Shown here one piece after another: positions 1-64,000 of a DNA stretch of 64,000 nucleotides (positions within the stretch are counted from its first letter, which is position 1; every line of letters starts with the position of its first letter). Below the pieces are notes generated by a model that was given only the letters and a program-made list of their open reading frames with translations, did not search any database and had not been told where the DNA came from. The translations under genes and the position numbers were made by a program. The DNA comes from Aminobacter niigataensis. GTDB taxonomy: Bacteria > Pseudomonadota > Alphaproteobacteria > Rhizobiales > Rhizobiaceae. The stretch covers positions 496,001 to 560,000 of the forward strand of contig NZ_JACHOT010000002.1 of the NCBI RefSeq assembly GCF_014200015.1. The letters run 5' to 3'.

Positions 1-1
1 T

Positions 2-1888
2 CCCGTCATTGCCGCCACCATGACCCGTATCGCAGCGTTCTCGCCGCTGCTGTTCTGGCCCGGCATCATCGGCGACTTCATGAAGTATCTGCCGATCACG
101 CTGATCGTCACGCTGGCAGCGTCGATGGCCTATGCGCTTATCTTCGCGCCGACCATCGGCGCCCTGTTCGCCAAGGCACCGAAGCATCATGAGGACGACC
201 TCAAGGACGGCGTCTACATGGGCGTCGTCAAGAAGGCAGTCACCTATCCGATCACCGCGCTGGTGCTGACGGTGGCCTTGCTCACCGGCGGCACCTATGC
301 CTATGTCAAGTTCGGCAACGGTGTAGAGTTCTTCCCGACGGTCGAGCCCGACTATGGCCTGCTCTACGTCCATGCACGCGGCAACCTCTCGCTCGCGGAG
401 ATGGACGCAGCCACGCTCGAGGCCGAAAAGCGGATCCTCGGCTGGCCAGGCATCAAGTCGGTGTACACCCGCTCCGGCAAGAGCCGCGGCGGCCAGGACA
501 TCCCCGAAGACGTCGTCGGCGTGATCCAGTACGAATTCGTCGACTGGCGCGAACGCAAGTCGGCGCACGTCATCCTCGACGAACTGCGCGCCACGATGGC
601 CGGCATCCCGGGTGTGGACGTTGAAGTCCGCGTTCCTGATGCGGGACCGCCGACCGGCAAGGCGATCCAGGTGCAGCTCGCGGCCGTCGACCCGACGGGC
701 CTCAACGACTACGCCAAGGACGTCGCGGCGGCGGTCGCCAAGGTACCCGGTGTCATCGACATCTCCGACGGCCTGCCTCCGCCGGGTATCGACTGGGCGC
801 TGGAAGTCGACCGTTCCAAGGCGGCCCAATATGGCGTCAGCCCGACGGCGGTCGGTACCGTCGTGCAGCTCGTGACCACCGGTCTCAAGCTCACCGACTA
901 TCGCCCGGCCGGGGCCGACGATGCCGTCGACATCCGGCTGCGCCTGCCGGAGGACCGCCGCACGCTTGCCGCACTCGACCAGTTGCGCATCGTCACCCCG
1001 CAAGGCTCGGTGCCGATCTCGAACTTCGTCTCGCGCAAGCCCGAGCCGACCGTCGGTGTCCTGAACCGCATCGACGCCAAGCGTACGATCACCATCCAGG
1101 GCAACGTTGCCTCCGGCTACCAGGTTGCCGCGGTACAGGCTGAGGTCACCAAGGTGGTCGAACAGATGGCCCAGCCGGGCATCGACTGGAAGCTGGCCGG
1201 CTCCAACGAGGACAGCGCCGAGGCCAGTGCGTTCCTCGGCAATGCCTTCGGCGCGGCGATCTTCCTGATCTTCATCGTGCTCCTGGCGCAGTTCAACAAG
1301 TTCACCAGCGTCATCCTGGTGCTGACCTGCGTTGTCATGGCGACGGTGGGTGCGCTGCTCGGCATGCTGTTGACCGGCCAGTCCTTCGTCATCGTCATGT
1401 CGGGCATCGGCATGATCGCGCTGGCGGGCGTGGTGGTGAACAACAACATCGTGCTGATCGACACCTACGACAGGCTGCGCGACGAAGGCTGGAACAAGCT
1501 CGACGCCGTGCTCCAGACGTGCCGCGAGCGAGCCCGTCCGGTGGTTCTGACGGCGTTGTCTGCGATCCTCGGCGTGCTGCCCATCGCGTTCGGGCTTGGC
1601 CTCGAGATCTTCCACCATGAGACGACGATCAATGCGCCATCGACCCAGTGGTGGATCGCGCTGTCGTCGGCAATTGTCTTCGGCCTGTCCTTCGCCACCG
1701 TGCTGACGTTGGTGGTGACGCCGGCGATGCTGATGGTGTTCACCCGCGAGAAACGCAAGCCCGGCCAGCGCGGCTGGTTCGGCAGGCTGTTCAGCTGGGG
1801 CAGGGATCGTATCTCCAAGGGAACCGCCACGCCGGCGGAAACCAAGGATGCCGAACCTGAGGTCGCCTTCCCCAAGGCCGCCGAATAA
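2..1888 (+). CDS. RND efflux permease, C-terminal part (5' end outside window)
   Basis: The frame is open from base 2, so this is the 3' portion of a gene that starts upstream. The visible 600-plus residues contain membrane segments near the N-terminus, a large periplasmic region (about residues 95-400) with the repeated porter-type alpha/beta pattern, then a second membrane bundle containing IALAGVVVNNNIVLID, the TM10-11 signature of AcrB-type pumps. RND pumps use the proton gradient to drive export through an adaptor and an outer-membrane channel. The adaptor gene would be expected just upstream, outside this window. The cytoplasmic tail after the last helix is polar. The substrate cannot be read from this part; a drug/organic-compound (HAE-type) pump is more likely than a metal pump, but that is only an inference. 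Confidence 0.93.
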   Translation, partial: PVIAATMTRIAAFSPLLFWPGIIGDFMKYLPITLIVTLAASMAYALIFAPTIGALFAKAPKHHEDDLKDGVYMGVVKKAVTYPITALVLTVALLTGGTYAYVKFGNGVEFFPTVEPDYGLLYVHARGNLSLAEMDAATLEAEKRILGWPGIKSVYTRSGKSRGGQDIPEDVVGVIQYEFVDWRERKSAHVILDELRATMAGIPGVDVEVRVPDAGPPTGKAIQVQLAAVDPTGLNDYAKDVAAAVAKVPGVIDISDGLPPPGIDWALEVDRSKAAQYGVSPTAVGTVVQLVTTGLKLTDYRPAGADDAVDIRLRLPEDRRTLAALDQLRIVTPQGSVPISNFVSRKPEPTVGVLNRIDAKRTITIQGNVASGYQVAAVQAEVTKVVEQMAQPGIDWKLAGSNEDSAEASAFLGNAFGAAIFLIFIVLLAQFNKFTSVILVLTCVVMATVGALLGMLLTGQSFVIVMSGIGMIALAGVVVNNNIVLIDTYDRLRDEGWNKLDAVLQTCRERARPVVLTALSAILGVLPIAFGLGLEIFHHETTINAPSTQWWIALSSAIVFGLSFATVLTLVVTPAMLMVFTREKRKPGQRGWFGRLFSWGRDRISKGTATPAETKDAEPEVAFPKAAE

Positions 1889-1910
1889 ACATTCTGCAAT
1901 CAGGTTGAAA

Positions 1911-1941
1911 AAGGCCGCCCGGAACGACCGGGCGGCCTTTT
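1911..1941 (+). terminator. Rho-independent terminator after the RND gene
   Basis: A perfect 12-bp stem (AAGGCCGCCCGG, 1911-1922, with CCGGGCGGCCTT, 1928-1939) closes a 5-base loop and runs into a T-tract. It lies 22 bases after the RND stop codon and should end that transcript. Confidence 0.9.
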
Positions 1942-1984
1942 GCGTTGCTGCCTTGATGCAACACGAAATTGCGAGGCACCCACA

Positions 1985-2143
1985 ATGACCATCTCCACGC
2001 TGCTTTTGATCATCCTGATCCTGATCCTGCTCGGCGCAGTGCCCGCATGGCCCCATTCCCGCGGCTGGGGCTACGGCCCTTCCGGCATCGTCGGCGTGTT
2101 GCTCGTCGTGCTTCTGGTGCTGATGCTGATGGGCCGCATCTGA
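1985..2143 (+). CDS. DUF3309 family small membrane protein
   Basis: A 52-residue peptide beginning MTISTLLLIILILILLGAVP and ending in a second hydrophobic stretch and GRI. Between them is the conserved-looking segment WPHSRGWGYGPSG. This two-helix hairpin with the HSRxWGYGPSG core is what I recognise as DUF3309, a family of unknown function common in proteobacteria. The ATG at 1985 was chosen because it starts directly at the first membrane helix; the frame is open further upstream without a plausible start. It follows the terminator of the RND gene, so it is probably transcribed separately. Confidence 0.8.
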   Translation: MTISTLLLIILILILLGAVPAWPHSRGWGYGPSGIVGVLLVVLLVLMLMGRI

Positions 2144-2271
2144 CCGCACTGGCCGGCGGCCTTGCTGCGATCGAAGCGGCGCAGGCTCAAAGCTGCGCGC
2201 GTTGATGCTGGACCAGGGGGCGGCCGAAAAGCGAGCCTCCTCGGGCCGTAACGCTAGAGTGAGAGGGCCTG

Positions 2272-3459
2272 CTATTCTGCCGGCGCAGTCTGAGGCATGG
2301 CCCTGAAATCGGCGTGACGGGCCAGCCCCGCCATCAGGCAGACGACCACCAGGAACCCCGACAACGTCACGAAGACCGGCGCGAAGCCGACTTGCCCGGC
2401 GACGAAACCTATCCCCGACGGGGCAACCAATATGCCGGAATAACCCATGGTCGTGACGACGCTCATGCCGATGTTTGACGGCACGCCCGGCTGGTTGCCG
2501 GCGGCGGAAAAGGCGATCGGCACCATGTTGGCGACGCCCAGCCCGCAGAAGGCGAATGCCGCGATCGCGACCCATGGGTTCGGCGCAAGACCCGCCGCGA
2601 GCATGCCGCACGCCGCGATGAGCGCCGAGACGCGCAGCGTCGTCACCGCGCCGAAGCGGTTGCGCACGCCGTCACCGAGAAACCGCATCAGTGCCATGAT
2701 GCCGGAGAAGGCGGCGAAGGCGAAGCCGGCGGTGGCGATGTCGGCGCCGAGTTCCTGCTTGAGATAGAGCGCTGCCCAATCGAGCACGGCGCCTTCCGGG
2801 ATCATCGAAAACAGCGCCATGATGCCGACCAGGTAGATGGTGGGAAGTCGCGGCAAGCGGAAGTGATGGTGCTCATGCGCCTCCGGCTTGTCCTCGCCGA
2901 TCAGGTGAGGCAGGGCGAATGCCGTCATCGCCGCAGCCGCGACGGTGACGAACACCGCATGCGGCAGATGACCGAAACTGAGGATGAAGATGCCGCCAAG
3001 CCCTCCGCCGGCAAAGCCGCCAAGGCTCCAGAAACCATGCGACGACGACATGATCGCGCGCGACAGCTTCCTTTCGACGGCCACCGCATTGGCGTTCATC
3101 GCCACGTCCATGGCGCCGATCGACCCGCCGAAGATGAACATCGTGACGGCCGCCACCCAGACATTTGGCGAGAGCACCACCAAGAGCAGGGCAAAGACCA
3201 CGATCCAGGCAAAGCCGATCACCACCGGCCGCGAACCCCGCTTGGTCATCAGGTAGCCGGAGAAGGGCATTGCCGTCAGCGCACCGAGACCGAACACCAG
3301 GATCAGCAGGCCGAGCACGAACTCGCTGATCTCGAGCCGCGTCAGCAGCAGCGGGATCTGCGGCGCCCAGCTTCCGGTGATGAAACCGTTGATGAAGAAG
3401 GCAGCAGCTACGGCCCAGCGGGCCCGGCTGGCAGGGGCGGTTGTGTCGGTGGCGTCCAT
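2272..3459 (-). CDS. MFS transporter (YbjJ/fucose-permease-like)
   Basis: A membrane protein of 395 residues with about twelve predicted helices in two halves separated by a His/Glu-rich cytoplasmic loop (GEDKPEAHEHHHF, mid-protein). Early motifs such as NGFITGSWAPQIPLL and SGYLMTKRGSRPV fit the major facilitator superfamily, in the branch related to E. coli YbjJ and sugar permeases. The start at 3459 is preceded by an AGGAG ribosome site about nine bases away; an ATG-like start 18 bases upstream has none. Its promoter region holds two AAATCGATTT palindromes of LacI-family type, which suggests carbon-source control. The substrate is unknown. Confidence 0.85.
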   Translation of the reverse strand: MDATDTTAPASRARWAVAAAFFINGFITGSWAPQIPLLLTRLEISEFVLGLLILVFGLGALTAMPFSGYLMTKRGSRPVVIGFAWIVVFALLLVVLSPNVWVAAVTMFIFGGSIGAMDVAMNANAVAVERKLSRAIMSSSHGFWSLGGFAGGGLGGIFILSFGHLPHAVFVTVAAAAMTAFALPHLIGEDKPEAHEHHHFRLPRLPTIYLVGIMALFSMIPEGAVLDWAALYLKQELGADIATAGFAFAAFSGIMALMRFLGDGVRNRFGAVTTLRVSALIAACGMLAAGLAPNPWVAIAAFAFCGLGVANMVPIAFSAAGNQPGVPSNIGMSVVTTMGYSGILVAPSGIGFVAGQVGFAPVFVTLSGFLVVVCLMAGLARHADFRAMPQTAPAE

Positions 3460-3490
3460 CGCCGCGTCTCCTAGCACATGGGTCCGACAC

Positions 3491-3506
3491 CTGAAATCGA
3501 TTTCAG
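3491..3506. promoter_or_regulatory. Palindrome CTGAAATCGATTTCAG, LacI-type operator candidate
   Basis: A perfect 16-bp palindrome with a central CG, 32 bases upstream of the MFS start. The AAATCGATTT core is shared with 3584-3597 and 8246-8259. LacI/GalR-family operators typically are CG-centred palindromes of this length. Binding is inferred. Confidence 0.6.
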
Positions 3507-3583
3507 ATCAGCGTGAGCGGCTGATTCAAAATGTTACCGCGCTTGCACCGGGCGGTGTGCGCAGATGTCGGGTCACCATGAAT

Positions 3584-3597
3584 TTAAATCGATTTAA
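3584..3597. promoter_or_regulatory. Palindrome TTAAATCGATTTAA, LacI-type operator candidate
   Basis: A perfect 14-bp palindrome, 125 bases upstream of the MFS start. It is identical to the one upstream of pyruvate carboxylase at 8246-8259. Confidence 0.6.
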
Positions 3598-3824
3598 CAT
3601 AGGCTCAAGCTGTAAGTGGAGGCAATCATTGGGCCAGACGGTTAACCAAGGTTAATTTTTGCCCGAATTCCGTCCAATAGCCGTTGTACGCGAACTTTCG
3701 AGGAATGGCGGCGGACAGGCAACACTCTCCGCTCGCGCGCTTGGTTCCGCTCTATGCATGCTTGCGCGGGTTGGGGGTCGATGCCGGCTGGACGCCGGGT
3801 CGCACCGTTGTGGAGTGTTGTACC

Positions 3825-4652
3825 ATGAATACCCTAGCTTTCCGGCGCGCCGGAATACCAAGTCGCCTGGCCGAGCAACTGCGCCAGTCGGGCGCCAGCC
3901 TGCCCTCCAGACCAGGCATCGCGCTCGTGGTGGGCGCAGCCGCCGTGGCGGTCGCGCTGGCCGGTTTCCTGATCATCGGCACTTCGGAGCCGGACCCGAC
4001 CCAGACGGCTGCCGTGCCGCCCCGCATGACGCAGCCACAGCCGGTCAGCCCCGTGCCTGTAGCGCAAGATGAGAAGCCGGCCGCCACAGTCCAGCCCAGC
4101 CAACCCGCATCGTCGAAACTGGCGGCAGCCCCGCTGATTTCAGGGGAGACGCCGAAGGCCCAATTCAGCCCTTCACCGCCCATCGCGTCCAACGTGCCGG
4201 ACAGCGCGACGGGACCGGACGAGCGCAGTCCTGACACCGTCGCCCTGGCCGATACAAGCGTGCCGGCGACCGCTGAGGCTCCCGATACCTCCGACACGGC
4301 GTCGATTGTCCCTGACGGCCTGCGCGGAACGCTGGACGTGCAGGTTGCCGAAACCGAGGCGGAAATAGCGATGCTCGAAGCATCGACCGGAATGATCGAC
4401 GCGACCGCAGCCGTCGAAGGGCCCCTGCCCGACCTGAGCCCGGCCAAGGCCGCGAAATATGCCAACCTGCGCGACGGCCCAGCCGATGAAGCCAAGGTGA
4501 TCGTGGTGGTGCCGGCAAATGCCGCCATAGAAGCCGAGACCGGCTGCAACTGGTGCACGGTCGTCTACAACGGCCAGCGCGGCTACATGTTCAAGAGCCT
4601 GATCCGCCGCAGCGTCAAGGAAGAGGCCGCCGCCGGCCAGGGCTTGTTCTAG
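3825..4652 (+). CDS. Membrane-anchored bacterial SH3-domain protein
   Basis: A 275-residue protein. After about 35 polar residues there is one hydrophobic helix (GIALVVGAAAVAVALAGFLI), then a long Pro/Ala/Thr-rich low-complexity region, and at the C-terminus a bacterial SH3 domain of roughly 60 residues (YANLRDGPADEAKVIVVVP through GQRGYMFKSLI). Such domains usually bind peptidoglycan or periplasmic proteins, so the likely topology is a single inner-membrane anchor with the SH3 domain in the periplasm. The ATG at 3825 has GGAG nine bases upstream; the frame is open 141 bases further upstream, but that part has no ribosome site and no domain. The partner is unknown. Confidence 0.8.
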   Translation: MNTLAFRRAGIPSRLAEQLRQSGASLPSRPGIALVVGAAAVAVALAGFLIIGTSEPDPTQTAAVPPRMTQPQPVSPVPVAQDEKPAATVQPSQPASSKLAAAPLISGETPKAQFSPSPPIASNVPDSATGPDERSPDTVALADTSVPATAEAPDTSDTASIVPDGLRGTLDVQVAETEAEIAMLEASTGMIDATAAVEGPLPDLSPAKAAKYANLRDGPADEAKVIVVVPANAAIEAETGCNWCTVVYNGQRGYMFKSLIRRSVKEEAAAGQGLF

Positions 4653-4703
4653 ACCGGAAGCAGGACAGGCCGGGCGACGTCGAACGTACCCGGCCTGCAC
4701 TTG

Positions 4704-8162
<3,459 letters not shown>

Positions 8163-8245
8163 GAAAACACTCCAGAAACCGGATATTTAAGAGGCGGCGC
8201 ATGATTAGCGGGAAAATGCTGCGGTGCAACCGAAATCACACCCCC

Positions 8246-8259
8246 TTAAATCGATTTAA
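8246..8259. promoter_or_regulatory. Palindrome TTAAATCGATTTAA upstream of pyc
   Basis: A perfect 14-bp palindrome between pyc and the terminator of the liv operon, identical to 3584-3597. Its position suggests an operator or activator site for pyc. In Sinorhizobium the LacI-family regulator PckR is known to control central carbon genes; assigning this site to a PckR-like protein is inference. Confidence 0.6.
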
Positions 8260-8296
8260 TTTCCGCAGCGTCAGATAGATATTTTTTCCACGGCCA

Positions 8297-8328
8297 CAAA
8301 AAAATGCCCGGCGCAAAGCGCCGGGCAT
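8297..8328 (-). terminator. Rho-independent terminator of the liv operon
   Basis: Read on the minus strand, an 11-bp perfect stem (ATGCCCGGCGC at 8304-8314 with GCGCCGGGCAT at 8318-8328), a 3-base loop and a T7 tract follow the binding-protein stop by about 25 bases. Confidence 0.9.
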
Positions 8329-8352
8329 CTATCGGTTAGCTGTGCTGGAGAA

Positions 8353-9471
8353 TTACTTCTGCTGCACGTAGGTGTACTTGCCGTCGGCACCCTTCTGCCA
8401 CTCGTACATGACGTAGCCGGGGAGCTTCGGATCGCCCTTCTCGTCGAAGGAGATATCGCCGAGCGCCGTCTTGAACGGGCCCTTCTCCTTGAGAGCCTTG
8501 GCCACTTCCTGCGTGTCGATCGAGCCGGCAGCAGCGGCGGCCGCTGCGATCGACTGCATCGCGGCATAGGAGTAGAGCGTGTAGGCTTCCGGCTCGAAGC
8601 CAGCGGCGCGGAATTTCTCGACCAGATCCTTGTTCTCGGGGATCAGGCGCGGGTCCGGGCCGAAGGTGTTGAGCGTGCCGGCAACGGCGTCGCCAGCGAT
8701 CGAGGCGAGTTCGTTGGAGACGATGCCGTCACCCGAAACGAGCGTTGCCTTGAGGCCCTGGTCGGCCGACTGGCGGATGATCAGGCCGGCTTCGGTGTGA
8801 AGACCGCCCCAGTAGATGATCGAAACGCCGGCTTCCTTCATCTTGGCGATGAGCGCCGAGAAGTCCTTGTCGCCGATGTTGACGCCTTCATACATGACTT
8901 CGGTGACGCCCGCGGCGTTCATCGCCTTCTTGGTTTCGTCAGCGAGGCCTTGGCCGTAAGGCGTCTTGTCGTGGATGACTGCGATCTTGGCGTCCTTGAA
9001 CTTCTCAGCGAGGTACGCACCGGCAATGCCGCCCTGCTGGTCGTCGCGGCCGCAGGTGCGGAACACGTTCCACAGGCCACGCTCGGTGAAGGTCGGGTTG
9101 GTCGCCGCCGGGGTGACTTCGAGGATCCCGTTCTCGGCGTAGACTTCCGAGGCCGGGATCGAAACGCCCGAGTTGAAGTGGCCGACCACGAACTTGACGC
9201 CGTCAGCAACGAACTTGTTGGCAACCGAGATGCCCTGCTTCGGATCGGAGACGTCGTCGCCGACAACAAGCTTGATCTGCTCGCCGTTGATGCCGCCAGC
9301 CGCGTTGATGTCGGCGACCGCCTGCTCAGCGCCCTTCTGGAGTTGCGCACCAAAGGCCGCGTTCGGGCCGGTGATCGGACCGGCGACGCCGACCAGGATA
9401 TCGGCCCATGCGCTGCCGCTGAACGCTACGAGCGCGGTCAGCGCAACAGCCGACAAAAGTGACTTTTTCAT
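8353..9471 (-). CDS. Branched-chain amino-acid-type ABC transporter substrate-binding protein
   Basis: A 372-residue periplasmic binding protein of the LivJ/LivK (Peripla_BP_6) type. [20 protein letters not shown] followed by AWA is a classic signal peptide, with mature [18 protein letters not shown]. It delivers ligand to the LivH/LivM permease. The ATG at 9471 has GGGAG seven bases upstream; a start 54 bases earlier would add a non-signal-like extension and is rejected. It is last in the liv operon, after a 144-base gap, so it may also have its own promoter. It ends at a strong terminator. LivJ-type proteins bind Leu/Ile/Val and sometimes other amino acids, so the ligand is not certain. Confidence 0.92.
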
Positions 9472-9615
9472 TGAAACACTCCCATTAATTGAGTGGGCGT
9501 GGAGTTTCTTTCGTGCGATGCCCACCCATATCGCAGAAAGGTGAGTTTGCCGATTTTCCGGCAGTTGTCACGCCGATTCATTGGCGAACCGGCGTCGATA
9601 TTGAAGTTCTGGTGT

Positions 9616-9963
9616 TCAGGACTTCGATTTCCAAGAAAGCGGCGATACCTTTTCATAAAGCCAGTTGTATTGCGTCACCATCTGGTTGGTGCGGGTGTAT
9701 TTATATCCAAGGATTGCAAACGCCATCAGCACGATAGTGTCGACGATGTAATATTGCAGCGTGAACATCGTGCCGTCGAACAGCGCGTGATGGATGAAGC
9801 GAACCGCAATGCCAAGGCCCAGAATGTAAAGCACCAGCTGGCCGTAGCTGCGCCATGTCTGGGCGCAGGCGCGGCCTGTCATCCAGGCCGCCCATCCGCC
9901 CAGGAGGCAGGTGACGAAAAAGAACTGCCAGATCGAGGGTTCCTCGTAGAGAATGCCCTGCAT
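9616..9963 (-). CDS. DUF6867-type small membrane protein in the liv operon
   Basis: A 115-residue protein with about three hydrophobic segments (IWQFFFVTCLLGGWAAWM, GQLVLYILGLGIAVRFI, and YYIVDTIVLMAFAILGYKY) and a short polar tail. It lies 11 bases after livF and before the binding-protein gene, inside the same transcription unit. I recall proteins of this kind, DUF6867, in the same place in other rhizobial liv operons; that family name is from memory. It may be an accessory membrane subunit of the transporter, but no function is established that I know of. Confidence 0.75.
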   Translation of the reverse strand: MQGILYEEPSIWQFFFVTCLLGGWAAWMTGRACAQTWRSYGQLVLYILGLGIAVRFIHHALFDGTMFTLQYYIVDTIVLMAFAILGYKYTRTNQMVTQYNWLYEKVSPLSWKSKS

Positions 9964-9974
9964 GATGGAATCTC

Positions 9975-10706
9975 CTAGTGACGCCCGCCTTCGAGATAGG
10001 CAGCGCGAACCTCGGGATCGGCGAGCAGGTCCTTGCCGGTGCCGCTCATCGTGACGACGCCGTTGACCATGACGTAACCGCGCGTGGCGAGCTTGAGCGC
10101 GCCGAAGGCGTTCTGCTCGACGAGGAAGACGGTCAGGCCCTGGGTGCGGTTGAGCTCGCGAATGGCGTCGAAGATCTGCTTGACGATCAGCGGCGCCAGG
10201 CCCAGCGACGGCTCGTCGAGCAGAAGCAGCTTGGGCCGCGCCATCAGCGCACGGCCGATGGACAGCATCTGCTGCTCGCCGCCTGACAGCGTGCCACCGC
10301 GTTGGGCGATGCGTTCCTTGAGCCTCGGGAACAGGGTGAATACCTTCTCGACGTCCTCATCGAAGAATTTGAGGTTGTCGAGGCTGGCCCCCATCTGCAG
10401 GTTTTCCATCACCGTCATGCGCGGGAAGATGCGCCGTCCCTCGGGTGACTGCGCGATGCGCATCCGGGCGATCTCGTGCGTCGGCAGATCGGTGATGTCG
10501 GTACCGGCAAAAGTGATGGTACCGCGGCGCGCCCGAGGAGTGCCGAAGATGGTCATCATCAGCGTCGACTTGCCGGCGCCGTTGGCGCCGATCAAGGCAA
10601 CGATCTCGCCTTCGTTGACCGAAACGTCGACGCCGTTCAGCGCGCGAATGTTGCCGTAGTAGGTCTCGACACCCCTGATGTCGAGCAAGCTCTTACCCGC
10701 CGTCAC
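9975..10706 (-). CDS. livF: ABC transporter ATP-binding protein LivF
   Basis: A 243-residue ATPase with Walker A GANGAGKST, the ABC signature LSGGEQQML and Walker B LLLLDEPSLGL. Its short length and the surrounding genes identify it as the LivF-type ATPase that pairs with LivG to power amino-acid import. The start codon is GTG and overlaps the livG stop as GTGA, so the two are probably translationally coupled. Confidence 0.95.
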   Translation of the reverse strand: MTAGKSLLDIRGVETYYGNIRALNGVDVSVNEGEIVALIGANGAGKSTLMMTIFGTPRARRGTITFAGTDITDLPTHEIARMRIAQSPEGRRIFPRMTVMENLQMGASLDNLKFFDEDVEKVFTLFPRLKERIAQRGGTLSGGEQQMLSIGRALMARPKLLLLDEPSLGLAPLIVKQIFDAIRELNRTQGLTVFLVEQNAFGALKLATRGYVMVNGVVTMSGTGKDLLADPEVRAAYLEGGRH

Positions 10707-12715
10707 TTGCCACCTCCGCGCTTGGCTTTCGCCGGCTTGGCCGCTTCACGCGCCAGCGCCTTGGCCTGCCCCACCCAGTCTTCACGCTCTATCCGGCCAT
10801 CGAAGGCGAGATAGGCCTCCGCCGCCGCAATGTCCGACTTCTTCCACGCCGCCACCTGGTCGAAATGGAAGATGCCGTGTTCGTTGAGCTTCTTCTCGTT
10901 GACCGGTCCGATGCCCTTGATCAGGATCAGCCGGTCCGGCACCCCGCCGCGCGGAGCGGCGAGCACATTGGAGATGGTCTTGGCAGCCGGGGCCTTAGCC
11001 ACAGGTGCCTTGCCAGCCGGAGCCTTGGGCGCCGCAGTCTTGGCTGCGGGGGTCTTGGTTGCCGATTTCGTGGCCGCCTTGGCTGCTGGCGCGGGCTTCG
11101 GAGATGCCTTCGACGCAGCAGGAGCGGCCTTGGCTGCCTTTGGCGCCTCGGCCTTTACAGGCGTGGCTGCAGCTTTTGGAGCTGCCGCAGGCTTTGCCAC
11201 GGGTTTCGCAGCGGCCTTCGCGGCCGGCGCTTTGGCCGGCTTGGAAGCAACCTTCGTCGCCTCTGCCTTCACCGCTGCCGGCTTCGCTTGTGCGTTAGCT
11301 GCAGGCATAGGCTTCGCAGATGCCTTGACCGGAGCAGGCTTAGGAACCGGAGGCGCCTTTGGCGCCTCGGCCTTAGCCGGCTTGGCCGCCGCTTTCGGAG
11401 CCGCCGCTGCAGGCTTTGCCACGGGTTTCGCCACTGCCTTCGGGGCTGCGGCCTTGACCGGCTTGGAAACCACCTTCGCCGGCTCTGCCTTAACCGTCGC
11501 CGGCTTGGTCGGCGCCTTGGAGGCCGGTACCACGACCTTCGAGATGGGAGCCGCCTTGGCCGGAGCCTTCGCAGGCGCCCCCTTCGCAGGCTTTGGCGCA
11601 GCCATCAGGCCGGCAGGTGGCGTGGCCGTCGACTTGGCCTTGGGCGTCTTGGCAGGGGCAGCCTTTGTCGCCGGCTTGGACGCGGCCCTGGCGTCGCGCG
11701 CCTCGACCTGTGCCGCCTTCGACGCGCCCTTGGAAACGGTCACGATCTCGCCGTGCCCGTCGCTGTGGCTGATCGTATCGCTGACCGGACCCGCCATCAT
11801 CGAGGAAGACGAGCTCGGGCCATGCGCCGGATCGGGCACGCCCTCCAGTTCTTCGATCACCTGCTCGTCGCCGACTTCGACCAGGACGGTCGCGACTTCC
11901 TCATCGTCGACGCCGAGATAGGCGGCAATGACCTTCGGATCGGTCCTGACCGACATCGGGTCGCCGTCGGAGATCTTGCGGCCGTATTCGAGCACGACGA
12001 CATGGTCGGAAATCTGCATGACCACCGACATGTCGTGCTCGATGAGCAGGATCGACGTGCCGGTGTTATCCTTGATGTCGTTGAGCAGCGTGTTGAGCGC
12101 CAGCGACTCCTTCGGATTGAGACCGGCCGCCGGCTCGTCGAGGCAGAGCAGTTCCGGCCCGGTGCACATGGCGCGTGCGATCTCGAGCCGCCGTTGCGCG
12201 CCGTAGGGCAGGTCGCCCGCCGGATCGTCCGCCCGCTCGATCAGCTCGGCCTTTTCGAGCCAGTGCTTGGCAAGCTCGACCGATTCTGCCGACGCCTTGC
12301 GGTAGCCGCCAAGTCCCAGCAGGCCCATGACGGTGTAGCCCGAGGCCTTCATCAGCTTGTTGTGCTGCGCCACCAGGAGGTTTTCGAGCAGCGTCATGCC
12401 CGAAAACAGCCGGATGTTCTGGAACGTGCGCGCCACCTTCGCCTTGGCAGTGATCTGGAAATCGGGCATGCGTTCGAGCAGAAACTCGCCGCCTTCCCGA
12501 CCGTTGAAACGGATCATCCCTTCCGTCGGCTTGTAGAAGCCGGTGATGCAGTTGAAGACCGTCGTCTTGCCGGCGCCGTTCGGGCCGATCAGCGCGGTGA
12601 TCTCGCCGCGCTTGGCTTCGAACGACAGGTCGCCGATGGCAACCAGGCCGCCGAACTTCATCGACAGATGCTCGACCTGCAGGATCGCATTGTTCATGGA
12701 GGTGCTCGCGTTCAT
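10703..12715 (-). CDS. livG: ABC transporter ATP-binding protein LivG with long AKP tail and C-terminal HhH domain
   Basis: A 670-residue protein; ordinary LivG is about 250-300. Residues 1-270 are a standard LivG ATPase (Walker A GPNGAGKT at 44-51, signature-like YGAQRRLEIARA near 171-181, Walker B LLCLDEPAAGL from 189, switch His 227). Residues 270-330 are acidic and Ser-rich. About 335-585 is almost pure Ala/Lys/Pro low complexity, resembling histone-H1-like tails. Residues 586-657 form a folded domain with a helix-hairpin-helix-like LIKGIGPVNEKKLNEHGIF and then a Trp-containing helical part (RIEREDWV), of the kind seen at the C-terminus of some NuoE and ribosomal-protein-like sequences. 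One uninterrupted frame encodes all of this. The start overlaps the livM stop as TGATG. Confidence 0.93.
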   Translation of the reverse strand: MNASTSMNNAILQVEHLSMKFGGLVAIGDLSFEAKRGEITALIGPNGAGKTTVFNCITGFYKPTEGMIRFNGREGGEFLLERMPDFQITAKAKVARTFQNIRLFSGMTLLENLLVAQHNKLMKASGYTVMGLLGLGGYRKASAESVELAKHWLEKAELIERADDPAGDLPYGAQRRLEIARAMCTGPELLCLDEPAAGLNPKESLALNTLLNDIKDNTGTSILLIEHDMSVVMQISDHVVVLEYGRKISDGDPMSVRTDPKVIAAYLGVDDEEVATVLVEVGDEQVIEELEGVPDPAHGPSSSSSMMAGPVSDTISHSDGHGEIVTVSKGASKAAQVEARDARAASKPATKAAPAKTPKAKSTATPPAGLMAAPKPAKGAPAKAPAKAAPISKVVVPASKAPTKPATVKAEPAKVVSKPVKAAAPKAVAKPVAKPAAAAPKAAAKPAKAEAPKAPPVPKPAPVKASAKPMPAANAQAKPAAVKAEATKVASKPAKAPAAKAAAKPVAKPAAAPKAAATPVKAEAPKAAKAAPAASKASPKPAPAAKAATKSATKTPAAKTAAPKAPAGKAPVAKAPAAKTISNVLAAPRGGVPDRLILIKGIGPVNEKKLNEHGIFHFDQVAAWKKSDIAAAEAYLAFDGRIEREDWVGQAKALAREAAKPAKAKRGGGK

Positions 12716-14310
12716 CAGCCGTGTCCTTCCTTGGTGAAGGAACTGGAGACGGATTTTCGCTCATGCAGGAAGGCTGTGGGTTCTCGACTGCCGACGAAAC
12801 CTCGCGGCTTCCACAGCATCACGATGACCATCGCCATGCCGAACAGCAGCATGCGGTAGAGTTCGGGCGTGAAGTCCGACCCGAACACCGCCTTCAGGAA
12901 CTCCATCTCGCGCAGGATCTCGGTGCCGCCGATCATCACCGCCGCCGCTACCGCGATGCCGACCAGCGAGCCCATGCCGCCGAGCACGACGATGGCAAGG
13001 ATGATCGCCGATTCCAGGAAGACGAAGGATTCGGGCGACACGAAACCCTGGCGCGCAGCGAAGAACGAGCCGGCGAAGCCGCCGAACATCGCGCCGGTGG
13101 CGAAGGCAGTGAGCTTGGTCGTTGTCGTGTTGATGCCGAGCGAACGGCAAGCGATCTCGTCCTCGCGCAGCGCTTCCCAGGCACGGCCGACAGGCATGCG
13201 CCGCAGCCGGATGGTGACGAATGCGGTCAGTAGGGCCAGGCCGAGGATGAGGTAGTAGAGGAATATCTTGTAGTAGGCGCCGGACTGGGCAATGCCGAAC
13301 ACCTTGGCGATGTAGTTGGGGTCGGACACGTTGAACGAAATCAGGCCAAAGAAGCTGACCTTGGGAATACCGGAGATGCCGGCAGCACCGTTGGTCACTT
13401 CGCGCCAGTTGATCAGCACCAGGCGAATGATTTCGCCGAACGCCAGCGTCACGATCGCCAGATAGTCGCCTCGAAGACGTAGCACCGGGAACCCGAGCAT
13501 GACGCCCCAGAAGGCGGCCATGATGCCGGCTACCGGCAGCAGGATCCAGAACGACCATCCGAGTTGCGTCGCCAGCAGCGCATAGGCGTAGGCGCCGACG
13601 GCGTAGAAGGCGACATAGCCAAGGTCGAGCAGGCCGGCGAGGCCGACGACGATGTTCAGGCCCCAGGCGAGCATCACATAGATCAGGATCTGGATGCCGA
13701 AATTGTCGACCCATTTGAGCGAGCCCTGGAAGCCGCCTGCCATCGAACCCGAGATCAGGGTCAGGGCCACCACCACGACGATCGGATAAGCCACCAGAAC
13801 GCCGATGCCGAGCGCCGAGAAATGCGCCTGGATGAAAGCGCGGAAATAGAACATCACCGATGCCAGCGCGTAGATGATCGCCAGCGCGCGGAAGAAGCGC
13901 ATGTAGCCGGCGAGCGCAGGCCCGAAGATCCCATCGAGCGACCCGGCGAAAACCATGAGCAGCCCGACGACAACGAGTGACGCGATGAAGTAGGGCAACT
14001 TGAAGAACCGCGTCGCCACGCTGTCCGGCAACAGGCCGCTGGCAACATTGACGATCTTCTGCCTCGCCATGAACGGCTGGCCGTAGGCGACGTAGACGAA
14101 GCGTCCGAGCATCACCAGGCCGACGACGATGGCGAGCAGTCCCCAGCGCGGAACCAGGATCAGTTCGTTACGGATGTTCTGGTCGGTCCGCAGCCCGATG
14201 AACAGGAAGAACAGGCCGAAGGAGATGGCGCCCGCGTAGAGCGCCTCCTTGATGCCGCGCTGGAATGGGGTAGCGGATGCTTCGCGTGTGGCTTGAGCGA
14301 TGTTGGCCAT
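12715..14310 (-). CDS. livM: ABC transporter permease LivM
   Basis: A 531-residue inner-membrane protein, longer than many LivM proteins because of an extra membrane region at the N-terminus (about the first 170 residues). The LivM core contains [20 protein letters not shown] and the conserved cytoplasmic loop [20 protein letters not shown] that contacts the ATPases. It forms the translocation channel with LivH. The ATG at 14310 has an AGAAGG site nine bases upstream; a TTG 33 bases earlier overlaps livH and is less likely. It sits 4 bases after livH. Confidence 0.93.
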
Positions 14311-14314
14311 GGGC

Positions 14315-15217
14315 TCAGACCTTCTCGACTTCGGGCCGGCCAAGGATGCCGGAGGGCAGGAAGATCAGCACGATCGCAAGGATCGAGAACGCCGCGACGT
14401 CCTTGTAGTCGATCGAGAAGTACGCCGACCACATGCTTTCGATGAAGCCGATCAACAGCCCACCCAACATGGCGCCGGGCAGCGAGCCGATGCCGCCGAG
14501 AACGGCTGCGGTGAACGCTTTGACGCCTGGCACGAAGCCGTCGGAGAAGGCGACGACGCCGTAGTACATCAGGAACAGCGTGCCGGCGACGGCGGCAAGG
14601 GCCGCGCCCATGATGAAGGTGATGGAGATCGTGCGGTCGACGTCGACGCCGAGCAGGGCGGCCATCTTGCGGTCCTGCTCACAGGCCCTTTGGGCCCGGC
14701 CGAGCGAGGTCTTGTTGACCAGGTACCAGAACAGCGCCAGCAGCGAGACGGTGACGATGACGATGATGATCTGCTTGAGCGAGATCGAGATGCCGCCGAC
14801 ATTGTAGACCGTCGAGACCATCGGCGGGATCGGCTTGTTGCGCGGACCTTGCGTCACCTGGACGAAGTTCGACAGCGCGATCGACATGCCGATTGCAGTG
14901 ATCAGCGGCGCCAGCCGGAACGAACCACGCAGCGGCCGATAGGCGACCTTTTCGATGGTCCAGTTGTAGAGGCTGGTCATCAGCATCGCCACGACCATCA
15001 TGACCAGCAAGGCGACGACCACGGGCACCGAATAGAACATGGCGGTGAGGGTCAGGAACACGATCAGGGCGACAAATGCCCCAAGCATGAAAATGTCGCC
15101 GTGGGCGAAATTGATCATCCCGATGATGCCGTAGACCATCGTGTAGCCGATAGCGATGAGGCCATAGATGGACCCCAGCGTCAGCCCGTTGACCATCTGC
15201 TGGACGAAGTACTGCAT
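14315..15217 (-). CDS. livH: ABC transporter permease LivH
   Basis: A 300-residue permease with about eight helices. [20 protein letters not shown] and [16 protein letters not shown] are hallmark LivH sequences, and [19 protein letters not shown] is the ATPase-coupling loop. It is the first gene of the leftward liv operon, so its promoter lies in 15218-15563. The ATG at 15217 follows AGGGGAG by about ten bases. Confidence 0.95.
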
Positions 15218-15563
15218 GTGAATGCGGCTCCCCTGGAATGTCGCGCTATGCACGCATTCCTTTTGATATTTCCCCTAGTCCTAAAGTTTCGAGCCTGGAT
15301 TGCAACGTGATTCTTACACCCGTTGCCGCCTGCCGGACGGCACTTGAAGCCGCCTCTGTTTTTATGTTGTCCAGGCCCTGGACCATTGCGCAACCTATCA
15401 TTGGCTCAACGCAATGTCTTTGCCGATTCCGGTGATTTTGCGCGCCAGTTTCGAAGAATGTAGCGTCAAAATACACCCCGGCAATACTTCCTTGCGCCTT
15501 GCCGCCGATATCCTCCTTAAGATTGTCTAGACATATTTGCCGTTTCTGCCTCCCGCCATACGA
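15218..15563 (-). other. Upstream region of the liv operon
   Basis: This 346-base gap lies between the end of the hydroxyproline epimerase gene and livH. No coding sequence was found. It should carry the liv promoter. A 10-bp perfect palindrome TGTCTAGACA lies at 15524-15533, close to the epimerase stop. No clear terminator was seen for the hydroxyproline operon. Confidence 0.6.
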
Positions 15564-16565
15564 CTAAGTGACTACAAAGCCATGGGCGAACGGATCGCGG
15601 TCGTCGATGAAGATGGTGTTCAATCCGGTCATCCGCGCCCAACCACCGATCGAGGGGATGATAGCCGGTTTGCCGGCCACTTCGACCTCGCGCTCGACGC
15701 GTCCCTTGAACAGCGAACCGATGACCGATTCGTGCACGAAATCGTCGCCGGCCTTGAGCCTGCCCTTGCCATGAAGCTGCGCCATGCGCGCCGACGTTCC
15801 GGTGCCGCAAGGCGAACGGTCGATCGCCTTGTCGCCGTAGAAGACGGCATTTCGGGCATGCGCCTCAGGGTGTTTTGCGACACCGGTCCACAACAGATGG
15901 GACAGCCTGTTGATGCCGGGATTCTCGGGATGGACGAACGAATACTTGTCGTTGAGACGCTGGCGCACGATCGGGCTCCAGGCGATGAAATCGCCGGCGC
16001 CGTAATCGGCCATGTCGCGATAGTTCTCCTGCGGTTCGACGATGGCGTAGAAATTGCCGCCATAGGCGACATCGACCCTGATCTCGCCGAGACAGGGGCA
16101 CTCGACCGACAGCCCTGCTGCGTAGAGGAAGGACGGCACGTTGGTGATGCGCACCTCCTCGACATAGTCGCCGACCTGCTTGTACTCGGCGATGACCAGG
16201 CCGGCCGGCGTGTCGAGACGAAGGATGCCCGGCGTCTTCGGTTTCACCAGCCCGTGCTCGATCGCCATGGTGACGGTGCCGATGGTACCGTGTCCGCACA
16301 TCGGCAGGCAGCCGGAGGTCTCGATGAACAGGATGGCGACGTCGCAATCCTCGCGTGTCGGCGGGTAGAGGATCGATCCGGACATGACGTCGTGGCCGCG
16401 CGGCTCGAACATCAGCCCGGTGCGGATCCAGTCAAATTCAGCGAGGAAATGCGCCCGCCGCTCCATCATCGTCGAGCCTTCGAGGCGTGGACCGCCGCCA
16501 GCCACCAACCGCACCGGATTGCCGCAGGTGTGGCCGTCGATACAGAAGAAGGAATGGCGCGCCAT
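15564..16565 (-). CDS. 4-hydroxyproline 2-epimerase (proline racemase family)
   Basis: A 333-residue member of the proline racemase superfamily. Both catalytic cysteines are present: Cys90 in PMCGHGTIG and Cys253 in SPCGTGTSA. Dehydratases of this superfamily replace one cysteine with threonine, so the two-cysteine form supports epimerase activity, turning trans-4-hydroxy-L-proline into cis-4-hydroxy-D-proline. The neighbouring D-amino-acid oxidase and DapA-like genes are the next steps of hydroxyproline breakdown as known in Sinorhizobium (hyp genes) and Pseudomonas (lhp genes), which favours this substrate over proline. It lies 18 bases after the dehydrogenase gene. Confidence 0.9.
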   Translation of the reverse strand: MARHSFFCIDGHTCGNPVRLVAGGGPRLEGSTMMERRAHFLAEFDWIRTGLMFEPRGHDVMSGSILYPPTREDCDVAILFIETSGCLPMCGHGTIGTVTMAIEHGLVKPKTPGILRLDTPAGLVIAEYKQVGDYVEEVRITNVPSFLYAAGLSVECPCLGEIRVDVAYGGNFYAIVEPQENYRDMADYGAGDFIAWSPIVRQRLNDKYSFVHPENPGINRLSHLLWTGVAKHPEAHARNAVFYGDKAIDRSPCGTGTSARMAQLHGKGRLKAGDDFVHESVIGSLFKGRVEREVEVAGKPAIIPSIGGWARMTGLNTIFIDDRDPFAHGFVVT

Positions 16566-16583
16566 GATGGGAGATACCTTGCG

Positions 16584-17837
16584 TCAGAAACGTTGGGCCG
16601 AAAAGGGGGTGAGATCGAGCGGCGGCTTCTGGCCCAGCATATGCTCCCGCACCAGCCGGCCGGTGGCCGCTGCCTGGGTCAGGCCGAGGTGACCATGGCC
16701 GAAGGCGTAGTGCACGTTGGGGTGATTGCGGGAGCCGCCGATGACCGGCAGCGAGTCGGGCAGCGACGGACGGAACCCCATCCACTCGCGCCCGCCTGAC
16801 GGATCCAGTCCCGGCAGGAACTGCTTGGCCTTCTCTAGCATCGCTTTCGAGCGGGCATAGTTCGGCGCCCGCGAAAGGCCGCCGAGCTCGACCGCCCCGC
16901 CGACACGCAGGCCGGTGGCGAGCGGGGTGATGACGAAGCCGTGGCCCGGGAAGATGAGTTGACGCTTCACGTCGAAGGCAATGGTCGGAAGCGTGGTATT
17001 GTAGCCGCGCTCGGTTTCGAGCGGGATGACATCGCCAAGCTGGCGCGCGAGCAGATGCGACCAGGCCCCGGCAGCAATCAGCACCTTTTGCGCAAAAAGC
17101 GTGCGGCCCTGCTTGAGCTGGATCAGGACGCGGTCGCCGGCCGGATGAACCAGCCCGACATCTCCCTTGACGAAGGCCGCACCGTTGGTTTCGGCGTGGC
17201 GCCAGATCGACTTGCCGAGATCCTTTGGATCGGAGACGGTCTTCCAGACTGGCACGAAAGTGCCGCGCGTGAAGCGGTCGGCAAGGCCGGGCTGGTAGGC
17301 GGCCAGTTCGCGTTTATCGAGGTGCTGGTAAGCGATGCCGAAGCGGTCACGCGCAGCCCAGCTCGGTAGCGCCTCCTTGAACTCCGCCTCGCTCTCGTAA
17401 AGCTCGAGCGAGCCGTCTTCGCGCAGCAGCGAGCCGGTGCCGGAGCGTGCCATCAGCGACGCCCATTCCTGCTCGGCGAGCTTCATCAGCCCAGCTTGCG
17501 TCGCAAGGCTCGCCTCATAGTTAGCCGGCGCGCCGGCACGCCAGAAGCGATACAACCAGGGCAGGAGCTTTGGCAGGTAGGCGGGCGGGATGCTGAGCGG
17601 GCCGAGCGGATCGGCCAGCCATTTCGGCACGTTGCGCATCATGCCCTTGTGGGCGAGCGGTAGCACGTCGGAGAAGGCGAAAGCCCCGGCATTGCCGGAG
17701 CTGGTTTCCTCGCAGATGCCGGTACGGTCGAACACCGTCACCTTGCGCCCGGCATCGACGAGATAGGCAGCCGCCGCGATGCCGACGATGCCGGCACCGA
17801 TGATGGCGATGTCGATCTCCTCGACCGCTGCGTTCAT
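16584..17837 (-). CDS. FAD-dependent D-hydroxyproline dehydrogenase (DadA family)
   Basis: A 417-residue flavoprotein. The N-terminal dinucleotide-binding motif IAIIGAGIVGIAAAAYLVDAG binds FAD, and the C-terminal part contains the DadA-like GFRPSLPDSLPVIGG and YAFGHGHLGLTQAAATGR. Position between a hydroxyproline epimerase and a DapA-like deaminase implies it oxidises cis-4-hydroxy-D-proline to 1-pyrroline-4-hydroxy-2-carboxylate. This matches HypO of Sinorhizobium in role. It is separated from the upstream gene by 33 bases and is clearly in the same operon. A broader D-amino-acid specificity is possible. Confidence 0.87.
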   Translation of the reverse strand: MNAAVEEIDIAIIGAGIVGIAAAAYLVDAGRKVTVFDRTGICEETSSGNAGAFAFSDVLPLAHKGMMRNVPKWLADPLGPLSIPPAYLPKLLPWLYRFWRAGAPANYEASLATQAGLMKLAEQEWASLMARSGTGSLLREDGSLELYESEAEFKEALPSWAARDRFGIAYQHLDKRELAAYQPGLADRFTRGTFVPVWKTVSDPKDLGKSIWRHAETNGAAFVKGDVGLVHPAGDRVLIQLKQGRTLFAQKVLIAAGAWSHLLARQLGDVIPLETERGYNTTLPTIAFDVKRQLIFPGHGFVITPLATGLRVGGAVELGGLSRAPNYARSKAMLEKAKQFLPGLDPSGGREWMGFRPSLPDSLPVIGGSRNHPNVHYAFGHGHLGLTQAAATGRLVREHMLGQKPPLDLTPFSAQRF

Positions 17838-17870
17838 GCTTTGCTCCCCCCCGGGGTCTCCCCTCCCCGA

Positions 17871-18764
17871 TCAGAACGACGGCAGTTTGGGCCGGATCGC
17901 CAGCGCATCCTTGATGATCTTCTCGGCCGCGTTACGGCGCTCGCCGGAAAGCGGCTTGCGCGGCATGCGCACACGATCATTGGAGCCGATCGCCAGCACC
18001 TCCGCCAGCTTGATGTTCTGGACCAGATAGGTCGAGACGTCGAGATCGAGCAGCGGGCGGAACCAGCGGTAGATGGCGAGCGCCTCTTCGCGGCGGCCCT
18101 GCTTCATCAGCTGGTAGATGGCGACAGTCTCGCGCGGGAAGGCGACGACCAGCCCCGCGACCCAGCCGATGGCACCGACCGACAGCGCTTCGAAGGCAAG
18201 ATTGTCGACGCCGGTGAACAGGTCGTAGCGGTTGCCCAGGCGATTGATGATCTCGGTCGATCGGCGAATGTCGTCGGACGATTCCTTGACTGCGACGAAG
18301 CGCTTGTCCGACGCCAGCTCCTCCATCTGGTCGACGGTCACGTCGACCCGGTAGGCGAGACGATTGGAATAGATCATGACCGGCAGGTCGCCGGCCTCGG
18401 CCACGGCGCGAAGGGCCGCCACCGTCTCTTCCGGATTGGTGTGATAGATCGGGCTCGGCACGACCATCAGGCCGGACGCGCCTTCCTTGGCGGCGCGCTT
18501 GGCGATCGCTGCCGCCTCCCGCGTGCCGGCCTCGTTGACGGTCAAAAGCACCGGCTTGCCGGCGGCGACCTTCTGGGCGGTCTTCAGCACTTCGATCTTT
18601 TCGTCATGCGACAGCATCGGGCCCTCGCCGAGCGAGCCGGCGACGATCAGGCCGTCGCATCCCGCCTCCATCTGCAGCGCAAAGCAGCGCTCCATCTCGG
18701 CGTGGTCGAGGCGGTCGTCCGCGGTGAACTTGGTGGTGACTGCTGGAAAGACTCCGGCCCACAT
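17871..18764 (-). CDS. DapA-family deaminase/lyase, probable 1-pyrroline-4-hydroxy-2-carboxylate deaminase
   Basis: A 297-residue (beta/alpha)8-barrel of the dihydrodipicolinate synthase family. The Schiff-base lysine is Lys160 in FVAVKESSDD and the conserved tyrosine is Tyr132 in IYSNR; the phosphate/carboxylate loop is GSLGEGP. In the hydroxyproline pathway this family converts the pyrroline intermediate to alpha-ketoglutarate semialdehyde with release of ammonia. It is first in the catabolic operon and divergent from the GntR gene. The ATG at 18764 has GGAGG seven bases upstream; the frame extends 57 bases further but into the operator region. The semialdehyde dehydrogenase of the pathway is not beside it. 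Confidence 0.88.
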   Translation of the reverse strand: MWAGVFPAVTTKFTADDRLDHAEMERCFALQMEAGCDGLIVAGSLGEGPMLSHDEKIEVLKTAQKVAAGKPVLLTVNEAGTREAAAIAKRAAKEGASGLMVVPSPIYHTNPEETVAALRAVAEAGDLPVMIYSNRLAYRVDVTVDQMEELASDKRFVAVKESSDDIRRSTEIINRLGNRYDLFTGVDNLAFEALSVGAIGWVAGLVVAFPRETVAIYQLMKQGRREEALAIYRWFRPLLDLDVSTYLVQNIKLAEVLAIGSNDRVRMPRKPLSGERRNAAEKIIKDALAIRPKLPSF

Positions 18765-18779
18765 GGCGCTTCCTCCATC

Positions 18780-18856
18780 TGATATATCAGTGATATATGA
18801 CGAAAAAACCAGTGCTGTCAATCCGGATTCGGCTCTGATATATCAAAAATATATCA
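18780..18856. promoter_or_regulatory. Repeated TGATATATCA operators between hydroxyproline operon and its GntR gene
   Basis: Two perfect 10-bp palindromes TGATATATCA (18780-18789, 18836-18845) are each followed, exactly 11 bases later, by a near copy (TGATATATGA at 18791-18800; AAATATATCA at 18847-18856). The one-helical-turn spacing within each pair, the 56 bases between pairs, and the position in a divergent promoter suggest cooperative binding of dimers of the GntR protein encoded at 18880. Confidence 0.75.
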
Positions 18857-18879
18857 TTGCGCTTTCAAACGATTCGATC

Positions 18880-19527
18880 ATGCAAGTTGAGAAACTGGAA
18901 CCGGCAGCGACACGCGCCTATCACGAGCTGGAACGGCTGATCGTGACGCTTGAACTCGCTCCCGGCAGCGTCGCCACCGAAGGCGGGCTGATCGACCGGC
19001 TCGGCCTTGGCCGCACGCCCGTGCGCGAGGCGATCCAGCGACTGGCATGGGAAGGGCTTGTCGAGATCAGGCCGCGCGCCGGACTGGCGATCGCGCCGCT
19101 GCATCCCGGCGACTGGCTGCGCGTGCTCGACGCGCGCCGTGGCATCGAGGTGGTGTTGGCCCGATCGGCGGCACGTTTCGTCACCCGCGACGCCGCCAAC
19201 CAGTTCCATGCCGCGGCCCTGGCCATGCAGAAGGCGGTGATATCAGCCGACGTGCTCGGCTTCCTCGAAGCCGACAAGGCGCTCGACGAAGCGCTGGCGC
19301 TCGCCGCCGACAATGATTTCGCCGCCCGGCTTGCGGCACCGTTGCAGACCCACAGCCGCCGCTTCTGGTTCCGCTACCAGCGCGACACCGGGCTCGCCGC
19401 ATCGGCAGAGCACCACGTCGCGTTGATCCGCTCGATCCTCGAGCATGACGAGGATGGCGCTGCCCAGGAAGCTGAGCGGCTGATGTCGATGCTGCGCGCC
19501 CACGCCGAGGCCGCCGCTACGCGCTAA
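18880..19527 (+). CDS. GntR family regulator (FCD-type) of hydroxyproline genes
   Basis: A 215-residue protein. The N-terminal winged helix (about residues 8-75) contains GLGRTPVREAIQRLAWEGLV and EIRPRAGLAI, the typical GntR DNA-binding pattern. An all-helical ligand domain follows, of FCD type. It is divergent from the hydroxyproline operon with palindromic operators between them, so it is most likely its regulator. The start at 18880 was chosen because the GntR fold begins right after it and the frame further upstream runs antisense through the DapA-like gene; no clear ribosome site is visible, so translation may be leaderless. Confidence 0.85.
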   Translation: MQVEKLEPAATRAYHELERLIVTLELAPGSVATEGGLIDRLGLGRTPVREAIQRLAWEGLVEIRPRAGLAIAPLHPGDWLRVLDARRGIEVVLARSAARFVTRDAANQFHAAALAMQKAVISADVLGFLEADKALDEALALAADNDFAARLAAPLQTHSRRFWFRYQRDTGLAASAEHHVALIRSILEHDEDGAAQEAERLMSMLRAHAEAAATR

Positions 19528-19544
19528 ATTGCTGAGGTCCAGTT

Positions 19545-19991
19545 TCAGATTTCAAGCATCGCCGCAAAGAGCGGATGCGGGCTATCGGCGAACGGATTGA
19601 CAACGGTGACTCCGCCCCATGTGAAGCCATCCTGCATGTCTTCGGACAGCAACAGGCGACACCCGGCGCCCGACGCGGCACAGAGTATGACAGCGTCCCA
19701 AATACTCAACTGATGGTCCACGGCGAGATCAGCTGCCTTGATCATTGTTTCAGGCGTTGTGTGGGCGACGGCGAACGTGTCACGCCACTGCAAGATCGCA
19801 TCGCGTGCTTCCATTGGGGTACGCCCAGCCTTGCGCACAAGAACCGTGAAAAGTTCGCCCAGAACTTGGACAGGCACCAAGGTCTCGTCTTGTGGAATGC
19901 GCGCCAGAAGATCGAGCGCCAAGGCTGCTCGACCGGCGTCATTGACGCCTTCCGCATAAGCCAGGACGTTGGTGTCGAGCGCAAACCGCAT
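19545..19991 (-). CDS. PIN-domain toxin, VapC-like
   Basis: A 148-residue PIN-domain protein. The full set of acidic residues expected for a Mg-dependent ribonuclease is visible: Asp in RFALDTNVLAY, Glu in VLGELFTVL, Asp in SIWDAVILCAA and Asp in LLSEDMQDGF. VapC toxins cleave RNA, often initiator tRNA or rRNA, and are blocked by the antitoxin encoded just upstream. The start at 19991 overlaps the antitoxin stop as TGATG, which supports translational coupling. Confidence 0.85.
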   Translation of the reverse strand: MRFALDTNVLAYAEGVNDAGRAALALDLLARIPQDETLVPVQVLGELFTVLVRKAGRTPMEARDAILQWRDTFAVAHTTPETMIKAADLAVDHQLSIWDAVILCAASGAGCRLLLSEDMQDGFTWGGVTVVNPFADSPHPLFAAMLEI

Positions 19992-20230
19992 CAGTCGTCG
20001 TAAAGCTCTTCGCGTGTCCACCGCCCAGCATTGGCAGAAGTCTGCAGGCGCAGGCGACCCAACAGGATCTGCTTTGCGGCACGCGACGCTTGGCTGGGTT
20101 CAGTGGCAGGCACAAGGCGCGCGACGGGCCGACCGTGGCTGGTCACCAAAAAACTGTTGCCGTCGCGCGTTTCCCGTAGCAAGCGCGAAAACTCCCGGTT
20201 GGCATCAGCGGCCGAAATTGTTTCGTCCAT
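19991..20230 (-). CDS. Type II antitoxin, Phd/YefM-like
   Basis: A 79-residue protein beginning MDETISAADANREFSRLLRE, followed by a beta strand pair (GNSFLVTSHGRPVARLVPA), the usual N-terminal fold of Phd/YefM antitoxins. The C-terminal half is polar and ends in an acidic TREELYDD tail that would contact the toxin. These antitoxins also bind their own promoter, which should lie in 20231-20300. It immediately precedes and overlaps the PIN toxin gene. Confidence 0.82.
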   Translation of the reverse strand: MDETISAADANREFSRLLRETRDGNSFLVTSHGRPVARLVPATEPSQASRAAKQILLGRLRLQTSANAGRWTREELYDD

Positions 20231-20343
20231 TCGATTTCACCAGAATGTAGTTATTTACACTACTATATGGCAATCATTCCTGGCCTTCAAGAGAGGCCGC
20301 CGCCACGCAGCCGTCTCGCCGAACAAGCAAGCCGGTCCAAACG

Positions 20344-20368
20344 TAAAACGGGCGCCCATTGGGCGCCC
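20344..20368 (-). terminator. Terminator of mmsA
   Basis: CGGGCGCCCA and its complement around a 2-base centre (20348-20368) are followed on the minus strand by TTTT. It sits 28 bases beyond the mmsA stop codon. Confidence 0.8.
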
Positions 20369-20395
20369 GCTTCATATTCAGTCTCGACAACGAGA

Positions 20396-21892
20396 TCAGT
20401 TCATCGTCGGGATGACGAACTCCGCACCGTCCTTGACACCCGACGGCCAGCGCGACGTCACCGTCTTGGTCTTGGTGTAGAAGCGGAAGGCATCGGTGCC
20501 ATGCTGGTTCAGGTCGCCGAAGGAAGACGCCTTCCAGCCGCCGAAGGTGTAGTAGGCAATCGGCACCGGGATCGGCACGTTGATACCGACCATGCCGACC
20601 TGGACGCGGGATGCGAAATCGCGCGCTGCGTCGCCGTCACGGGTGAAGATGGCAACGCCGTTGCCCATCTCGTGGTCGTTGGCGAGCTTGATCGCGTTCT
20701 CATAGGAGGGCGCGCGGACGACCGATAGCACCGGGCCGAAGATCTCTTCCTTGTAGATGCGCATGTCCGATGTGACATGGTCGAACAGGCAGCCGCCCAT
20801 GTAGAAGCCGTTCTCGTAGCCCTGCATCTTGAAGCCGCGGCCGTCGACGACCAGCTTGGCGCCTTCGTTGACGCCGATGTCGACGTAACCCTTGATGCGC
20901 TCGAGCGCCTCGCGCGTCACCACCGGACCGAAATCGGCCGAGGAGTCGGTCGAAGGCCCGACCTTCAGGCTTTCGACGCGCGGGACGAGCTTTTCCATCA
21001 GCCGCTCGGCCGTGTCGTGACCGACGGGCACGGCCACCGAGATCGCCATGCAGCGCTCGCCGGCCGAGCCGTAGCCGGCGCCGATCAGCGCGTCGACGGT
21101 CTGGTCCATGTCCGCGTCGGGCATGATGATCATGTGGTTCTTGGCACCGCCGAAGCACTGCACGCGCTTGCCGTTGGCGCAACCGCGGCTGTAGATGTAC
21201 TGCGCGATCGGCGTCGAGCCGACGAAGCCGACAGCCTTGACATCGGGATCGTCGAGGATCGCATCGACAACCGTCTTGTCGCCGTTGACGACGTTGAGAA
21301 TGCCGGCGGGAAGGCCCGCTTCGAGGAACAGTTCGGCGATGCGCATCGGCACGCCCGGATCGCGCTCGGAAGGCTTCAGGATGAAGGCGTTGCCGCAGGC
21401 AATTGCCGGGGCGATCTTCCACAACGGGATCATTGCGGGGAAGTTGAACGGGGTGATGCCGGCGACGACGCCGAGCGCCTGGCGCATCGAGTAGACGTCG
21501 ATGCCGGGGCCCGCGCCATCGGTGAACTCGCCCTTCATCATGTGCGGGGCGCCGATGCAGACTTCGACCACTTCAAGGCCGCGCTGGATGTCGCCCTTGG
21601 CGTCGGCAATGGTCTTGCCATGCTCGCGAGCGAGCAGTTCGGCCAGCGAGTCGTATTCCTTGTTGACCAGTTCGAGGAAGCGCATCAGCACGCGCACGCG
21701 GCGCTGCGGATTGGTCGCAGCCCATGCCGGCTGCGCTGCCTTGGCGTTTTCGACAGCGGCGCGCAGTTCCTGCGCCGAGGCAAGTGCCACGGTGGCGCGC
21801 ACCGAGCCGTCCATCGGCTGCAGCACGTCCTGCTTGCGTCCGCTGGTGCCGGCAACATGCTTGCCGCCGATGAAATGACCGTAGTCGACCAT
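20396..21892 (-). CDS. mmsA: CoA-acylating methylmalonate-semialdehyde dehydrogenase
   Basis: A 498-residue aldehyde dehydrogenase. FGGAKNHMIIMPDADMDQ and GAGYGSAGERCMAIS (with the catalytic cysteine) are characteristic of MmsA, which converts methylmalonate semialdehyde or malonate semialdehyde with CoA and NAD to propionyl- or acetyl-CoA. It acts in valine, beta-alanine or myo-inositol breakdown. The ATG at 21892 has GGGAGAG upstream; the longer frame lacks support. It is divergent from a LysR-family gene that is a candidate regulator, and is transcribed alone. It should not be confused with the ketoglutarate-semialdehyde dehydrogenase expected for the hydroxyproline pathway. Confidence 0.94.
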   Translation of the reverse strand: MVDYGHFIGGKHVAGTSGRKQDVLQPMDGSVRATVALASAQELRAAVENAKAAQPAWAATNPQRRVRVLMRFLELVNKEYDSLAELLAREHGKTIADAKGDIQRGLEVVEVCIGAPHMMKGEFTDGAGPGIDVYSMRQALGVVAGITPFNFPAMIPLWKIAPAIACGNAFILKPSERDPGVPMRIAELFLEAGLPAGILNVVNGDKTVVDAILDDPDVKAVGFVGSTPIAQYIYSRGCANGKRVQCFGGAKNHMIIMPDADMDQTVDALIGAGYGSAGERCMAISVAVPVGHDTAERLMEKLVPRVESLKVGPSTDSSADFGPVVTREALERIKGYVDIGVNEGAKLVVDGRGFKMQGYENGFYMGGCLFDHVTSDMRIYKEEIFGPVLSVVRAPSYENAIKLANDHEMGNGVAIFTRDGDAARDFASRVQVGMVGINVPIPVPIAYYTFGGWKASSFGDLNQHGTDAFRFYTKTKTVTSRWPSGVKDGAEFVIPTMN

Positions 21893-22072
21893 TGCTTCTC
21901 TCCCAATTCCTTGATGATGGCCCATTGTCCCGCTTAACACGCGCCTTTGCAACGCGAGGGCGAACGCAACCGTTGTGCATGGAATAAAGTACGCAGGGAG
22001 CTTGAATGCGATTTCACGCATAGTAGGGTGAACGGACTGCAGCCTTCCTCGCCTTCACCATGGGAACCGCCG

Positions 22073-22954
22073 ATGAACTGGGACGACGTACGCATCTTCC
22101 TCGCTGTCGCCCGCTCCGGCCAGATCCTGGGTGCTGCGCGCCGCCTGGAGCTCAACCACGCAACGGTTTCGCGTCGCGTGGCCGCACTCGAGGAGGCGTT
22201 GAAGACAAAGCTGTTCCGGCGGCTGACCACCGGCAGCGAACTGACGCCGGCGGGCGAACGCTTCCTCGAAGTCGCCGAGCGCATGGAAGCCGACATGCTG
22301 ACCGCCCGCGCCGAGATCTCGGGCGAAGGCGACGAGGTGTCGGGCACCGTGCGCATCGGCGCTCCCGACGGCTTTGGCGTCGCCTTCCTGGCGCAGCGCC
22401 TGGGCGCGCTGACGGCCCAGCACGCCGACCTCCGCATCCAACTCGTCCCCGTGCCTAGGACCTTTTCGCTGTCGCGGCGCGAGGCCGACATCGCCATCAC
22501 CACAGAGCGGCCCAGCGAAGGCAGGCTGGTGGCAGCCAAACTCGTCGACTATTCGCTCGGCCTGTTTGCCTCGCGCGCCTATGTCGAAGAACACGGCCTG
22601 CCCACCTCGCGCGAAGAGCTTTCAGCCCACCGCCTGATCGGCTACGTGCCGGACCTCGTGGTCAGCCCGTCGCTCAACTATGCCGCCGAGTTCAGCCCCT
22701 CCTGGGAGTCCGCCTTTTCGATTTCGTCCGCGCTCGGACAGGTCGAGGCCGTGCGCTCGGGCGCCGGCATCGGCATCCTGCACACCTTCATTGCCCGCAC
22801 GATTGCCGAGATCGTACCGGTGACGGCCATCGCACCCATCCGCCGCGCCTACTGGCTGGTCTACCACGAGTCCGTGCGGCCGCTGCGCCGCATCCAGACG
22901 GTGGCGGGCTTCATCACCAAGGCGGTGGAGCGCGAACGGGCCCTTTTCATCTAG
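22073..22954 (+). CDS. LysR family transcriptional regulator
   Basis: A 293-residue protein. The N-terminal helix-turn-helix (DDVRIFLAVARSGQILGAARRL, then ATVSRRVAALEEAL) is typical of LysR proteins, followed by a periplasmic-binding-protein-like effector domain (GTVRIGAPDGFG onward). It is divergent from mmsA with about 180 bases between the starts, the arrangement usually seen when a LysR protein controls the adjacent gene. The start at 22073 matches the family's N-terminus; 42 further upstream codons lie in the intergenic region. Confidence 0.9.
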   Translation: MNWDDVRIFLAVARSGQILGAARRLELNHATVSRRVAALEEALKTKLFRRLTTGSELTPAGERFLEVAERMEADMLTARAEISGEGDEVSGTVRIGAPDGFGVAFLAQRLGALTAQHADLRIQLVPVPRTFSLSRREADIAITTERPSEGRLVAAKLVDYSLGLFASRAYVEEHGLPTSREELSAHRLIGYVPDLVVSPSLNYAAEFSPSWESAFSISSALGQVEAVRSGAGIGILHTFIARTIAEIVPVTAIAPIRRAYWLVYHESVRPLRRIQTVAGFITKAVERERALFI

Positions 22955-23039
22955 TCCCTTCCGACAATCTCGCACATCCGCTAACACTACAGCGCCGCGT
23001 CCAATTGAACGCGCAAAGGACGCTGTGGCATTTTGAAAT

Positions 23040-23088
23040 GTGCATGATCCTTTCCGAAAATCAGTTCCGATTTTCGTGGGTCATGCAC
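23040..23088. repeat. RIME-like palindromic repeat
   Basis: Outer arms GTGCATGA (23040-23047) and TCATGCAC (23081-23088) and inner arms CGAAAATC (23055-23062) and GATTTTCG (23069-23076) form a long imperfect hairpin. The CATGA...CGAAAA...TTTTCG...TCATG pattern resembles the small palindromic repeats scattered between genes in rhizobial genomes. Only one copy was noticed here. Confidence 0.6.
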
Positions 23089-23111
23089 GCATTCCATGCG
23101 AGGAACCCGAT

Positions 23112-23741
23112 TTGCTGCCCCGCCCCTACGCAGAATTGCTGCGCAAGGCCCGGCGCGCCACACGACGCGCCGACGAGGCTGAGGACCTGCTTCAAACGGT
23201 CCTTGTCGCGGCGCTCGAAGCGGGGCGCACCGACCTGTCGAAGATCGAGAACCGACGCTGGCTGGAAGGCGCGCTGCGGCGCCGCGCTGCCTTCGATGCG
23301 CGTTCGACCGTGCGGCGCCGAAAGCGCGAGGCGCCGTTTGCTGCCGGCAGTTGCGAACCGACCAGTCCCGAAACCGTGCCTGTGCGTTTCGTGGCAACCT
23401 TGCCGCCCAGCCTGCGCACGACGACGCTGCTGGCCCTGACCGGTCACACGCGGCAGGAAATCGCCTGGCTGCAGCGCCTTGCCGACCCGGCACTTCGCCA
23501 GCGCATCGCCGAAATCCGGCGGCGCTGGCTGGCCTTTGGTGGCGATCCCATTGCGGAAATCCCCGGCCTGACCGGGGCGCTCGCCTTCGGAAGCATCCGG
23601 CGCTCCTTGCTGGCGATAACGAAGCAACCAGGCACCCTGCTCGCAAGCCACGACCCCGACGGGCATCTTTTTGTGATCGGCACCTCACAAAACCCTATGC
23701 CGCGGCAACTCAACAGACGTGCAACCGAAATCACGGAGTGA
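23112..23741 (+). CDS. Putative sigma-70-like (ECF-type) protein
   Basis: A 209-residue protein rich in Arg and Ala. Its N-terminus (PYAELLRKARRATRRADEAE, then DLLQTVLVAALEAGR) resembles sigma region 2, and LPPSLRTTTLLALTGHTRQE followed by IAWLQ resembles region 4. The match is partial and other Arg-rich functions are possible. The TTG start at 23112 has a GAGGAA site; a GTG at 23040 would put the start inside the palindromic repeat and is disfavoured. The stop is 5 bases before a VOC-family gene with which it probably forms an operon. Confidence 0.5.
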   Translation: MLPRPYAELLRKARRATRRADEAEDLLQTVLVAALEAGRTDLSKIENRRWLEGALRRRAAFDARSTVRRRKREAPFAAGSCEPTSPETVPVRFVATLPPSLRTTTLLALTGHTRQEIAWLQRLADPALRQRIAEIRRRWLAFGGDPIAEIPGLTGALAFGSIRRSLLAITKQPGTLLASHDPDGHLFVIGTSQNPMPRQLNRRATEITE

Positions 23742-23746
23742 TCAAA

Positions 23747-24148
23747 ATGTTCGGCAAACGCAAACTCGGCAACATCTGCTACTACGTCTCGGATATCGAC
23801 AGGACCGAGGCCTTCTACCGCGACGTCATGGGGCTGGATGTCCAGCGCATGGAGGGCGACGGAGAGGGCGAGGGCGACTGGCTCATCGCAAGCACCGTCA
23901 ACGGCATCGACCTCATCTTCTTCAAGATGGAATCGCACCCGGGCAACTCCCCCATCATCGTCTTCGAAATCGCCGACGGCGGCATCGACGACATCGTCTC
24001 GTCGCTGGCCGGCAAGGGCGTGACCATCGTCACCCCGGTGAGTCATGCGCCGGGCGGCTGGTCGTCCGAATTCGCCGATCCTGACGGCCACGTCATCTCG
24101 ATGTACCAGACGACGGAAGTGCCGCGCTCGCTGAAGAAGGTCGCGTGA
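23747..24148 (+). CDS. VOC family protein (glyoxalase/dioxygenase fold)
   Basis: A 133-residue single-module VOC protein. It begins with the typical first motif NICYYVSDIDRTEAFYRDVMGL, and the second motif FADPDGHVISMYQ lies near the C-terminus. VOC proteins bind a metal and act as lyases, dioxygenases or drug-binding proteins; nothing here fixes the substrate. It follows the sigma-like gene by 5 bases with its own GGAG site. It runs tail to tail with dadA, with only 4 bases between the stop codons. Confidence 0.85.
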   Translation: MFGKRKLGNICYYVSDIDRTEAFYRDVMGLDVQRMEGDGEGEGDWLIASTVNGIDLIFFKMESHPGNSPIIVFEIADGGIDDIVSSLAGKGVTIVTPVSHAPGGWSSEFADPDGHVISMYQTTEVPRSLKKVA

Positions 24149-24152
24149 AAAC

Positions 24153-25409
24153 TCAGGCCCAATAGCGCTCGGGGCCGAGGCCCCTGACGTCGATCTCCGG
24201 CTCGCGACCGGAAATCATGTCGGCCAGGATTTTCCCCGAGCCGCAGGCCATCGTCCAGCCAAGCATGCCGTGGCCGGAATTGATATAGAGGTTCGTCAGC
24301 TTGGTCCGGCCGACAATGGGCGGCCCGTCAGGTGTCATCGGCCGCAAGCCGCACCAGAAATGCGCCTCGCGCAGATCGCCTGCGCCCGGAAACAGTTCGC
24401 GCAGCGACCGTTCGAGTGGGGCGCGACGCGATTCATACAAGGTCAGGTCGAAGCCCGACATCTCCACCGTGCCACCGATGCGGATGCGATCGCCGAGCCG
24501 GGTGATGGCGACCTTGTAGGTTTCGTCGATGACGGTTGAAACCGGAGCACTTTCCGCATCCGCGACCGGAACGGTCAATGAGTAGCCCTTGAGCGGATAG
24601 ATAGGCACACGCTGATGCAGCTTTCGCATGAAGCGTTCCGTATAACTGCCGGTGGCCAGCACCACAGCGTCGGCCCGAATGTGGCCGTCGGTGGAATCGA
24701 TCTGCCGGACCCGGCCATCCCTATGGTCCAGCGAGTGGACGCCATTGCCGAACCGGAAGACGACACCGCGTTGCGCGCAAAGCTCCGCAAGGCGCTCGGT
24801 GAACAGCCGGCAATCGCCGGTCTCGTCATCAGCCAGCCGCAGGCCGCCGGCTATCTTCTGATGCCCTCCGGCCAGGCCCGGTTCGGCCGCGATGCAGCCC
24901 GCCGCATCGAGAATTTCGTAAGGCACTTCAAACTTGTCGAGCACCGCGACATCGGAGGCAATGGCGTCGAGCTGTTGCTGGGTGCGAAACAGCTGCAACG
25001 TGCCTTGGCTACGCTCGTCGTAGGAGATGTCGGTACCTTCGCGCAACACCCGTAGCATGTCGCGGCTGTATTCGGCGAGCGGCATCATGATCGCCTTGTT
25101 GGCGGCATAGCGAGCCGCCGTGCAGTTGCGCAGCATCCTCGCCAGCCACAACCACATCTTGGGATCGAATTTCGGCCGGAAGGAGAATGGCCCGTCCTTC
25201 ATGGCGAGCCATTTGAGCGCCTTGAGCGGCACGCCGGGGGCAGCCAAAGGAGAGGCGTAGCCGGACGAAATCTCGCCCGAATTTGCAAAGCTGGTCTCCT
25301 GCGCCGGCGCCTTCTGTCGATCGCAGACGACCACCTCATGCCCCGCCTCGGCAAGATAATAGGCAGTCGTCACCCCTATGACGCCGCCGCCGACGACTAT
25401 CACCTTCAT
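24153..25409 (-). CDS. dadA: D-amino-acid dehydrogenase
   Basis: A 418-residue flavoprotein of DadA length. MKVIVVGGGVIGVTTAYYLA is the FAD-binding N-terminus, followed by the DadA hallmark ETSFANSGEISSGYASPLAAPG. The C-terminal GLRPMTPDGPPIVG and INSGHGMLGWTMACGSG are also typical. It oxidises D-amino acids such as D-alanine to keto acids, passing electrons to the respiratory chain at the inner membrane. The ATG at 25409 lies on the start of the FAD fold and has a G-rich site upstream. No alanine racemase gene (dadX) is next to it, unlike in E. coli. Confidence 0.9.
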   Translation of the reverse strand: MKVIVVGGGVIGVTTAYYLAEAGHEVVVCDRQKAPAQETSFANSGEISSGYASPLAAPGVPLKALKWLAMKDGPFSFRPKFDPKMWLWLARMLRNCTAARYAANKAIMMPLAEYSRDMLRVLREGTDISYDERSQGTLQLFRTQQQLDAIASDVAVLDKFEVPYEILDAAGCIAAEPGLAGGHQKIAGGLRLADDETGDCRLFTERLAELCAQRGVVFRFGNGVHSLDHRDGRVRQIDSTDGHIRADAVVLATGSYTERFMRKLHQRVPIYPLKGYSLTVPVADAESAPVSTVIDETYKVAITRLGDRIRIGGTVEMSGFDLTLYESRRAPLERSLRELFPGAGDLREAHFWCGLRPMTPDGPPIVGRTKLTNLYINSGHGMLGWTMACGSGKILADMISGREPEIDVRGLGPERYWA

Positions 25410-25428
25410 TGCGCCCCCAGGTGCTTGT

Positions 25429-25454
25429 CCCTCCGATATCAGATTTTCGGAGGG
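25429..25454. promoter_or_regulatory. Inverted repeat upstream of dadA
   Basis: CCCTCCGA (25429-25436) and TCGGAGGG (25447-25454) form an 8-bp perfect inverted repeat 20 bases upstream of the dadA start. It could be an operator or a leader hairpin. A second hairpin, CTGCGC/GCGCAG, lies at 25480-25495. No regulator gene adjoins. Confidence 0.4.
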
Positions 25455-25529
25455 GACCATGCACAAACACAAGATCCTACTGCGCTGTTGCGCAGCTTGG
25501 GGATGCGCAATGCGGTAGGGGGCGCCTCC

Positions 25530-26072
25530 TCAAGCCGCCGAAGGGCCTGGATCATCGCCATTGCTGGAGCTGTGCCGGATTTTTTTCTGCGCGCCAAGTG
25601 TTTGTGGCGCATCGGCGCTGAACACCAGCACCGGGAAGCGACGGATGGATGTTTCGGGGTCGACTTCCGGCGCCGTGATTGCCGGGCGGGCCGCTTCCGG
25701 CTGATAATGGATCTCGTCGACCCGGATGGTCTCGGTCGCGCCGCGGCCGCAATCGACCGAAATCGACTGGCCCTTGCGCAAGCCAAGCAGGGCCAGGCCG
25801 CGCGGCACGGTGATCGGAATGATCTGGCCGACCATGCCATCCATCGGCCCATGCGCAACGATGCGGGTGTGAGGCGCGCCACCGTCGACGCTGAAGGTGA
25901 CTCGGCTGTTCAGCGTCACCACGTCGGCGTCCGCTTCGTTGGAGAACACCACCTGCGCCGAAGCGAGCTTGCGACGCAGGAGCGCAACGAGCGGGCCACC
26001 CGACCAGGCCAGGCGGTCGAGCATCGTTTTCACGATGGCGAAGTCCTTGGTCGTCAACTGACATTCGGTCAT
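25530..26072 (-). CDS. Rnk-like GreA/GreB-family elongation factor protein
   Basis: A 180-residue protein. It begins MTECQLTTKDFAIVKTMLDR, followed by a short helical N-terminal domain and a GreA/GreB-type C-terminal domain (VTLNSRVTFSVDGG; HGPMDGMVGQIIPITVPRGLA; LLGLRKGQSISV). Rnk-type proteins bind RNA polymerase through this domain but lack the long antipausing coiled coil of GreA. It differs from its neighbour in having a roughly 40-residue polar C-terminal extension. The ATG at 26072 has GGAGA six bases upstream; the longer open frame is antisense-like and rejected. It lies 68 bases after a paralogue. Confidence 0.8.
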   Translation of the reverse strand: MTECQLTTKDFAIVKTMLDRLAWSGGPLVALLRRKLASAQVVFSNEADADVVTLNSRVTFSVDGGAPHTRIVAHGPMDGMVGQIIPITVPRGLALLGLRKGQSISVDCGRGATETIRVDEIHYQPEAARPAITAPEVDPETSIRRFPVLVFSADAPQTLGAQKKIRHSSSNGDDPGPSAA

Positions 26073-26140
26073 GGCGTGTCTCCGCAAGTGCTGCCATCGG
26101 CCCTGCACTCGCACAGTTCGAAACTGGGTTGGACGGGCGG

Positions 26141-26569
26141 TCAGTTGACGCCTTCGACTGGTGCTTCCACCGAAACGATCTCGATCTCGAGGCGGCGGCC
26201 GGCCCTGGAGGTCCAGGCAACCGACTGACCCTCGCGCAGGCCGATCAATGCGGCACCGACCGGGGTCAGGATGGACACTTTGCCCTCGGCGATATCGGCC
26301 TTGCCAGGATAGACCAGCGTGACTGTCTTGACCTCGCCGTCGCCACTGCGGAACGTCACCTTCGAGCCCATGCGGATGACATTGGCCGGGATGCGGCTGA
26401 GCGGCTTGATCTTGGCCCGATCCATTTCCGAGAGCAGTTCCTCGGCAATTTCGGGCAGCCGGTCGAGGCTGGATTCGGCAAGCCCGGTCAGCTTGGCGTG
26501 GTCGCTTTCGCTCAGCACGATCTCGTGCTCGCGACGCTGCTTGATGTTCTGGCGCAATGGAAGCCTCAT
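26141..26569 (-). CDS. rnk: Nucleoside diphosphate kinase regulator, Rnk family
   Basis: A 142-residue protein with a helical N-terminal part (LSESDHAKLTGLAESSLDRL and EIAEELLSEMDRAKI) and a GreA/GreB C-terminal domain (IRMGSKVTFRSGDGE, VSILTPVGAALIGLREGQSV). This is the standard length and layout of Rnk, an RNA-polymerase-binding protein related to Gre factors. It is followed by a diverged paralogue, making a tandem pair that is probably cotranscribed. The gene symbol is family-level only. Confidence 0.82.
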   Translation of the reverse strand: MRLPLRQNIKQRREHEIVLSESDHAKLTGLAESSLDRLPEIAEELLSEMDRAKIKPLSRIPANVIRMGSKVTFRSGDGEVKTVTLVYPGKADIAEGKVSILTPVGAALIGLREGQSVAWTSRAGRRLEIEIVSVEAPVEGVN

Positions 26570-26855
26570 GGATACTCACCCGGCCAGCGCTTCGATACGA
26601 GCGCGCGCAACCGGTCGTCCGCGGAACGGACTACCTAAATGTTCAAGCCGAACCGCAAAGCGGTTCGTTGCTCATGATTTTATGCGTTGAAGAATGTGCC
26701 CCAAGGGCTCGGAAGTCGCATGGCGACCGAGCCGGGGCTAGGATCCCGCGATGGGGCAGACCCGAAACAGGGCAAAACTGCCGATATGAGCGATGGTGCA
26801 CATGCGTGAAGGGTCGCTGACCCGGCACGGCTTGTCAAGGGCAGCGGCCGCGGGC

Positions 26856-27374
26856 CTATGCCACGAGGTGCCTGAACGCCGCCACGACCTCGTCATAGAC
26901 CCTGCGCTTGAACGGCACGATCAGCTCCGGCAACTCGACCATCGGCTTCCATGCCCAGCGGTCGAACTCGGCAGAATGCCCTCCCGGAGGTGGGTCGATG
27001 GCGATCTCGTTCTCATTGCCCTCGAAGCGGAAGGCGAACCATTTTTGCGTCTGGCCACGATATTTGCCCTTGAACGCAACGCCCAGGAGATGCGGCGGCA
27101 GGTCGTAGTTGATCCACTCAGGAGCCTCGGCGAGCAGCGTGACGCTGCGCATGCCGGTTTCCTCGTAGAGCTCGCGCGTGGCTGCCGGATAGGGCTCCTC
27201 GCCCTTGTCGATACCGCCCTGCGGCATCTGCCAGAGCTGGTTGGTATCGGACAGTTCGCTGTCGGGCTCGGCAATGCGGCGTCCTGCCCAGACCAGGCCC
27301 TTCGCATTCAGCACCATGATGCCGACGCACGGACGGTAAGGCAGATCCTCCGGAGCGATCTTGTTCTTCGACAT
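26856..27374 (-). CDS. rppH: RNA pyrophosphohydrolase
   Basis: A 172-residue Nudix hydrolase. The Nudix box is intact ([20 protein letters not shown] then TGM), with the Glu residues that bind magnesium. RppH removes pyrophosphate from the 5' end of mRNA and so starts RNase E-dependent decay. The early [18 protein letters not shown] and the [10 protein letters not shown] segment are typical of RppH rather than other Nudix enzymes. It lies 6 bases after the polysaccharide deacetylase gene and ends the block that begins with rsfS. Confidence 0.95.
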
Positions 27375-27380
27375 GCTTTC

Positions 27381-28532
27381 CTATCCTCGTTCCGGATCAC
27401 TCGCGACCGCCGAGATCGGCACGATCTCAATGCCGCGCTTGCGCGCCTCGCTAGCCCATGACGCCACCGCATCGACGGTGACGTCGAAAGCGTTGCCCGT
27501 GCCGATGGCAAAGCCCTTGGCGCGGGCCGTCCGCTCCAGTTCGTCGAGCTTGTTCAGGATCGCTCCGCGATCCTGAACGGCATCGATGACTGCGTCTCCT
27601 GCCGCGAACGGCACGCCGTTCTTCAGCGCCTGTTCCGGCGCCAGGCTGCGCGCCGACGAGCCGTCGTCGACATAGCCGATGCCGCGCTTGCCGAGTTCCG
27701 CCATCAGCAGGCCCATTGCTTCGGGGCTCGTCGAAAAACGCGCGCCCATATAGCTCATCACGGCGGTATAATTGGTCGTCCGCGACAGCGTCCAGCGCAG
27801 GTTCTTGAGGTTTTCGTCGGCGCTCGCGTCGACGGTCAGCGTATTGCGACCGGGATTGACGTTGGGAAAATCGAACGGCTCGAGCGGCACCTGCATGACG
27901 ATCTCGTGGCCCTCGCGCCGCGCCGTCTGCATCCAGCGTCCAAGGCTGTTGCCTTGCGGCGCAAACCCCAACGTCACCTCGGGCGGCAGCTTGCCGATCG
28001 CTTCTTGCGTTCCGGTCTGCGACAGGCCGAGCCCGCCGATGACGATCGCCACCCGTGCGCCGCGCGCGCCAGACCACGCCCCCGCATAGACGTCGAACGC
28101 CCGCCGGCCATCGGCCGCGCGGATTGGCAACGGCCCGGTCGCGCTGTCTTCGATCAGCGCCTTGTCGGGAAGGTGCGCCATCCGCGGGTTCTGCCCCACC
28201 GCCGACGGGTCGCGAATGACTATGGCGCCACCGCCTTCGGTTGGATTGACCTTGATGATCGCCGGACCGCCGTTGGAGGCCGGGTTCGATGGTTTCGCCG
28301 CCAACGCCTCGACCGGGACTGAAACCGCCTCCGGTTTGGCCACGGCAACAACCTCGGGCGCCCGAAACGGCTTGTCGCGCAGCGCGATAGCCGCCGAAGC
28401 CGCGACGACCGCCAACAGGCAAATCCCGGCGACAACCGGCCCCTTGCGCAGCCGGGGCGCACGCACACCTCCGGAACGACGCCCTGGCGTCTGTCCGAGC
28501 GGACGGTCGATTTCCTTGTCGTTCTTTACCAC
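27381..28532 (-). CDS. Divergent polysaccharide deacetylase family protein
   Basis: About 383 residues with one N-terminal membrane helix (VVAGICLLAVVAASAAIAL), a linker, and the divergent polysaccharide deacetylase domain (ARVAIVIGGLGLSQTGTQEA; ALPEVTLGFAPQG-like strand; VMQVPLEPFDFP; GYVDDGSSA). The domain should be periplasmic. In rhizobia it usually sits, as here, between ctpA and rppH, next to envC, which hints at a cell-envelope role; its enzymatic activity is not established to my knowledge. The GTG at 28532 (with AGGG upstream) was preferred over an ATG at 28592, which would add 20 residues without support. Confidence 0.85.
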   Translation of the reverse strand: MVKNDKEIDRPLGQTPGRRSGGVRAPRLRKGPVVAGICLLAVVAASAAIALRDKPFRAPEVVAVAKPEAVSVPVEALAAKPSNPASNGGPAIIKVNPTEGGGAIVIRDPSAVGQNPRMAHLPDKALIEDSATGPLPIRAADGRRAFDVYAGAWSGARGARVAIVIGGLGLSQTGTQEAIGKLPPEVTLGFAPQGNSLGRWMQTARREGHEIVMQVPLEPFDFPNVNPGRNTLTVDASADENLKNLRWTLSRTTNYTAVMSYMGARFSTSPEAMGLLMAELGKRGIGYVDDGSSARSLAPEQALKNGVPFAAGDAVIDAVQDRGAILNKLDELERTARAKGFAIGTGNAFDVTVDAVASWASEARKRGIEIVPISAVASDPERG

Positions 28533-28634
28533 GCCGTGCCCTGCGGCTAGCCCCCGAATCAAACTGCCGGAACCTTGCGGTCCCGGCAGCATCGCATTGC
28601 CCAGCTACGCAGGCCAGCTTTTCGCTGGCCATGC

Positions 28635-29963
28635 TTACTGGTTGTTCATCACGGCCTTGTCCGGATTCGGCGGGAATGCCGGATCCGTCTTCTGGCCGCG
28701 GAGCAGCTCGAGCGCATAGTTGAGCTGCAGATCGTCTTTCGGCTCCGGCGGCACATAGGCAGCCGAACCCGAACCGGTATCGCTCTCCTCGGCACCCTTG
28801 ATGTGGCCCTTGAGCTCCGATTCGCCGCGGGTCACGTCGCGACCCTGCAGATCGGCCGGCAGCGGCTGATCGACCTTGATGTCGGGCGTGATGCCCTTGC
28901 CCTGGATCGACTTGCCCGACGGCGTGTAATAGAGCGCCGTGGTAAGGCGGAGCGCACCGTTCTCGGCCAGCGGTATGATGGTCTGCACCGACCCCTTGCC
29001 GAAGGACTGCGTGCCCACCACGGTTGCCCGGCGGTGGTCCTGCAACGCGCCCGCCACGATTTCCGAAGCACTCGCCGAACCGCCGTTGACCAGAACGATC
29101 AGCGGCTTGCCGTCGATGTCGTCTCCGGCACGCGAATCGAAGCGCGTGATGTCCTTCGGATCGCGACCACGCGTCGAGACGATCTCGCCGCGGTCGAGGA
29201 ATGTGTCGGAGACGCTGACCGCCTGGTCGAGCAGACCGCCCGGGTTGAGGCGCAAGTCGAGCACGTAGCCCTTGAGCTTGTCGTCCGGCACCTGCTTCTT
29301 GATCTGCTCGATGGCATTCTGCAGGTCGTCGAACGTCTTCTCGGTAAACGAGGTGATTTTCATGTAGCCGACATCATTGTCGACGCGGAACTTGACCGCC
29401 TTGACCTTGATGACGTCGCGCATGATCGAAATCTCGATCGGCTTGTCGGCGCCTTCGCGCAGGATCGTCAGCTTGATCGGCGTATTGACCAGTCCGCGCA
29501 TCTTTTCGACCGCGTCGTTCAGCGTCAGGCCGCGAACTTCCTCGCCATCGATCTTGGAGATGAAGTCGCCGGCCAGCACGCCCGCCTTGGCGGCAGGGGT
29601 GTCGTCGATCGGGGTGATGACCTTGACGAGTTCGTTCTCCATCGTCACCTCGATGCCGAGGCCGCCGAATTCGCCCTTGGTCTGGACACGCATGTCCTTG
29701 GCCGCTTCGGCGTTGAGATACGATGAATGCGGGTCGAGCGACGTCAGCATGCCGTTGATGGCATTCTCGATCAGCGACTTCTCGTCCGGCGGGGTCACAT
29801 ACTGGCCGCGCACGCGTTCGAAGATGTCGCCGAAGATGGCGAGCTGGCGGTAGGTTTCCGAACCTGCCGCGTTTGCCGTCGAGCCAGGTGCACCATACAC
29901 CAGGCCCATGGCCGTGGCTCCCATCAGCGCCCCGGCAAGCAGAAGCGACAGTTTACGCATCAT
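28635..29963 (-). CDS. ctpA: Carboxy-terminal processing protease
   Basis: A 442-residue S41 peptidase. A signal/anchor helix (KLSLLLAGALMGATAMGLVY) precedes a PDZ domain (about residues 90-170; GEFGGLGIEVTMENELVKV) and the protease core with the catalytic serine in NGGSASASEIVAGAL and the lysine in TQSFGKGSVQT. CtpA trims C-termini of periplasmic proteins, including murein enzymes, which fits its position directly after an envC-like gene. The first of two adjacent ATGs has GGAAGGA six bases upstream; the envC stop ends one base before it, so the two are tightly coupled. Confidence 0.95.
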   Translation of the reverse strand: MMRKLSLLLAGALMGATAMGLVYGAPGSTANAAGSETYRQLAIFGDIFERVRGQYVTPPDEKSLIENAINGMLTSLDPHSSYLNAEAAKDMRVQTKGEFGGLGIEVTMENELVKVITPIDDTPAAKAGVLAGDFISKIDGEEVRGLTLNDAVEKMRGLVNTPIKLTILREGADKPIEISIMRDVIKVKAVKFRVDNDVGYMKITSFTEKTFDDLQNAIEQIKKQVPDDKLKGYVLDLRLNPGGLLDQAVSVSDTFLDRGEIVSTRGRDPKDITRFDSRAGDDIDGKPLIVLVNGGSASASEIVAGALQDHRRATVVGTQSFGKGSVQTIIPLAENGALRLTTALYYTPSGKSIQGKGITPDIKVDQPLPADLQGRDVTRGESELKGHIKGAEESDTGSGSAAYVPPEPKDDLQLNYALELLRGQKTDPAFPPNPDKAVMNNQ

Positions 29964-29964
29964 T

Positions 29965-31284
29965 TCATGTCCTTCCAGAGGTGCGGTCCGCCCACCACGG
30001 GGTCGGATCGACGGGTTTTCCATCCTTGCGGAACTCGACATAGAGTTCCGGCGTCGTATTCGCATTGTCAGAAGCAGAGGTGCTCGCCACCCTCGCCTCT
30101 CCCATCGCACCGATCGGTTCGCCAGCTAGTACGGACTGACCCGGCGCAACGGTGATTCTGCTCATCCCCGCCAGGACGACATGATAGCCGTCGCCGGCAT
30201 TGAGGATCAAGAGTTGACCATAGGAGCGGAAAGGCCCCGCATAAAGAACGCTTCCATCCGCCGGAGCGGTCACGATGGCGCCCGATTGTGTCGCAACCAT
30301 GTCCCCGAGCATGGTTCCGCCGATGCCGTCGTCGGCGCCAAAGCGGCGCTTGATGCGTCCCGTGACCGGTAGCGAAACTTGCCCTTGAAGAACGGAAAAT
30401 GGAGCGGAAGCAACAAGTTGGTTGGCTTCCGGCACTGCCGCGACGACCGGTTCGTTTGCAGCTTTTGCCGCCTCTTCGGCAGCCTTCCTCGCGGCCTCCG
30501 CATCGGCTGCTTTCTTGGCCGCCAGCTTGTCGAGCGAAGCGATCAAATCTTTGAGACTGTCGGCGCGCGCGGCCAGTTGGGCTGCATTTTTGGATTCTTC
30601 GGCAAGTGCAGTCTCGGTATTCGAGCGCAGCCGGCTCTTGGCTTCGAGCAGCAGATCGAGTCGCGCCTTTTCGCCGGCTTGCGCAGTCATCGCTGTGGTC
30701 AGGCGGTCGCGCTCGCCTTCGATCGAGGTCACGACCCGCGACAATTCCCTGAGGTCGGCCATCAGGATCTCGGTCTCGGATCGCAGTTCAGGCACCACCG
30801 CGCCGAGCAAGATGGCGCTGCGCACCGATGACAATGCATCCTCCGGCTTGACCAGGATCGCTGGCGGCGGATTGAGCCCCATGCGCTGCAACGCGCCCAG
30901 CACCTCGGCCAGCACGGATTTACGCATGTTGAGCGAAGTGCGGATGCCTGCCTCCTGCTCCTTCAGCCCTTCGAGCTTGCCGGCGATGTCTTCTATGTCC
31001 TGCGAAAGCTTGCGTTCGGTCTTGGCCGACTGGATGAGCACCGCGGTGATCGAGGCGTGGTCCTTTTTCACCTGGGCGATTTCGGCTGCCAGCTTCTCGC
31101 GACGTTCGGACGAAACCTGGATGTCGCGCGACAGGTTTTCGAGTTCCGATCGCGTCCGGTCGGGGTCGGGCAAGGGCGGTCCCATCTGGGCGGACGCGGC
31201 CCCGCAGGCGAGCGCAATCCAGCCCGCCGCGACGATGCCGCGGCATGGCTGAAGCCACGCCTTCAGGGGAAAATTCCGCGCCAT
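29965..31284 (-). CDS. EnvC-type murein hydrolase activator (degenerate M23)
   Basis: A 439-residue protein with a signal sequence ending GAASAQ, a long coiled-coil (about residues 40-270, rich in Glu/Leu/Arg/Ala heptads), and a C-terminal LytM domain (SLPVTGRIKRRFG onward). The LytM zinc ligands appear lost: the usual HxxxD site reads GDMVAT and the HxH site reads HVVLAG. Catalytically dead LytM domains are the hallmark of EnvC, which activates cell-division amidases at the septum. It lies directly upstream of ctpA in the same operon. Confidence 0.9.
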   Translation of the reverse strand: MARNFPLKAWLQPCRGIVAAGWIALACGAASAQMGPPLPDPDRTRSELENLSRDIQVSSERREKLAAEIAQVKKDHASITAVLIQSAKTERKLSQDIEDIAGKLEGLKEQEAGIRTSLNMRKSVLAEVLGALQRMGLNPPPAILVKPEDALSSVRSAILLGAVVPELRSETEILMADLRELSRVVTSIEGERDRLTTAMTAQAGEKARLDLLLEAKSRLRSNTETALAEESKNAAQLAARADSLKDLIASLDKLAAKKAADAEAARKAAEEAAKAANEPVVAAVPEANQLVASAPFSVLQGQVSLPVTGRIKRRFGADDGIGGTMLGDMVATQSGAIVTAPADGSVLYAGPFRSYGQLLILNAGDGYHVVLAGMSRITVAPGQSVLAGEPIGAMGEARVASTSASDNANTTPELYVEFRKDGKPVDPTPWWADRTSGRT

Positions 31285-31406
31285 GCGATGATCCGGTTCT
31301 ATGTCTGCGACCTTAGCGGCGGCATCGTTAACGAACCATCAACCATGTTTGCCGGGCGCGACCGCATGCGGACTTTTGCCCGGCCATTTTGTCGAATTCC
31401 GGGCAC

Positions 31407-31889
31407 TCACGCGCGATGGTACGGATGCCCTGAAAGAATGGTCGCGGCGCGATAGAGCTGCTCGCCGAGCATGATGCGGACCATCTGGTGCGGCCAGGTG
31501 GCGGCACCGAACGAGATCAGCATTTGCGCCTCGTTGCGCAGCGCCTCGTCATGGCCGTCTGGGCCGCCGATGGCGATCATCAGCCCGCGCTGCCCGCCAT
31601 CGCGCAGCGATGCGATCTTGTCGGCGAATTGTTGTGATGAGAGGTTCTTGCCGCGCTCGTCGAGCAGGATCAATGCCGTTCCGGATACCATCTGGGCGCG
31701 CAGCCTGTCGGCTTCCTCACGCCGCCGTTCGTCGACATTCTGCGCCCGGCTTTCGGAAATCTCGGCGACCCCTGAAAAATCGAGGCCAAGCGGCCCGCCG
31801 CTTTTCGAGAACCGGTCGAGATAGCGGTCGGCAAGCTCCTTCTCGGGGCCGGCTTTCATCCGGCCCACGGCATGTATCGCGACCTTCAT
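31407..31889 (-). CDS. rlmH: 23S rRNA (pseudouridine1915-N3)-methyltransferase
   Basis: A 160-residue SPOUT methyltransferase. MKVAIHAVGRMKAGPEKELA opens the protein; the SAM-binding trefoil knot is marked by LDERGKNLSSQQFAD, IGGPDGHDEALRNEA and the C-terminal HQMVRIMLGEQLYRA, ending in SGHPYHRA. RlmH methylates a pseudouridine in helix 69 of the large subunit. It lies 17 bases after rsfS, its usual partner. Confidence 0.97.
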   Translation of the reverse strand: MKVAIHAVGRMKAGPEKELADRYLDRFSKSGGPLGLDFSGVAEISESRAQNVDERRREEADRLRAQMVSGTALILLDERGKNLSSQQFADKIASLRDGGQRGLMIAIGGPDGHDEALRNEAQMLISFGAATWPHQMVRIMLGEQLYRAATILSGHPYHRA

Positions 31890-31906
31890 CCCTGTCGTCT
31901 AACGGT

Positions 31907-32317
31907 TCAATGAACGGTTTCTTCCTCGAGATCCGGCGCCTGCCACATCTTTTCGATGTTGTAGAACTCGCGGATCTCGGGCCGGAAGACATGCACGATG
32001 ACATCACCGGAATCGATGAGCACCCAGTCGGCGCCCGACATGCCCTCGACGCGGGGCGTGCCGAGACCGGCATCCTTCAGCGCCTTGAGGAGATGATCGG
32101 CTACCGCCGCGACATGACGGTGCGACCGGCCCGAGGCTACGACCATGTAGTCGCCCAGGCTCGATTTCCCCTGAATGTCAATGGAGACGATGTCTTCGGC
32201 CTTGGAGTCTTCCAGACTGGCAAGGACTGTCTTGATGGCGCGGGCAACGGCGTCGATTTCGCCTATCCCGGCCGGCGAAGGCAGGATTTCCGCCCTCTTC
32301 CGAAGTGCTGTTCTCAG
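31907..32317 (-). CDS. rsfS: Ribosomal silencing factor, apparent CTG start
   Basis: RsfS binds ribosomal protein L14 and blocks subunit joining in slow growth. The conserved core is clear: AIKTVLASLEDSKAEDIVSI, DIQGKSSLGDYMVVASGRS, DWVLIDSGDVIVHVF and REFYNIEKMW. The first in-frame ATG (32146) lies inside this core and would remove about 57 residues. Upstream in frame there is no ATG, GTG or TTG before a stop codon (TGA about 45 bases beyond). A CTG at 32317 has AAGGA exactly six bases upstream and gives LRTALRKRAEILPSPAG, a plausible RsfS N-terminus, so I take CTG as the start (136 residues). It lies upstream of rlmH. Confidence 0.88.
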   Translation of the reverse strand: MRTALRKRAEILPSPAGIGEIDAVARAIKTVLASLEDSKAEDIVSIDIQGKSSLGDYMVVASGRSHRHVAAVADHLLKALKDAGLGTPRVEGMSGADWVLIDSGDVIVHVFRPEIREFYNIEKMWQAPDLEEETVH

Positions 32318-32453
32318 TGTCTTTCCTTTCCGACAGGAACAACCAAATCACCCTGAACTCGGGTAACACCAGTTAGATAGGCAGAGTTGGGGTACAGTTT
32401 CAAGACAAGGACCAACAAGTTGATCTCCCAAGGCCGGCCGTGCACCACTTTCC

Positions 32454-33704
32454 CTACGGATCGACAGACGGCGGCAACTGCGCGGACATCGGCGAAAAGC
32501 TGCCCGCTTCACCCGCCGGTACGGCGCGGCTGATGCGGAGCCGCCACAGGACGAACGCCGTGAACAAGGCAGCTATCACGACCGCCACGTGCATGAAGGC
32601 CTGGGTGCCGTAGATCGCGGTCAGCACGGTGCCGAGGCCGGGCACGATGAAACCTGACAGCGACCAGGCGAACAGCATGCTGCTCGACAGCGCCACCAGG
32701 TCGTCCTTGTGGGCCCGGTCGCTGGCATGCGCGCTCGACAGCGAATAGATCGATTCGCTCGCCCCGCTCCACACGACATAGATCGCAACCATGATCGGCA
32801 GGGCGCTACCGTCGAAACGGCTTGCGGCAAGGCCGCCGATCACCACCAGCAGTCCGGCCGCCACCAGAACATGACGCCGGTCGGTGCGGTCGGAAATCCA
32901 GCCGAACGGTATCTGGAACAACAGCGTGCCGAGCGGCATGGCAAACAACAGCGTCGCCACCTCCTGCTGGCTGAAGCCGCTGGCCGTCGCATGGATGGGT
33001 GCGAAACCGGTGACCAGCATCGACACGCCGCCGACGGCCAGCATGCCGGCGACGCCGACGGGCGAGATGCGCCAGGCACGGGCCAGGGCGACCGAAGCCG
33101 CCTGCGGCGCCGGCGGCTGGCGCAGGCGCGTGAGCCCCACCGGCAGGATGGAAATCGCATTGAAGGCGATGCCAAGCAGCGCCGCATCTGCGCCAGAGAT
33201 GTCGACGAAGCGCAGCAGGAACGAACCGACGCCCAGGCCGACGACGTAGGCGACATAGAAGATCGCCATGACCCGGCCGCGAATGTCGTTGCCCACGGCA
33301 TCGTTGAGCCAACTCTGCGCGACGATGAACAGTCCGCATATGGCAAAGCCGTAGAGCACCCGCGCCGCGATCCAAATGACAGGATAGGTGCCCGCCCCTA
33401 TCGCCACGTTGGACAGCACGATCAGCGCGGAAAACACCATGTAGGCCCTGGCATGGCCGACGCGGCGGACCAGCATGCCGGTGAGCAGGCAGCCGGCGAG
33501 ACCGCCGGCCGACAGGCCGGTCAGGATCGAGCCTGCCCAGGTTGGCGCATAACCCGCCGCTCCGAGGCTGATGGGAATGTAGCCGAACATCAACCCATTG
33601 CCGACGGCAACCAGCGCCATCGCCAGGATCACGCCGGCAACGGCTATGGCCGGCGTCTGTTCGCCCTCATCTACCGCAACCGCAACATCGTCCCGCTGAT
33701 CCAT
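32454..33704 (-). CDS. MFS transporter (drug/sugar efflux-like)
   Basis: A 416-residue permease with about twelve helices. GYAPTWAGSILTGLSAGGLA, MLVRRVGHARAYMVF and the mid-protein FGWISDRTDRRHVLVAAG are MFS signatures. It is closest in feel to the YcaD/CynX-like branch. It is divergent from an AraC/GyrI regulator gene, an arrangement common for regulated drug efflux. The ATG at 33704 follows an AGGCGAGA stretch; another ATG 27 bases upstream has no ribosome site. It is part of an insert that separates rsfS from nadD. Confidence 0.85.
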   Translation of the reverse strand: MDQRDDVAVAVDEGEQTPAIAVAGVILAMALVAVGNGLMFGYIPISLGAAGYAPTWAGSILTGLSAGGLAGCLLTGMLVRRVGHARAYMVFSALIVLSNVAIGAGTYPVIWIAARVLYGFAICGLFIVAQSWLNDAVGNDIRGRVMAIFYVAYVVGLGVGSFLLRFVDISGADAALLGIAFNAISILPVGLTRLRQPPAPQAASVALARAWRISPVGVAGMLAVGGVSMLVTGFAPIHATASGFSQQEVATLLFAMPLGTLLFQIPFGWISDRTDRRHVLVAAGLLVVIGGLAASRFDGSALPIMVAIYVVWSGASESIYSLSSAHASDRAHKDDLVALSSSMLFAWSLSGFIVPGLGTVLTAIYGTQAFMHVAVVIAALFTAFVLWRLRISRAVPAGEAGSFSPMSAQLPPSVDP

Positions 33705-33914
33705 GTACCAAGTCTCGCCTGCCTGTGGCATTTACGCAGCCGCAATTGCGACATGGACGGCGCTGGCTTGGCCGATATAGCGGGCTGGATCAAAGGCCGG
33801 CGGCCCGCGTTTTGCCATCGACATCGGCGCAAAAAGAGCGCTGGCAGCAAGCACGATCAAATGGACCGCCCCGCAAGCGGGCATATCGGGGGCATCCTTG
33901 TGCCGGAAAGACCA

Positions 33915-34745
33915 ATGACCCCTGTTCAGAAAGCCATCTGGTTCATCGAAAGCCACTATTCCAGCGACATCGGGCTCGACGAGATGGCCGCCATCGGCGG
34001 TGTCTCGCGCTTTCACATGTCCCGCGCCTTCGGGGCCGCCACCGGCCATTCGATCATGGGCTACATCAGGGCCCGCCGCCTGACCGACGCAGCGCTTTCG
34101 CTGGCCAGGGGAGCGCCCGACATATTGGCGGTCGCACTCGATGCCGGTTACGGCTCGCATGAGGCGTTCACCCGGGCCTTCCGCGACCGCTTCGGGCAGA
34201 CGCCCGAGGACGTTCGCGCCAATGGCACCGTTCCCCAACCCGAATATGTGGAGCATCTCAAGATGGACGAAACCTTTGTCGAAAACCTTGCCCCGTCGCG
34301 CTTTGTCGACGGCGGCGCCTTGCTCATCGCCGGCTTCAGTGAGCGCTACACCAGCGAAACGAGCCACGGCATACCTGCGCTGTGGCAGCGTTTTGGACCG
34401 CATTTCGGCAGCGTTCCCAACCAGAAAGGCATGGTCGGCTACGGCGTCTGCTGCAACTTCGACGACGACAGCTTCGAATACATCGCCGGCGTCGAGGTCT
34501 CCGACTTCTCCGGCCTGACGTCGGAATACGGCCGCCTCCGCATTCCGCCGCAGCGTTATGCCGTGTTCGCCACCACCGACCACATCTCGATGATCCGGCG
34601 CATCACCCACACCGTCTGGAGCAAGTGGCTACCAAGTTCCGGACATCAGGCCGCCGACGGCCCGAACTTCGAGCTCTACCCCGAGAGCTTCGACCCGGAG
34701 ACGGGTCATGGCGGCTACGAGCTCTGGATCCCGATCAAGACTTAG
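33915..34745 (+). CDS. AraC-family regulator with GyrI-like effector domain
   Basis: A 276-residue protein. The N-terminal 100 residues are two AraC helix-turn-helix motifs (LDEMAAIGGVSRFHMSRAF; DILAVALDAGYGSHEAFTRA, then FRDRFGQTP). The C-terminal 150 residues are a GyrI/Rob-like effector-binding domain (IPALWQRFGPHFGSV; YGRLRIPPQRYAVFATTDH; YELWIPIK). Proteins of this layout bind small hydrophobic or cationic drugs and switch on efflux genes, and here the divergent neighbour is an MFS permease. The ATG at 33915 has GGAAAG upstream; an in-frame ATG 54 bases earlier cannot be excluded. Confidence 0.87.
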   Translation: MTPVQKAIWFIESHYSSDIGLDEMAAIGGVSRFHMSRAFGAATGHSIMGYIRARRLTDAALSLARGAPDILAVALDAGYGSHEAFTRAFRDRFGQTPEDVRANGTVPQPEYVEHLKMDETFVENLAPSRFVDGGALLIAGFSERYTSETSHGIPALWQRFGPHFGSVPNQKGMVGYGVCCNFDDDSFEYIAGVEVSDFSGLTSEYGRLRIPPQRYAVFATTDHISMIRRITHTVWSKWLPSSGHQAADGPNFELYPESFDPETGHGGYELWIPIKT

Positions 34746-34880
34746 TTGACAACGCCGTCTATTGTGATCACATATCGAGATCACTTAACTGGCCGACCTG
34801 ACGGAAATTCATGTCTCCTTGCTGGGAGAACGCATGACTTGTGCTGTCTGGCTGCGCGAACGTGAGGGAGTGGGGGAGAA

Positions 34881-35876
34881 ATGTTGTTACCGGAATTGCG
34901 AAAACTGCTGGGCATTCTTTTGTTCGGTGCGGCACTTGCCGCCGGAACGGCGAATGCACAGATCAACTCGGATATCCGTGTCATCAAGGTGACGGACTAC
35001 ATGTTGGCGTTCTACGATGGCAGACCGTCGACGCCACCCAAAACTGGAGGAACTGAGAATTGGGCTGACAGCGGGTCCATGGATCTCGGCGTAGCGACCT
35101 ATGCGATCTATCGCGGTGACGAAGCCCTGGTGTGGGATACGTTTCCGACCATGCAGCAGTCGAAATGGGTTCGCGACCATCTTGAGCAGATGGGAATCAA
35201 GCGGATCACCGTCGTGAACAGCCACTACCATCTCGATCATATCGGCGGTAACGGCACATATGCGAATGCCCCCATCATCGCGAGCAAGGGGACGCTGGAG
35301 AGCCTCCTTGAAAAGCGTGCGGCCATCGAAAGCGGAAATCTCTGGGGGCCGCCCGCTATCCTGCCCCTCGTTCTTCCCAACAAGGTGTTCGAAGGAAAGA
35401 TGGAAGTCATGGTCGGCGACGTGAAGGTCGAACTTCACAATGTCGACATACATACGCCGGACAGCCTGGTGGCCTTCCTTCCTGCCGACAAGATCCTACT
35501 TGCCGGAGATACTATGGAGGACACGCTCGTGTATATTTCTACGCCAGCTAGCGTGCCCGCTCAGATCGACAATCTCGAAGCATTGAAGCAATTCGGGATC
35601 GCCCGCATCTACCCCAACCATGGGAACATCGACGTAATCGAGAACGGCGGTTACGACGACACTCTGATCGACGCCACGAAAATCTACCTGCGGAATATGA
35701 CCCTGAGAGCCAAGGACGCCGATTTTCTAACGATGCCGCTGGAGACGGCTGTCGAGGAGTCCCTTACGAAGGGATGGATAAGCGTGTGGAAGCCTTATAG
35801 GCACGTCCACCAGTCCAATCTGGAGAGTCTCCAAGAGTACTACAAGGATCGGCCGCTGCCGACCCTCCGGGACTAG
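34881..35876 (+). CDS. Secreted metallo-beta-lactamase-fold hydrolase
   Basis: A 331-residue protein with an N-terminal signal peptide (LLGILLFGAALAAGTANA, cleaved before QINSD). The metal site is complete: HYHLDH, a further His in VDIHTPDS, Asp in LLAGDTM and His in YPNHGNID. The HxHxDH form fits the wider MBL-fold hydrolases; the substrate is unknown. True carbapenemase activity is possible but not supported by sequence alone. Base use looks less GC-rich than its neighbours, which suggests transfer. GGGGGAGAA precedes the ATG. It ends 2 bases before the convergent nadD stop. Confidence 0.85.
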   Translation: MLLPELRKLLGILLFGAALAAGTANAQINSDIRVIKVTDYMLAFYDGRPSTPPKTGGTENWADSGSMDLGVATYAIYRGDEALVWDTFPTMQQSKWVRDHLEQMGIKRITVVNSHYHLDHIGGNGTYANAPIIASKGTLESLLEKRAAIESGNLWGPPAILPLVLPNKVFEGKMEVMVGDVKVELHNVDIHTPDSLVAFLPADKILLAGDTMEDTLVYISTPASVPAQIDNLEALKQFGIARIYPNHGNIDVIENGGYDDTLIDATKIYLRNMTLRAKDADFLTMPLETAVEESLTKGWISVWKPYRHVHQSNLESLQEYYKDRPLPTLRD

Positions 35877-35878
35877 GC

Positions 35879-36481
35879 TCAGGACCTAGGCTTGTCCTTG
35901 GCCGTGCCGTTCCGCAGCGCCGTCGACGACAGCAGCGAACGCGGCCCGTGGATGAAGGTCCAGGCCGGGGCCTTCATTCGCGCCAGGCGTGGCGCGTCGC
36001 CCTCGTCCACGCGCGCATAGTCGAAGGTCTTGGCGACCGCCGACGACAGGAACGACAGCGTCGCCCCCGGCCGGTCGATGACCGCGATCGGAAAGGTCAT
36101 GACGATCTGCCGCCAGCGCTGCCAGCGGTGGAAATCGCGCAGATTGTCGGCCCCCATGATCCAGACGAAATCGACGCCCGGATTTCGCGCCTTGATCAGC
36201 GCCAGCGTGTCGGCGGTGTAGCGCACATTGTGCCTCGCCTCGAAGGCGGTGACCTTGATGCGCGGGTCTTTGGCGATCTGCTCCGACAGGTCGATCCGCT
36301 TTGCCAGCGGCGCAAGTTCGCGCGTGCTTTTCAGCGGATTGCCCGGGGTGACGATCCACCACAGCTGGTCGAGCTGCAGGCGGCGCATGGCGATTTCGGC
36401 GACGAGGCCATGGCCGGCATGCGGCGGATTGAACGAGCCGCCGAACAGCCCGACCTGCATGCCCTTCATCGCATGCGGCAT
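35879..36481 (-). CDS. nadD: Nicotinate-nucleotide adenylyltransferase
   Basis: About 200 residues. GLFGGSFNPPHAGH near the N-terminus is the nucleotide-binding motif and SSTALR near the C-terminus matches the ISSTxxR motif of NadD, which adenylates nicotinate mononucleotide in NAD synthesis. The start at 36481 (MPHAMKGMQVG) was chosen because an ATG at 36526 lies by a repeat-like GC stretch and adds residues without family support; neither has a strong ribosome site. In rhizobia rsfS usually follows directly, but here an insert separates them. Confidence 0.92.
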   Translation of the reverse strand: MPHAMKGMQVGLFGGSFNPPHAGHGLVAEIAMRRLQLDQLWWIVTPGNPLKSTRELAPLAKRIDLSEQIAKDPRIKVTAFEARHNVRYTADTLALIKARNPGVDFVWIMGADNLRDFHRWQRWRQIVMTFPIAVIDRPGATLSFLSSAVAKTFDYARVDEGDAPRLARMKAPAWTFIHGPRSLLSSTALRNGTAKDKPRS

Positions 36482-36535
36482 GCGCAGGTATTTTTGGGGA
36501 ACTGGCGGCTCCAGGGGGGAGAGCATGATGCTAGG

Positions 36536-36579
36536 CGCCCCCCTTGAGGGGGAGATGCCCGGCAGGGCAGAGGGAGGTG
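36536..36579. repeat. Short GC-rich intergenic repeat-like sequence
   Basis: Between proA and nadD lies CGCCCCCCTTGAGGGGGAG followed by ATGCCCGGCAGGGCAGAGGG, containing an inverted repeat (CCCCC-TTGA-GGGGG). It resembles small intergenic repeats that recur in rhizobial genomes; no second copy was noticed in this window. It may also act as a weak transcription barrier. Confidence 0.35.
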
Positions 36580-36618
36580 ATTGCGCGCAAAGCCGTCACA
36601 CCAGCCCGATGCTTTCCG

Positions 36619-37899
36619 TCACGGCCTGAGCTGGCCGGTGCCGCGCACGCGGTACTTGAACGAGGTCAGCTGCTCGACGCCGACTGGCCCGCGCGCATGC
36701 ATCTTGCCGGTGGCGATGCCGATCTCGGCACCCATGCCGAACTCGCCACCGTCGGCGAACTGCGTCGAGGCGTTGTGCAGCAGGATCGCCGAGTCGATTT
36801 CGTTGAAGAAGCGCTCCACGGCCTTGGCATCCTCGGCGACGAGCGCCTCGGTGTGGTGCGAGGAAAACGTCTCGATATGCTCGATGGCGCCGGCAACGCC
36901 GTCGACAAGCTTCACCGAGATGATGGCGTCGAGATACTCGGTCACCCAATCTGCATCGGTCGCCGGCTTGGCATCATTGAAAGCAGCCAGGACCTCCTCG
37001 TCGGCATGGATTTCGCAACCCGCCTTGCGCAGCGCTTCCAGCACCGGCACCAGATGGGTCGCGGCAACCGCGCGATCGACAAGCAGGGTCTCGGCCGCGC
37101 CGCAAATGCCGGTGCGCCGCATCTTGGCGTTGACGGCAATGCCCACCGCCATGTCGAGCTTGGCCGACTTGTCGATGTAGAGGTGGCAGATGCCTTCGAG
37201 ATGGGCGAATACCGGCACCCGCGCCTCGTTCTGGACGCGCTCGACAAGGCTCTTGCCGCCGCGCGGGATGATGACGTCGAGATTGCCCGACAGACCCTTC
37301 AGTATCTCGCCGACCGCGGCACGGTCTGCCACCGGCACCAACTGGATCGCGTCTTCAGGCAGCTTGGCCGCCTTCAGCCCTTCGACCAGGCAGGCATGGA
37401 TCGCCAGCGACGAATTGAGCGAATCCGAGCCGCCGCGCAGGATTACCGCGTTGCCGGCCTTGAGGCAGAGCGCGCCGGCATCGGCAGTCACATTGGGACG
37501 GCTCTCGTAGATCACGCCGATGACGCCGAGCGGCGTGCGCACGCGCTCGATATGCAGCCCGTTGGGGCGGTCCCATTCAGCAATCACTTCGCCGACGGGA
37601 TCCCTGAGGTCGGCAATGGCGCGGATGCCGTCGGCCATGTCGCGGATACGGCCCGGCGTCAGCTGGAGCCGGTCCATGAACGAGCCGCTCAGCCCGGCCT
37701 CCTCGCCATTCTTCACGTCGATGGCGTTGGCGTCGAGGATGTCCTCCTGACGGCGCAGGATAGCGTCGGCCATGCCGATCAGGGCGGCATGCTTGCGTTC
37801 GGCACTGGCGATGGCGAGTGGGCGGGCCGCAGCACGGGCCTTGCGCCCGATCTCAGTCATCAGCCGCGTCGTGTCTCCGCTCTCATGCGCCTTCAGCAT
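36619..37899 (-). CDS. proA: Gamma-glutamyl phosphate reductase
   Basis: A 426-residue protein of the usual ProA length, the second enzyme of proline synthesis, reducing gamma-glutamyl phosphate to the semialdehyde with [39 protein letters not shown] and the region [15 protein letters not shown] with the catalytic cysteine are characteristic. Its start overlaps the proB stop by 7 bases, so the two proteins are likely translated together. Confidence 0.97.
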
Positions 37900-39047
37900 G
37901 TCCTACCCTTCCGCACCACAACCGCATCCGCGTGGCTGACAACGAGATCGTCGCGATGGACCATCGCAGAACGCGCCTCGTAGCCAAGCACGGTTTCGAT
38001 TTCCGCCGTTTTCAGTCCAGCGATCCTTACGGCATCCGCTGCGTCATAGGCAACCAGCCCGCGCGCGATCTCGCGCCCCTCGGGCGCCAGGATCGCCACC
38101 GTATCGCCGCGCGAGAAATTGCCGCTGACCAGCTTCACGCCCGCCGGCAGCAGCGACTTTCCGGACAATAGCGCACCAACAGCACCGGCATCGACCGTCA
38201 GTCGGCCTGCCGGCTCGAGCTGGCCTGCGATCCAGGTCTTGTAACCCTTCACCGGATTGCCGCTCGGGCGGAAATAGGTGGCGCGCTCGCCGCGCTCGAT
38301 CGCCATCAGCGGCGACAGCCGCGTGCCGGCGGTGATGATCATCGCCGTGCCTGCGGCGGTGGCGATCTTGCCGGCGTCGAGCTTGGTGCGCATGCCGCCG
38401 CGCGACAGCTCGGAGGCTGCGGCACCGGCCATCGCCTCGATGTCGGGCGTGATGCGATCGACGACCGGAATGAACCTGGCGTTCGGATCATGCGCCGGCG
38501 GCGCGGTGTAGAGCCCGTCGATGTCGGACAAAAGCACCAGGAGATCGGCGCCCATCATGGTCGCCATGCGTGCAGCCAGCCGGTCGTTGTCGCCGTAGCG
38601 GATCTCGGTGGTGGCGACCGTGTCGTTCTCGTTGATGACGGGCACGGCCTTCATCTTGAGCAGCGTCGAGATGGTGGCGCGTGCATTGAGATAGCGCCGG
38701 CGCTCCTCGGTGTCGCCGAGCGTCACCAGGATCTGGCCCGACTTCATCCCCTTGCGCCCGAGCTCTTCCGCCCATGCGCTGGACAGCGCGATCTGGCCGA
38801 CGGCTGCCGCCGCCTGGCTCTCCTCGAGCTTCAGCGCACGCTTGCCAAGGCCCAAAATGGTGCGGCCTAGCGCGATGGCGCCCGAAGACACCACCAGCAC
38901 GTCGGCGCCTCTTTCTGCAAGCGTTGCAATGTCATCAGCCATCGAGGCCAGCCATTCGCGCTTGAGGCCGGTCGAACGATCGACCAGCAGCGCCGAACCG
39001 ATCTTGACGGTGATGCGCTTGTAGGTCCGCAGCGAAGGGATCGTCAT
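37893..39047 (-). CDS. proB: Glutamate 5-kinase
   Basis: A 384-residue kinase with an amino-acid kinase domain ([50 protein letters not shown]) and a C-terminal PUA domain (about residues 285-370; [20 protein letters not shown]). It phosphorylates glutamate for proline synthesis and is normally feedback-inhibited by proline. The ATG at 39047 lies ten bases after the obgE stop; a start 45 bases earlier would overlap obgE. Confidence 0.97.
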
Positions 39048-39057
39048 GTCGGTCGGC

Positions 39058-40116
<1,059 letters not shown>

Positions 40117-40209
40117 TTATTTCGTTGTTTCAGCGCACTTGCCATAGCGCAAGGCGCGGCGAAGGGCGAGAGCGGATTGGGCGCGGAGCCGCGCACGGAA
40201 AGGAAGTAG

Positions 40210-41070
40210 ATGAAACTGGTCACCTACAACACCCAATATGGTGTCGGTCGCGACGGACGCTACGACCTCGGGCGCATTGCCGCCGCGGTCGAAGGTGCCG
40301 ACATCGTCGCGCTGCAGGAGGTGACCCGCAACTTCATGCGCAACAATGGCGCCGACATGGTCGAGGGTCTGGCGAGGCTGCTGCCCGACTACTTCCACGT
40401 CTATGGCGTCGCCATGGACATCGACTTCGGCATGGTCGGCGACGACGGCAAGCCGGCAAACAAACGGCTGCAGTTCGGCAACATGGTGCTGTCGCGCTGG
40501 CCGATCGTGGCGTCGCGCAACCTGCTTCTGCCGCGCAGCCGGCGCTTGAGCCGCGGCAACCTGCAGCGCGCGGCGCTGGAAGCGCTCGTCATGGCGCCGT
40601 CCGGTCCGTTGCGCGTCTATTCGGTGCATCTCGACCACGTCAATCTCGAAGAGAGGATCGCGCAGATCCGCCACCTCAAGGAGCGGGTCTACGCCTATCC
40701 GATGGAAGGCGGCGCCATCTCGGGCGCTGTCGAATACGGCTTTCCCGAGCTCCCCTGCCCGGAAGAATTCATATTGATGGGCGACTTCAACATGGTCCCC
40801 GGCTCGCCCGAACATGTCGTCATGGCCGGCGCGCCCGACCCGGTGGAGGGCACCCAGATCGTCGCCCACCACCCTGTCGACGCCTATGCGCTGGCAGGCG
40901 GCGTTCCGGACGGATCGGTCTCCTGGACCGACACGACCCATCCGGAAAAATCCCGCCTCATCGACTACGCCTTCGTCCAGGCCGGCCTCGCCGCCAGGGT
41001 CAAATCCATCCGCATCGACAAAGATGCGCAAGGCTCCGACCACCAGCCGGTGTGGCTCGAACTGGCCTAG
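40210..41070 (+). CDS. Endonuclease/exonuclease/phosphatase family protein
   Basis: A 286-residue EEP-fold hydrolase. MKLVTYNTQYGVGRDGRYDL is the start of the fold; the metal-binding Glu is in IVALQEVTRN; MGDFNMVPGS carries the catalytic Asp and Asn; and GSDHQPVWLEL provides the Asp-His pair. These proteins cleave phosphodiesters or phosphomonoesters in nucleic acids, inositol phosphates or phospholipids; no signal peptide is seen, so it is probably cytoplasmic. It is the only rightward gene among leftward housekeeping genes. The substrate is unknown. Confidence 0.88.
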   Translation: MKLVTYNTQYGVGRDGRYDLGRIAAAVEGADIVALQEVTRNFMRNNGADMVEGLARLLPDYFHVYGVAMDIDFGMVGDDGKPANKRLQFGNMVLSRWPIVASRNLLLPRSRRLSRGNLQRAALEALVMAPSGPLRVYSVHLDHVNLEERIAQIRHLKERVYAYPMEGGAISGAVEYGFPELPCPEEFILMGDFNMVPGSPEHVVMAGAPDPVEGTQIVAHHPVDAYALAGGVPDGSVSWTDTTHPEKSRLIDYAFVQAGLAARVKSIRIDKDAQGSDHQPVWLELA

Positions 41071-41078
41071 CGCTCACC

Positions 41079-41666
41079 TCAGCTGCGTGCCCAAGACCTG
41101 AGGCTCGCCCAGGTCTTGCGGTCGAGGCGGTAGCGCTCGACCGGCACCTGGCCGGCGACGATCGAGTTCAGCATGCCCTGCCCGGCATACTGGAAGCCGC
41201 ACTTGTGGATGACGCGGCGCGACGCCGGGTTGATGACCCGGCACGAGACGTTGAGCACGTTGACGTCGGTCGCACGGAAGGCGAGATCGACCAGCGCGTG
41301 CGCCGCCTCGGTGGCGTAGCCATGCTTCCAGTGGGGTTCGCCGATCCAGTAGCCGAGTTCGAGGCCGCGGTCGGTGTAGTTGAGCCCGGCCGAACCGACG
41401 AAGGCACCGGTGTCGGCAAGCGTGATCGCGTAGACCACGCCACCGCGCTGGCCGCGCGCCATCGACAGGAAAGCACGCGCTTCGGCTTCGCCGTAGGGGT
41501 GCGGCATGCGCGACAGCATTTCGGCGACGTGCCGGTTGTCGGCAAGCTGCACCAGCTCGGGGACGTCGTCCTCGTGCGGCGGCCGCAGCACCAGCCGTTC
41601 TGTCAGCAGTATCGGGCAGTCGATCGACAGTCTTTCGTCTTCGACGTCGTCCTTCTCGGCAACCAT
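41079..41666 (-). CDS. GNAT family N-acetyltransferase (RimJ/RimL-like)
   Basis: A 195-residue acetyltransferase. TERLVLRPPHEDDVPELVQL is the typical N-terminal strand-helix of RimJ/RimL-type GNAT enzymes, and the acetyl-CoA loop area reads LELGYWIGEPHWKHGYATEA; VINPASRRVIHKCGFQ is also characteristic. It transfers acetyl to an amine, possibly a protein N-terminus, but the target is unknown. The ATG at 41666 has GGAGG upstream. It follows the rpmA terminator. Confidence 0.88.
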   Translation of the reverse strand: MVAEKDDVEDERLSIDCPILLTERLVLRPPHEDDVPELVQLADNRHVAEMLSRMPHPYGEAEARAFLSMARGQRGGVVYAITLADTGAFVGSAGLNYTDRGLELGYWIGEPHWKHGYATEAAHALVDLAFRATDVNVLNVSCRVINPASRRVIHKCGFQYAGQGMLNSIVAGQVPVERYRLDRKTWASLRSWARS

Positions 41667-41686
41667 GTCAAATATCCTCCAGGAAA

Positions 41687-41718
41687 TGAAAAAGGGGAGA
41701 TGGCGACCCATCTCCCCT
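41687..41718 (-). terminator. Terminator of the rplU-rpmA operon
   Basis: On the minus strand, an 11-bp stem (AGGGGAGATGG at 41693-41703 with CCATCTCCCCT at 41708-41718), a 4-base loop and a T-tract follow the rpmA stop. It also sits just before the GNAT ribosome site, so GNAT expression needs readthrough or its own promoter. Confidence 0.88.
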
Positions 41719-41787
41719 GATCCTTTTCCTGGCTTGGCCAGACACCGGTTCCCGAGATGGGGCGCCGGTGTTGTAGTGCGGAACCGG

Positions 41788-42057
41788 CTACTCCGCGGCC
41801 TTGAGAATCGGATTAACCGATACGTAGGTTCGGCCATTGGCTTTTTTATTGAAGGTCACGGCGCCGGCTTCGAGCGCAAAAAGGGTGTGATCCTTGCCCA
41901 TGCCGACGTTGACGCCGGGATGCCAGGTGGTGCCGCGTTGACGAACGATAATGTTGCCGGGAATCACGGCTTCGCTGCCGAACTTCTTGACGCCAAGGCG
42001 CTTGGATTCTGAATCGCGACCGTTGCGCGACGAACCGCCAGCTTTTTTATGTGCCAT
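41788..42057 (-). CDS. rpmA: 50S ribosomal protein L27
   Basis: An 89-residue protein beginning [20 protein letters not shown], the conserved N-terminus that reaches the peptidyl-transferase centre, with [17 protein letters not shown] and [15 protein letters not shown] following. It lies 25 bases after rplU, the universal arrangement. Confidence 0.98.
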
Positions 42058-42082
42058 GGATGTTCTCCTTCAGTCGCTCTGA

Positions 42083-42514
42083 TTACTCTGATTCCGCGAC
42101 GGCTGCAGCCTTTTTCGGCGCTGCCTTCTTCGCGGGCTTCTCTGCGGCGTCTTCGGCCACGGCATCGATCTTGGCTGCCGCCTTCTTCGAAGGCTTCGCA
42201 CCGCCCGTCAGAATCTCGGCGATCCGGACAGTGGTCAGGTGCTGGCGATGGCCGCGCGAACGGCGCGAGTTCTGGCGACGACGCTTCTTGAAGGCGATGA
42301 CGGTCTTGGCGCGGCCCTGCTCGACCACTTCCGCCGTCACCACGGCGCCGGCCACGAAGGGCGCGCCGATCTCTGCGTTGTCGCCTTCGCCAACGGCGAG
42401 CACTTCGACGAATTCAACGGTATCGCCGGCGACGCCGACGAGCTTCTCGATCTTGATCACATCATTGGCGGCAACGCGGTACTGCTTGCCGCCCGTTTTG
42501 ATGACTGCGAACAT
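42083..42514 (-). CDS. rplU: 50S ribosomal protein L21 with Ala/Lys-rich tail
   Basis: A 143-residue protein. The first 100 residues are standard L21 ([39 protein letters not shown]). A tail of about 40 residues rich in Ala and Lys ([20 protein letters not shown] at the end) follows, which is common in alphaproteobacterial L21. The ATG at 42514 has AAAGG upstream. It heads the rplU-rpmA operon. Confidence 0.98.
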
Positions 42515-42991
42515 TTTATGCCTTTCGCTGTTCGGTCGACCTTGTTGAACCACTTGAAGCGGTCCCGGCCGTCTTTTTGTCAGTCGTTACGGGTTCAAAA
42601 CAAACGGCGCAGAGAATCCTCCACGCCGAATGCAGGGCGTCCCGTAACCGAAGGTTGCTATCGAGTCAAGGCAAACAGGCCGGAAAATGGCCTTCCGGCG
42701 GCATAGCACGGCTGATCCCGATATGGCATCACCGAGAATGCCACCTTTTGGATACGCGCTCGAACCGCAAGGAACAAGCCAACCGGGCACCCCTGGAACC
42801 GGTGCAGGCGAGACTTTAGAACGAGTTACGCCGCCACTGTCGCCAGATTGCCCGGACATCTGACGCAGCGTCCTGCAGGCCAATTCGGAGCCACCGGAAA
42901 AGACGCGCGACGACAGGCATATTTGGCCTTGTGCGACAGGCGATGAGCCGCTATCTAGTGCGCCGCGCCGGCAACGGCCGATCACGACCGC
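42515..42991. other. Region between rplU and tRNA-Ser
   Basis: This 477-base gap must carry the leftward rplU promoter and the rightward tRNA promoter. No protein gene is supported: the longest open frame, on the minus strand, runs through the antisense of the tRNA and reads as a familiar spurious protein. No clear L21-leader structure was recognised. Confidence 0.6.
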
Positions 42992-43081
42992 GGAGAGGTG
43001 GCAGAGTGGTCGAATGCACCGCACTCGAAATGCGGCATGGGTGCAAGCCCATCGGGGGTTCGAATCCCTCCCTCTCCGCCA
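42992..43081 (+). tRNA. tRNA-Ser (CGA anticodon)
   Basis: A 90-base sequence including an encoded CCA. The acceptor stem pairs GGAGAGG (42992-42998) with CCTCTCC (43071-43077); discriminator G at 43078; CCA at 43079-43081. The anticodon stem CCGCA/TGCGG holds the 7-base loop CTCGAAA, giving anticodon CGA for UCG codons. The long variable arm (ATGGGTGCAAGCCCAT region) is class II, as expected for serine, and the T-arm has GGGGGTTCGAATCCCTC. tRNA-Ser genes are frequent integration sites, and accessory genes follow. Confidence 0.95.
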
Positions 43082-43185
43082 TTGCCTTCTGAGGCCATTA
43101 AGCGACATCAAATCAATCGTTTAAGGGCGAGGCTAAATGCCTTGTGTCCCTAAGATTGACGCAATTAACTTGATCTGCGCCTTTT

Positions 43186-43374
43186 TCAGCGCCGTTTCAT
43201 CCTTTTCCCGCTCTGTGCCGCTTGCCGGGCGTCGGCAGCTCCCGACTCGATCCTCTCGATGAACGCCTCCCACCACTTCAAGGCAGCAGAGACGGCTTCG
43301 GCCGGATCATATAGTTCGGTCCCGACGAGGATATTGGTTACGGCCATCTCTGACTTGCTATCCTCCGATGGCAT
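43186..43374 (-). CDS. Hypothetical small protein
   Basis: An open frame of 62 codons (MPSEDSKSEMAVTNILVGTE at the start, a central WWEAFIERIE helix and a basic GKRMKRR tail). It looks protein-like but has no properly spaced ribosome site and no recognised family. It lies between the tRNA and an IS3 transposase remnant, so it may be a leftover of mobile DNA or not a gene at all. Confidence 0.25.
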   Translation of the reverse strand: MPSEDSKSEMAVTNILVGTELYDPAEAVSAALKWWEAFIERIESGAADARQAAQSGKRMKRR

Positions 43375-43396
43375 CGGGAGCAGCGGTATCGGTTCC

Positions 43397-43501
43397 TGGA
43401 TCGATTATTACAATCGGCGACGCCCACACTCATCCTTCAACGGCAGGACACCCGATGAGGACTATGCTACCACCACCACGACGGACCAATTGGCGGCGTA
43501 G
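43397..43501 (+). pseudogene. IS3-family transposase (OrfB) C-terminal fragment
   Basis: The last 34 codons read WIDYYNRRRPHSSFNGRTPD then EDYA and a short Thr-rich tail before a stop. YNxxRPHSSxxGRTPxE is the conserved end of the rve-type integrase domain in IS3 transposases. Everything upstream of this (DDE residues, helix-turn-helix) is missing, so it is an inactive remnant. It marks past insertion-sequence activity next to tRNA-Ser, at the left edge of the accessory region. No flanking inverted repeats were identified. Confidence 0.75.
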
Positions 43502-43595
43502 AAACACCCCAGATTCACCTTAGCCAAGCCGCCAAACGGTCTCACCGGCGGACCGCCGCAAACTGCCTGGCTAGTCGTTCGGTCAAGGGCTCGGT

Positions 43596-45410
43596 CTAGC
43601 ACCGCACCTGCACAAAATGGTCTTTGCTGACTTCCTTGTAGACGCTCTTAGGCGGCACAAATCCGGGTATCCGGAAGGGGCTTTTGATCTCCTCGACTTC
43701 GGTATTGCGGCGCATGCGGCGGCGGGAGGGGTCTGGGACGGGAACGGCGGCCATCAGCTTCTTGGTATAGGAGTGCTGCGGCGCCTCGAAGACCGCGCTG
43801 CGCGGCCCGATCTCGACGATCTCGCCGAGATACATCACCGCGACGCGATGGCTGACGCGCTCCACGACCGCCATGTCGTGACTGATGAAGAGGTAGGCGA
43901 GCCCGAGGCTTTCCTGAAGCTCCATCAAAAGGTTGCACACTTGCGCCTTGATCGACACGTCAAGCGCGGAGACCGCCTCATCGGCAATGATCACCTTGGG
44001 ATCCAGCATCAGCGCACGGGCTATGCAGATACGCTGACGCTGGCCACCGGAGAATTCGTGCGGCAAACGGCTCATCATGGTCGGCAAAAGGCCCACTCGG
44101 TGCATGAGTGCGGCCGTCTTGTCCCGCGCCTCGGCCTTGCCGCCGAGCTTCTGTTCGAGGAAGGGTTCGGCGATGGAGGCGCCGATCGGAATGCGCGGGT
44201 TGAGGCTGGCGAAGGGATCCTGAAACACCATTTGCACGGCCCGCCTCGCCGACTTTAGCGCTTCTCTGTCGGTGGCACCGACCTCCTGTCCATTGACCAG
44301 CACCGTGCCGGAAAACGGTTTCGTCAACCGTAGGATGGTGCGACCGGTCGTGGACTTGCCGCAGCCGGATTCGCCGACCAGCGACAGCGTTTCGCCCGGC
44401 TGGAGCGAGAAGGAAACATTCTCGACGGCATGAACCGCCCCCGTGACCTTCGAGAACAGTCCGCTGCGCACGGCGAAACGCGTGGTCAGGTTCTTTACCT
44501 CTAGCACCGCCGGTTTGTCCGCAACCGGCGGCGCCGCTTCTCGCTCCGCACCGCGCGAACCCGTCGCGGTGTCGATCAGGCCAAAAGTGGAGGGCAGAGC
44601 ACGGCCCGCCATGGACCCGAGCCTCGGTACGGCCGCGAGAAGCGCGCGCGTGTAGGGATGGCGACCATTGCCGAATATCTCTGCGGTCGGTCCGTCCTCC
44701 ACCACGTCGCCACGCAGCATGACGAGCGTGCGGTCAGCGACTTCCGCCACCACGCCCATGTCGTGGGTGATGAAAAGAACCGCCATGCCGGTTTCTTCCT
44801 GCAGTTCCTTGACGAGGTCGAGGATCTGGCCCTGGATCGTCACATCGAGAGCCGTTGTCGGCTCGTCGGCGATGAGCAGCTTCGGCCGCGTCGCAAGCGC
44901 CATGGCGATCATCACGCGCTGCCGCTGGCCGCCGGAAAGCTTGTGCGGATAGACGTCGTAACGCTCCTTCGCATTGGGAAGGCGCACCTTCTCGAACAGG
45001 CGGATCGTTTCCTGCCGGGCCTCGGCAGAGCCGATGGAAAGATGACCGCGAATGGCTTCGGCGATCTGCTCGCCCACTGTCATCATCGGGTTGAGCGATG
45101 TCATCGGCTCCTGGAAGATCATGGCAATGTCACCCCCGCGGACCTTTCGCATCTCCTGCTCCGGCAGCGCCAGCAAATCACGACCCGCAAGTCGGATTTC
45201 ACCCTCGATGCGGCTGCCGCGCGGTGGCAGGAGCCGCATGACGGACAGCGAGGTCACGCTCTTGCCCGATCCGCTTTCCCCGACGATGGCGAGCGTCTCG
45301 CCCGCCGCGACGTCGAAACCGATATTGCGGACGACCGGCGTCCAGGGCGAATAGATGTCGGGCCGGAACGATGTGGTGAGGTCGCGGACGGATAGAACAG
45401 GCTTCGTCAT
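43596..45410 (-). CDS. Fused peptide-type ABC importer ATP-binding protein (GsiA-like)
   Basis: A 604-residue protein with two complete ATPase halves: the first (about 1-270) has Walker [10 protein letters not shown] and signature LSGGQRQRV; the second (about 310-560) has [18 protein letters not shown] and Walker [13 protein letters not shown]. Each is followed by the oligopeptide-transporter C-terminal motif ([24 protein letters not shown]). This is DppD and DppF fused, the layout of GsiA. It powers the two permeases upstream in the operon. The ATG at 45410 precedes the first domain directly. It is the last gene of the leftward operon. Confidence 0.93.
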
Positions 45411-45457
45411 TCGGGTGGCCCTATCTTCGGTGGGTTGCCATACGGTCCGGAGAACAA

Positions 45458-46321
45458 TCACATCCGGCGTGACATGCGTGGATCGAGAAGATCGCGCAGT
45501 CCGTCGCCCAGCATGTTGACGCTGAGGACGACGAGGGCGAGCGCGAAACCCGGCGCGAACACCGTCCAGGGCGCGCGCGGCAGATACATGCGCGACTGGG
45601 CGATCATGCTTCCCCAGGTCGGTGTTTCAGGCGGCACGCCTGCGCCGAGGAAAGAAAGGGTCGATTCCACGATGATCGCCGAGGCGCAAATATAGGTTGC
45701 CTGCACGATGAGCGGCGGCACTGTCGAAGGCAGGATGTGCCGCACGAGGATGACAGGGAGCCGCGTTCCACCAACCTGCGCCGCCTCGACATAGGGCGCC
45801 TCGCGCACCGAAAGCACTACGGAGCGCACGAGGCGCACGACCCGGGGTATCTCCGGAATGACGATGGCGAGCATGACAACGCCGACCGAGGCGCGCATGA
45901 CGGCCACCAGCGCGATAGCAAGCAGGATGGCGGGAATTGCCATCAGCGCGTCCATAACCCGCATGATGACCGGGTCGGCCTTGCGGAAATAACCCGCGAT
46001 CATGCCGATCACCACGCCAATGGCGATAGAGGAGACTGCAACGACGATGCCGACCGCAAGCGAGACTCGCGCGCCGTGAACAACCCGTGCAAAGACGTCG
46101 CGTCCGAGATGGTCGGTGCCGAGCCAGTAGCGCGCCGAGGGTGACTGGAGCCGCTCGGACGGCATCATCGTTGCAGGATCGCCAGCGAAAAAGGGTGCCA
46201 GCAGCGCGGCAAGCGCGATGGCGGCGAGAACCGTACCGCCGGCAATCATCGTGGGATGGCGGCGCAGGAACCGTGGGATTCCCGCCCGGACGGGGGGAGC
46301 CAACTGAGCGGCATTCGTCAT
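45458..46321 (-). CDS. Peptide-type ABC transporter permease (DppC-like)
   Basis: A 287-residue permease. The N-terminal polar segment and helix (MIAGGTVLAAIALAALLAPF) are followed by SARYWLGTDHLGRDVFARVV, the signature of DppC/OppC proteins, and the ATPase-coupling loop around YVEAAQVGGTRLPVILVRHI. About six helices are predicted. It pairs with the DppB-like permease 16 bases upstream. Confidence 0.93.
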   Translation of the reverse strand: MTNAAQLAPPVRAGIPRFLRRHPTMIAGGTVLAAIALAALLAPFFAGDPATMMPSERLQSPSARYWLGTDHLGRDVFARVVHGARVSLAVGIVVAVSSIAIGVVIGMIAGYFRKADPVIMRVMDALMAIPAILLAIALVAVMRASVGVVMLAIVIPEIPRVVRLVRSVVLSVREAPYVEAAQVGGTRLPVILVRHILPSTVPPLIVQATYICASAIIVESTLSFLGAGVPPETPTWGSMIAQSRMYLPRAPWTVFAPGFALALVVLSVNMLGDGLRDLLDPRMSRRM

Positions 46322-46337
46322 TCTTGGCGACCTTTCG

Positions 46338-47279
46338 TCAGTAGCGGATGCGGGGGTCGATCAGCGTGTAGGACAGATCGGTGGCGAGGTTCACGAACAC
46401 GTAGATGCCGGAGAAGACCAGGATGACGCCCTGGATCACCGGGTAGTCGCGGCGGGCAATGGCATCGACGACGAGGCGGCCGACGCCCGGAATGTTGAAC
46501 ACCGTTTCCGTCACCACCACGCCGCCGATAAGCAGCGCGATGCCGATACCGATCACGGTGGCGATGGGCACCCCGGCATTGCGCAGCGCGTGTTTGACGA
46601 GAATGCGCGGCACGGCCACGCCCTTGGCGCGTGCTGTGCGGATGAAGTCCTCCGACAGGACCTCGAGCATGCTCGTGCGGGTGATGCGGGCGATCAGCGC
46701 GGTGTAGGTCATGCCGAGCGTCACCGAAGGCAATATGAGGTTGCGCGCCCAGGGCCAGATCCCCTCGCTGATCGGCGTGAAGCCCTGTACCGGCAACAGT
46801 TTCCACTCGATGGCGAAAAGCCAGCTCAGCATGTAGCCGAGGACGAAGGCCGGTAGCGAAAACCCCATGACCGAAAACAGCATGAGGATCCGATCGACCG
46901 TCGTGCCGGCCCGGTGCGCGGCTATGACGCCAAAAGCGATGGCGATCGGCACCGCGAAGGCTAGGGTCGCGATCGCCAGCGATACCGTGGCCTCCATGCG
47001 CTGCATGATCAGCTGAGCCACCGGTTCGTTGGAATAGATCGACACGCCGAGGTCGCCTTGCACGACATCGCCCATCCAGCGGAGGAATTGCACCGGCAGG
47101 GGATCGTCAAGGCCGAGCATCTGTCTCAGCTGCGCGATCTGTTCGGGCGTAGCATTGTCGCCGGCAATCACCGCCGCGGGATCGCCGGGCGCGAGATGCA
47201 GCAGCACGAAGACCATGAGGCCGACCAACCCCATCACAATCAGCGTCGCGCCCAGCCGGCGCAGAATATAGATGATCAT
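46338..47279 (-). CDS. Peptide-type ABC transporter permease (DppB-like)
   Basis: A 313-residue permease. MIIYILRRLGATLIVMGLVG and the following FVLLHLAPGDPAAV are typical DppB/OppB openings; the coupling loop reads FIRTARAKGVAVPRILVKHA. About six helices are predicted. It lies 24 bases after the M81 metallopeptidase gene, in one operon with the other transporter parts. Confidence 0.93.
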   Translation of the reverse strand: MIIYILRRLGATLIVMGLVGLMVFVLLHLAPGDPAAVIAGDNATPEQIAQLRQMLGLDDPLPVQFLRWMGDVVQGDLGVSIYSNEPVAQLIMQRMEATVSLAIATLAFAVPIAIAFGVIAAHRAGTTVDRILMLFSVMGFSLPAFVLGYMLSWLFAIEWKLLPVQGFTPISEGIWPWARNLILPSVTLGMTYTALIARITRTSMLEVLSEDFIRTARAKGVAVPRILVKHALRNAGVPIATVIGIGIALLIGGVVVTETVFNIPGVGRLVVDAIARRDYPVIQGVILVFSGIYVFVNLATDLSYTLIDPRIRY

Positions 47280-47303
47280 GCGCGCGTCCTTTTCGATTGA
47301 AAC

Positions 47304-48782
47304 TCAGACCAGCTGTCGCCCCTCGACTTCGCCGTCCAGCGGCCAGATCGGCCGGATCACCTTTTTCCAGGGGTGGCGGCGGTAGTCGGTCGGCAGCAGG
47401 CCGTCGCCGGTCGCGTAGATCACCTCCTCCGAGATCGGGGCGAAGGCGGCGTGGAAATGCTGGTTGGACTTGACCACCAGCAACCGTTCGCCACGCGGGT
47501 CGATGCCGAGATTGGCGAAGAAGTCGATCCCCATCGCCTGACAGCGGTTGGACACCAGCACCGCGCCTACTCCTTCCAGGGTACGAATGCCGACCGCGTC
47601 GCCGAGATCCACCGGAGAGCCTGCGAAGGTCTGCTGCGCGCCGGGCACGCAGGCGAGCACCTCCACCTCCGCATCGATGGGCTGGGCGGAGGCCCAGCAG
47701 GCCTTGCCACCGAAGCGCAGCTTGATCCGCGCGCCCGGACCGGCGTCGAAGGCAAGGCGTACGGCCATCGGATCCCAGATAGGTCCGACCGAGGCGGAGG
47801 AAACGCCGCCCGTGATAAGCAGCCTCAGGAAAGTGGTGTTGTCGGACGGCGCACCGCCACCGGCATTGTCGGAAGTGTCGGCAATCGTCACCGGCTTCGA
47901 AGCGCCGGCCGCAATCTCCAGAGCGCGGGCGACCGCTGCCGACGGTTCGAGGAAGCGTTGAGCGGAGATTTCCTTGATCGCCGCCATTTCCTCGCCGAAT
48001 TCGCGGGCAAGGCGGTCGCCCAGCGGCTTGTTGCCATCGGTGATGACGAGAACGCGCGCACCGTTGTCCGGCACATCACCGGAGGGGAAGCCATGACCGA
48101 GCGAAATTGAAAGGACGCCGTCCTTGCCTTCCAGCGCCATTGCCTTGTCGACGATACCGCGCATGGGCTGCGTCGTCGTCGGATAGGAGGCGATGACGCG
48201 GGTGTCCCACAGTGATTTCACCGGGCGGATCTGCTTGCGGATCGTCGCGAGAACGAGGCTGACGACCTCCTCGCCGCGTTCGACGAAGTCGGTATGCGGA
48301 TACTCCTTGTAGAGGACGATGATGTCGGCGAGTTCGCAACGCTTCACCGTAAAATGGCAGTGAGGATCGAGCTCGACGCCGATCACCGCGTCCGGCCCCG
48401 CTATGCGGCGCACATGTTCGAGAAGGTCGCCCTCGCAATCGTCGTAGCCGTCGGCGACCATCGCGCCGTGCAACGTGAGGATCACGCCGTCCAGGGGCAA
48501 AGCGGCCGACAGTTGCTCGAGGATTTCGGCGCGAATGCGCTCATACGCATCCCGGGTCGCCGTGCCGTTCGGCGTCGACCAGAAACAGGACCCTGGAATG
48601 AATGTGTAGCCCTCGGCTTCGGCACGGCGGCGGGCCACCCAGAAGGCGGCGGTCTGCATGGTGGGCTCGGCGGGATGTTCGCCGGGCCGCCAGGCCTGCT
48701 CGGCGAGAAAGGTCTGGTAGCTGGTCGCCATCGGCGAGAATGTGTTGGCTTCGAGTGACAGACAGGCGGAGAAGATGCGCAT
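47304..48782 (-). CDS. M81 family metallopeptidase (MlrC/microcystinase-like)
   Basis: A 492-residue protein. RIFSACLSLEANTFSP at the N-terminus, LDGVILTLHGAMVADGYDD, VIGVELDPHCHFTV and the C-terminal part (GIDFFANLGIDPRGERLLVVK then SNQHFHAAFAPI) match the M81/MlrC family, named for the last step of microcystin breakdown but widespread in bacteria with unknown peptide-like substrates. It is encoded between the binding-protein gene and the permeases, so it probably acts on what the transporter brings in. The ATG at 48782 begins the conserved fold; 70 upstream codons are not conserved-looking. Confidence 0.85.
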   Translation of the reverse strand: MRIFSACLSLEANTFSPMATSYQTFLAEQAWRPGEHPAEPTMQTAAFWVARRRAEAEGYTFIPGSCFWSTPNGTATRDAYERIRAEILEQLSAALPLDGVILTLHGAMVADGYDDCEGDLLEHVRRIAGPDAVIGVELDPHCHFTVKRCELADIIVLYKEYPHTDFVERGEEVVSLVLATIRKQIRPVKSLWDTRVIASYPTTTQPMRGIVDKAMALEGKDGVLSISLGHGFPSGDVPDNGARVLVITDGNKPLGDRLAREFGEEMAAIKEISAQRFLEPSAAVARALEIAAGASKPVTIADTSDNAGGGAPSDNTTFLRLLITGGVSSASVGPIWDPMAVRLAFDAGPGARIKLRFGGKACWASAQPIDAEVEVLACVPGAQQTFAGSPVDLGDAVGIRTLEGVGAVLVSNRCQAMGIDFFANLGIDPRGERLLVVKSNQHFHAAFAPISEEVIYATGDGLLPTDYRRHPWKKVIRPIWPLDGEVEGRQLV

Positions 48783-48901
48783 AGGCTTAAAACCTTGACT
48801 GGAAAAACTCGGATTCGCTGACAGAATCCGCAGACGCCTTTGGTTAAAACAGGGGGGCTTGTCGGCGGCATGGAACCGGGCGCGGTTCCATGCCGAGCGC
48901 G

Positions 48902-50497
48902 TCAGCCGCGCGAGACGTTCCAGAAGGGCACGAGATCGGGCAGCCCGATCATGCCGTTGACGTCGCTGCGCATGGCCGCCGTGTCGAACCACTGGCCGAG
49001 ATAGACGTGCGGCACGAAATTCCAGGCGTTCTCCTGCATCTCGTGGGCGATCTTCTGGCGCGAGGCGAGATCGGGAGCAGCCGCCCAGGCGTCGCGAAGC
49101 TGTTCATGCTTCGCATCCTCCGGCCATCCGAACCAGCCCTTCTCGCCCGTGGCGGCATGACCCGCCAGCGCGATCGGGTTGTTGTAGGCGCTGCCGGAAG
49201 CATAGGTCATGAAAATGTTCCAGCCGCCTTCGGAAGCCTTGCCCTTGTTGGAGCGGCGGGCGACGATACCGGCCCAGTCTAGGGGCACGAGTTCGACGTT
49301 GACGCCAGCTTGGCGAAGCCATTGGGCGAGGAGCAGCGAAGCATTGCTGAGCACCGGCAAGGTGGTCTGCTGCATGATGACGACAGGCGTCCCGTCATAG
49401 CCCGCTTCCTTGAAGAGGGCCGCGGCCTTCTCGATGTTCTGCCCGCCCTTGAACCAACCGGTATTGGCATCGCTTTCCATCGTCGTGCCGCAGGCGAAGA
49501 GCGAAGCACAACCCTTGTAATGTTTCGGGTCGCCGAAGGTCGCCTGCATGACGGCCGCCTGATCGATGAGGTACAGCATCGCTTGGCGCGCCTTGACGTT
49601 GTTGAAGGGCGGCTGGAGCGTGTTCATGCGCAGCCAGCCCATAGCGCCGGTCTTGTTCAGCACTTCGAGCTTCACCGAACTGTCGCCCTCGAGCTGGCTC
49701 AGCAACTCCGGGGAAATCTTCTCGATGAAGTCGATCTCGCCAGCCTGGAGGGCGGAAACCGCCGTCTGCTCGTCAGGCATGTTCTGGAGGATGATGCGTT
49801 CGAATTTGGCGACCTTGCCGCCGGCGAAACCCGAGGCGGGCTCGGCAACGGCAACGTATTCCGGGTTACGGTCATAGACATACTGCGAGCCGGTACGGGT
49901 CTCGGCGCGGTTGAACATGTAGGGACCGGAACCGACAGCTTCGGTGATCGGTTTGCCCGGATCGGTCGAGGCGTCGGCCTCGCGCATGATAAAGCAAATC
50001 GACGGCGAGGACTTGCCGAGCCAGTCGAGGATCAGCGGATAAGGCTCATTGAGGACGATGGAGAAGGAGGAGTCATCCTTGGCGGAAACGTCGGCCACGC
50101 GCTTGAAGAGATGCTGTCCGGCGCCGTCGCGGGCGCCCCAGCGCTTGATGGAAGCGACCGCGTCGCGGGCCGTGACCGGCTGGCCATCGTGAAATTTCAG
50201 GCCTTTGCGCAGGATGAAGACATAGGTCAGGCCATCGTCGGAAACAGTGTAGTCCGAAACCATCTGCGGCCGGGTGATCGAATCCGCGTCGTGACCGAAC
50301 AGCGTGTCGTAGATCAGCGCGCCGTGATAGGCGGTGATGCTGGCGGTGGTCGCGATCGGGTCGAGCGATGCCAGATCGGCGTGCATGACGCAACGCAACG
50401 TTGTCGACCGGGCAGTGGCAAAAGAGAAACGTGGAGCGGCGATCAGGATGCCGGCAAAAGCGGCGCCCTGCAGAAGCGTGCGGCGAGTAGTTTTCAT
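48902..50497 (-). CDS. Peptide-type ABC transporter substrate-binding protein
   Basis: A 531-residue SBP_bac_5 (DppA-type) protein with a twin-arginine-like signal (KTTRRTLLQGAAFAGILIAA). The mature part contains LRCVMHADLASLDPIATTAS, the family motif KFHDGQPVTARDAVAS, and GSGPYMFNR. It collects the substrate in the periplasm for the importer. The ATG at 50497 has a GGGGGAT site upstream. It is first in the leftward operon and divergent from the amidotransferase-RidA gene. Confidence 0.92.
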   Translation of the reverse strand: MKTTRRTLLQGAAFAGILIAAPRFSFATARSTTLRCVMHADLASLDPIATTASITAYHGALIYDTLFGHDADSITRPQMVSDYTVSDDGLTYVFILRKGLKFHDGQPVTARDAVASIKRWGARDGAGQHLFKRVADVSAKDDSSFSIVLNEPYPLILDWLGKSSPSICFIMREADASTDPGKPITEAVGSGPYMFNRAETRTGSQYVYDRNPEYVAVAEPASGFAGGKVAKFERIILQNMPDEQTAVSALQAGEIDFIEKISPELLSQLEGDSSVKLEVLNKTGAMGWLRMNTLQPPFNNVKARQAMLYLIDQAAVMQATFGDPKHYKGCASLFACGTTMESDANTGWFKGGQNIEKAAALFKEAGYDGTPVVIMQQTTLPVLSNASLLLAQWLRQAGVNVELVPLDWAGIVARRSNKGKASEGGWNIFMTYASGSAYNNPIALAGHAATGEKGWFGWPEDAKHEQLRDAWAAAPDLASRQKIAHEMQENAWNFVPHVYLGQWFDTAAMRSDVNGMIGLPDLVPFWNVSRG

Positions 50498-50805
50498 TTT
50501 TATCCCCCTGGTGATTTGCCGGGGTCCACGGACGCGCCTCCGCAAACCTTGATGAAAAGATGACAGCAGACCGGGATCGAGAATTTTATTTTTCAGCCAT
50601 GTTGTTTTACTTTTCGACGTTTTTTCATCCGCCGGTTGCGGAGAGCGCCAGCTGAAAGCCGAGCAGCGACAATTCTTCAAAGAGAATGGCTTTTTTTCAA
50701 AATTCAATCGCCGACTCTCCTGCCACAGTCTGGGGCTCCAGATGTAACGAACGCGGGAAAGTGGGCCGTTCCCTAGCCGCGTCATTGCCCCGAAAGCACC
50801 CCGGT
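50498..50805. promoter_or_regulatory. Divergent promoter region of the transport/catabolic cluster
   Basis: This 308-base gap drives the leftward transporter operon and the rightward GATase-RidA operon. It is relatively AT-rich at 50580-50640 with homopolymer runs such as TTTTATTTTTC. No clear operator was identified. The GlxA-type AraC protein encoded at 53299 is the natural candidate regulator. Confidence 0.5.
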
Positions 50806-51993
50806 ATGAACGAACGCCTTTTGCGCAAAGACGACATGAAAGCCGCCGCAATCCAGGGGCCCCTCATTCTGATATCGCCCGACATCACAGACAGCGCCGA
50901 GCCGGAATATGCCGTCCGCGCAAATTATGCCGAGGCTATCGCCGAGGCGGGGGGCGCCCCCTTGATCCTGCCCTGCGAAATCGCCTTTCTGGAAACGGCA
51001 CTCGCCGTCGCCGACGGCATCCTGATCGCAGGTGCGAACCCGGGCGCCGATGTGACCGACAAGCGGACCGAATTCGAGAAGGCACTGGTCCAGGGTACGC
51101 TGGCGCGGCAGATTCCGCTGCTGGGCATTTGCCACGGCATGCAGCTCATCGGCGAGCATCTGGGCGGACATGTGGTGCGCGACGATCCCGCACTTCTTGC
51201 CGAAGTGACGCCGCATATCCCGCAGGCTGTGCCGAACGCGGTCGCGCACGAAATCCTGATCGAACCCGGCAGCCATCTCGCCCGCTTGAGCGAGGCAACC
51301 CGCGCAGACGTCAACAGCTTGCACCGCCACGCGCTGGCGGATACCGGTCGCTTCAGGGTCGCGGCACGCGCGCCGGACGGCGTGGTGGAGGCGATTGAGG
51401 CGGACGGTCAAGGCTTCTGCATGGGCGTGCAGTGGCACCCGGAATACCGGCTGACAGAACTCGACCGCCGCATTCTGGCAGGCTTCGTCGGGGAATGTTC
51501 GGCGAGAGCGCGGACGGTGGCGAGAGGCGGTGTCGCCTCGCGGCTTGCCGCGCTCGGGCTTGCCCTTCCCGATGCACCGGTTCCGCCCGGCGCTTTCGTC
51601 GGCGCTGTGCGCCACGGCAATGTCGTCACGGTCTCCGGCCAGGTGCCGTTGAAGGATGGAACCGTGATGACGACTGGCAGGCTCGGCCAGGACGTGTCCC
51701 TCGAAGAGGGGCAGGACTGCGCACGCTACGCGCTGCTTAACGCTCTCGCCCAACTCGGCAAGGTGGCCGGCGGACTGGAGCGCGTCGCCGGCTTCGTGCG
51801 CCTCGCGGGCTATGTCGCCGCCGCCCCGGATTTTACCCGCCACGGGGCTGTGATCGACGGCGCCTCGGAACTCTTGCGGACGCTTTTCCCGGAAAACTGG
51901 GCCCATGCCCGCGTTGCGCTCGGCGTTTCCTCGCTACCGCGCGGCGTTCCGGTCGAGATTGAACTCTCCGCTGTGCTGAAGGAGGGGGAATGA
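50806..51993 (+). CDS. Class I glutamine amidotransferase (PuuD-like) fused to RidA domain
   Basis: A 395-residue two-domain protein. Residues about 15-235 form a peptidase C26/PuuD-type amidotransferase with the nucleophile Cys109 in GICHGMQLIG and the His211/Glu213 pair in QWHPEYR; relatives hydrolyse gamma-glutamyl amides such as gamma-glutamyl-GABA. Residues about 243-393 form a RidA domain, with the imine-binding arginine (Arg369) in HARVALGVSSLP and the ending PVEIELSAVL. RidA hydrolyses reactive imines, which fits the flavin oxidase encoded next. ATG 50836 is an alternative start; neither has a strong ribosome site. Confidence 0.88.
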   Translation: MNERLLRKDDMKAAAIQGPLILISPDITDSAEPEYAVRANYAEAIAEAGGAPLILPCEIAFLETALAVADGILIAGANPGADVTDKRTEFEKALVQGTLARQIPLLGICHGMQLIGEHLGGHVVRDDPALLAEVTPHIPQAVPNAVAHEILIEPGSHLARLSEATRADVNSLHRHALADTGRFRVAARAPDGVVEAIEADGQGFCMGVQWHPEYRLTELDRRILAGFVGECSARARTVARGGVASRLAALGLALPDAPVPPGAFVGAVRHGNVVTVSGQVPLKDGTVMTTGRLGQDVSLEEGQDCARYALLNALAQLGKVAGGLERVAGFVRLAGYVAAAPDFTRHGAVIDGASELLRTLFPENWAHARVALGVSSLPRGVPVEIELSAVLKEGE

Positions 51994-51994
51994 A

Positions 51995-53218
51995 ATGGCG
52001 AAGGTTGCCATCATCGGGGCGGGCGTCGTCGGAACCGCCTCCGCCTATATGCTGTGCAAGGCTGGCCTGGACGTCACGCTGATCGACCGCAACCCCGGTC
52101 CGGCGCAGGGTGCAAGCCGCGCCAACGGCGCCCAGCTTTCCTACGCCTATGGCGATGCGCTGGCCTCGCCTTCCTTCCTCGCCCACATGCCGGAAATCCT
52201 TCTGAAGCGTGATCCCGCCTATCGCGTGCGGCTTCAGGCCGATCCCGAATTCCTGATCTGGGGTCTCCGCTTCCTCTTCAACAGCCTGCAATCACGCTTC
52301 ATCGCCAACACACGATATCTGCTGCAAATGGCGGCTGAAACAAGCGATCTGCTCGGGGATGTGCTGAAGGAATTCGACCTGTCCTTCGACTACCAATCCT
52401 CCGGCAAGATGATCCTCTATTCGACCGCCGCTGCTTGCCAGGCGACTGCCGGCACGCGCCGGCTCAAGCAGTCGATGGGTATCCGGCAGGAAGTGCTCGA
52501 CCGCTCCGGGGCAACCGCCATCGAACCCGCGCTGGCCCATTACCCGGACGAGATCGCGCGGGTGATCTACAGCGAAGGCGACGCCGCCGGCAGGCCGGAT
52601 GTCTTCTGCACCACATTCATCGAACGACTTCGCGAGCGCTACGGCCTCAAGACCATTTTCGGTGAGGAGGTCGAGAAAATCCTCAGCCATGCCGGCCGCG
52701 TGAGCGGGCTCGCATTCCGCTCCCGCGAGCCGCTGGCCTGCGATCTCGCTGTCGCCGCCTCCGGGTGCTCGACGGAACTGCTACCCTGGCGCGACCGCCT
52801 GCCAGGCGCGCTGTGGCCGGTACAGGGATATTCCATTAGCGCGCCAGCCACCGAGAAGGCGATGCGCGTATCGATCACGGACCTCCAGCGCAAGATCGTC
52901 TTCGCGCGGCTCGGAAATACAATACGGGCGGCAGGGCTGGCCGACATAGGGGCGCGACCTTACCACTTCAATGGCGAACGATTCGAGAGCTTCCGCTCCG
53001 CTGCCGTGGAAGCCTTCGGGCAGAGTTTCGCCCATTCCAGCAACGCCGACCTCAACGCCTGGTCGGGTGTACGCCCGTGCACACCCTCCTCGCGACCGCT
53101 CATCCGGCCCGGCAGCCTGAAGGGTCTCTATCTCAATCTCGGCCACGGCACACTTGGCTGGACACTCTGCCTCGGCTCGGCCAAGCGGCTGGCCACCGTC
53201 ATCAAGGAAACCAAATAA
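51995..53218 (+). CDS. FAD-dependent amine/D-amino-acid oxidoreductase (DadA-like)
   Basis: A 407-residue flavoprotein. AKVAIIGAGVVGTASAYMLC is the FAD site; GASRANGAQLSYAYGDALAS parallels the ETSFANSG motif of DadA; the C-terminal WSGVRPCTPSSRPLIRPGS and NLGHGTLGWTLCLGSAKRL close the fold. It should oxidise an amine or D-amino acid to an imine. It begins one base after the GATase-RidA stop codon, so the two are translated together, and a RidA domain to hydrolyse the imine is supplied by that neighbour. The true substrate is unknown. Confidence 0.87.
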   Translation: MAKVAIIGAGVVGTASAYMLCKAGLDVTLIDRNPGPAQGASRANGAQLSYAYGDALASPSFLAHMPEILLKRDPAYRVRLQADPEFLIWGLRFLFNSLQSRFIANTRYLLQMAAETSDLLGDVLKEFDLSFDYQSSGKMILYSTAAACQATAGTRRLKQSMGIRQEVLDRSGATAIEPALAHYPDEIARVIYSEGDAAGRPDVFCTTFIERLRERYGLKTIFGEEVEKILSHAGRVSGLAFRSREPLACDLAVAASGCSTELLPWRDRLPGALWPVQGYSISAPATEKAMRVSITDLQRKIVFARLGNTIRAAGLADIGARPYHFNGERFESFRSAAVEAFGQSFAHSSNADLNAWSGVRPCTPSSRPLIRPGSLKGLYLNLGHGTLGWTLCLGSAKRLATVIKETK

Positions 53219-53298
53219 AGCCGTTAAGTATAGAATGTTTCAACATTCGCCATCTTCTATAAAAACTCCGTAGACATAGTAATCAGGAGATCGGCGGG

Positions 53299-54360
53299 AT
53301 GACGGAAGACGGAGTTGCGGTGGGGCCGGCTGGGACGGAGTATGTCCGATGGCTGGACGGGCTCTGGACGGAAAGGCTTCTTTCCGTGCAAGACCGCAAA
53401 CCGGATATTTCAGTCGGCATCCTGCTGTGGCCCACCTTTCCGATGATGTCGCTGACGGGCATCATCGAGCCACTCCGTCACGCAGCGGATTTCGGCGACA
53501 ACTCCCGTCCCCTCCACTGCCGCTGGTCGATCATGGGCAAGCCGGATTATGCAGCCGTCGCCAGTTGCGGCATTCGCGTGCAGGCGGACTCGCCCTACAT
53601 CAATCCGACGGATTTTGACTACGTCATCGTTGTCGGAGGCCTTTTGCCACGCCTGCGAACCGCCCCTTCCACCCACCGCGATTACATCCGCGTCGCGGCT
53701 TCGGCCGGCGTAACGATCGTCGGCGTCTGCACCGGCTCGTTCATCCTCGCACAAGAGGGACTGCTGGTTGGAAGGAAGGCCGCCATCCACCCCTATCACC
53801 GGGACGATTTTCAGGTCGCCTTCCCACGCCAGCCCCTGTCGACCCGCGACGATTACCTGATCGAGAACGGCCGGGTGACCGTGCCCGGCGGCATTTCCAT
53901 TTTTTCGCTGATGACCGAACTCATCCGCAACCATTGCGGACCGGACCGCGCCGCCAAAGCCGTCTACCAGCTATCGCTGACGGATCAGAAAAGCATGAGC
54001 GCCTTCGATCAGGAACGGGCATCATCGTTCCGCCATGTTGGAGATGCCCGTGTCCAGCGGGCTGTCGTTTTCATTGAGAGCCGCAAGGGCCGCGACGTCT
54101 CCCCGGAAATGGTGGCTGCCTCCGTCGGTCTCTCTCCCCGACAGTTCGCACGGTTGTTTCAGGATCATATCGGCATGACGCCTAAACACTTCATCCTGGA
54201 AACACGTCTCCGGTACGTGCATTTTTTGCTTGAGAACAGCGTCCTTCCCATTACCGCCATTGCCTTCGAGACGGGCTTTGCCGACTCGGCGCACCTGGCG
54301 ACCGCTTTTCGTAAGAAGTACAACACGTCGCCGAGCGAGTTCCGTCACCGCCGAAGTTGA
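53299..54360 (+). CDS. GlxA-type AraC family regulator (DJ-1/PfpI domain)
   Basis: A 353-residue protein. Residues about 35-210 form a DJ-1/PfpI-like sensor domain (VGILLWPTFPMMSLTGIIEP; GVCTGSFILAQEGLLVGRKA), and the C-terminal 100 residues are an AraC double helix-turn-helix (VAASVGLSPRQFARLFQDHI; PITAIAFETGFADSAHLATA). This layout is shared by GlxA-family regulators such as GbdR, CdhR and ArgR, which sense amines and amino acids and activate their catabolic genes. It closes the rightward operon or follows it closely (80 bases), so it is the likely activator of the cluster. Confidence 0.9.
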   Translation: MTEDGVAVGPAGTEYVRWLDGLWTERLLSVQDRKPDISVGILLWPTFPMMSLTGIIEPLRHAADFGDNSRPLHCRWSIMGKPDYAAVASCGIRVQADSPYINPTDFDYVIVVGGLLPRLRTAPSTHRDYIRVAASAGVTIVGVCTGSFILAQEGLLVGRKAAIHPYHRDDFQVAFPRQPLSTRDDYLIENGRVTVPGGISIFSLMTELIRNHCGPDRAAKAVYQLSLTDQKSMSAFDQERASSFRHVGDARVQRAVVFIESRKGRDVSPEMVAASVGLSPRQFARLFQDHIGMTPKHFILETRLRYVHFLLENSVLPITAIAFETGFADSAHLATAFRKKYNTSPSEFRHRRS

Positions 54361-54398
54361 GCGGAGACCGTGACGGTGGGGTGGGATCACACACCCCG

Positions 54399-56198
54399 TC
54401 ATGCGTGCTCGGCGATCACCGCGAGGAAGGCGGGGCCGTAGCGGTCGAGCTTGGCTTCGCCGACACCGGGCACGTTCGCCATCTCGGCGCGCGACGCGGG
54501 TCGCACTGCTGCAAGCTCGATCAAAGTCTTGTCGTGGAAAATCACATAGGGTGGCACGTTCTGCGTGCGCGCTATGTCCGTGCGCTTGCGCCGCAGGGCC
54601 TGGAACAGGTCATGGTCCGCATCGGAGACAGAGGACTGTGCCGTGCTGAGCGCAACCTTGCCGCGTTTGGCGCGCGTTGGCGCCGGTACGCGCAGCATCA
54701 GCGCCGGCTTGTCGCGCAAGAAGTCGCGGCCGGCAGGTGCGATCGATAGGCCGCCATGACCTGTGAGGTCGACGTCGATGAGGCGCAGCGCGATGAGCTG
54801 GCGCAGGATCGCCCGCCACGTGCGGTTGTCGTGCTCGGTGCCGATGCCGAAGGTGGAGATGCGGTCATGGCCGAACTGGGCGATGCGCTCGTTGTCGACG
54901 CCCAGCAGCACGTCGACAACATAGGCTTGCCCGAAACGCTCGCCGGTGCGGTAGATGCACGACAGCGCCTTTTGCGCCGCAATGGCGCCGTCGAACAATT
55001 TTGGCGGCTCCGCGCAGGTGTCGCAATTGCCGCATGGTTCGCTATGGTCACCGAAATAAGACAGCAGAACCTGTCGGCGGCAGCTTGCCGTCTCGGCCAG
55101 CCCCAGCAGCGCATCGAGTTTCTGCCGCTCCATGCGCTTGCGCTGGTCGGGCGCCTCCGATTCCTCGATGAAGCGGCTGCGCAGCGCGATGTCGTCGTAG
55201 CCGTAAAGCATCAGCGTATCGGACGGCAGGCCGTCGCGTCCGGCACGCCCAGTCTCCTGATAATAGGCCTCGATGCTGCCCGGCAGGTCGATATGGGCAA
55301 CGAAGCGCACGTCCGGCTTGTCGATGCCCATGCCGAAGGCGACGGTGGCGACCATGATGACCGCCTCGCCATGCTGGAAGCGCATCTGGTTGGCTTCGCG
55401 CGCCGCCTTGTCCATGCCGGCGTGGTAGGCCAGCGCATCGTAGCCGAGGCCCTGAAGCCAGGCGGCGGTTTCCTCGGTCCGGCGTTTCGACAGGCAGTAG
55501 ACGATCCCGCTCTCGCCTTCATAGCGCTTGAGGAACTCCTTGAGCTGGGCGCGCGGATTGTCCTTTTCCTCGATGGCGTAGCGAATGTTGGGCCGGTCGA
55601 AACCGGCGATGAAGGCGTCGGTCTCGTCGATTTCGAGGTGCGACAGGATTTCCGCGCGGGTCGGCTCGTCCGCAGTGGCCGTCAGCGCCATGCGCGGGGT
55701 GCCGGCAAAGCGCGAAACGACAGCGTCGAGCTGGCGATAGGAAGGACGGAAATCGTGCCCCCACTGCGACAGGCAATGCGCCTCGTCGATGGCGATCAGC
55801 GACAGCTTCACGCCGTCCAGCATCTCCAGCACATCAGGCCGCAGCAAGGTTTCGGGTGAGACATAGAGGAGGTCGAGCGCACCAGTGCGGATATCGTGCC
55901 ACAGGCTGCGGCGCCCGTCGGGTGAAAGGTCGGAGTTGAGCCCCGCCGCCCGCACCCCAGCTTGGCGCAGTGCCGACACCTGATCGGCCATCAGCGCCAG
56001 CAGCGGCGAAACGATGAGCCCCATGCCGGGACGGACGATTGCGGGGATCTGGTAGCACAACGACTTACCGCCGCCAGTCGGCATCAGCACGAAGGCGTTG
56101 TTGCCGGCGATGACATGCTCGACGATCCGCGCCTGCGGTCCCCTGAACGCATCATAGCCATAAATGGTCTTGAGAATTTCGAGGGCGGTGGCGGTCAT
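54399..56198 (-). CDS. recQ: ATP-dependent DNA helicase RecQ
   Basis: A 599-residue helicase. Walker A is in LMPTGGGKSLCYQIP, the DExH box in IDEAHCLSQWGHDFRPSYR, and the helicase C-domain in VRFVAHIDLPGSIEAYYQE. Zinc-binding cysteines lie at CRRQVLLSYFGDHSEPCGNC, followed by the winged-helix domain and a C-terminal HRDC domain (VPGVGEAKLDRYGPAF). RecQ unwinds DNA in recombination repair. It marks the return to ordinary chromosome after the accessory region. The ATG at 56198 was chosen over an in-frame TTG 12 bases earlier; neither has a strong ribosome site. Confidence 0.96.
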   Translation of the reverse strand: MTATALEILKTIYGYDAFRGPQARIVEHVIAGNNAFVLMPTGGGKSLCYQIPAIVRPGMGLIVSPLLALMADQVSALRQAGVRAAGLNSDLSPDGRRSLWHDIRTGALDLLYVSPETLLRPDVLEMLDGVKLSLIAIDEAHCLSQWGHDFRPSYRQLDAVVSRFAGTPRMALTATADEPTRAEILSHLEIDETDAFIAGFDRPNIRYAIEEKDNPRAQLKEFLKRYEGESGIVYCLSKRRTEETAAWLQGLGYDALAYHAGMDKAAREANQMRFQHGEAVIMVATVAFGMGIDKPDVRFVAHIDLPGSIEAYYQETGRAGRDGLPSDTLMLYGYDDIALRSRFIEESEAPDQRKRMERQKLDALLGLAETASCRRQVLLSYFGDHSEPCGNCDTCAEPPKLFDGAIAAQKALSCIYRTGERFGQAYVVDVLLGVDNERIAQFGHDRISTFGIGTEHDNRTWRAILRQLIALRLIDVDLTGHGGLSIAPAGRDFLRDKPALMLRVPAPTRAKRGKVALSTAQSSVSDADHDLFQALRRKRTDIARTQNVPPYVIFHDKTLIELAAVRPASRAEMANVPGVGEAKLDRYGPAFLAVIAEHA

Positions 56199-56311
56199 CG
56201 GTGGCTGCAACGGAGAATCATGGAAACGTCCTTCATAGCAGCTTCGCCGTGTCAGCGATCGTTGATGCGCCTTTCTGTCGGGCTACTTGCAACAGTTCGT
56301 CGGTTTGCTCC

Positions 56312-57586
56312 TCAGGCCGAGTGAACGTCGTGGTCGGGGCTTGGCCTGGTAAAGCCCAGCCTAGCCAAGCCCAAGCGAACCTCCGGTGCGCTCATGAACA
56401 GTTTCCACAAAAGCCCAGTCCGATGGTTCTCGATCATCGCAACAATCGGCCCCTGATTGATGGCGAGGAAGGTTCGCGCGTACCAGTTCCGGTTCTCGCA
56501 GAACGCGTCGACAAAACCGAAGCGGCCCCAGATGCGTTTACCCGGCTTGGCCAGGAAACCGCGCAAGGCCGACATCGCCTGGTCGGGCATGTAGGGAAAG
56601 CTCGACAGGGCGGCGCTCGGCGTGATGACGCCAATGTCCCTATCCGGCGCATGCGCGACATAGCCCGTCGGGCCATGCGATGCGGTCAGTCCCCAGCAAT
56701 CGGCACCATATCCCTGATGGCCATGGGGGTTGAGTACGCAATGCCGATGATTGATCCGCGCGTGGCGAACGTTCTGCTCCCAATAGTCGGCATGGCGGTC
56801 TCTCAGCTCTCTCGGATCGAGGCCGCAGAAGGAATAGTGCGCGAAAAACAGCGGGCCGCCAAAATCCGTTCCGAGCGGCAATTCGATGCCGTGATGTTCC
56901 CGCCTGTTATGAAAAGCTGGTCCGGCCGCAAAACCGTTGTGGTAGCAGCCGGGATCGATTGCGTGATGCTGCGATCCCGCCGCCAGCACGAAAGCAAGCA
57001 GGCACTCGTTCCAGCCTGCGATCGGGTTGTTCATCGCCCATCCGTGCTTCGGGCTCCAGTGCCAATAGAGCTTGCCCTTCCGCTGAAACCAGTCCCATTC
57101 GGCCTGCGCCAGCAGCGCATTCACACGTCCGCGAAAACGCTGTTCCTCGCCTGCGCTCCGATCGAGATATTCGCGGGCACAAATCAATCCCTGGAACAGA
57201 AACGTCGTCTCGACAATGTCCGCACCGTCGTCCTTGCGTCGGAAGGGAATGGTGGCACCGGTGCGGCCGTCGATGAAATGCGGGAACATGCCGTGGTAGC
57301 GCGGCGAGCCCTCCAGCAAATCGAGCATCCGATGCAGGCGGCCCAGCGCTTCAACGCGATCGACCCAGCCGCGCTCGACCGCGACGATGATCGCCATGAT
57401 GCCGAAGCCGGAGCCCCCGATCGCAACGAGATCGTTTGGTTTGTTGCCTGTCGTCTTCAGGCGGTCCCGCGCAAGGCCACTGACGGGATGGCCGCCTTCC
57501 CAGAAATAGCGCACAGTCTGCCGCTGCACGAGGTCAAGCAATGCGTCATCGGCAAGCATTGATGGATCGGGCGCAAGGTCGGGCAT
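56312..57586 (-). CDS. Glucoamylase-family (glycoamylase-like domain) protein
   Basis: About 424 residues. LLDLVQRQTVRYFWEGGHP opens the domain; AIGGSGFGIMAIIVAVERGW, FPHFIDGRTGATIPF, GWAMNNPIAGWNECLLAFVL and GVITPSAALSSFPYMPDQAM are typical of the glycoamylase-like (alpha/alpha)6 domain also found in cyclic beta-1,2-glucan synthases. It is a likely glucan hydrolase; the linkage is uncertain. No signal peptide is seen. The start at 57586 is the last ATG before the domain; upstream codons look non-coding. Confidence 0.85.
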   Translation of the reverse strand: MPDLAPDPSMLADDALLDLVQRQTVRYFWEGGHPVSGLARDRLKTTGNKPNDLVAIGGSGFGIMAIIVAVERGWVDRVEALGRLHRMLDLLEGSPRYHGMFPHFIDGRTGATIPFRRKDDGADIVETTFLFQGLICAREYLDRSAGEEQRFRGRVNALLAQAEWDWFQRKGKLYWHWSPKHGWAMNNPIAGWNECLLAFVLAAGSQHHAIDPGCYHNGFAAGPAFHNRREHHGIELPLGTDFGGPLFFAHYSFCGLDPRELRDRHADYWEQNVRHARINHRHCVLNPHGHQGYGADCWGLTASHGPTGYVAHAPDRDIGVITPSAALSSFPYMPDQAMSALRGFLAKPGKRIWGRFGFVDAFCENRNWYARTFLAINQGPIVAMIENHRTGLLWKLFMSAPEVRLGLARLGFTRPSPDHDVHSA

Positions 57587-57713
57587 GCGAGGCAAAGGGA
57601 CGTGTGGGCTTGGCAAACTCAAAGAACCCCACCTAACAACCCAGGCGTCGGCAGCCGCGCGTCGCGGCCTCGCATGGGCCAAGGGCCGCCCGCAACAGAT
57701 CAGCCTATTGGCC

Positions 57714-57989
57714 TCACCGGAAATCGGCGGCGGTCAGGGTATAGTAGGTGCGGCGACCGTGGGAATAGGCTTCGCGTGCGACATCGTAGATTGATTTGCG
57801 CGCTGCGTCGAAGGCCGTCAGGCATTCTGACTCGGACAGCTGCGTCCTGCCTGCCCTGGCCCCTGCTTTCGCCAATGCGCCGGCTTCGACGAAGAAACGC
57901 ACTTCGAACATGCCGTCATGACCGATGAAGCGGACAGCTTTTTTGGCTTCGTCGAAGCTGCGGCTCGGATTGAGAAAAGCGAGTGTCAT
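57714..57989 (-). CDS. DUF1488 family protein
   Basis: A 91-residue protein beginning MTLAFLNPSRSFDEAKKAVR, with FVEAGALAKAG in the middle and a C-terminal YTLTAADF. The NPSRSFD opening, the FxGHD core and the LTAADF end match what I recall of DUF1488, a small family of unknown function. It overlaps the preceding gene by 4 bases (ATGA), so they form a two-gene unit just upstream of the groESL region, transcribed away from it. Confidence 0.75.
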   Translation of the reverse strand: MTLAFLNPSRSFDEAKKAVRFIGHDGMFEVRFFVEAGALAKAGARAGRTQLSESECLTAFDAARKSIYDVAREAYSHGRRTYYTLTAADFR

Positions 57990-58300
57990 GAGTTGCCTGC
58001 CGTGGTGCTGTTAGGTCCAAGTGCCTCCAACCTGATCCGTTCCCTGCGGCGCCCGGCGTTGCGACGATTGAGCGACATCATCCCGCTCGTTGCGTCCGAC
58101 CGGGTCATGCCCGTCATTGCCTGGCCGTCGACATGTACCGGTATGCCGGTGAAGACATGATAGACGGTCCACGAGCGATCCGCCTCGATACGCCGCCCGA
58201 CCTGGTGCTCGATGGAGCACGGCGCCCCGCCTTCATTGTCCCAGATGGCGATCGCGGCCGCATCGCGTCTGCGTTGGCTTTGGTTGATGCGGTCATTCAT
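57986..58300 (-). CDS. Hypothetical protein
   Basis: A 104-residue protein (MNDRINQSQRRRDAAAIAIW at the start; WTVYHVFTGIPVHVDGQAMT in the middle; an Arg-rich C-terminus). I do not recognise a family. Evidence that it is real: a GGAAGG site before the ATG, a 4-base overlap with the DUF1488 gene, and a plausible two-strand segment in the middle. The basic tail could bind nucleic acid, but that is a guess. Confidence 0.5.
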   Translation of the reverse strand: MNDRINQSQRRRDAAAIAIWDNEGGAPCSIEHQVGRRIEADRSWTVYHVFTGIPVHVDGQAMTGMTRSDATSGMMSLNRRNAGRRRERIRLEALGPNSTTAGNS

Positions 58301-60836
<2,536 letters not shown>

Positions 60837-60905
60837 GCTACGCCTGAACATCCGGTCGCCGTGCGGCCGGATGGCCACGACCTCACTGTCAACAAGGAGC
60901 ATTCC

Positions 60906-61298
60906 ATGGCTATGCAGACCAACCAGAAGCAGTCCATTGCGGCACGATGGGAGAACTACCAACCGACCAAATCGACGCTCGTCTGGACATGCGTCGGCAC
61001 GGCCGTCGCCACCATGATCGTCGGCTTCAGCTGGGGCGGCTGGGTCACGGGCGGCACTTCGCAGGAGCTTGCGCTGACGGCCGGCGACGTGGCGCGCGGT
61101 CAGCTCGCCTCGACCATCTGCGTCGAGAGGTTCAATGCAGCACCCGATGCAGCGGCAAAATTGACCGAACTGAAGGCAAAGACAGCCGGCTACGACAGGC
61201 AGAAGTTTGTCGAGACGGGCGGCTGGGCGACAATGCCCGGAGAGACGTCTCCCGACCGTCGCGCTTCGGTCGGCTGTGCCACGGCGCTCGGGGCCTGA
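60906..61298 (+). CDS. Small single-helix membrane protein downstream of groEL
   Basis: A 130-residue protein. After a polar start (MAMQTNQKQSIAARWENYQP) comes one hydrophobic helix (LVWTCVGTAVATMIVGFSWG) and a GGWVTGGT turn, then an Ala-rich region with two cysteines (STICVERF; SVGCATAL) that should face the periplasm. AAGGAG precedes the ATG. I have the impression of similar proteins next to other groESL operons but know no function. Cotranscription with groESL would place it in the heat-shock response. Confidence 0.7.
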   Translation: MAMQTNQKQSIAARWENYQPTKSTLVWTCVGTAVATMIVGFSWGGWVTGGTSQELALTAGDVARGQLASTICVERFNAAPDAAAKLTELKAKTAGYDRQKFVETGGWATMPGETSPDRRASVGCATALGA

Positions 61299-61367
61299 AC
61301 CAAAGGCCACAACGATCGCCTCGGGGTTCGCCGTTCCCTCAATCCGTAAGAGCAAGGAGCGTGACGC

Positions 61368-61556
61368 ATGATCTCTTTTGTGAAGAAGGGCGAACTGCAG
61401 CCGCCAAAAGTCGAACGGAAGCCATCTCCTGCAATAGACGCGGACAACCGCTTCGAACAGATTCGAAATGCTGCGGCGGAGAGGCGCCGGAAATCTGATG
61501 CAGAGAGCACGCGCCGCCGCGCCCGACAGGCCGCCGAGGACAATCGGCTTCTCTGA
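61368..61556 (+). CDS. Small basic hypothetical protein
   Basis: A 62-residue, highly charged peptide (MISFVKKGELQPPKVERKPS, then an RxxA-rich helical C-terminus ending EDNRLL). An AAGGAG-type site precedes the ATG, and it follows the preceding gene by 69 bases on the same strand, suggesting it belongs to the groESL transcript. No family recognised. Confidence 0.5.
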   Translation: MISFVKKGELQPPKVERKPSPAIDADNRFEQIRNAAAERRRKSDAESTRRRARQAAEDNRLL

Positions 61557-61747
61557 CGGGCCTTTGTTTAGGTAGCTTCGGGAAAGCGGGGCCGAGACCA
61601 TCTCGGAGAGGCTGTCGAGCGGCGGTTCAGCAATCTGAATCGCTTGCTCGCGGTCCTGCATCGCGGCGCTAAGATCGGAATCGAAAATAGCGCAAATTGT
61701 TTGATTTGAATTGAGTTGCCCGCACGACGATCCCTATTCCGCGCTGG

Positions 61748-61861
61748 CTACATGGCGGGACCGTTCAGACGGTCGCGGCCAATTTCCTCGCTGTCGACAT
61801 GGTCGACGCCGAGCACCGCGCGGCGCATCTTGAGCCCTCGCTCATAACGGGTCTGGTCCAT
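61748..61861 (-). pseudogene. Carboxymuconolactone decarboxylase (pcaC-like) N-terminal fragment
   Basis: Thirty-seven codons (MDQTRYERGLKMRRAVLGVD then HVDSEEIGRDRLNGPAM) end in a TAG. The RYxxGxxxRRAVLGxxHVD pattern is the N-terminus of 4-carboxymuconolactone decarboxylase; the rest of the roughly 130-residue enzyme is missing. A GGAGG site precedes the ATG. It follows an alpha/beta-hydrolase remnant, as expected for a decayed pcaD-pcaC pair of the beta-ketoadipate pathway. Confidence 0.6.
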
Positions 61862-61892
61862 GCTAGACCTCCTCCGGAACTTCATTCAGGAG

Positions 61893-62048
61893 CTACCTGA
61901 TGATTTCGCCGACCAGGTCCGACGCCTCCAGCAGGACGGAATGCCCCTCAGGCCGGGCAGGATCCGGAGCCTGGCATCCGGCATGAGATCGCACAGCCAT
62001 GCGACGCGTCGATCCGACGTCATTCTCTCCCGTCATGTCTCGAAAACA
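61893..62048 (-). pseudogene. Alpha/beta-hydrolase (pcaD-like) C-terminal remnant, frameshifted
   Basis: One minus-strand frame reads WLCDLMPDARLRILPG, like the strand before the catalytic His of alpha/beta hydrolases; another reads EGHSVLLEASDLVGEIIR and a stop, like the catalytic-His and final-helix region. A frameshift between them is needed to join the two. Nothing recognisable remains upstream. Its position just before the pcaC-like fragment suggests it was PcaD (3-oxoadipate enol-lactonase). Confidence 0.45.
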
Positions 62049-62350
62049 GCGTTGCGCGGCAAACGACGTTTTCCGGCCAGGCTGATATGTATACAATAGC
62101 CTGATCACACCGCTGGCAAATGAGATTCTTTGGGAGACTCGCCTCCCGATCCCAGCCAGGTCCTTGGCGGTCTCTCCAAAAGCAATAAACCTATCAAAAG
62201 CTTGTAGTTATCCACCACATTGCGGTCGGCAGGAACGCGCCCACTCCGCCGGATCGCGCCGAACTGCGGCCCATCCGCTGCAACGGTCGCCGGATTTCGT
62301 CAAAAGCCGTGTTGACAACCGCAAATTATATCCAATACGAATATCTAATA

Positions 62351-62359
62351 GTATACAAT
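62351..62359. promoter_or_regulatory. GTATACAAT motif upstream of the racemase gene
   Basis: GTATACAAT occurs at 62351-62359 and again at 62089-62097, 262 bases apart, in the region upstream of the racemase gene. GTATAC-centred palindromes are typical for FCD-type GntR proteins, one of which is encoded just downstream. Confidence 0.35.
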
Positions 62360-62415
62360 TTGGAAGGCTCGGGATTGGCCCGAACTTCCGCGAGCCCACC
62401 GGCTCAGAGGATCGC

Positions 62416-63183
62416 ATGAGGATCAAGCTCATCAATCCGAACACGACCCAGTCGATGACCGATCTTATCGGCGACGCGGCGCGGGCGGTGGCGGCACCGG
62501 GGACTGAAATCCTGGCGGTGACGTCGCGATCCGGTGCTGCTTCGATCGAGGGTCATTACGACGAAGCGATGAGCATCATCGGCCTCGTCGACGAGATCAT
62601 GGATGGACCCGCCGCCGACGCCTATGTCGTCGCCTGCTTCGGCGATCCGGGCCTGCTTGCGGCGCGCGAGCTCACCGGGGCGCCGGTGTTCGGCATCGCC
62701 GAAGCGGCGATGCACGCCGCGACCTTCGTTGCCACCGGGTTTTCGGTGGTGACGACACTTGAGCGCACGCGCATCATCGCCGAGCACCTCGTGCGCAACT
62801 ACGGCATGCAGAACCATTGCCGCCGGGTACGCGCCACCGATGTGCCGGTGCTCGAACTGGAAAAGCCGGAATCGAACGCCCGCGCGATCATCCTTGCCGA
62901 ATGCGAAAGAGCGCTCTCCGAGGACCGCTCGGAAGCCATCGTTCTGGGTTGCGCCGGCATGGCCGACCTGGCGAAATTCCTCGAGGACAGGCTGCAGGTG
63001 CCTGTGATCGACGGCGTGGTCGCCGCAGTCAAGTTTGCCGAGGCGATCGTCGGCATGGGCCTGAAGACATCGAAGCGCGGCGACCTCGCCTATCCTCTGC
63101 CCAAGACCTATCGCGGCAAGCTCGCCGGCTATGCGCCAGACACCCGGCTTGCCGACAGGTTGACGGCACGAAAAGTCAGTTAG
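62416..63183 (+). CDS. Asp/Glu/hydantoin racemase family protein
   Basis: A 255-residue protein. MRIKLINPNTTQSMTDLIGD opens the fold; the two catalytic cysteines are in VVACFGDPGL and VLGCAGMADL, and VPVIDGVVAAVKFAEA is near the C-terminus. This matches hydantoin/allantoin racemases (HyuE/HpxA type), which interconvert enantiomers of 5-substituted hydantoins or allantoin. AGAGG lies upstream of the ATG. No hydantoinase or permease is visible in the window. It overlaps the 3' end of the convergent GntR gene by 4 bases. Confidence 0.85.
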   Translation: MRIKLINPNTTQSMTDLIGDAARAVAAPGTEILAVTSRSGAASIEGHYDEAMSIIGLVDEIMDGPAADAYVVACFGDPGLLAARELTGAPVFGIAEAAMHAATFVATGFSVVTTLERTRIIAEHLVRNYGMQNHCRRVRATDVPVLELEKPESNARAIILAECERALSEDRSEAIVLGCAGMADLAKFLEDRLQVPVIDGVVAAVKFAEAIVGMGLKTSKRGDLAYPLPKTYRGKLAGYAPDTRLADRLTARKVS

Positions 63184-63917
63184 CTTAGGGGTTTGAACAG
63201 CGTCTTGAAGTCGACGCGCACGGGGTGATCGGCAAGGTCGATCTGAGCCTCGATATGACGGAGGTGGTGGTCCATGTACTGCGCAGCTTTCTTGCCGTCC
63301 CGCCGCTTCAGCGCGTCCACGATCTCCTTGTGCTCGCTGTACGAACACGGCACTGCGCCCGGTGATTCGTACAGGGCGATGATCAGCGACGTCCGCGACA
63401 CCAGTTCGTGGACGAAGTCGCGCAGCACCTCGTTACCAGCAAGCGAGGCGAGTTCACGATGAAAATCCCCGGAGAGCTGCAGCCGCCTTTGTTTGCTGTC
63501 TTGCTCGACTGCCTCCGCCTCGGCGCTCACCATGGCCGTCAGCCGATCGACGTCTTCCCTGGTGATCGTCGAGGCGAGCTTTTCGGTGAGGATGCATTCG
63601 ACCCCGCGCCGTGCCTCGAACACCTGCCGCGCTTCCTCTATCGAGGGCTTGGAAACGAAGGCGCCCTTGTTGGGGATCAGGTCGACGAGCTTCTCGTGCG
63701 ACAGCCGCTGCAAAACCTTGCGGATGATGGTGCGGCTGACGCCGAAGGCGGTCGCCAGCGCGTCCTCCTGCAACGGCGTCGCCGGCCTGATCTGGTGATT
63801 GATGATCGCCGAATAGATTTCGCCGTGGATGTGTTCGTCGGTCGGGCCGCCGCGCTTCTTGGTCTTGTCGGGGCTCGGCGGGGCGGCGGATTTCAAGGCG
63901 CGGGGCTCGCGTAACAT
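63180..63917 (-). CDS. GntR family regulator, FCD domain
   Basis: A 245-residue protein. The N-terminal winged helix (LQEDALATAFGVSRTIIRKV then LQRLSHEKLVDLIPNKGAFV) is preceded by a Lys/Pro-rich tail of about 30 residues. The helical FCD domain follows, with metal/ligand-binding His residues suggested by GDFHRELASLAGN and YSEHKEIVDAL. It ends inside the racemase gene's stop codon (4-base tail overlap). The ATG at 63917 has AGGA seven bases upstream; an ATG 24 bases earlier has no ribosome site. It may control the racemase gene or genes beyond the window. Confidence 0.87.
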   Translation of the reverse strand: MLREPRALKSAAPPSPDKTKKRGGPTDEHIHGEIYSAIINHQIRPATPLQEDALATAFGVSRTIIRKVLQRLSHEKLVDLIPNKGAFVSKPSIEEARQVFEARRGVECILTEKLASTITREDVDRLTAMVSAEAEAVEQDSKQRRLQLSGDFHRELASLAGNEVLRDFVHELVSRTSLIIALYESPGAVPCSYSEHKEIVDALKRRDGKKAAQYMDHHLRHIEAQIDLADHPVRVDFKTLFKPLS

Positions 63918-64000
63918 GTCACGATCCTGATGAAACGGCATAGGGAGGACTAGGATGTATTCTATCCCGTACGATGCCCGCTTGGAACATGCCTTTTCCG

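Follow-up and report, generated by a model that had tools for sequence, protein, structure and literature searches.

Gene content of the locus

We analyzed a 64,000-nucleotide stretch of the Aminobacter niigataensis genome (contig NZ_JACHOT010000002.1, positions 496,001 to 560,000), here called the window. Two divergent operons lie at positions 43596 to 54360, with open frames present at the coordinates listed below and each part supported by Pfam and NCBIfam matches. The domain scan covered nine proteins between 43596 and 56210.

43596..45461, minus strand: fused DppD/DppF-type ABC ATPase with two ABC_tran domains (Pfam ABC_tran twice, oligo_HPY)
45458..46321, minus strand: DppC-type permease (Pfam BPD_transp_1, OppC_N); its last 4 bases are shared with the ATPase gene
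46338..47279, minus strand: DppB-type permease (Pfam BPD_transp_1 and its N-terminal domain)
47304..48782, minus strand: M81 (MlrC-like) metallopeptidase (PF07364, 273.3 bits; PF07171, 155.9 bits)
48902..50497, minus strand: family-5 solute-binding protein, SBP_bac_5 (PF00496)
50579..50614, minus strand: putative GlxA operator/promoter element directed towards the importer-M81 operon, the weaker of two (matrix scan, 18.7 bits)
50672..50707, plus strand: putative GlxA operator/promoter element directed towards the C26-Rid operon (matrix scan, 47.5 bits)
50836..51993, plus strand: fusion of a class-I/C26 amidotransferase-like gamma-glutamyl hydrolase with a Rid1-type imine deaminase (PF07722, 130.8 bits; PF14588, 64.1 bits; PF01042, 50.5 bits)
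51995..53218, plus strand: DadA-like FAD amino acid dehydrogenase of the DAO family (PF01266, 168.7 bits)
53299..54360, plus strand: GlxA-type AraC-family regulator, DJ-1/PfpI plus AraC (PF12833, PF01965)

Pfam and NCBIfam agree with the original prediction that one operon encodes an importer in which an M81 metallopeptidase is embedded, and that in the other a DadA-like flavoprotein and then a GlxA-type regulator follow a fusion protein. The fusion was described as C26-RidA; it does occupy one frame, and its second half is closest to Rid1-type proteins rather than to RidA. The starts of the M81, binding protein, and fusion genes, each inside a longer mechanical open frame, were set by reading. 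Because the fusion stop and the DadA start are 1 base apart, translational coupling of these two genes is plausible. We detected no same-strand repeat of at least 12 bases between 43082 and 58000 that could represent an attachment repeat of the nearby tRNA-Ser.

Domains and catalytic residues

Across the six aligned fusions, Cys100, His202, and Glu204 of the C26 domain and Arg360 of the Rid domain are invariant (numbering counted from base 50833), and the seven separate Rid proteins compared have an arginine at the corresponding position. Arg360 is the arginine that marks Rid imine deaminases, matched to Arg105 of RidA by motif, with no RidA in the alignment itself. The closest solved structures of the Rid half are PDB 3d01 and then 9bk9, which is PA0814, a protein classed as Rid1 (PMC5619798). 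PA0814 is reported to lower the signal of the glutamine-derived imine from 18 to 1 and not to act on iminoarginine; Rid1 proteins accept several imines, of which that of glutamine is not the sole one (PMC5619798).

The M81 protein scored 354.6 bits against microcystinase C (PDB 7ylq), and its E11, H105, D139, H141, and H163, counted from motif starts, correspond with equal spacings to the full set of five residues that surround zinc in MlrC as reported (PMC12474180). The importer was less informative. The best NCBIfam model for the double ATPase was GsiA, at 793 bits against a cut-off of 1077. The binding protein, which by eye begins with a twin-arginine-like signal (MKTTRRTLLQ, from a start set by reading), scored 350.6 bits against PDB 8vdx; among its specifically named solved relatives, AgaA was best but weak (6hlx, 100.4 bits), with YliB barely behind (96.1 bits). 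The permeases are 58 to 59% identical to those of plasmid locus L085, which has a second M20 peptidase and a Dpp importer downstream. This resemblance is not special, because 38 of 4,079 plasmid records carry a permease 60 to 80% identical and many binding proteins score alike; searches with the importer gave no discrimination among the many Dpp binding proteins and permeases with similar scores.

The flavoprotein scored 302.8 bits against the NCBIfam D-amino acid dehydrogenase subfamily, below the cut-off of 383, and its PDB profile gave broad matches, mostly to amino acid and sarcosine oxidases. No opine oxidase model was present among the NCBIfam matches listed for it (25 of 35 families). 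With the same scope for the flavoprotein, no core enzyme scored above an NCBIfam equivalog cut-off that names a substrate.

Recurrence of the core in other loci

The original prediction named joint conservation of the gene set in other genomes as a check. Such conservation held for the core of C26, Rid, and DadA, which in seven other loci is accompanied by a divergent GlxA gene and by amino-acid-type ABC transporter genes; it did not hold for the full set, as M81 was seen beside the core only here among the loci examined. One of the seven loci carries C26 and Rid as separate genes. Amino-acid transporter genes of relatives were recognized by annotation or by NCBIfam matches below cut-off. In six further plasmid loci, C26, Rid, and DadA are present but GlxA gave no match; an M20 peptidase is annotated in five of these six, and M20 peptidases lie upstream in 5/6 of the plasmid loci with separate genes. 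DadA follows C26-Rid in all 12 plasmid records (10 fetched and scanned, 2 judged by adjacent tblastn places), which were chosen by one place covering at least 80% of the fusion and were hence preselected for C26 with Rid. It also accompanies C26-Rid in loci G023, G594, and G1096. As a baseline, in 37 loci with a C26 relative (of 38), DadA was found within 4 kb once, and Rid and GlxA not at all. A point on the other side is that neither Rid nor DadA adjoined the C26 relatives in any of the 12 fetched places from the phylum search.

M81 was absent beside the core in the 10 fetched plasmid loci and in G023, G594, and G1096, and 20 fetched M81 neighborhoods contained no relative of C26, Rid, DadA, or GlxA at E 1e-10. 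In the window, the importer and M81 occupy the place of the relatives' amino-acid transporter. G1096 has an amino-acid-type transporter beside a DadA of the window type, 67% identical to that of the window, which suggests an exchange of the importer with retention of the enzymes. We had considered that the divergence of DadA was due to the change of importer, and dropped this idea given the combination found in G1096.

The amino-acid transporter genes of the relatives are a point for a simpler function, the use of D-glutamine and D-glutamate. The C26 domain would serve as a D-glutaminase, DadA would act on D-glutamate and Rid1 on iminoglutarate, and the Dpp importer and M81 would supply peptides that contain D-amino acids, for example wall fragments. 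The pairing of DadA with Rid is known from dadA-dadY of Pseudomonas aeruginosa (PMC9714295), which also speaks for this function. The dguABC genes also pair DadA with Rid, a further point in its favor. Against it, the flavoprotein falls under the D-amino acid dehydrogenase cut-off, and dgu is controlled by a LysR regulator, unlike the locus here with its GlxA-type regulator. We regard this function as unlikely.

The module is present on the Ti plasmid pTiCFBP4996, and further plasmids that carry it are classed as conjugative; among the 10 plasmid loci fetched, only L081 has Ti in its plasmid's name. This distribution is a point for opine-type catabolism, in which DadA would oxidatively split the secondary amine of an N-substituted glutamine or asparagine, Rid would clear the imine, and C26 would remove the amide. 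A RidA-family gene adjoins ooxA in the annotation of an octopine-type Ti plasmid, and the top specifically named solved relative of the binding protein is AgaA, even if it stands hardly above YliB. However, the flavoprotein matches D-amino acid dehydrogenase models best in NCBIfam, in a comparison by models rather than directly with OoxA/OoxB, and the titles and abstract openings among the literature matches listed describe no such gene set; passages of a mannopine paper contained nothing on enzymes. We consider an opine substrate doubtful.

A putative operator shared by both operons

The GlxA-type regulator shares 70 to 78% identity with its counterparts in five other loci that carry the core. 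Choline or betaine control was rejected because the regulator scored 150.5 bits against NCBIfam GbdR, for which the cut-off is 480. We built a 36-base operator matrix solely from the promoters of five relatives, not including the window, and it recovered the held-out G1096 at 56.2 bits. Among 127,930 window positions, the two top matches fall in the divergent promoter, one towards each operon. The best (50672 to 50707, 47.5 bits) is also the sole match in its own genome to the relatives-only pattern at three or fewer mismatches. The second (50579 to 50614) is much weaker at 18.7 bits, and an unrelated window site at 58711 reaches 15.0 bits. In G594, where the regulator is 44% identical, there was no clear site (9.7 bits, compared with 12.4 elsewhere in that locus). 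The predicted sites accord with the proposal of a shared promoter region, and common control of both divergent operons is likely.

These putative operator matches tie the importer-M81 and C26-Rid halves together, which argues against the Dpp-M81 operon being an independent neighbor that landed beside the core and shares the intervening region, not the pathway. M81 and Dpp genes do stand together or in proximity in loci that lack the core, namely L125, L129, L136, L141, and L149 (the L149 M81 is just 27% identical to that of the window), and relatives carry the core without M81. Nevertheless, the second-best operator match faces the Dpp-M81 operon, and the locus lacks the amino-acid-type transporter present in seven relatives; we judge such independence quite improbable.

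A proposed catabolic route

The sequence data support the gene content, catalytic residues, core conservation, operator placement, and patchy occurrence of the module. We tentatively favor a horizontally acquired or mobile catabolic module that converts a gamma-amide amino acid to a 2-oxo acid and that was refitted here with an importer of the peptide type together with a peptidase that cleaves amides, under one GlxA regulator. In this best explanation we infer regulator binding, the regulator ligand, the substrate, its stereochemistry, and the order of steps. The regulator would sense the substrate or a breakdown product and turn on both operons from the shared promoter region. The Dpp-type importer would take up a peptide-like or amide-linked conjugate, and M81 would cleave the amide bond to yield an amino acid that still carries its gamma-amide (glutamine-like, possibly D-configured). 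Oxidation of the alpha-amine by the flavoprotein would then give an imine, which Rid1 would hydrolyze to a 2-oxo acid; hydrolysis of the gamma-amide would fall to the C26 domain, giving an end point near 2-oxoglutarate. C26 may instead act ahead of DadA; the Rid-C26 fusion mildly favors oxidation before gamma-glutamyl hydrolysis, the reverse of the order first proposed. A gamma-glutamyl amine is one possible substrate of several.

A more specific version, which we offer as speculative and rather unlikely, makes C26-Rid1 a bifunctional enzyme that serves an oxidative route for gamma-amides: DadA would oxidize a gamma-amide amino acid, and C26 would be the amidase for a 2-oxoglutaramate-type intermediate that is made by Rid1 and would otherwise cyclize, with the route mobile, its importer and peptidase exchanged per conjugate, and one GlxA operator governing it. 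C26 enzymes are not known to carry out such 2-oxoglutaramate-type amidase chemistry.

The locus places vaguely annotated families (M81, C26, Rid1, DadA-like, GlxA) in one unit with a predicted operator. It thereby offers a coherent target for explaining a function as yet unexplained, and its relatives lie on plasmids of root-nodule bacteria and on one Ti plasmid. A substrate, if found, would identify a compound consumed in the rhizosphere and could assign a Rid1 protein a physiological role.

Comparison with known systems

The individual parts are known, and the claim that no named pathway has this set agrees with the titles and abstract openings among the literature matches listed, in which we found no description of the combination. 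The C26 domain shares its family with PuuD, the gamma-glutamyl-GABA hydrolase of the Puu putrescine pathway (91.1 bits to PDB 6vtv), but it scores 88.9 bits against a PuuD NCBIfam cut-off of 266 and, unlike PuuD, is fused to Rid. The Puu pathway also has a gamma-glutamyl(polyamine) synthetase and an aldehyde dehydrogenase, neither of which is among the nine scanned locus proteins; on these grounds, that pathway was set aside. The M81 protein shares with MlrC the E, H, D-x-H, H set around zinc (5/5, same spacing), whereas the NCBIfam MlrC model gives it 359.6 bits against a cut-off of 999. None of the mlr partners (mlrA/B/D) is among the nine scanned proteins, and transport involves a Dpp importer here and MlrD in the microcystinase system; microcystin degradation was rejected on the low MlrC score and the partners missing from this set.

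Opine oxidase clusters of Ti plasmids resemble the locus, by annotation only, in that on rhizobial plasmids a gene for a flavoprotein lies close to an importer and a Rid gene; the locus differs in its best flavoprotein models and in its C26 and M81 genes. In P. aeruginosa dadA-dadY, a FAD amino acid dehydrogenase and an imine-hydrolyzing Rid act in sequence (PMC9714295), and DauA with Rid proteins in vitro likewise combines a dehydrogenase and then Rid (PMC5619798). Compared with these pairs, the locus has a Rid1-type Rid fused to a C26 hydrolase, together with a GlxA-type regulator, a peptide-type importer, and M81.

Gene content and predicted active sites

The locus at 43596-54360 of the window consists of two divergent operons, and the reading frames there, together with Pfam and NCBIfam assignments, bore out the layout in the original prediction, which set a peptide-type importer with an embedded M81 metallopeptidase against a C26-RidA fusion, a DadA-like flavoprotein, and a GlxA-type regulator:

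48902-50497, minus strand, family-5 solute-binding protein
47304-48782, minus strand, M81 metallopeptidase
minus-strand operon, two Dpp-type permeases and a fused double ATPase
50836-51993, plus strand, C26-Rid fusion
plus strand, DadA-like flavoprotein, starting one base past the stop of the fusion
53299-54360, plus strand, GlxA-type regulator

Among the matches listed, the enzymes and the regulator stayed below every substrate-naming NCBIfam equivalog cut-off: the fusion scored 88.9 bits against PuuD (cut-off 266), the DadA-like flavoprotein 302.8 against D-amino acid dehydrogenase (383), M81 359.6 against MlrC (999), and the regulator 150.5 against GbdR (480). For the fused ATPase, some models of paralogous transporter ATPases (e.g., NikD, NikE, and OppF) did score above cut-off. 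A tRNA-Ser (cga) lies at 42992-43081, approximately 0.5 kb ahead of the locus; it has no same-strand repeat of at least 12 bases up to 58000, and no tRNA was detected in the stretches beside recQ of eight congeners.

M81 matched microcystinase C (PDB 7ylq) with 354.6 bits. The excerpt of PMC12474180 places Glu56, His150, Asp184, His186, and His208 of MlrC around the zinc; in the 7ylq alignment these correspond, with equal spacings, to E11, H105, D139, H141, and H163 of the window protein (positions counted from motif starts). In the fusion, C26 residues Cys100, His202, and Glu204 and Rid residue Arg360 (numbered from base 50833) are invariant across six aligned fusions. The C26 Cys and H-P-E motifs are also present in genome G1096 and the five separate-gene units compared, and the Rid arginine in seven separate Rid proteins.

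Conservation of the C26-Rid-DadA core

Using tblastn, we found matches to the fusion in 543 plasmid records; in 12, one place covers at least 80% of the query, a filter that itself already requires C26 with Rid. A DadA relative lies 3' of C26-Rid in all 10 plasmid loci fetched from these 12 records, although DadA is split over two frames in one (L084) and C26 is short in another (L086); in the two unfetched records, a tblastn DadA match directly adjoins the C26-Rid place. Four of the 10 loci carry the fusion and a divergent GlxA gene (70 to 79% identical, BLAST): those of Sinorhizobium RAC02, Neorhizobium galegae, Rhizobium SL42, and Agrobacterium leguminum (Ti plasmid). Amino-acid ABC transporter genes lie in between in the three annotated loci of these four; the sole transporter gene seen in Sinorhizobium RAC02 was a matching ATPase. 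The same GlxA/ATPase/fusion/DadA plan was found by matches in genomes G023 and G1096, the binding protein of G1096 being of amino-acid type (NCBIfam match below cut-off), and in G594, from another order, but there C26 and Rid are separate and GlxA is 44% identical. In the remaining six plasmid loci, C26 and Rid are encoded by separate genes and GlxA had no match; an annotated M20 peptidase lies upstream in five, and the sixth record is unannotated. For comparison, among 37 of 38 baseline loci with a C26 relative, some on short contigs, DadA was found within 4 kb in one, M81 in one, and Rid and GlxA in none.

The baseline M81 case is a Planctomycetaceae contig (L029:6794-10672) with M81 (31% identical) and C26 (32%) within 4 kb and no Rid or DadA matches beside them. 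On a Burkholderiales contig (L003:7192-10781), C26 and DadA relatives adjoin; by eye, the start of the next frame resembles ornithine cyclodeaminase/mu-crystallin and the preceding frame an Lrp-type regulator. On two Sinorhizobium plasmids (L082 and L083), an M20-C26-Rid-DadA unit is annotated downstream of large beta-ketoacyl synthase-like and acyltransferase-domain genes.

Full-length fusions were detected in 1 of 10 genomes of the genus, 3 of 161 of the family, 2 of 297 of the order, 1 of 385 in the class sample (the window's own genome), and 2 of 398 in the phylum sample; these samples overlap (G000 is in every one, G023 in several), and the order, class, and phylum searches scored at most 4 to 6 candidates per genome. 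Within the class sample, the core parts are separate in G594, and only C26 is present in G423 and G426. Twelve further C26 places from the phylum search showed neither Rid nor DadA; at one of them, in G932, GlxA and an amino-acid-type ATPase are present, on a contig that ends 2.8 kb on. Window similarity ends just past recQ, at 54391-54405, in all eight congeners fetched (of nine; G1158 left out), two of which have additional short ATPase matches only. The locus is thus patchy across genomes, which, together with its presence on plasmids, suggests horizontal gain.

Association of M81 and the Dpp importer with the core

M81 was not found beside the core in any of the 10 plasmid loci or in G023, G594, or G1096. 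Matches to M81 occurred in 54 genomes (own included), and in the 20 neighbourhoods taken, nothing related to C26, Rid, DadA, or GlxA appeared at E 1e-10. A Dpp transporter lay within the stretch in 3 of these 20, with permeases 56 to 58% identical to the window's in L125 and L129 and 42 to 46% in L136. Of four among the best M81 plasmid matches (H101-H104), two are near a Dpp operon, at approximately 4.5 kb in S. fredii GR64 and 9 kb in S. meliloti 1132, with insertion elements in between; the other two have no Dpp operon near M81. A Dpp operon comes directly after a more distant M81 (27%) in Sinorhizobium garamanticum; a core locus lies on the same plasmid, approximately 60 kb away. Given these neighbourhood and plasmid results, M81 is paired repeatedly, but not usually, with an importer of this kind. 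In R. leguminosarum Gr 12/7, M20 accompanies the core, and another M20 and a Dpp importer come after it, the importer's permeases being 58 to 59% identical to the window's; because such likeness is common on plasmids, this importer is a parallel to the window's and not proof of orthology.

On a Phyllobacterium and a Phaeobacter plasmid (L142 and L143), M81 genes are close to genes annotated as D-TA (D-threonine-aldolase-like) family and RidA family, where sugar or TRAP transporters also occur. A CapA-family gene follows the Dpp operon in four of six fetched rhizobial plasmid loci (L144, L145, L146, and L148), with none in L147 or the stretch of L149 covered; upstream of the Dpp locus are an M20 gene (L144 and L146) and an aspartate aminotransferase family gene (L144, L146, and L148).

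The gene set of the original prediction therefore co-occurs in part: C26-Rid-DadA recurs, in some cases with GlxA, but M81 stands beside it only here among the loci examined. The proposed pathway is partly supported, with a recurrent core and likely shared control, whereas the joining of importer and M81 to that core is, as far as examined, a local arrangement.

The window's GlxA, fusion, and DadA are 70 to 78%, 61 to 64%, and 44 to 47% identical, respectively, to those of five relatives. Because G1096, with its amino-acid-type transporter, has a window-like DadA (67% identical; joined to the window's in a tree with support 100/99), DadA type does not go with importer type. The simplest reading would be that a peptide-type importer with M81 took the place of an amino-acid importer here, so that the amino-acid-sized substrate would be freed inside the cell.

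Probable shared control of the divergent operons

A 36-base block is conserved in the GlxA-transporter intergenic regions of five relatives. We built a matrix from those five alone and scored 127,930 window positions. The best score was 47.5 bits at 50672-50707 (plus strand), followed by 18.7 bits at 50579-50614 (minus strand) and 15.0 bits at 58711, elsewhere in the window; 20 block shuffles gave at most 8.6. For G1096, which was held out, the matrix gave 56.2 at that genome's own divergent promoter; G932 scored 14.9, and G594 had no clear site (9.7; 12.4 elsewhere in its locus). Allowing up to three mismatches, a relatives-only pattern matched the own genome once, at 50672-50707. A second pattern, drawn up with knowledge of both sites, gave two genome matches, one at each site, and, with up to two mismatches, two in the window against 0.15 expected. 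Evidence for the 50579-50614 site is thus weaker. From its place, the putative element may bind GlxA, although it might also be a promoter; shared control of the two operons is likely.

Chemistry and comparison with known systems

Titles and abstract openings in the open-access literature, which mostly leaves subscription papers outside, gave no description of the gene set among the matches listed. The closest solved relatives of the Rid half are PDB 3d01 and 9bk9 (PA0814), and PA0814 belongs to Rid1 according to the excerpt of PMC5619798. There, PA0814 lowered glutamine-imine semicarbazone formation from 18 to 1 (in the paper's own units), also cut those of Leu, Phe, and Met imines, and was inactive on iminoarginine. 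These results leave room for a glutamine-type substrate and lean against an arginine-type one. A D configuration may be read only from the likeness to DadA. On an octopine-type Ti plasmid (L089:45496-50000), the annotation shows ooxA overlapping at its end with a RidA-family gene; a hypothetical gene separates the latter from the ornithine cyclodeaminase gene.

According to PMC9714295 and PMC5619798, Rid proteins act after FAD amino acid dehydrogenases, hydrolysing the imines that these enzymes release. The fusion of Rid to C26 weakly suggests the consecutive steps DadA, Rid, C26 rather than C26, DadA, Rid. The pairing of Rid with an FAD amine oxidase is itself known, since clustering of their genes is reported in PMC4433059.
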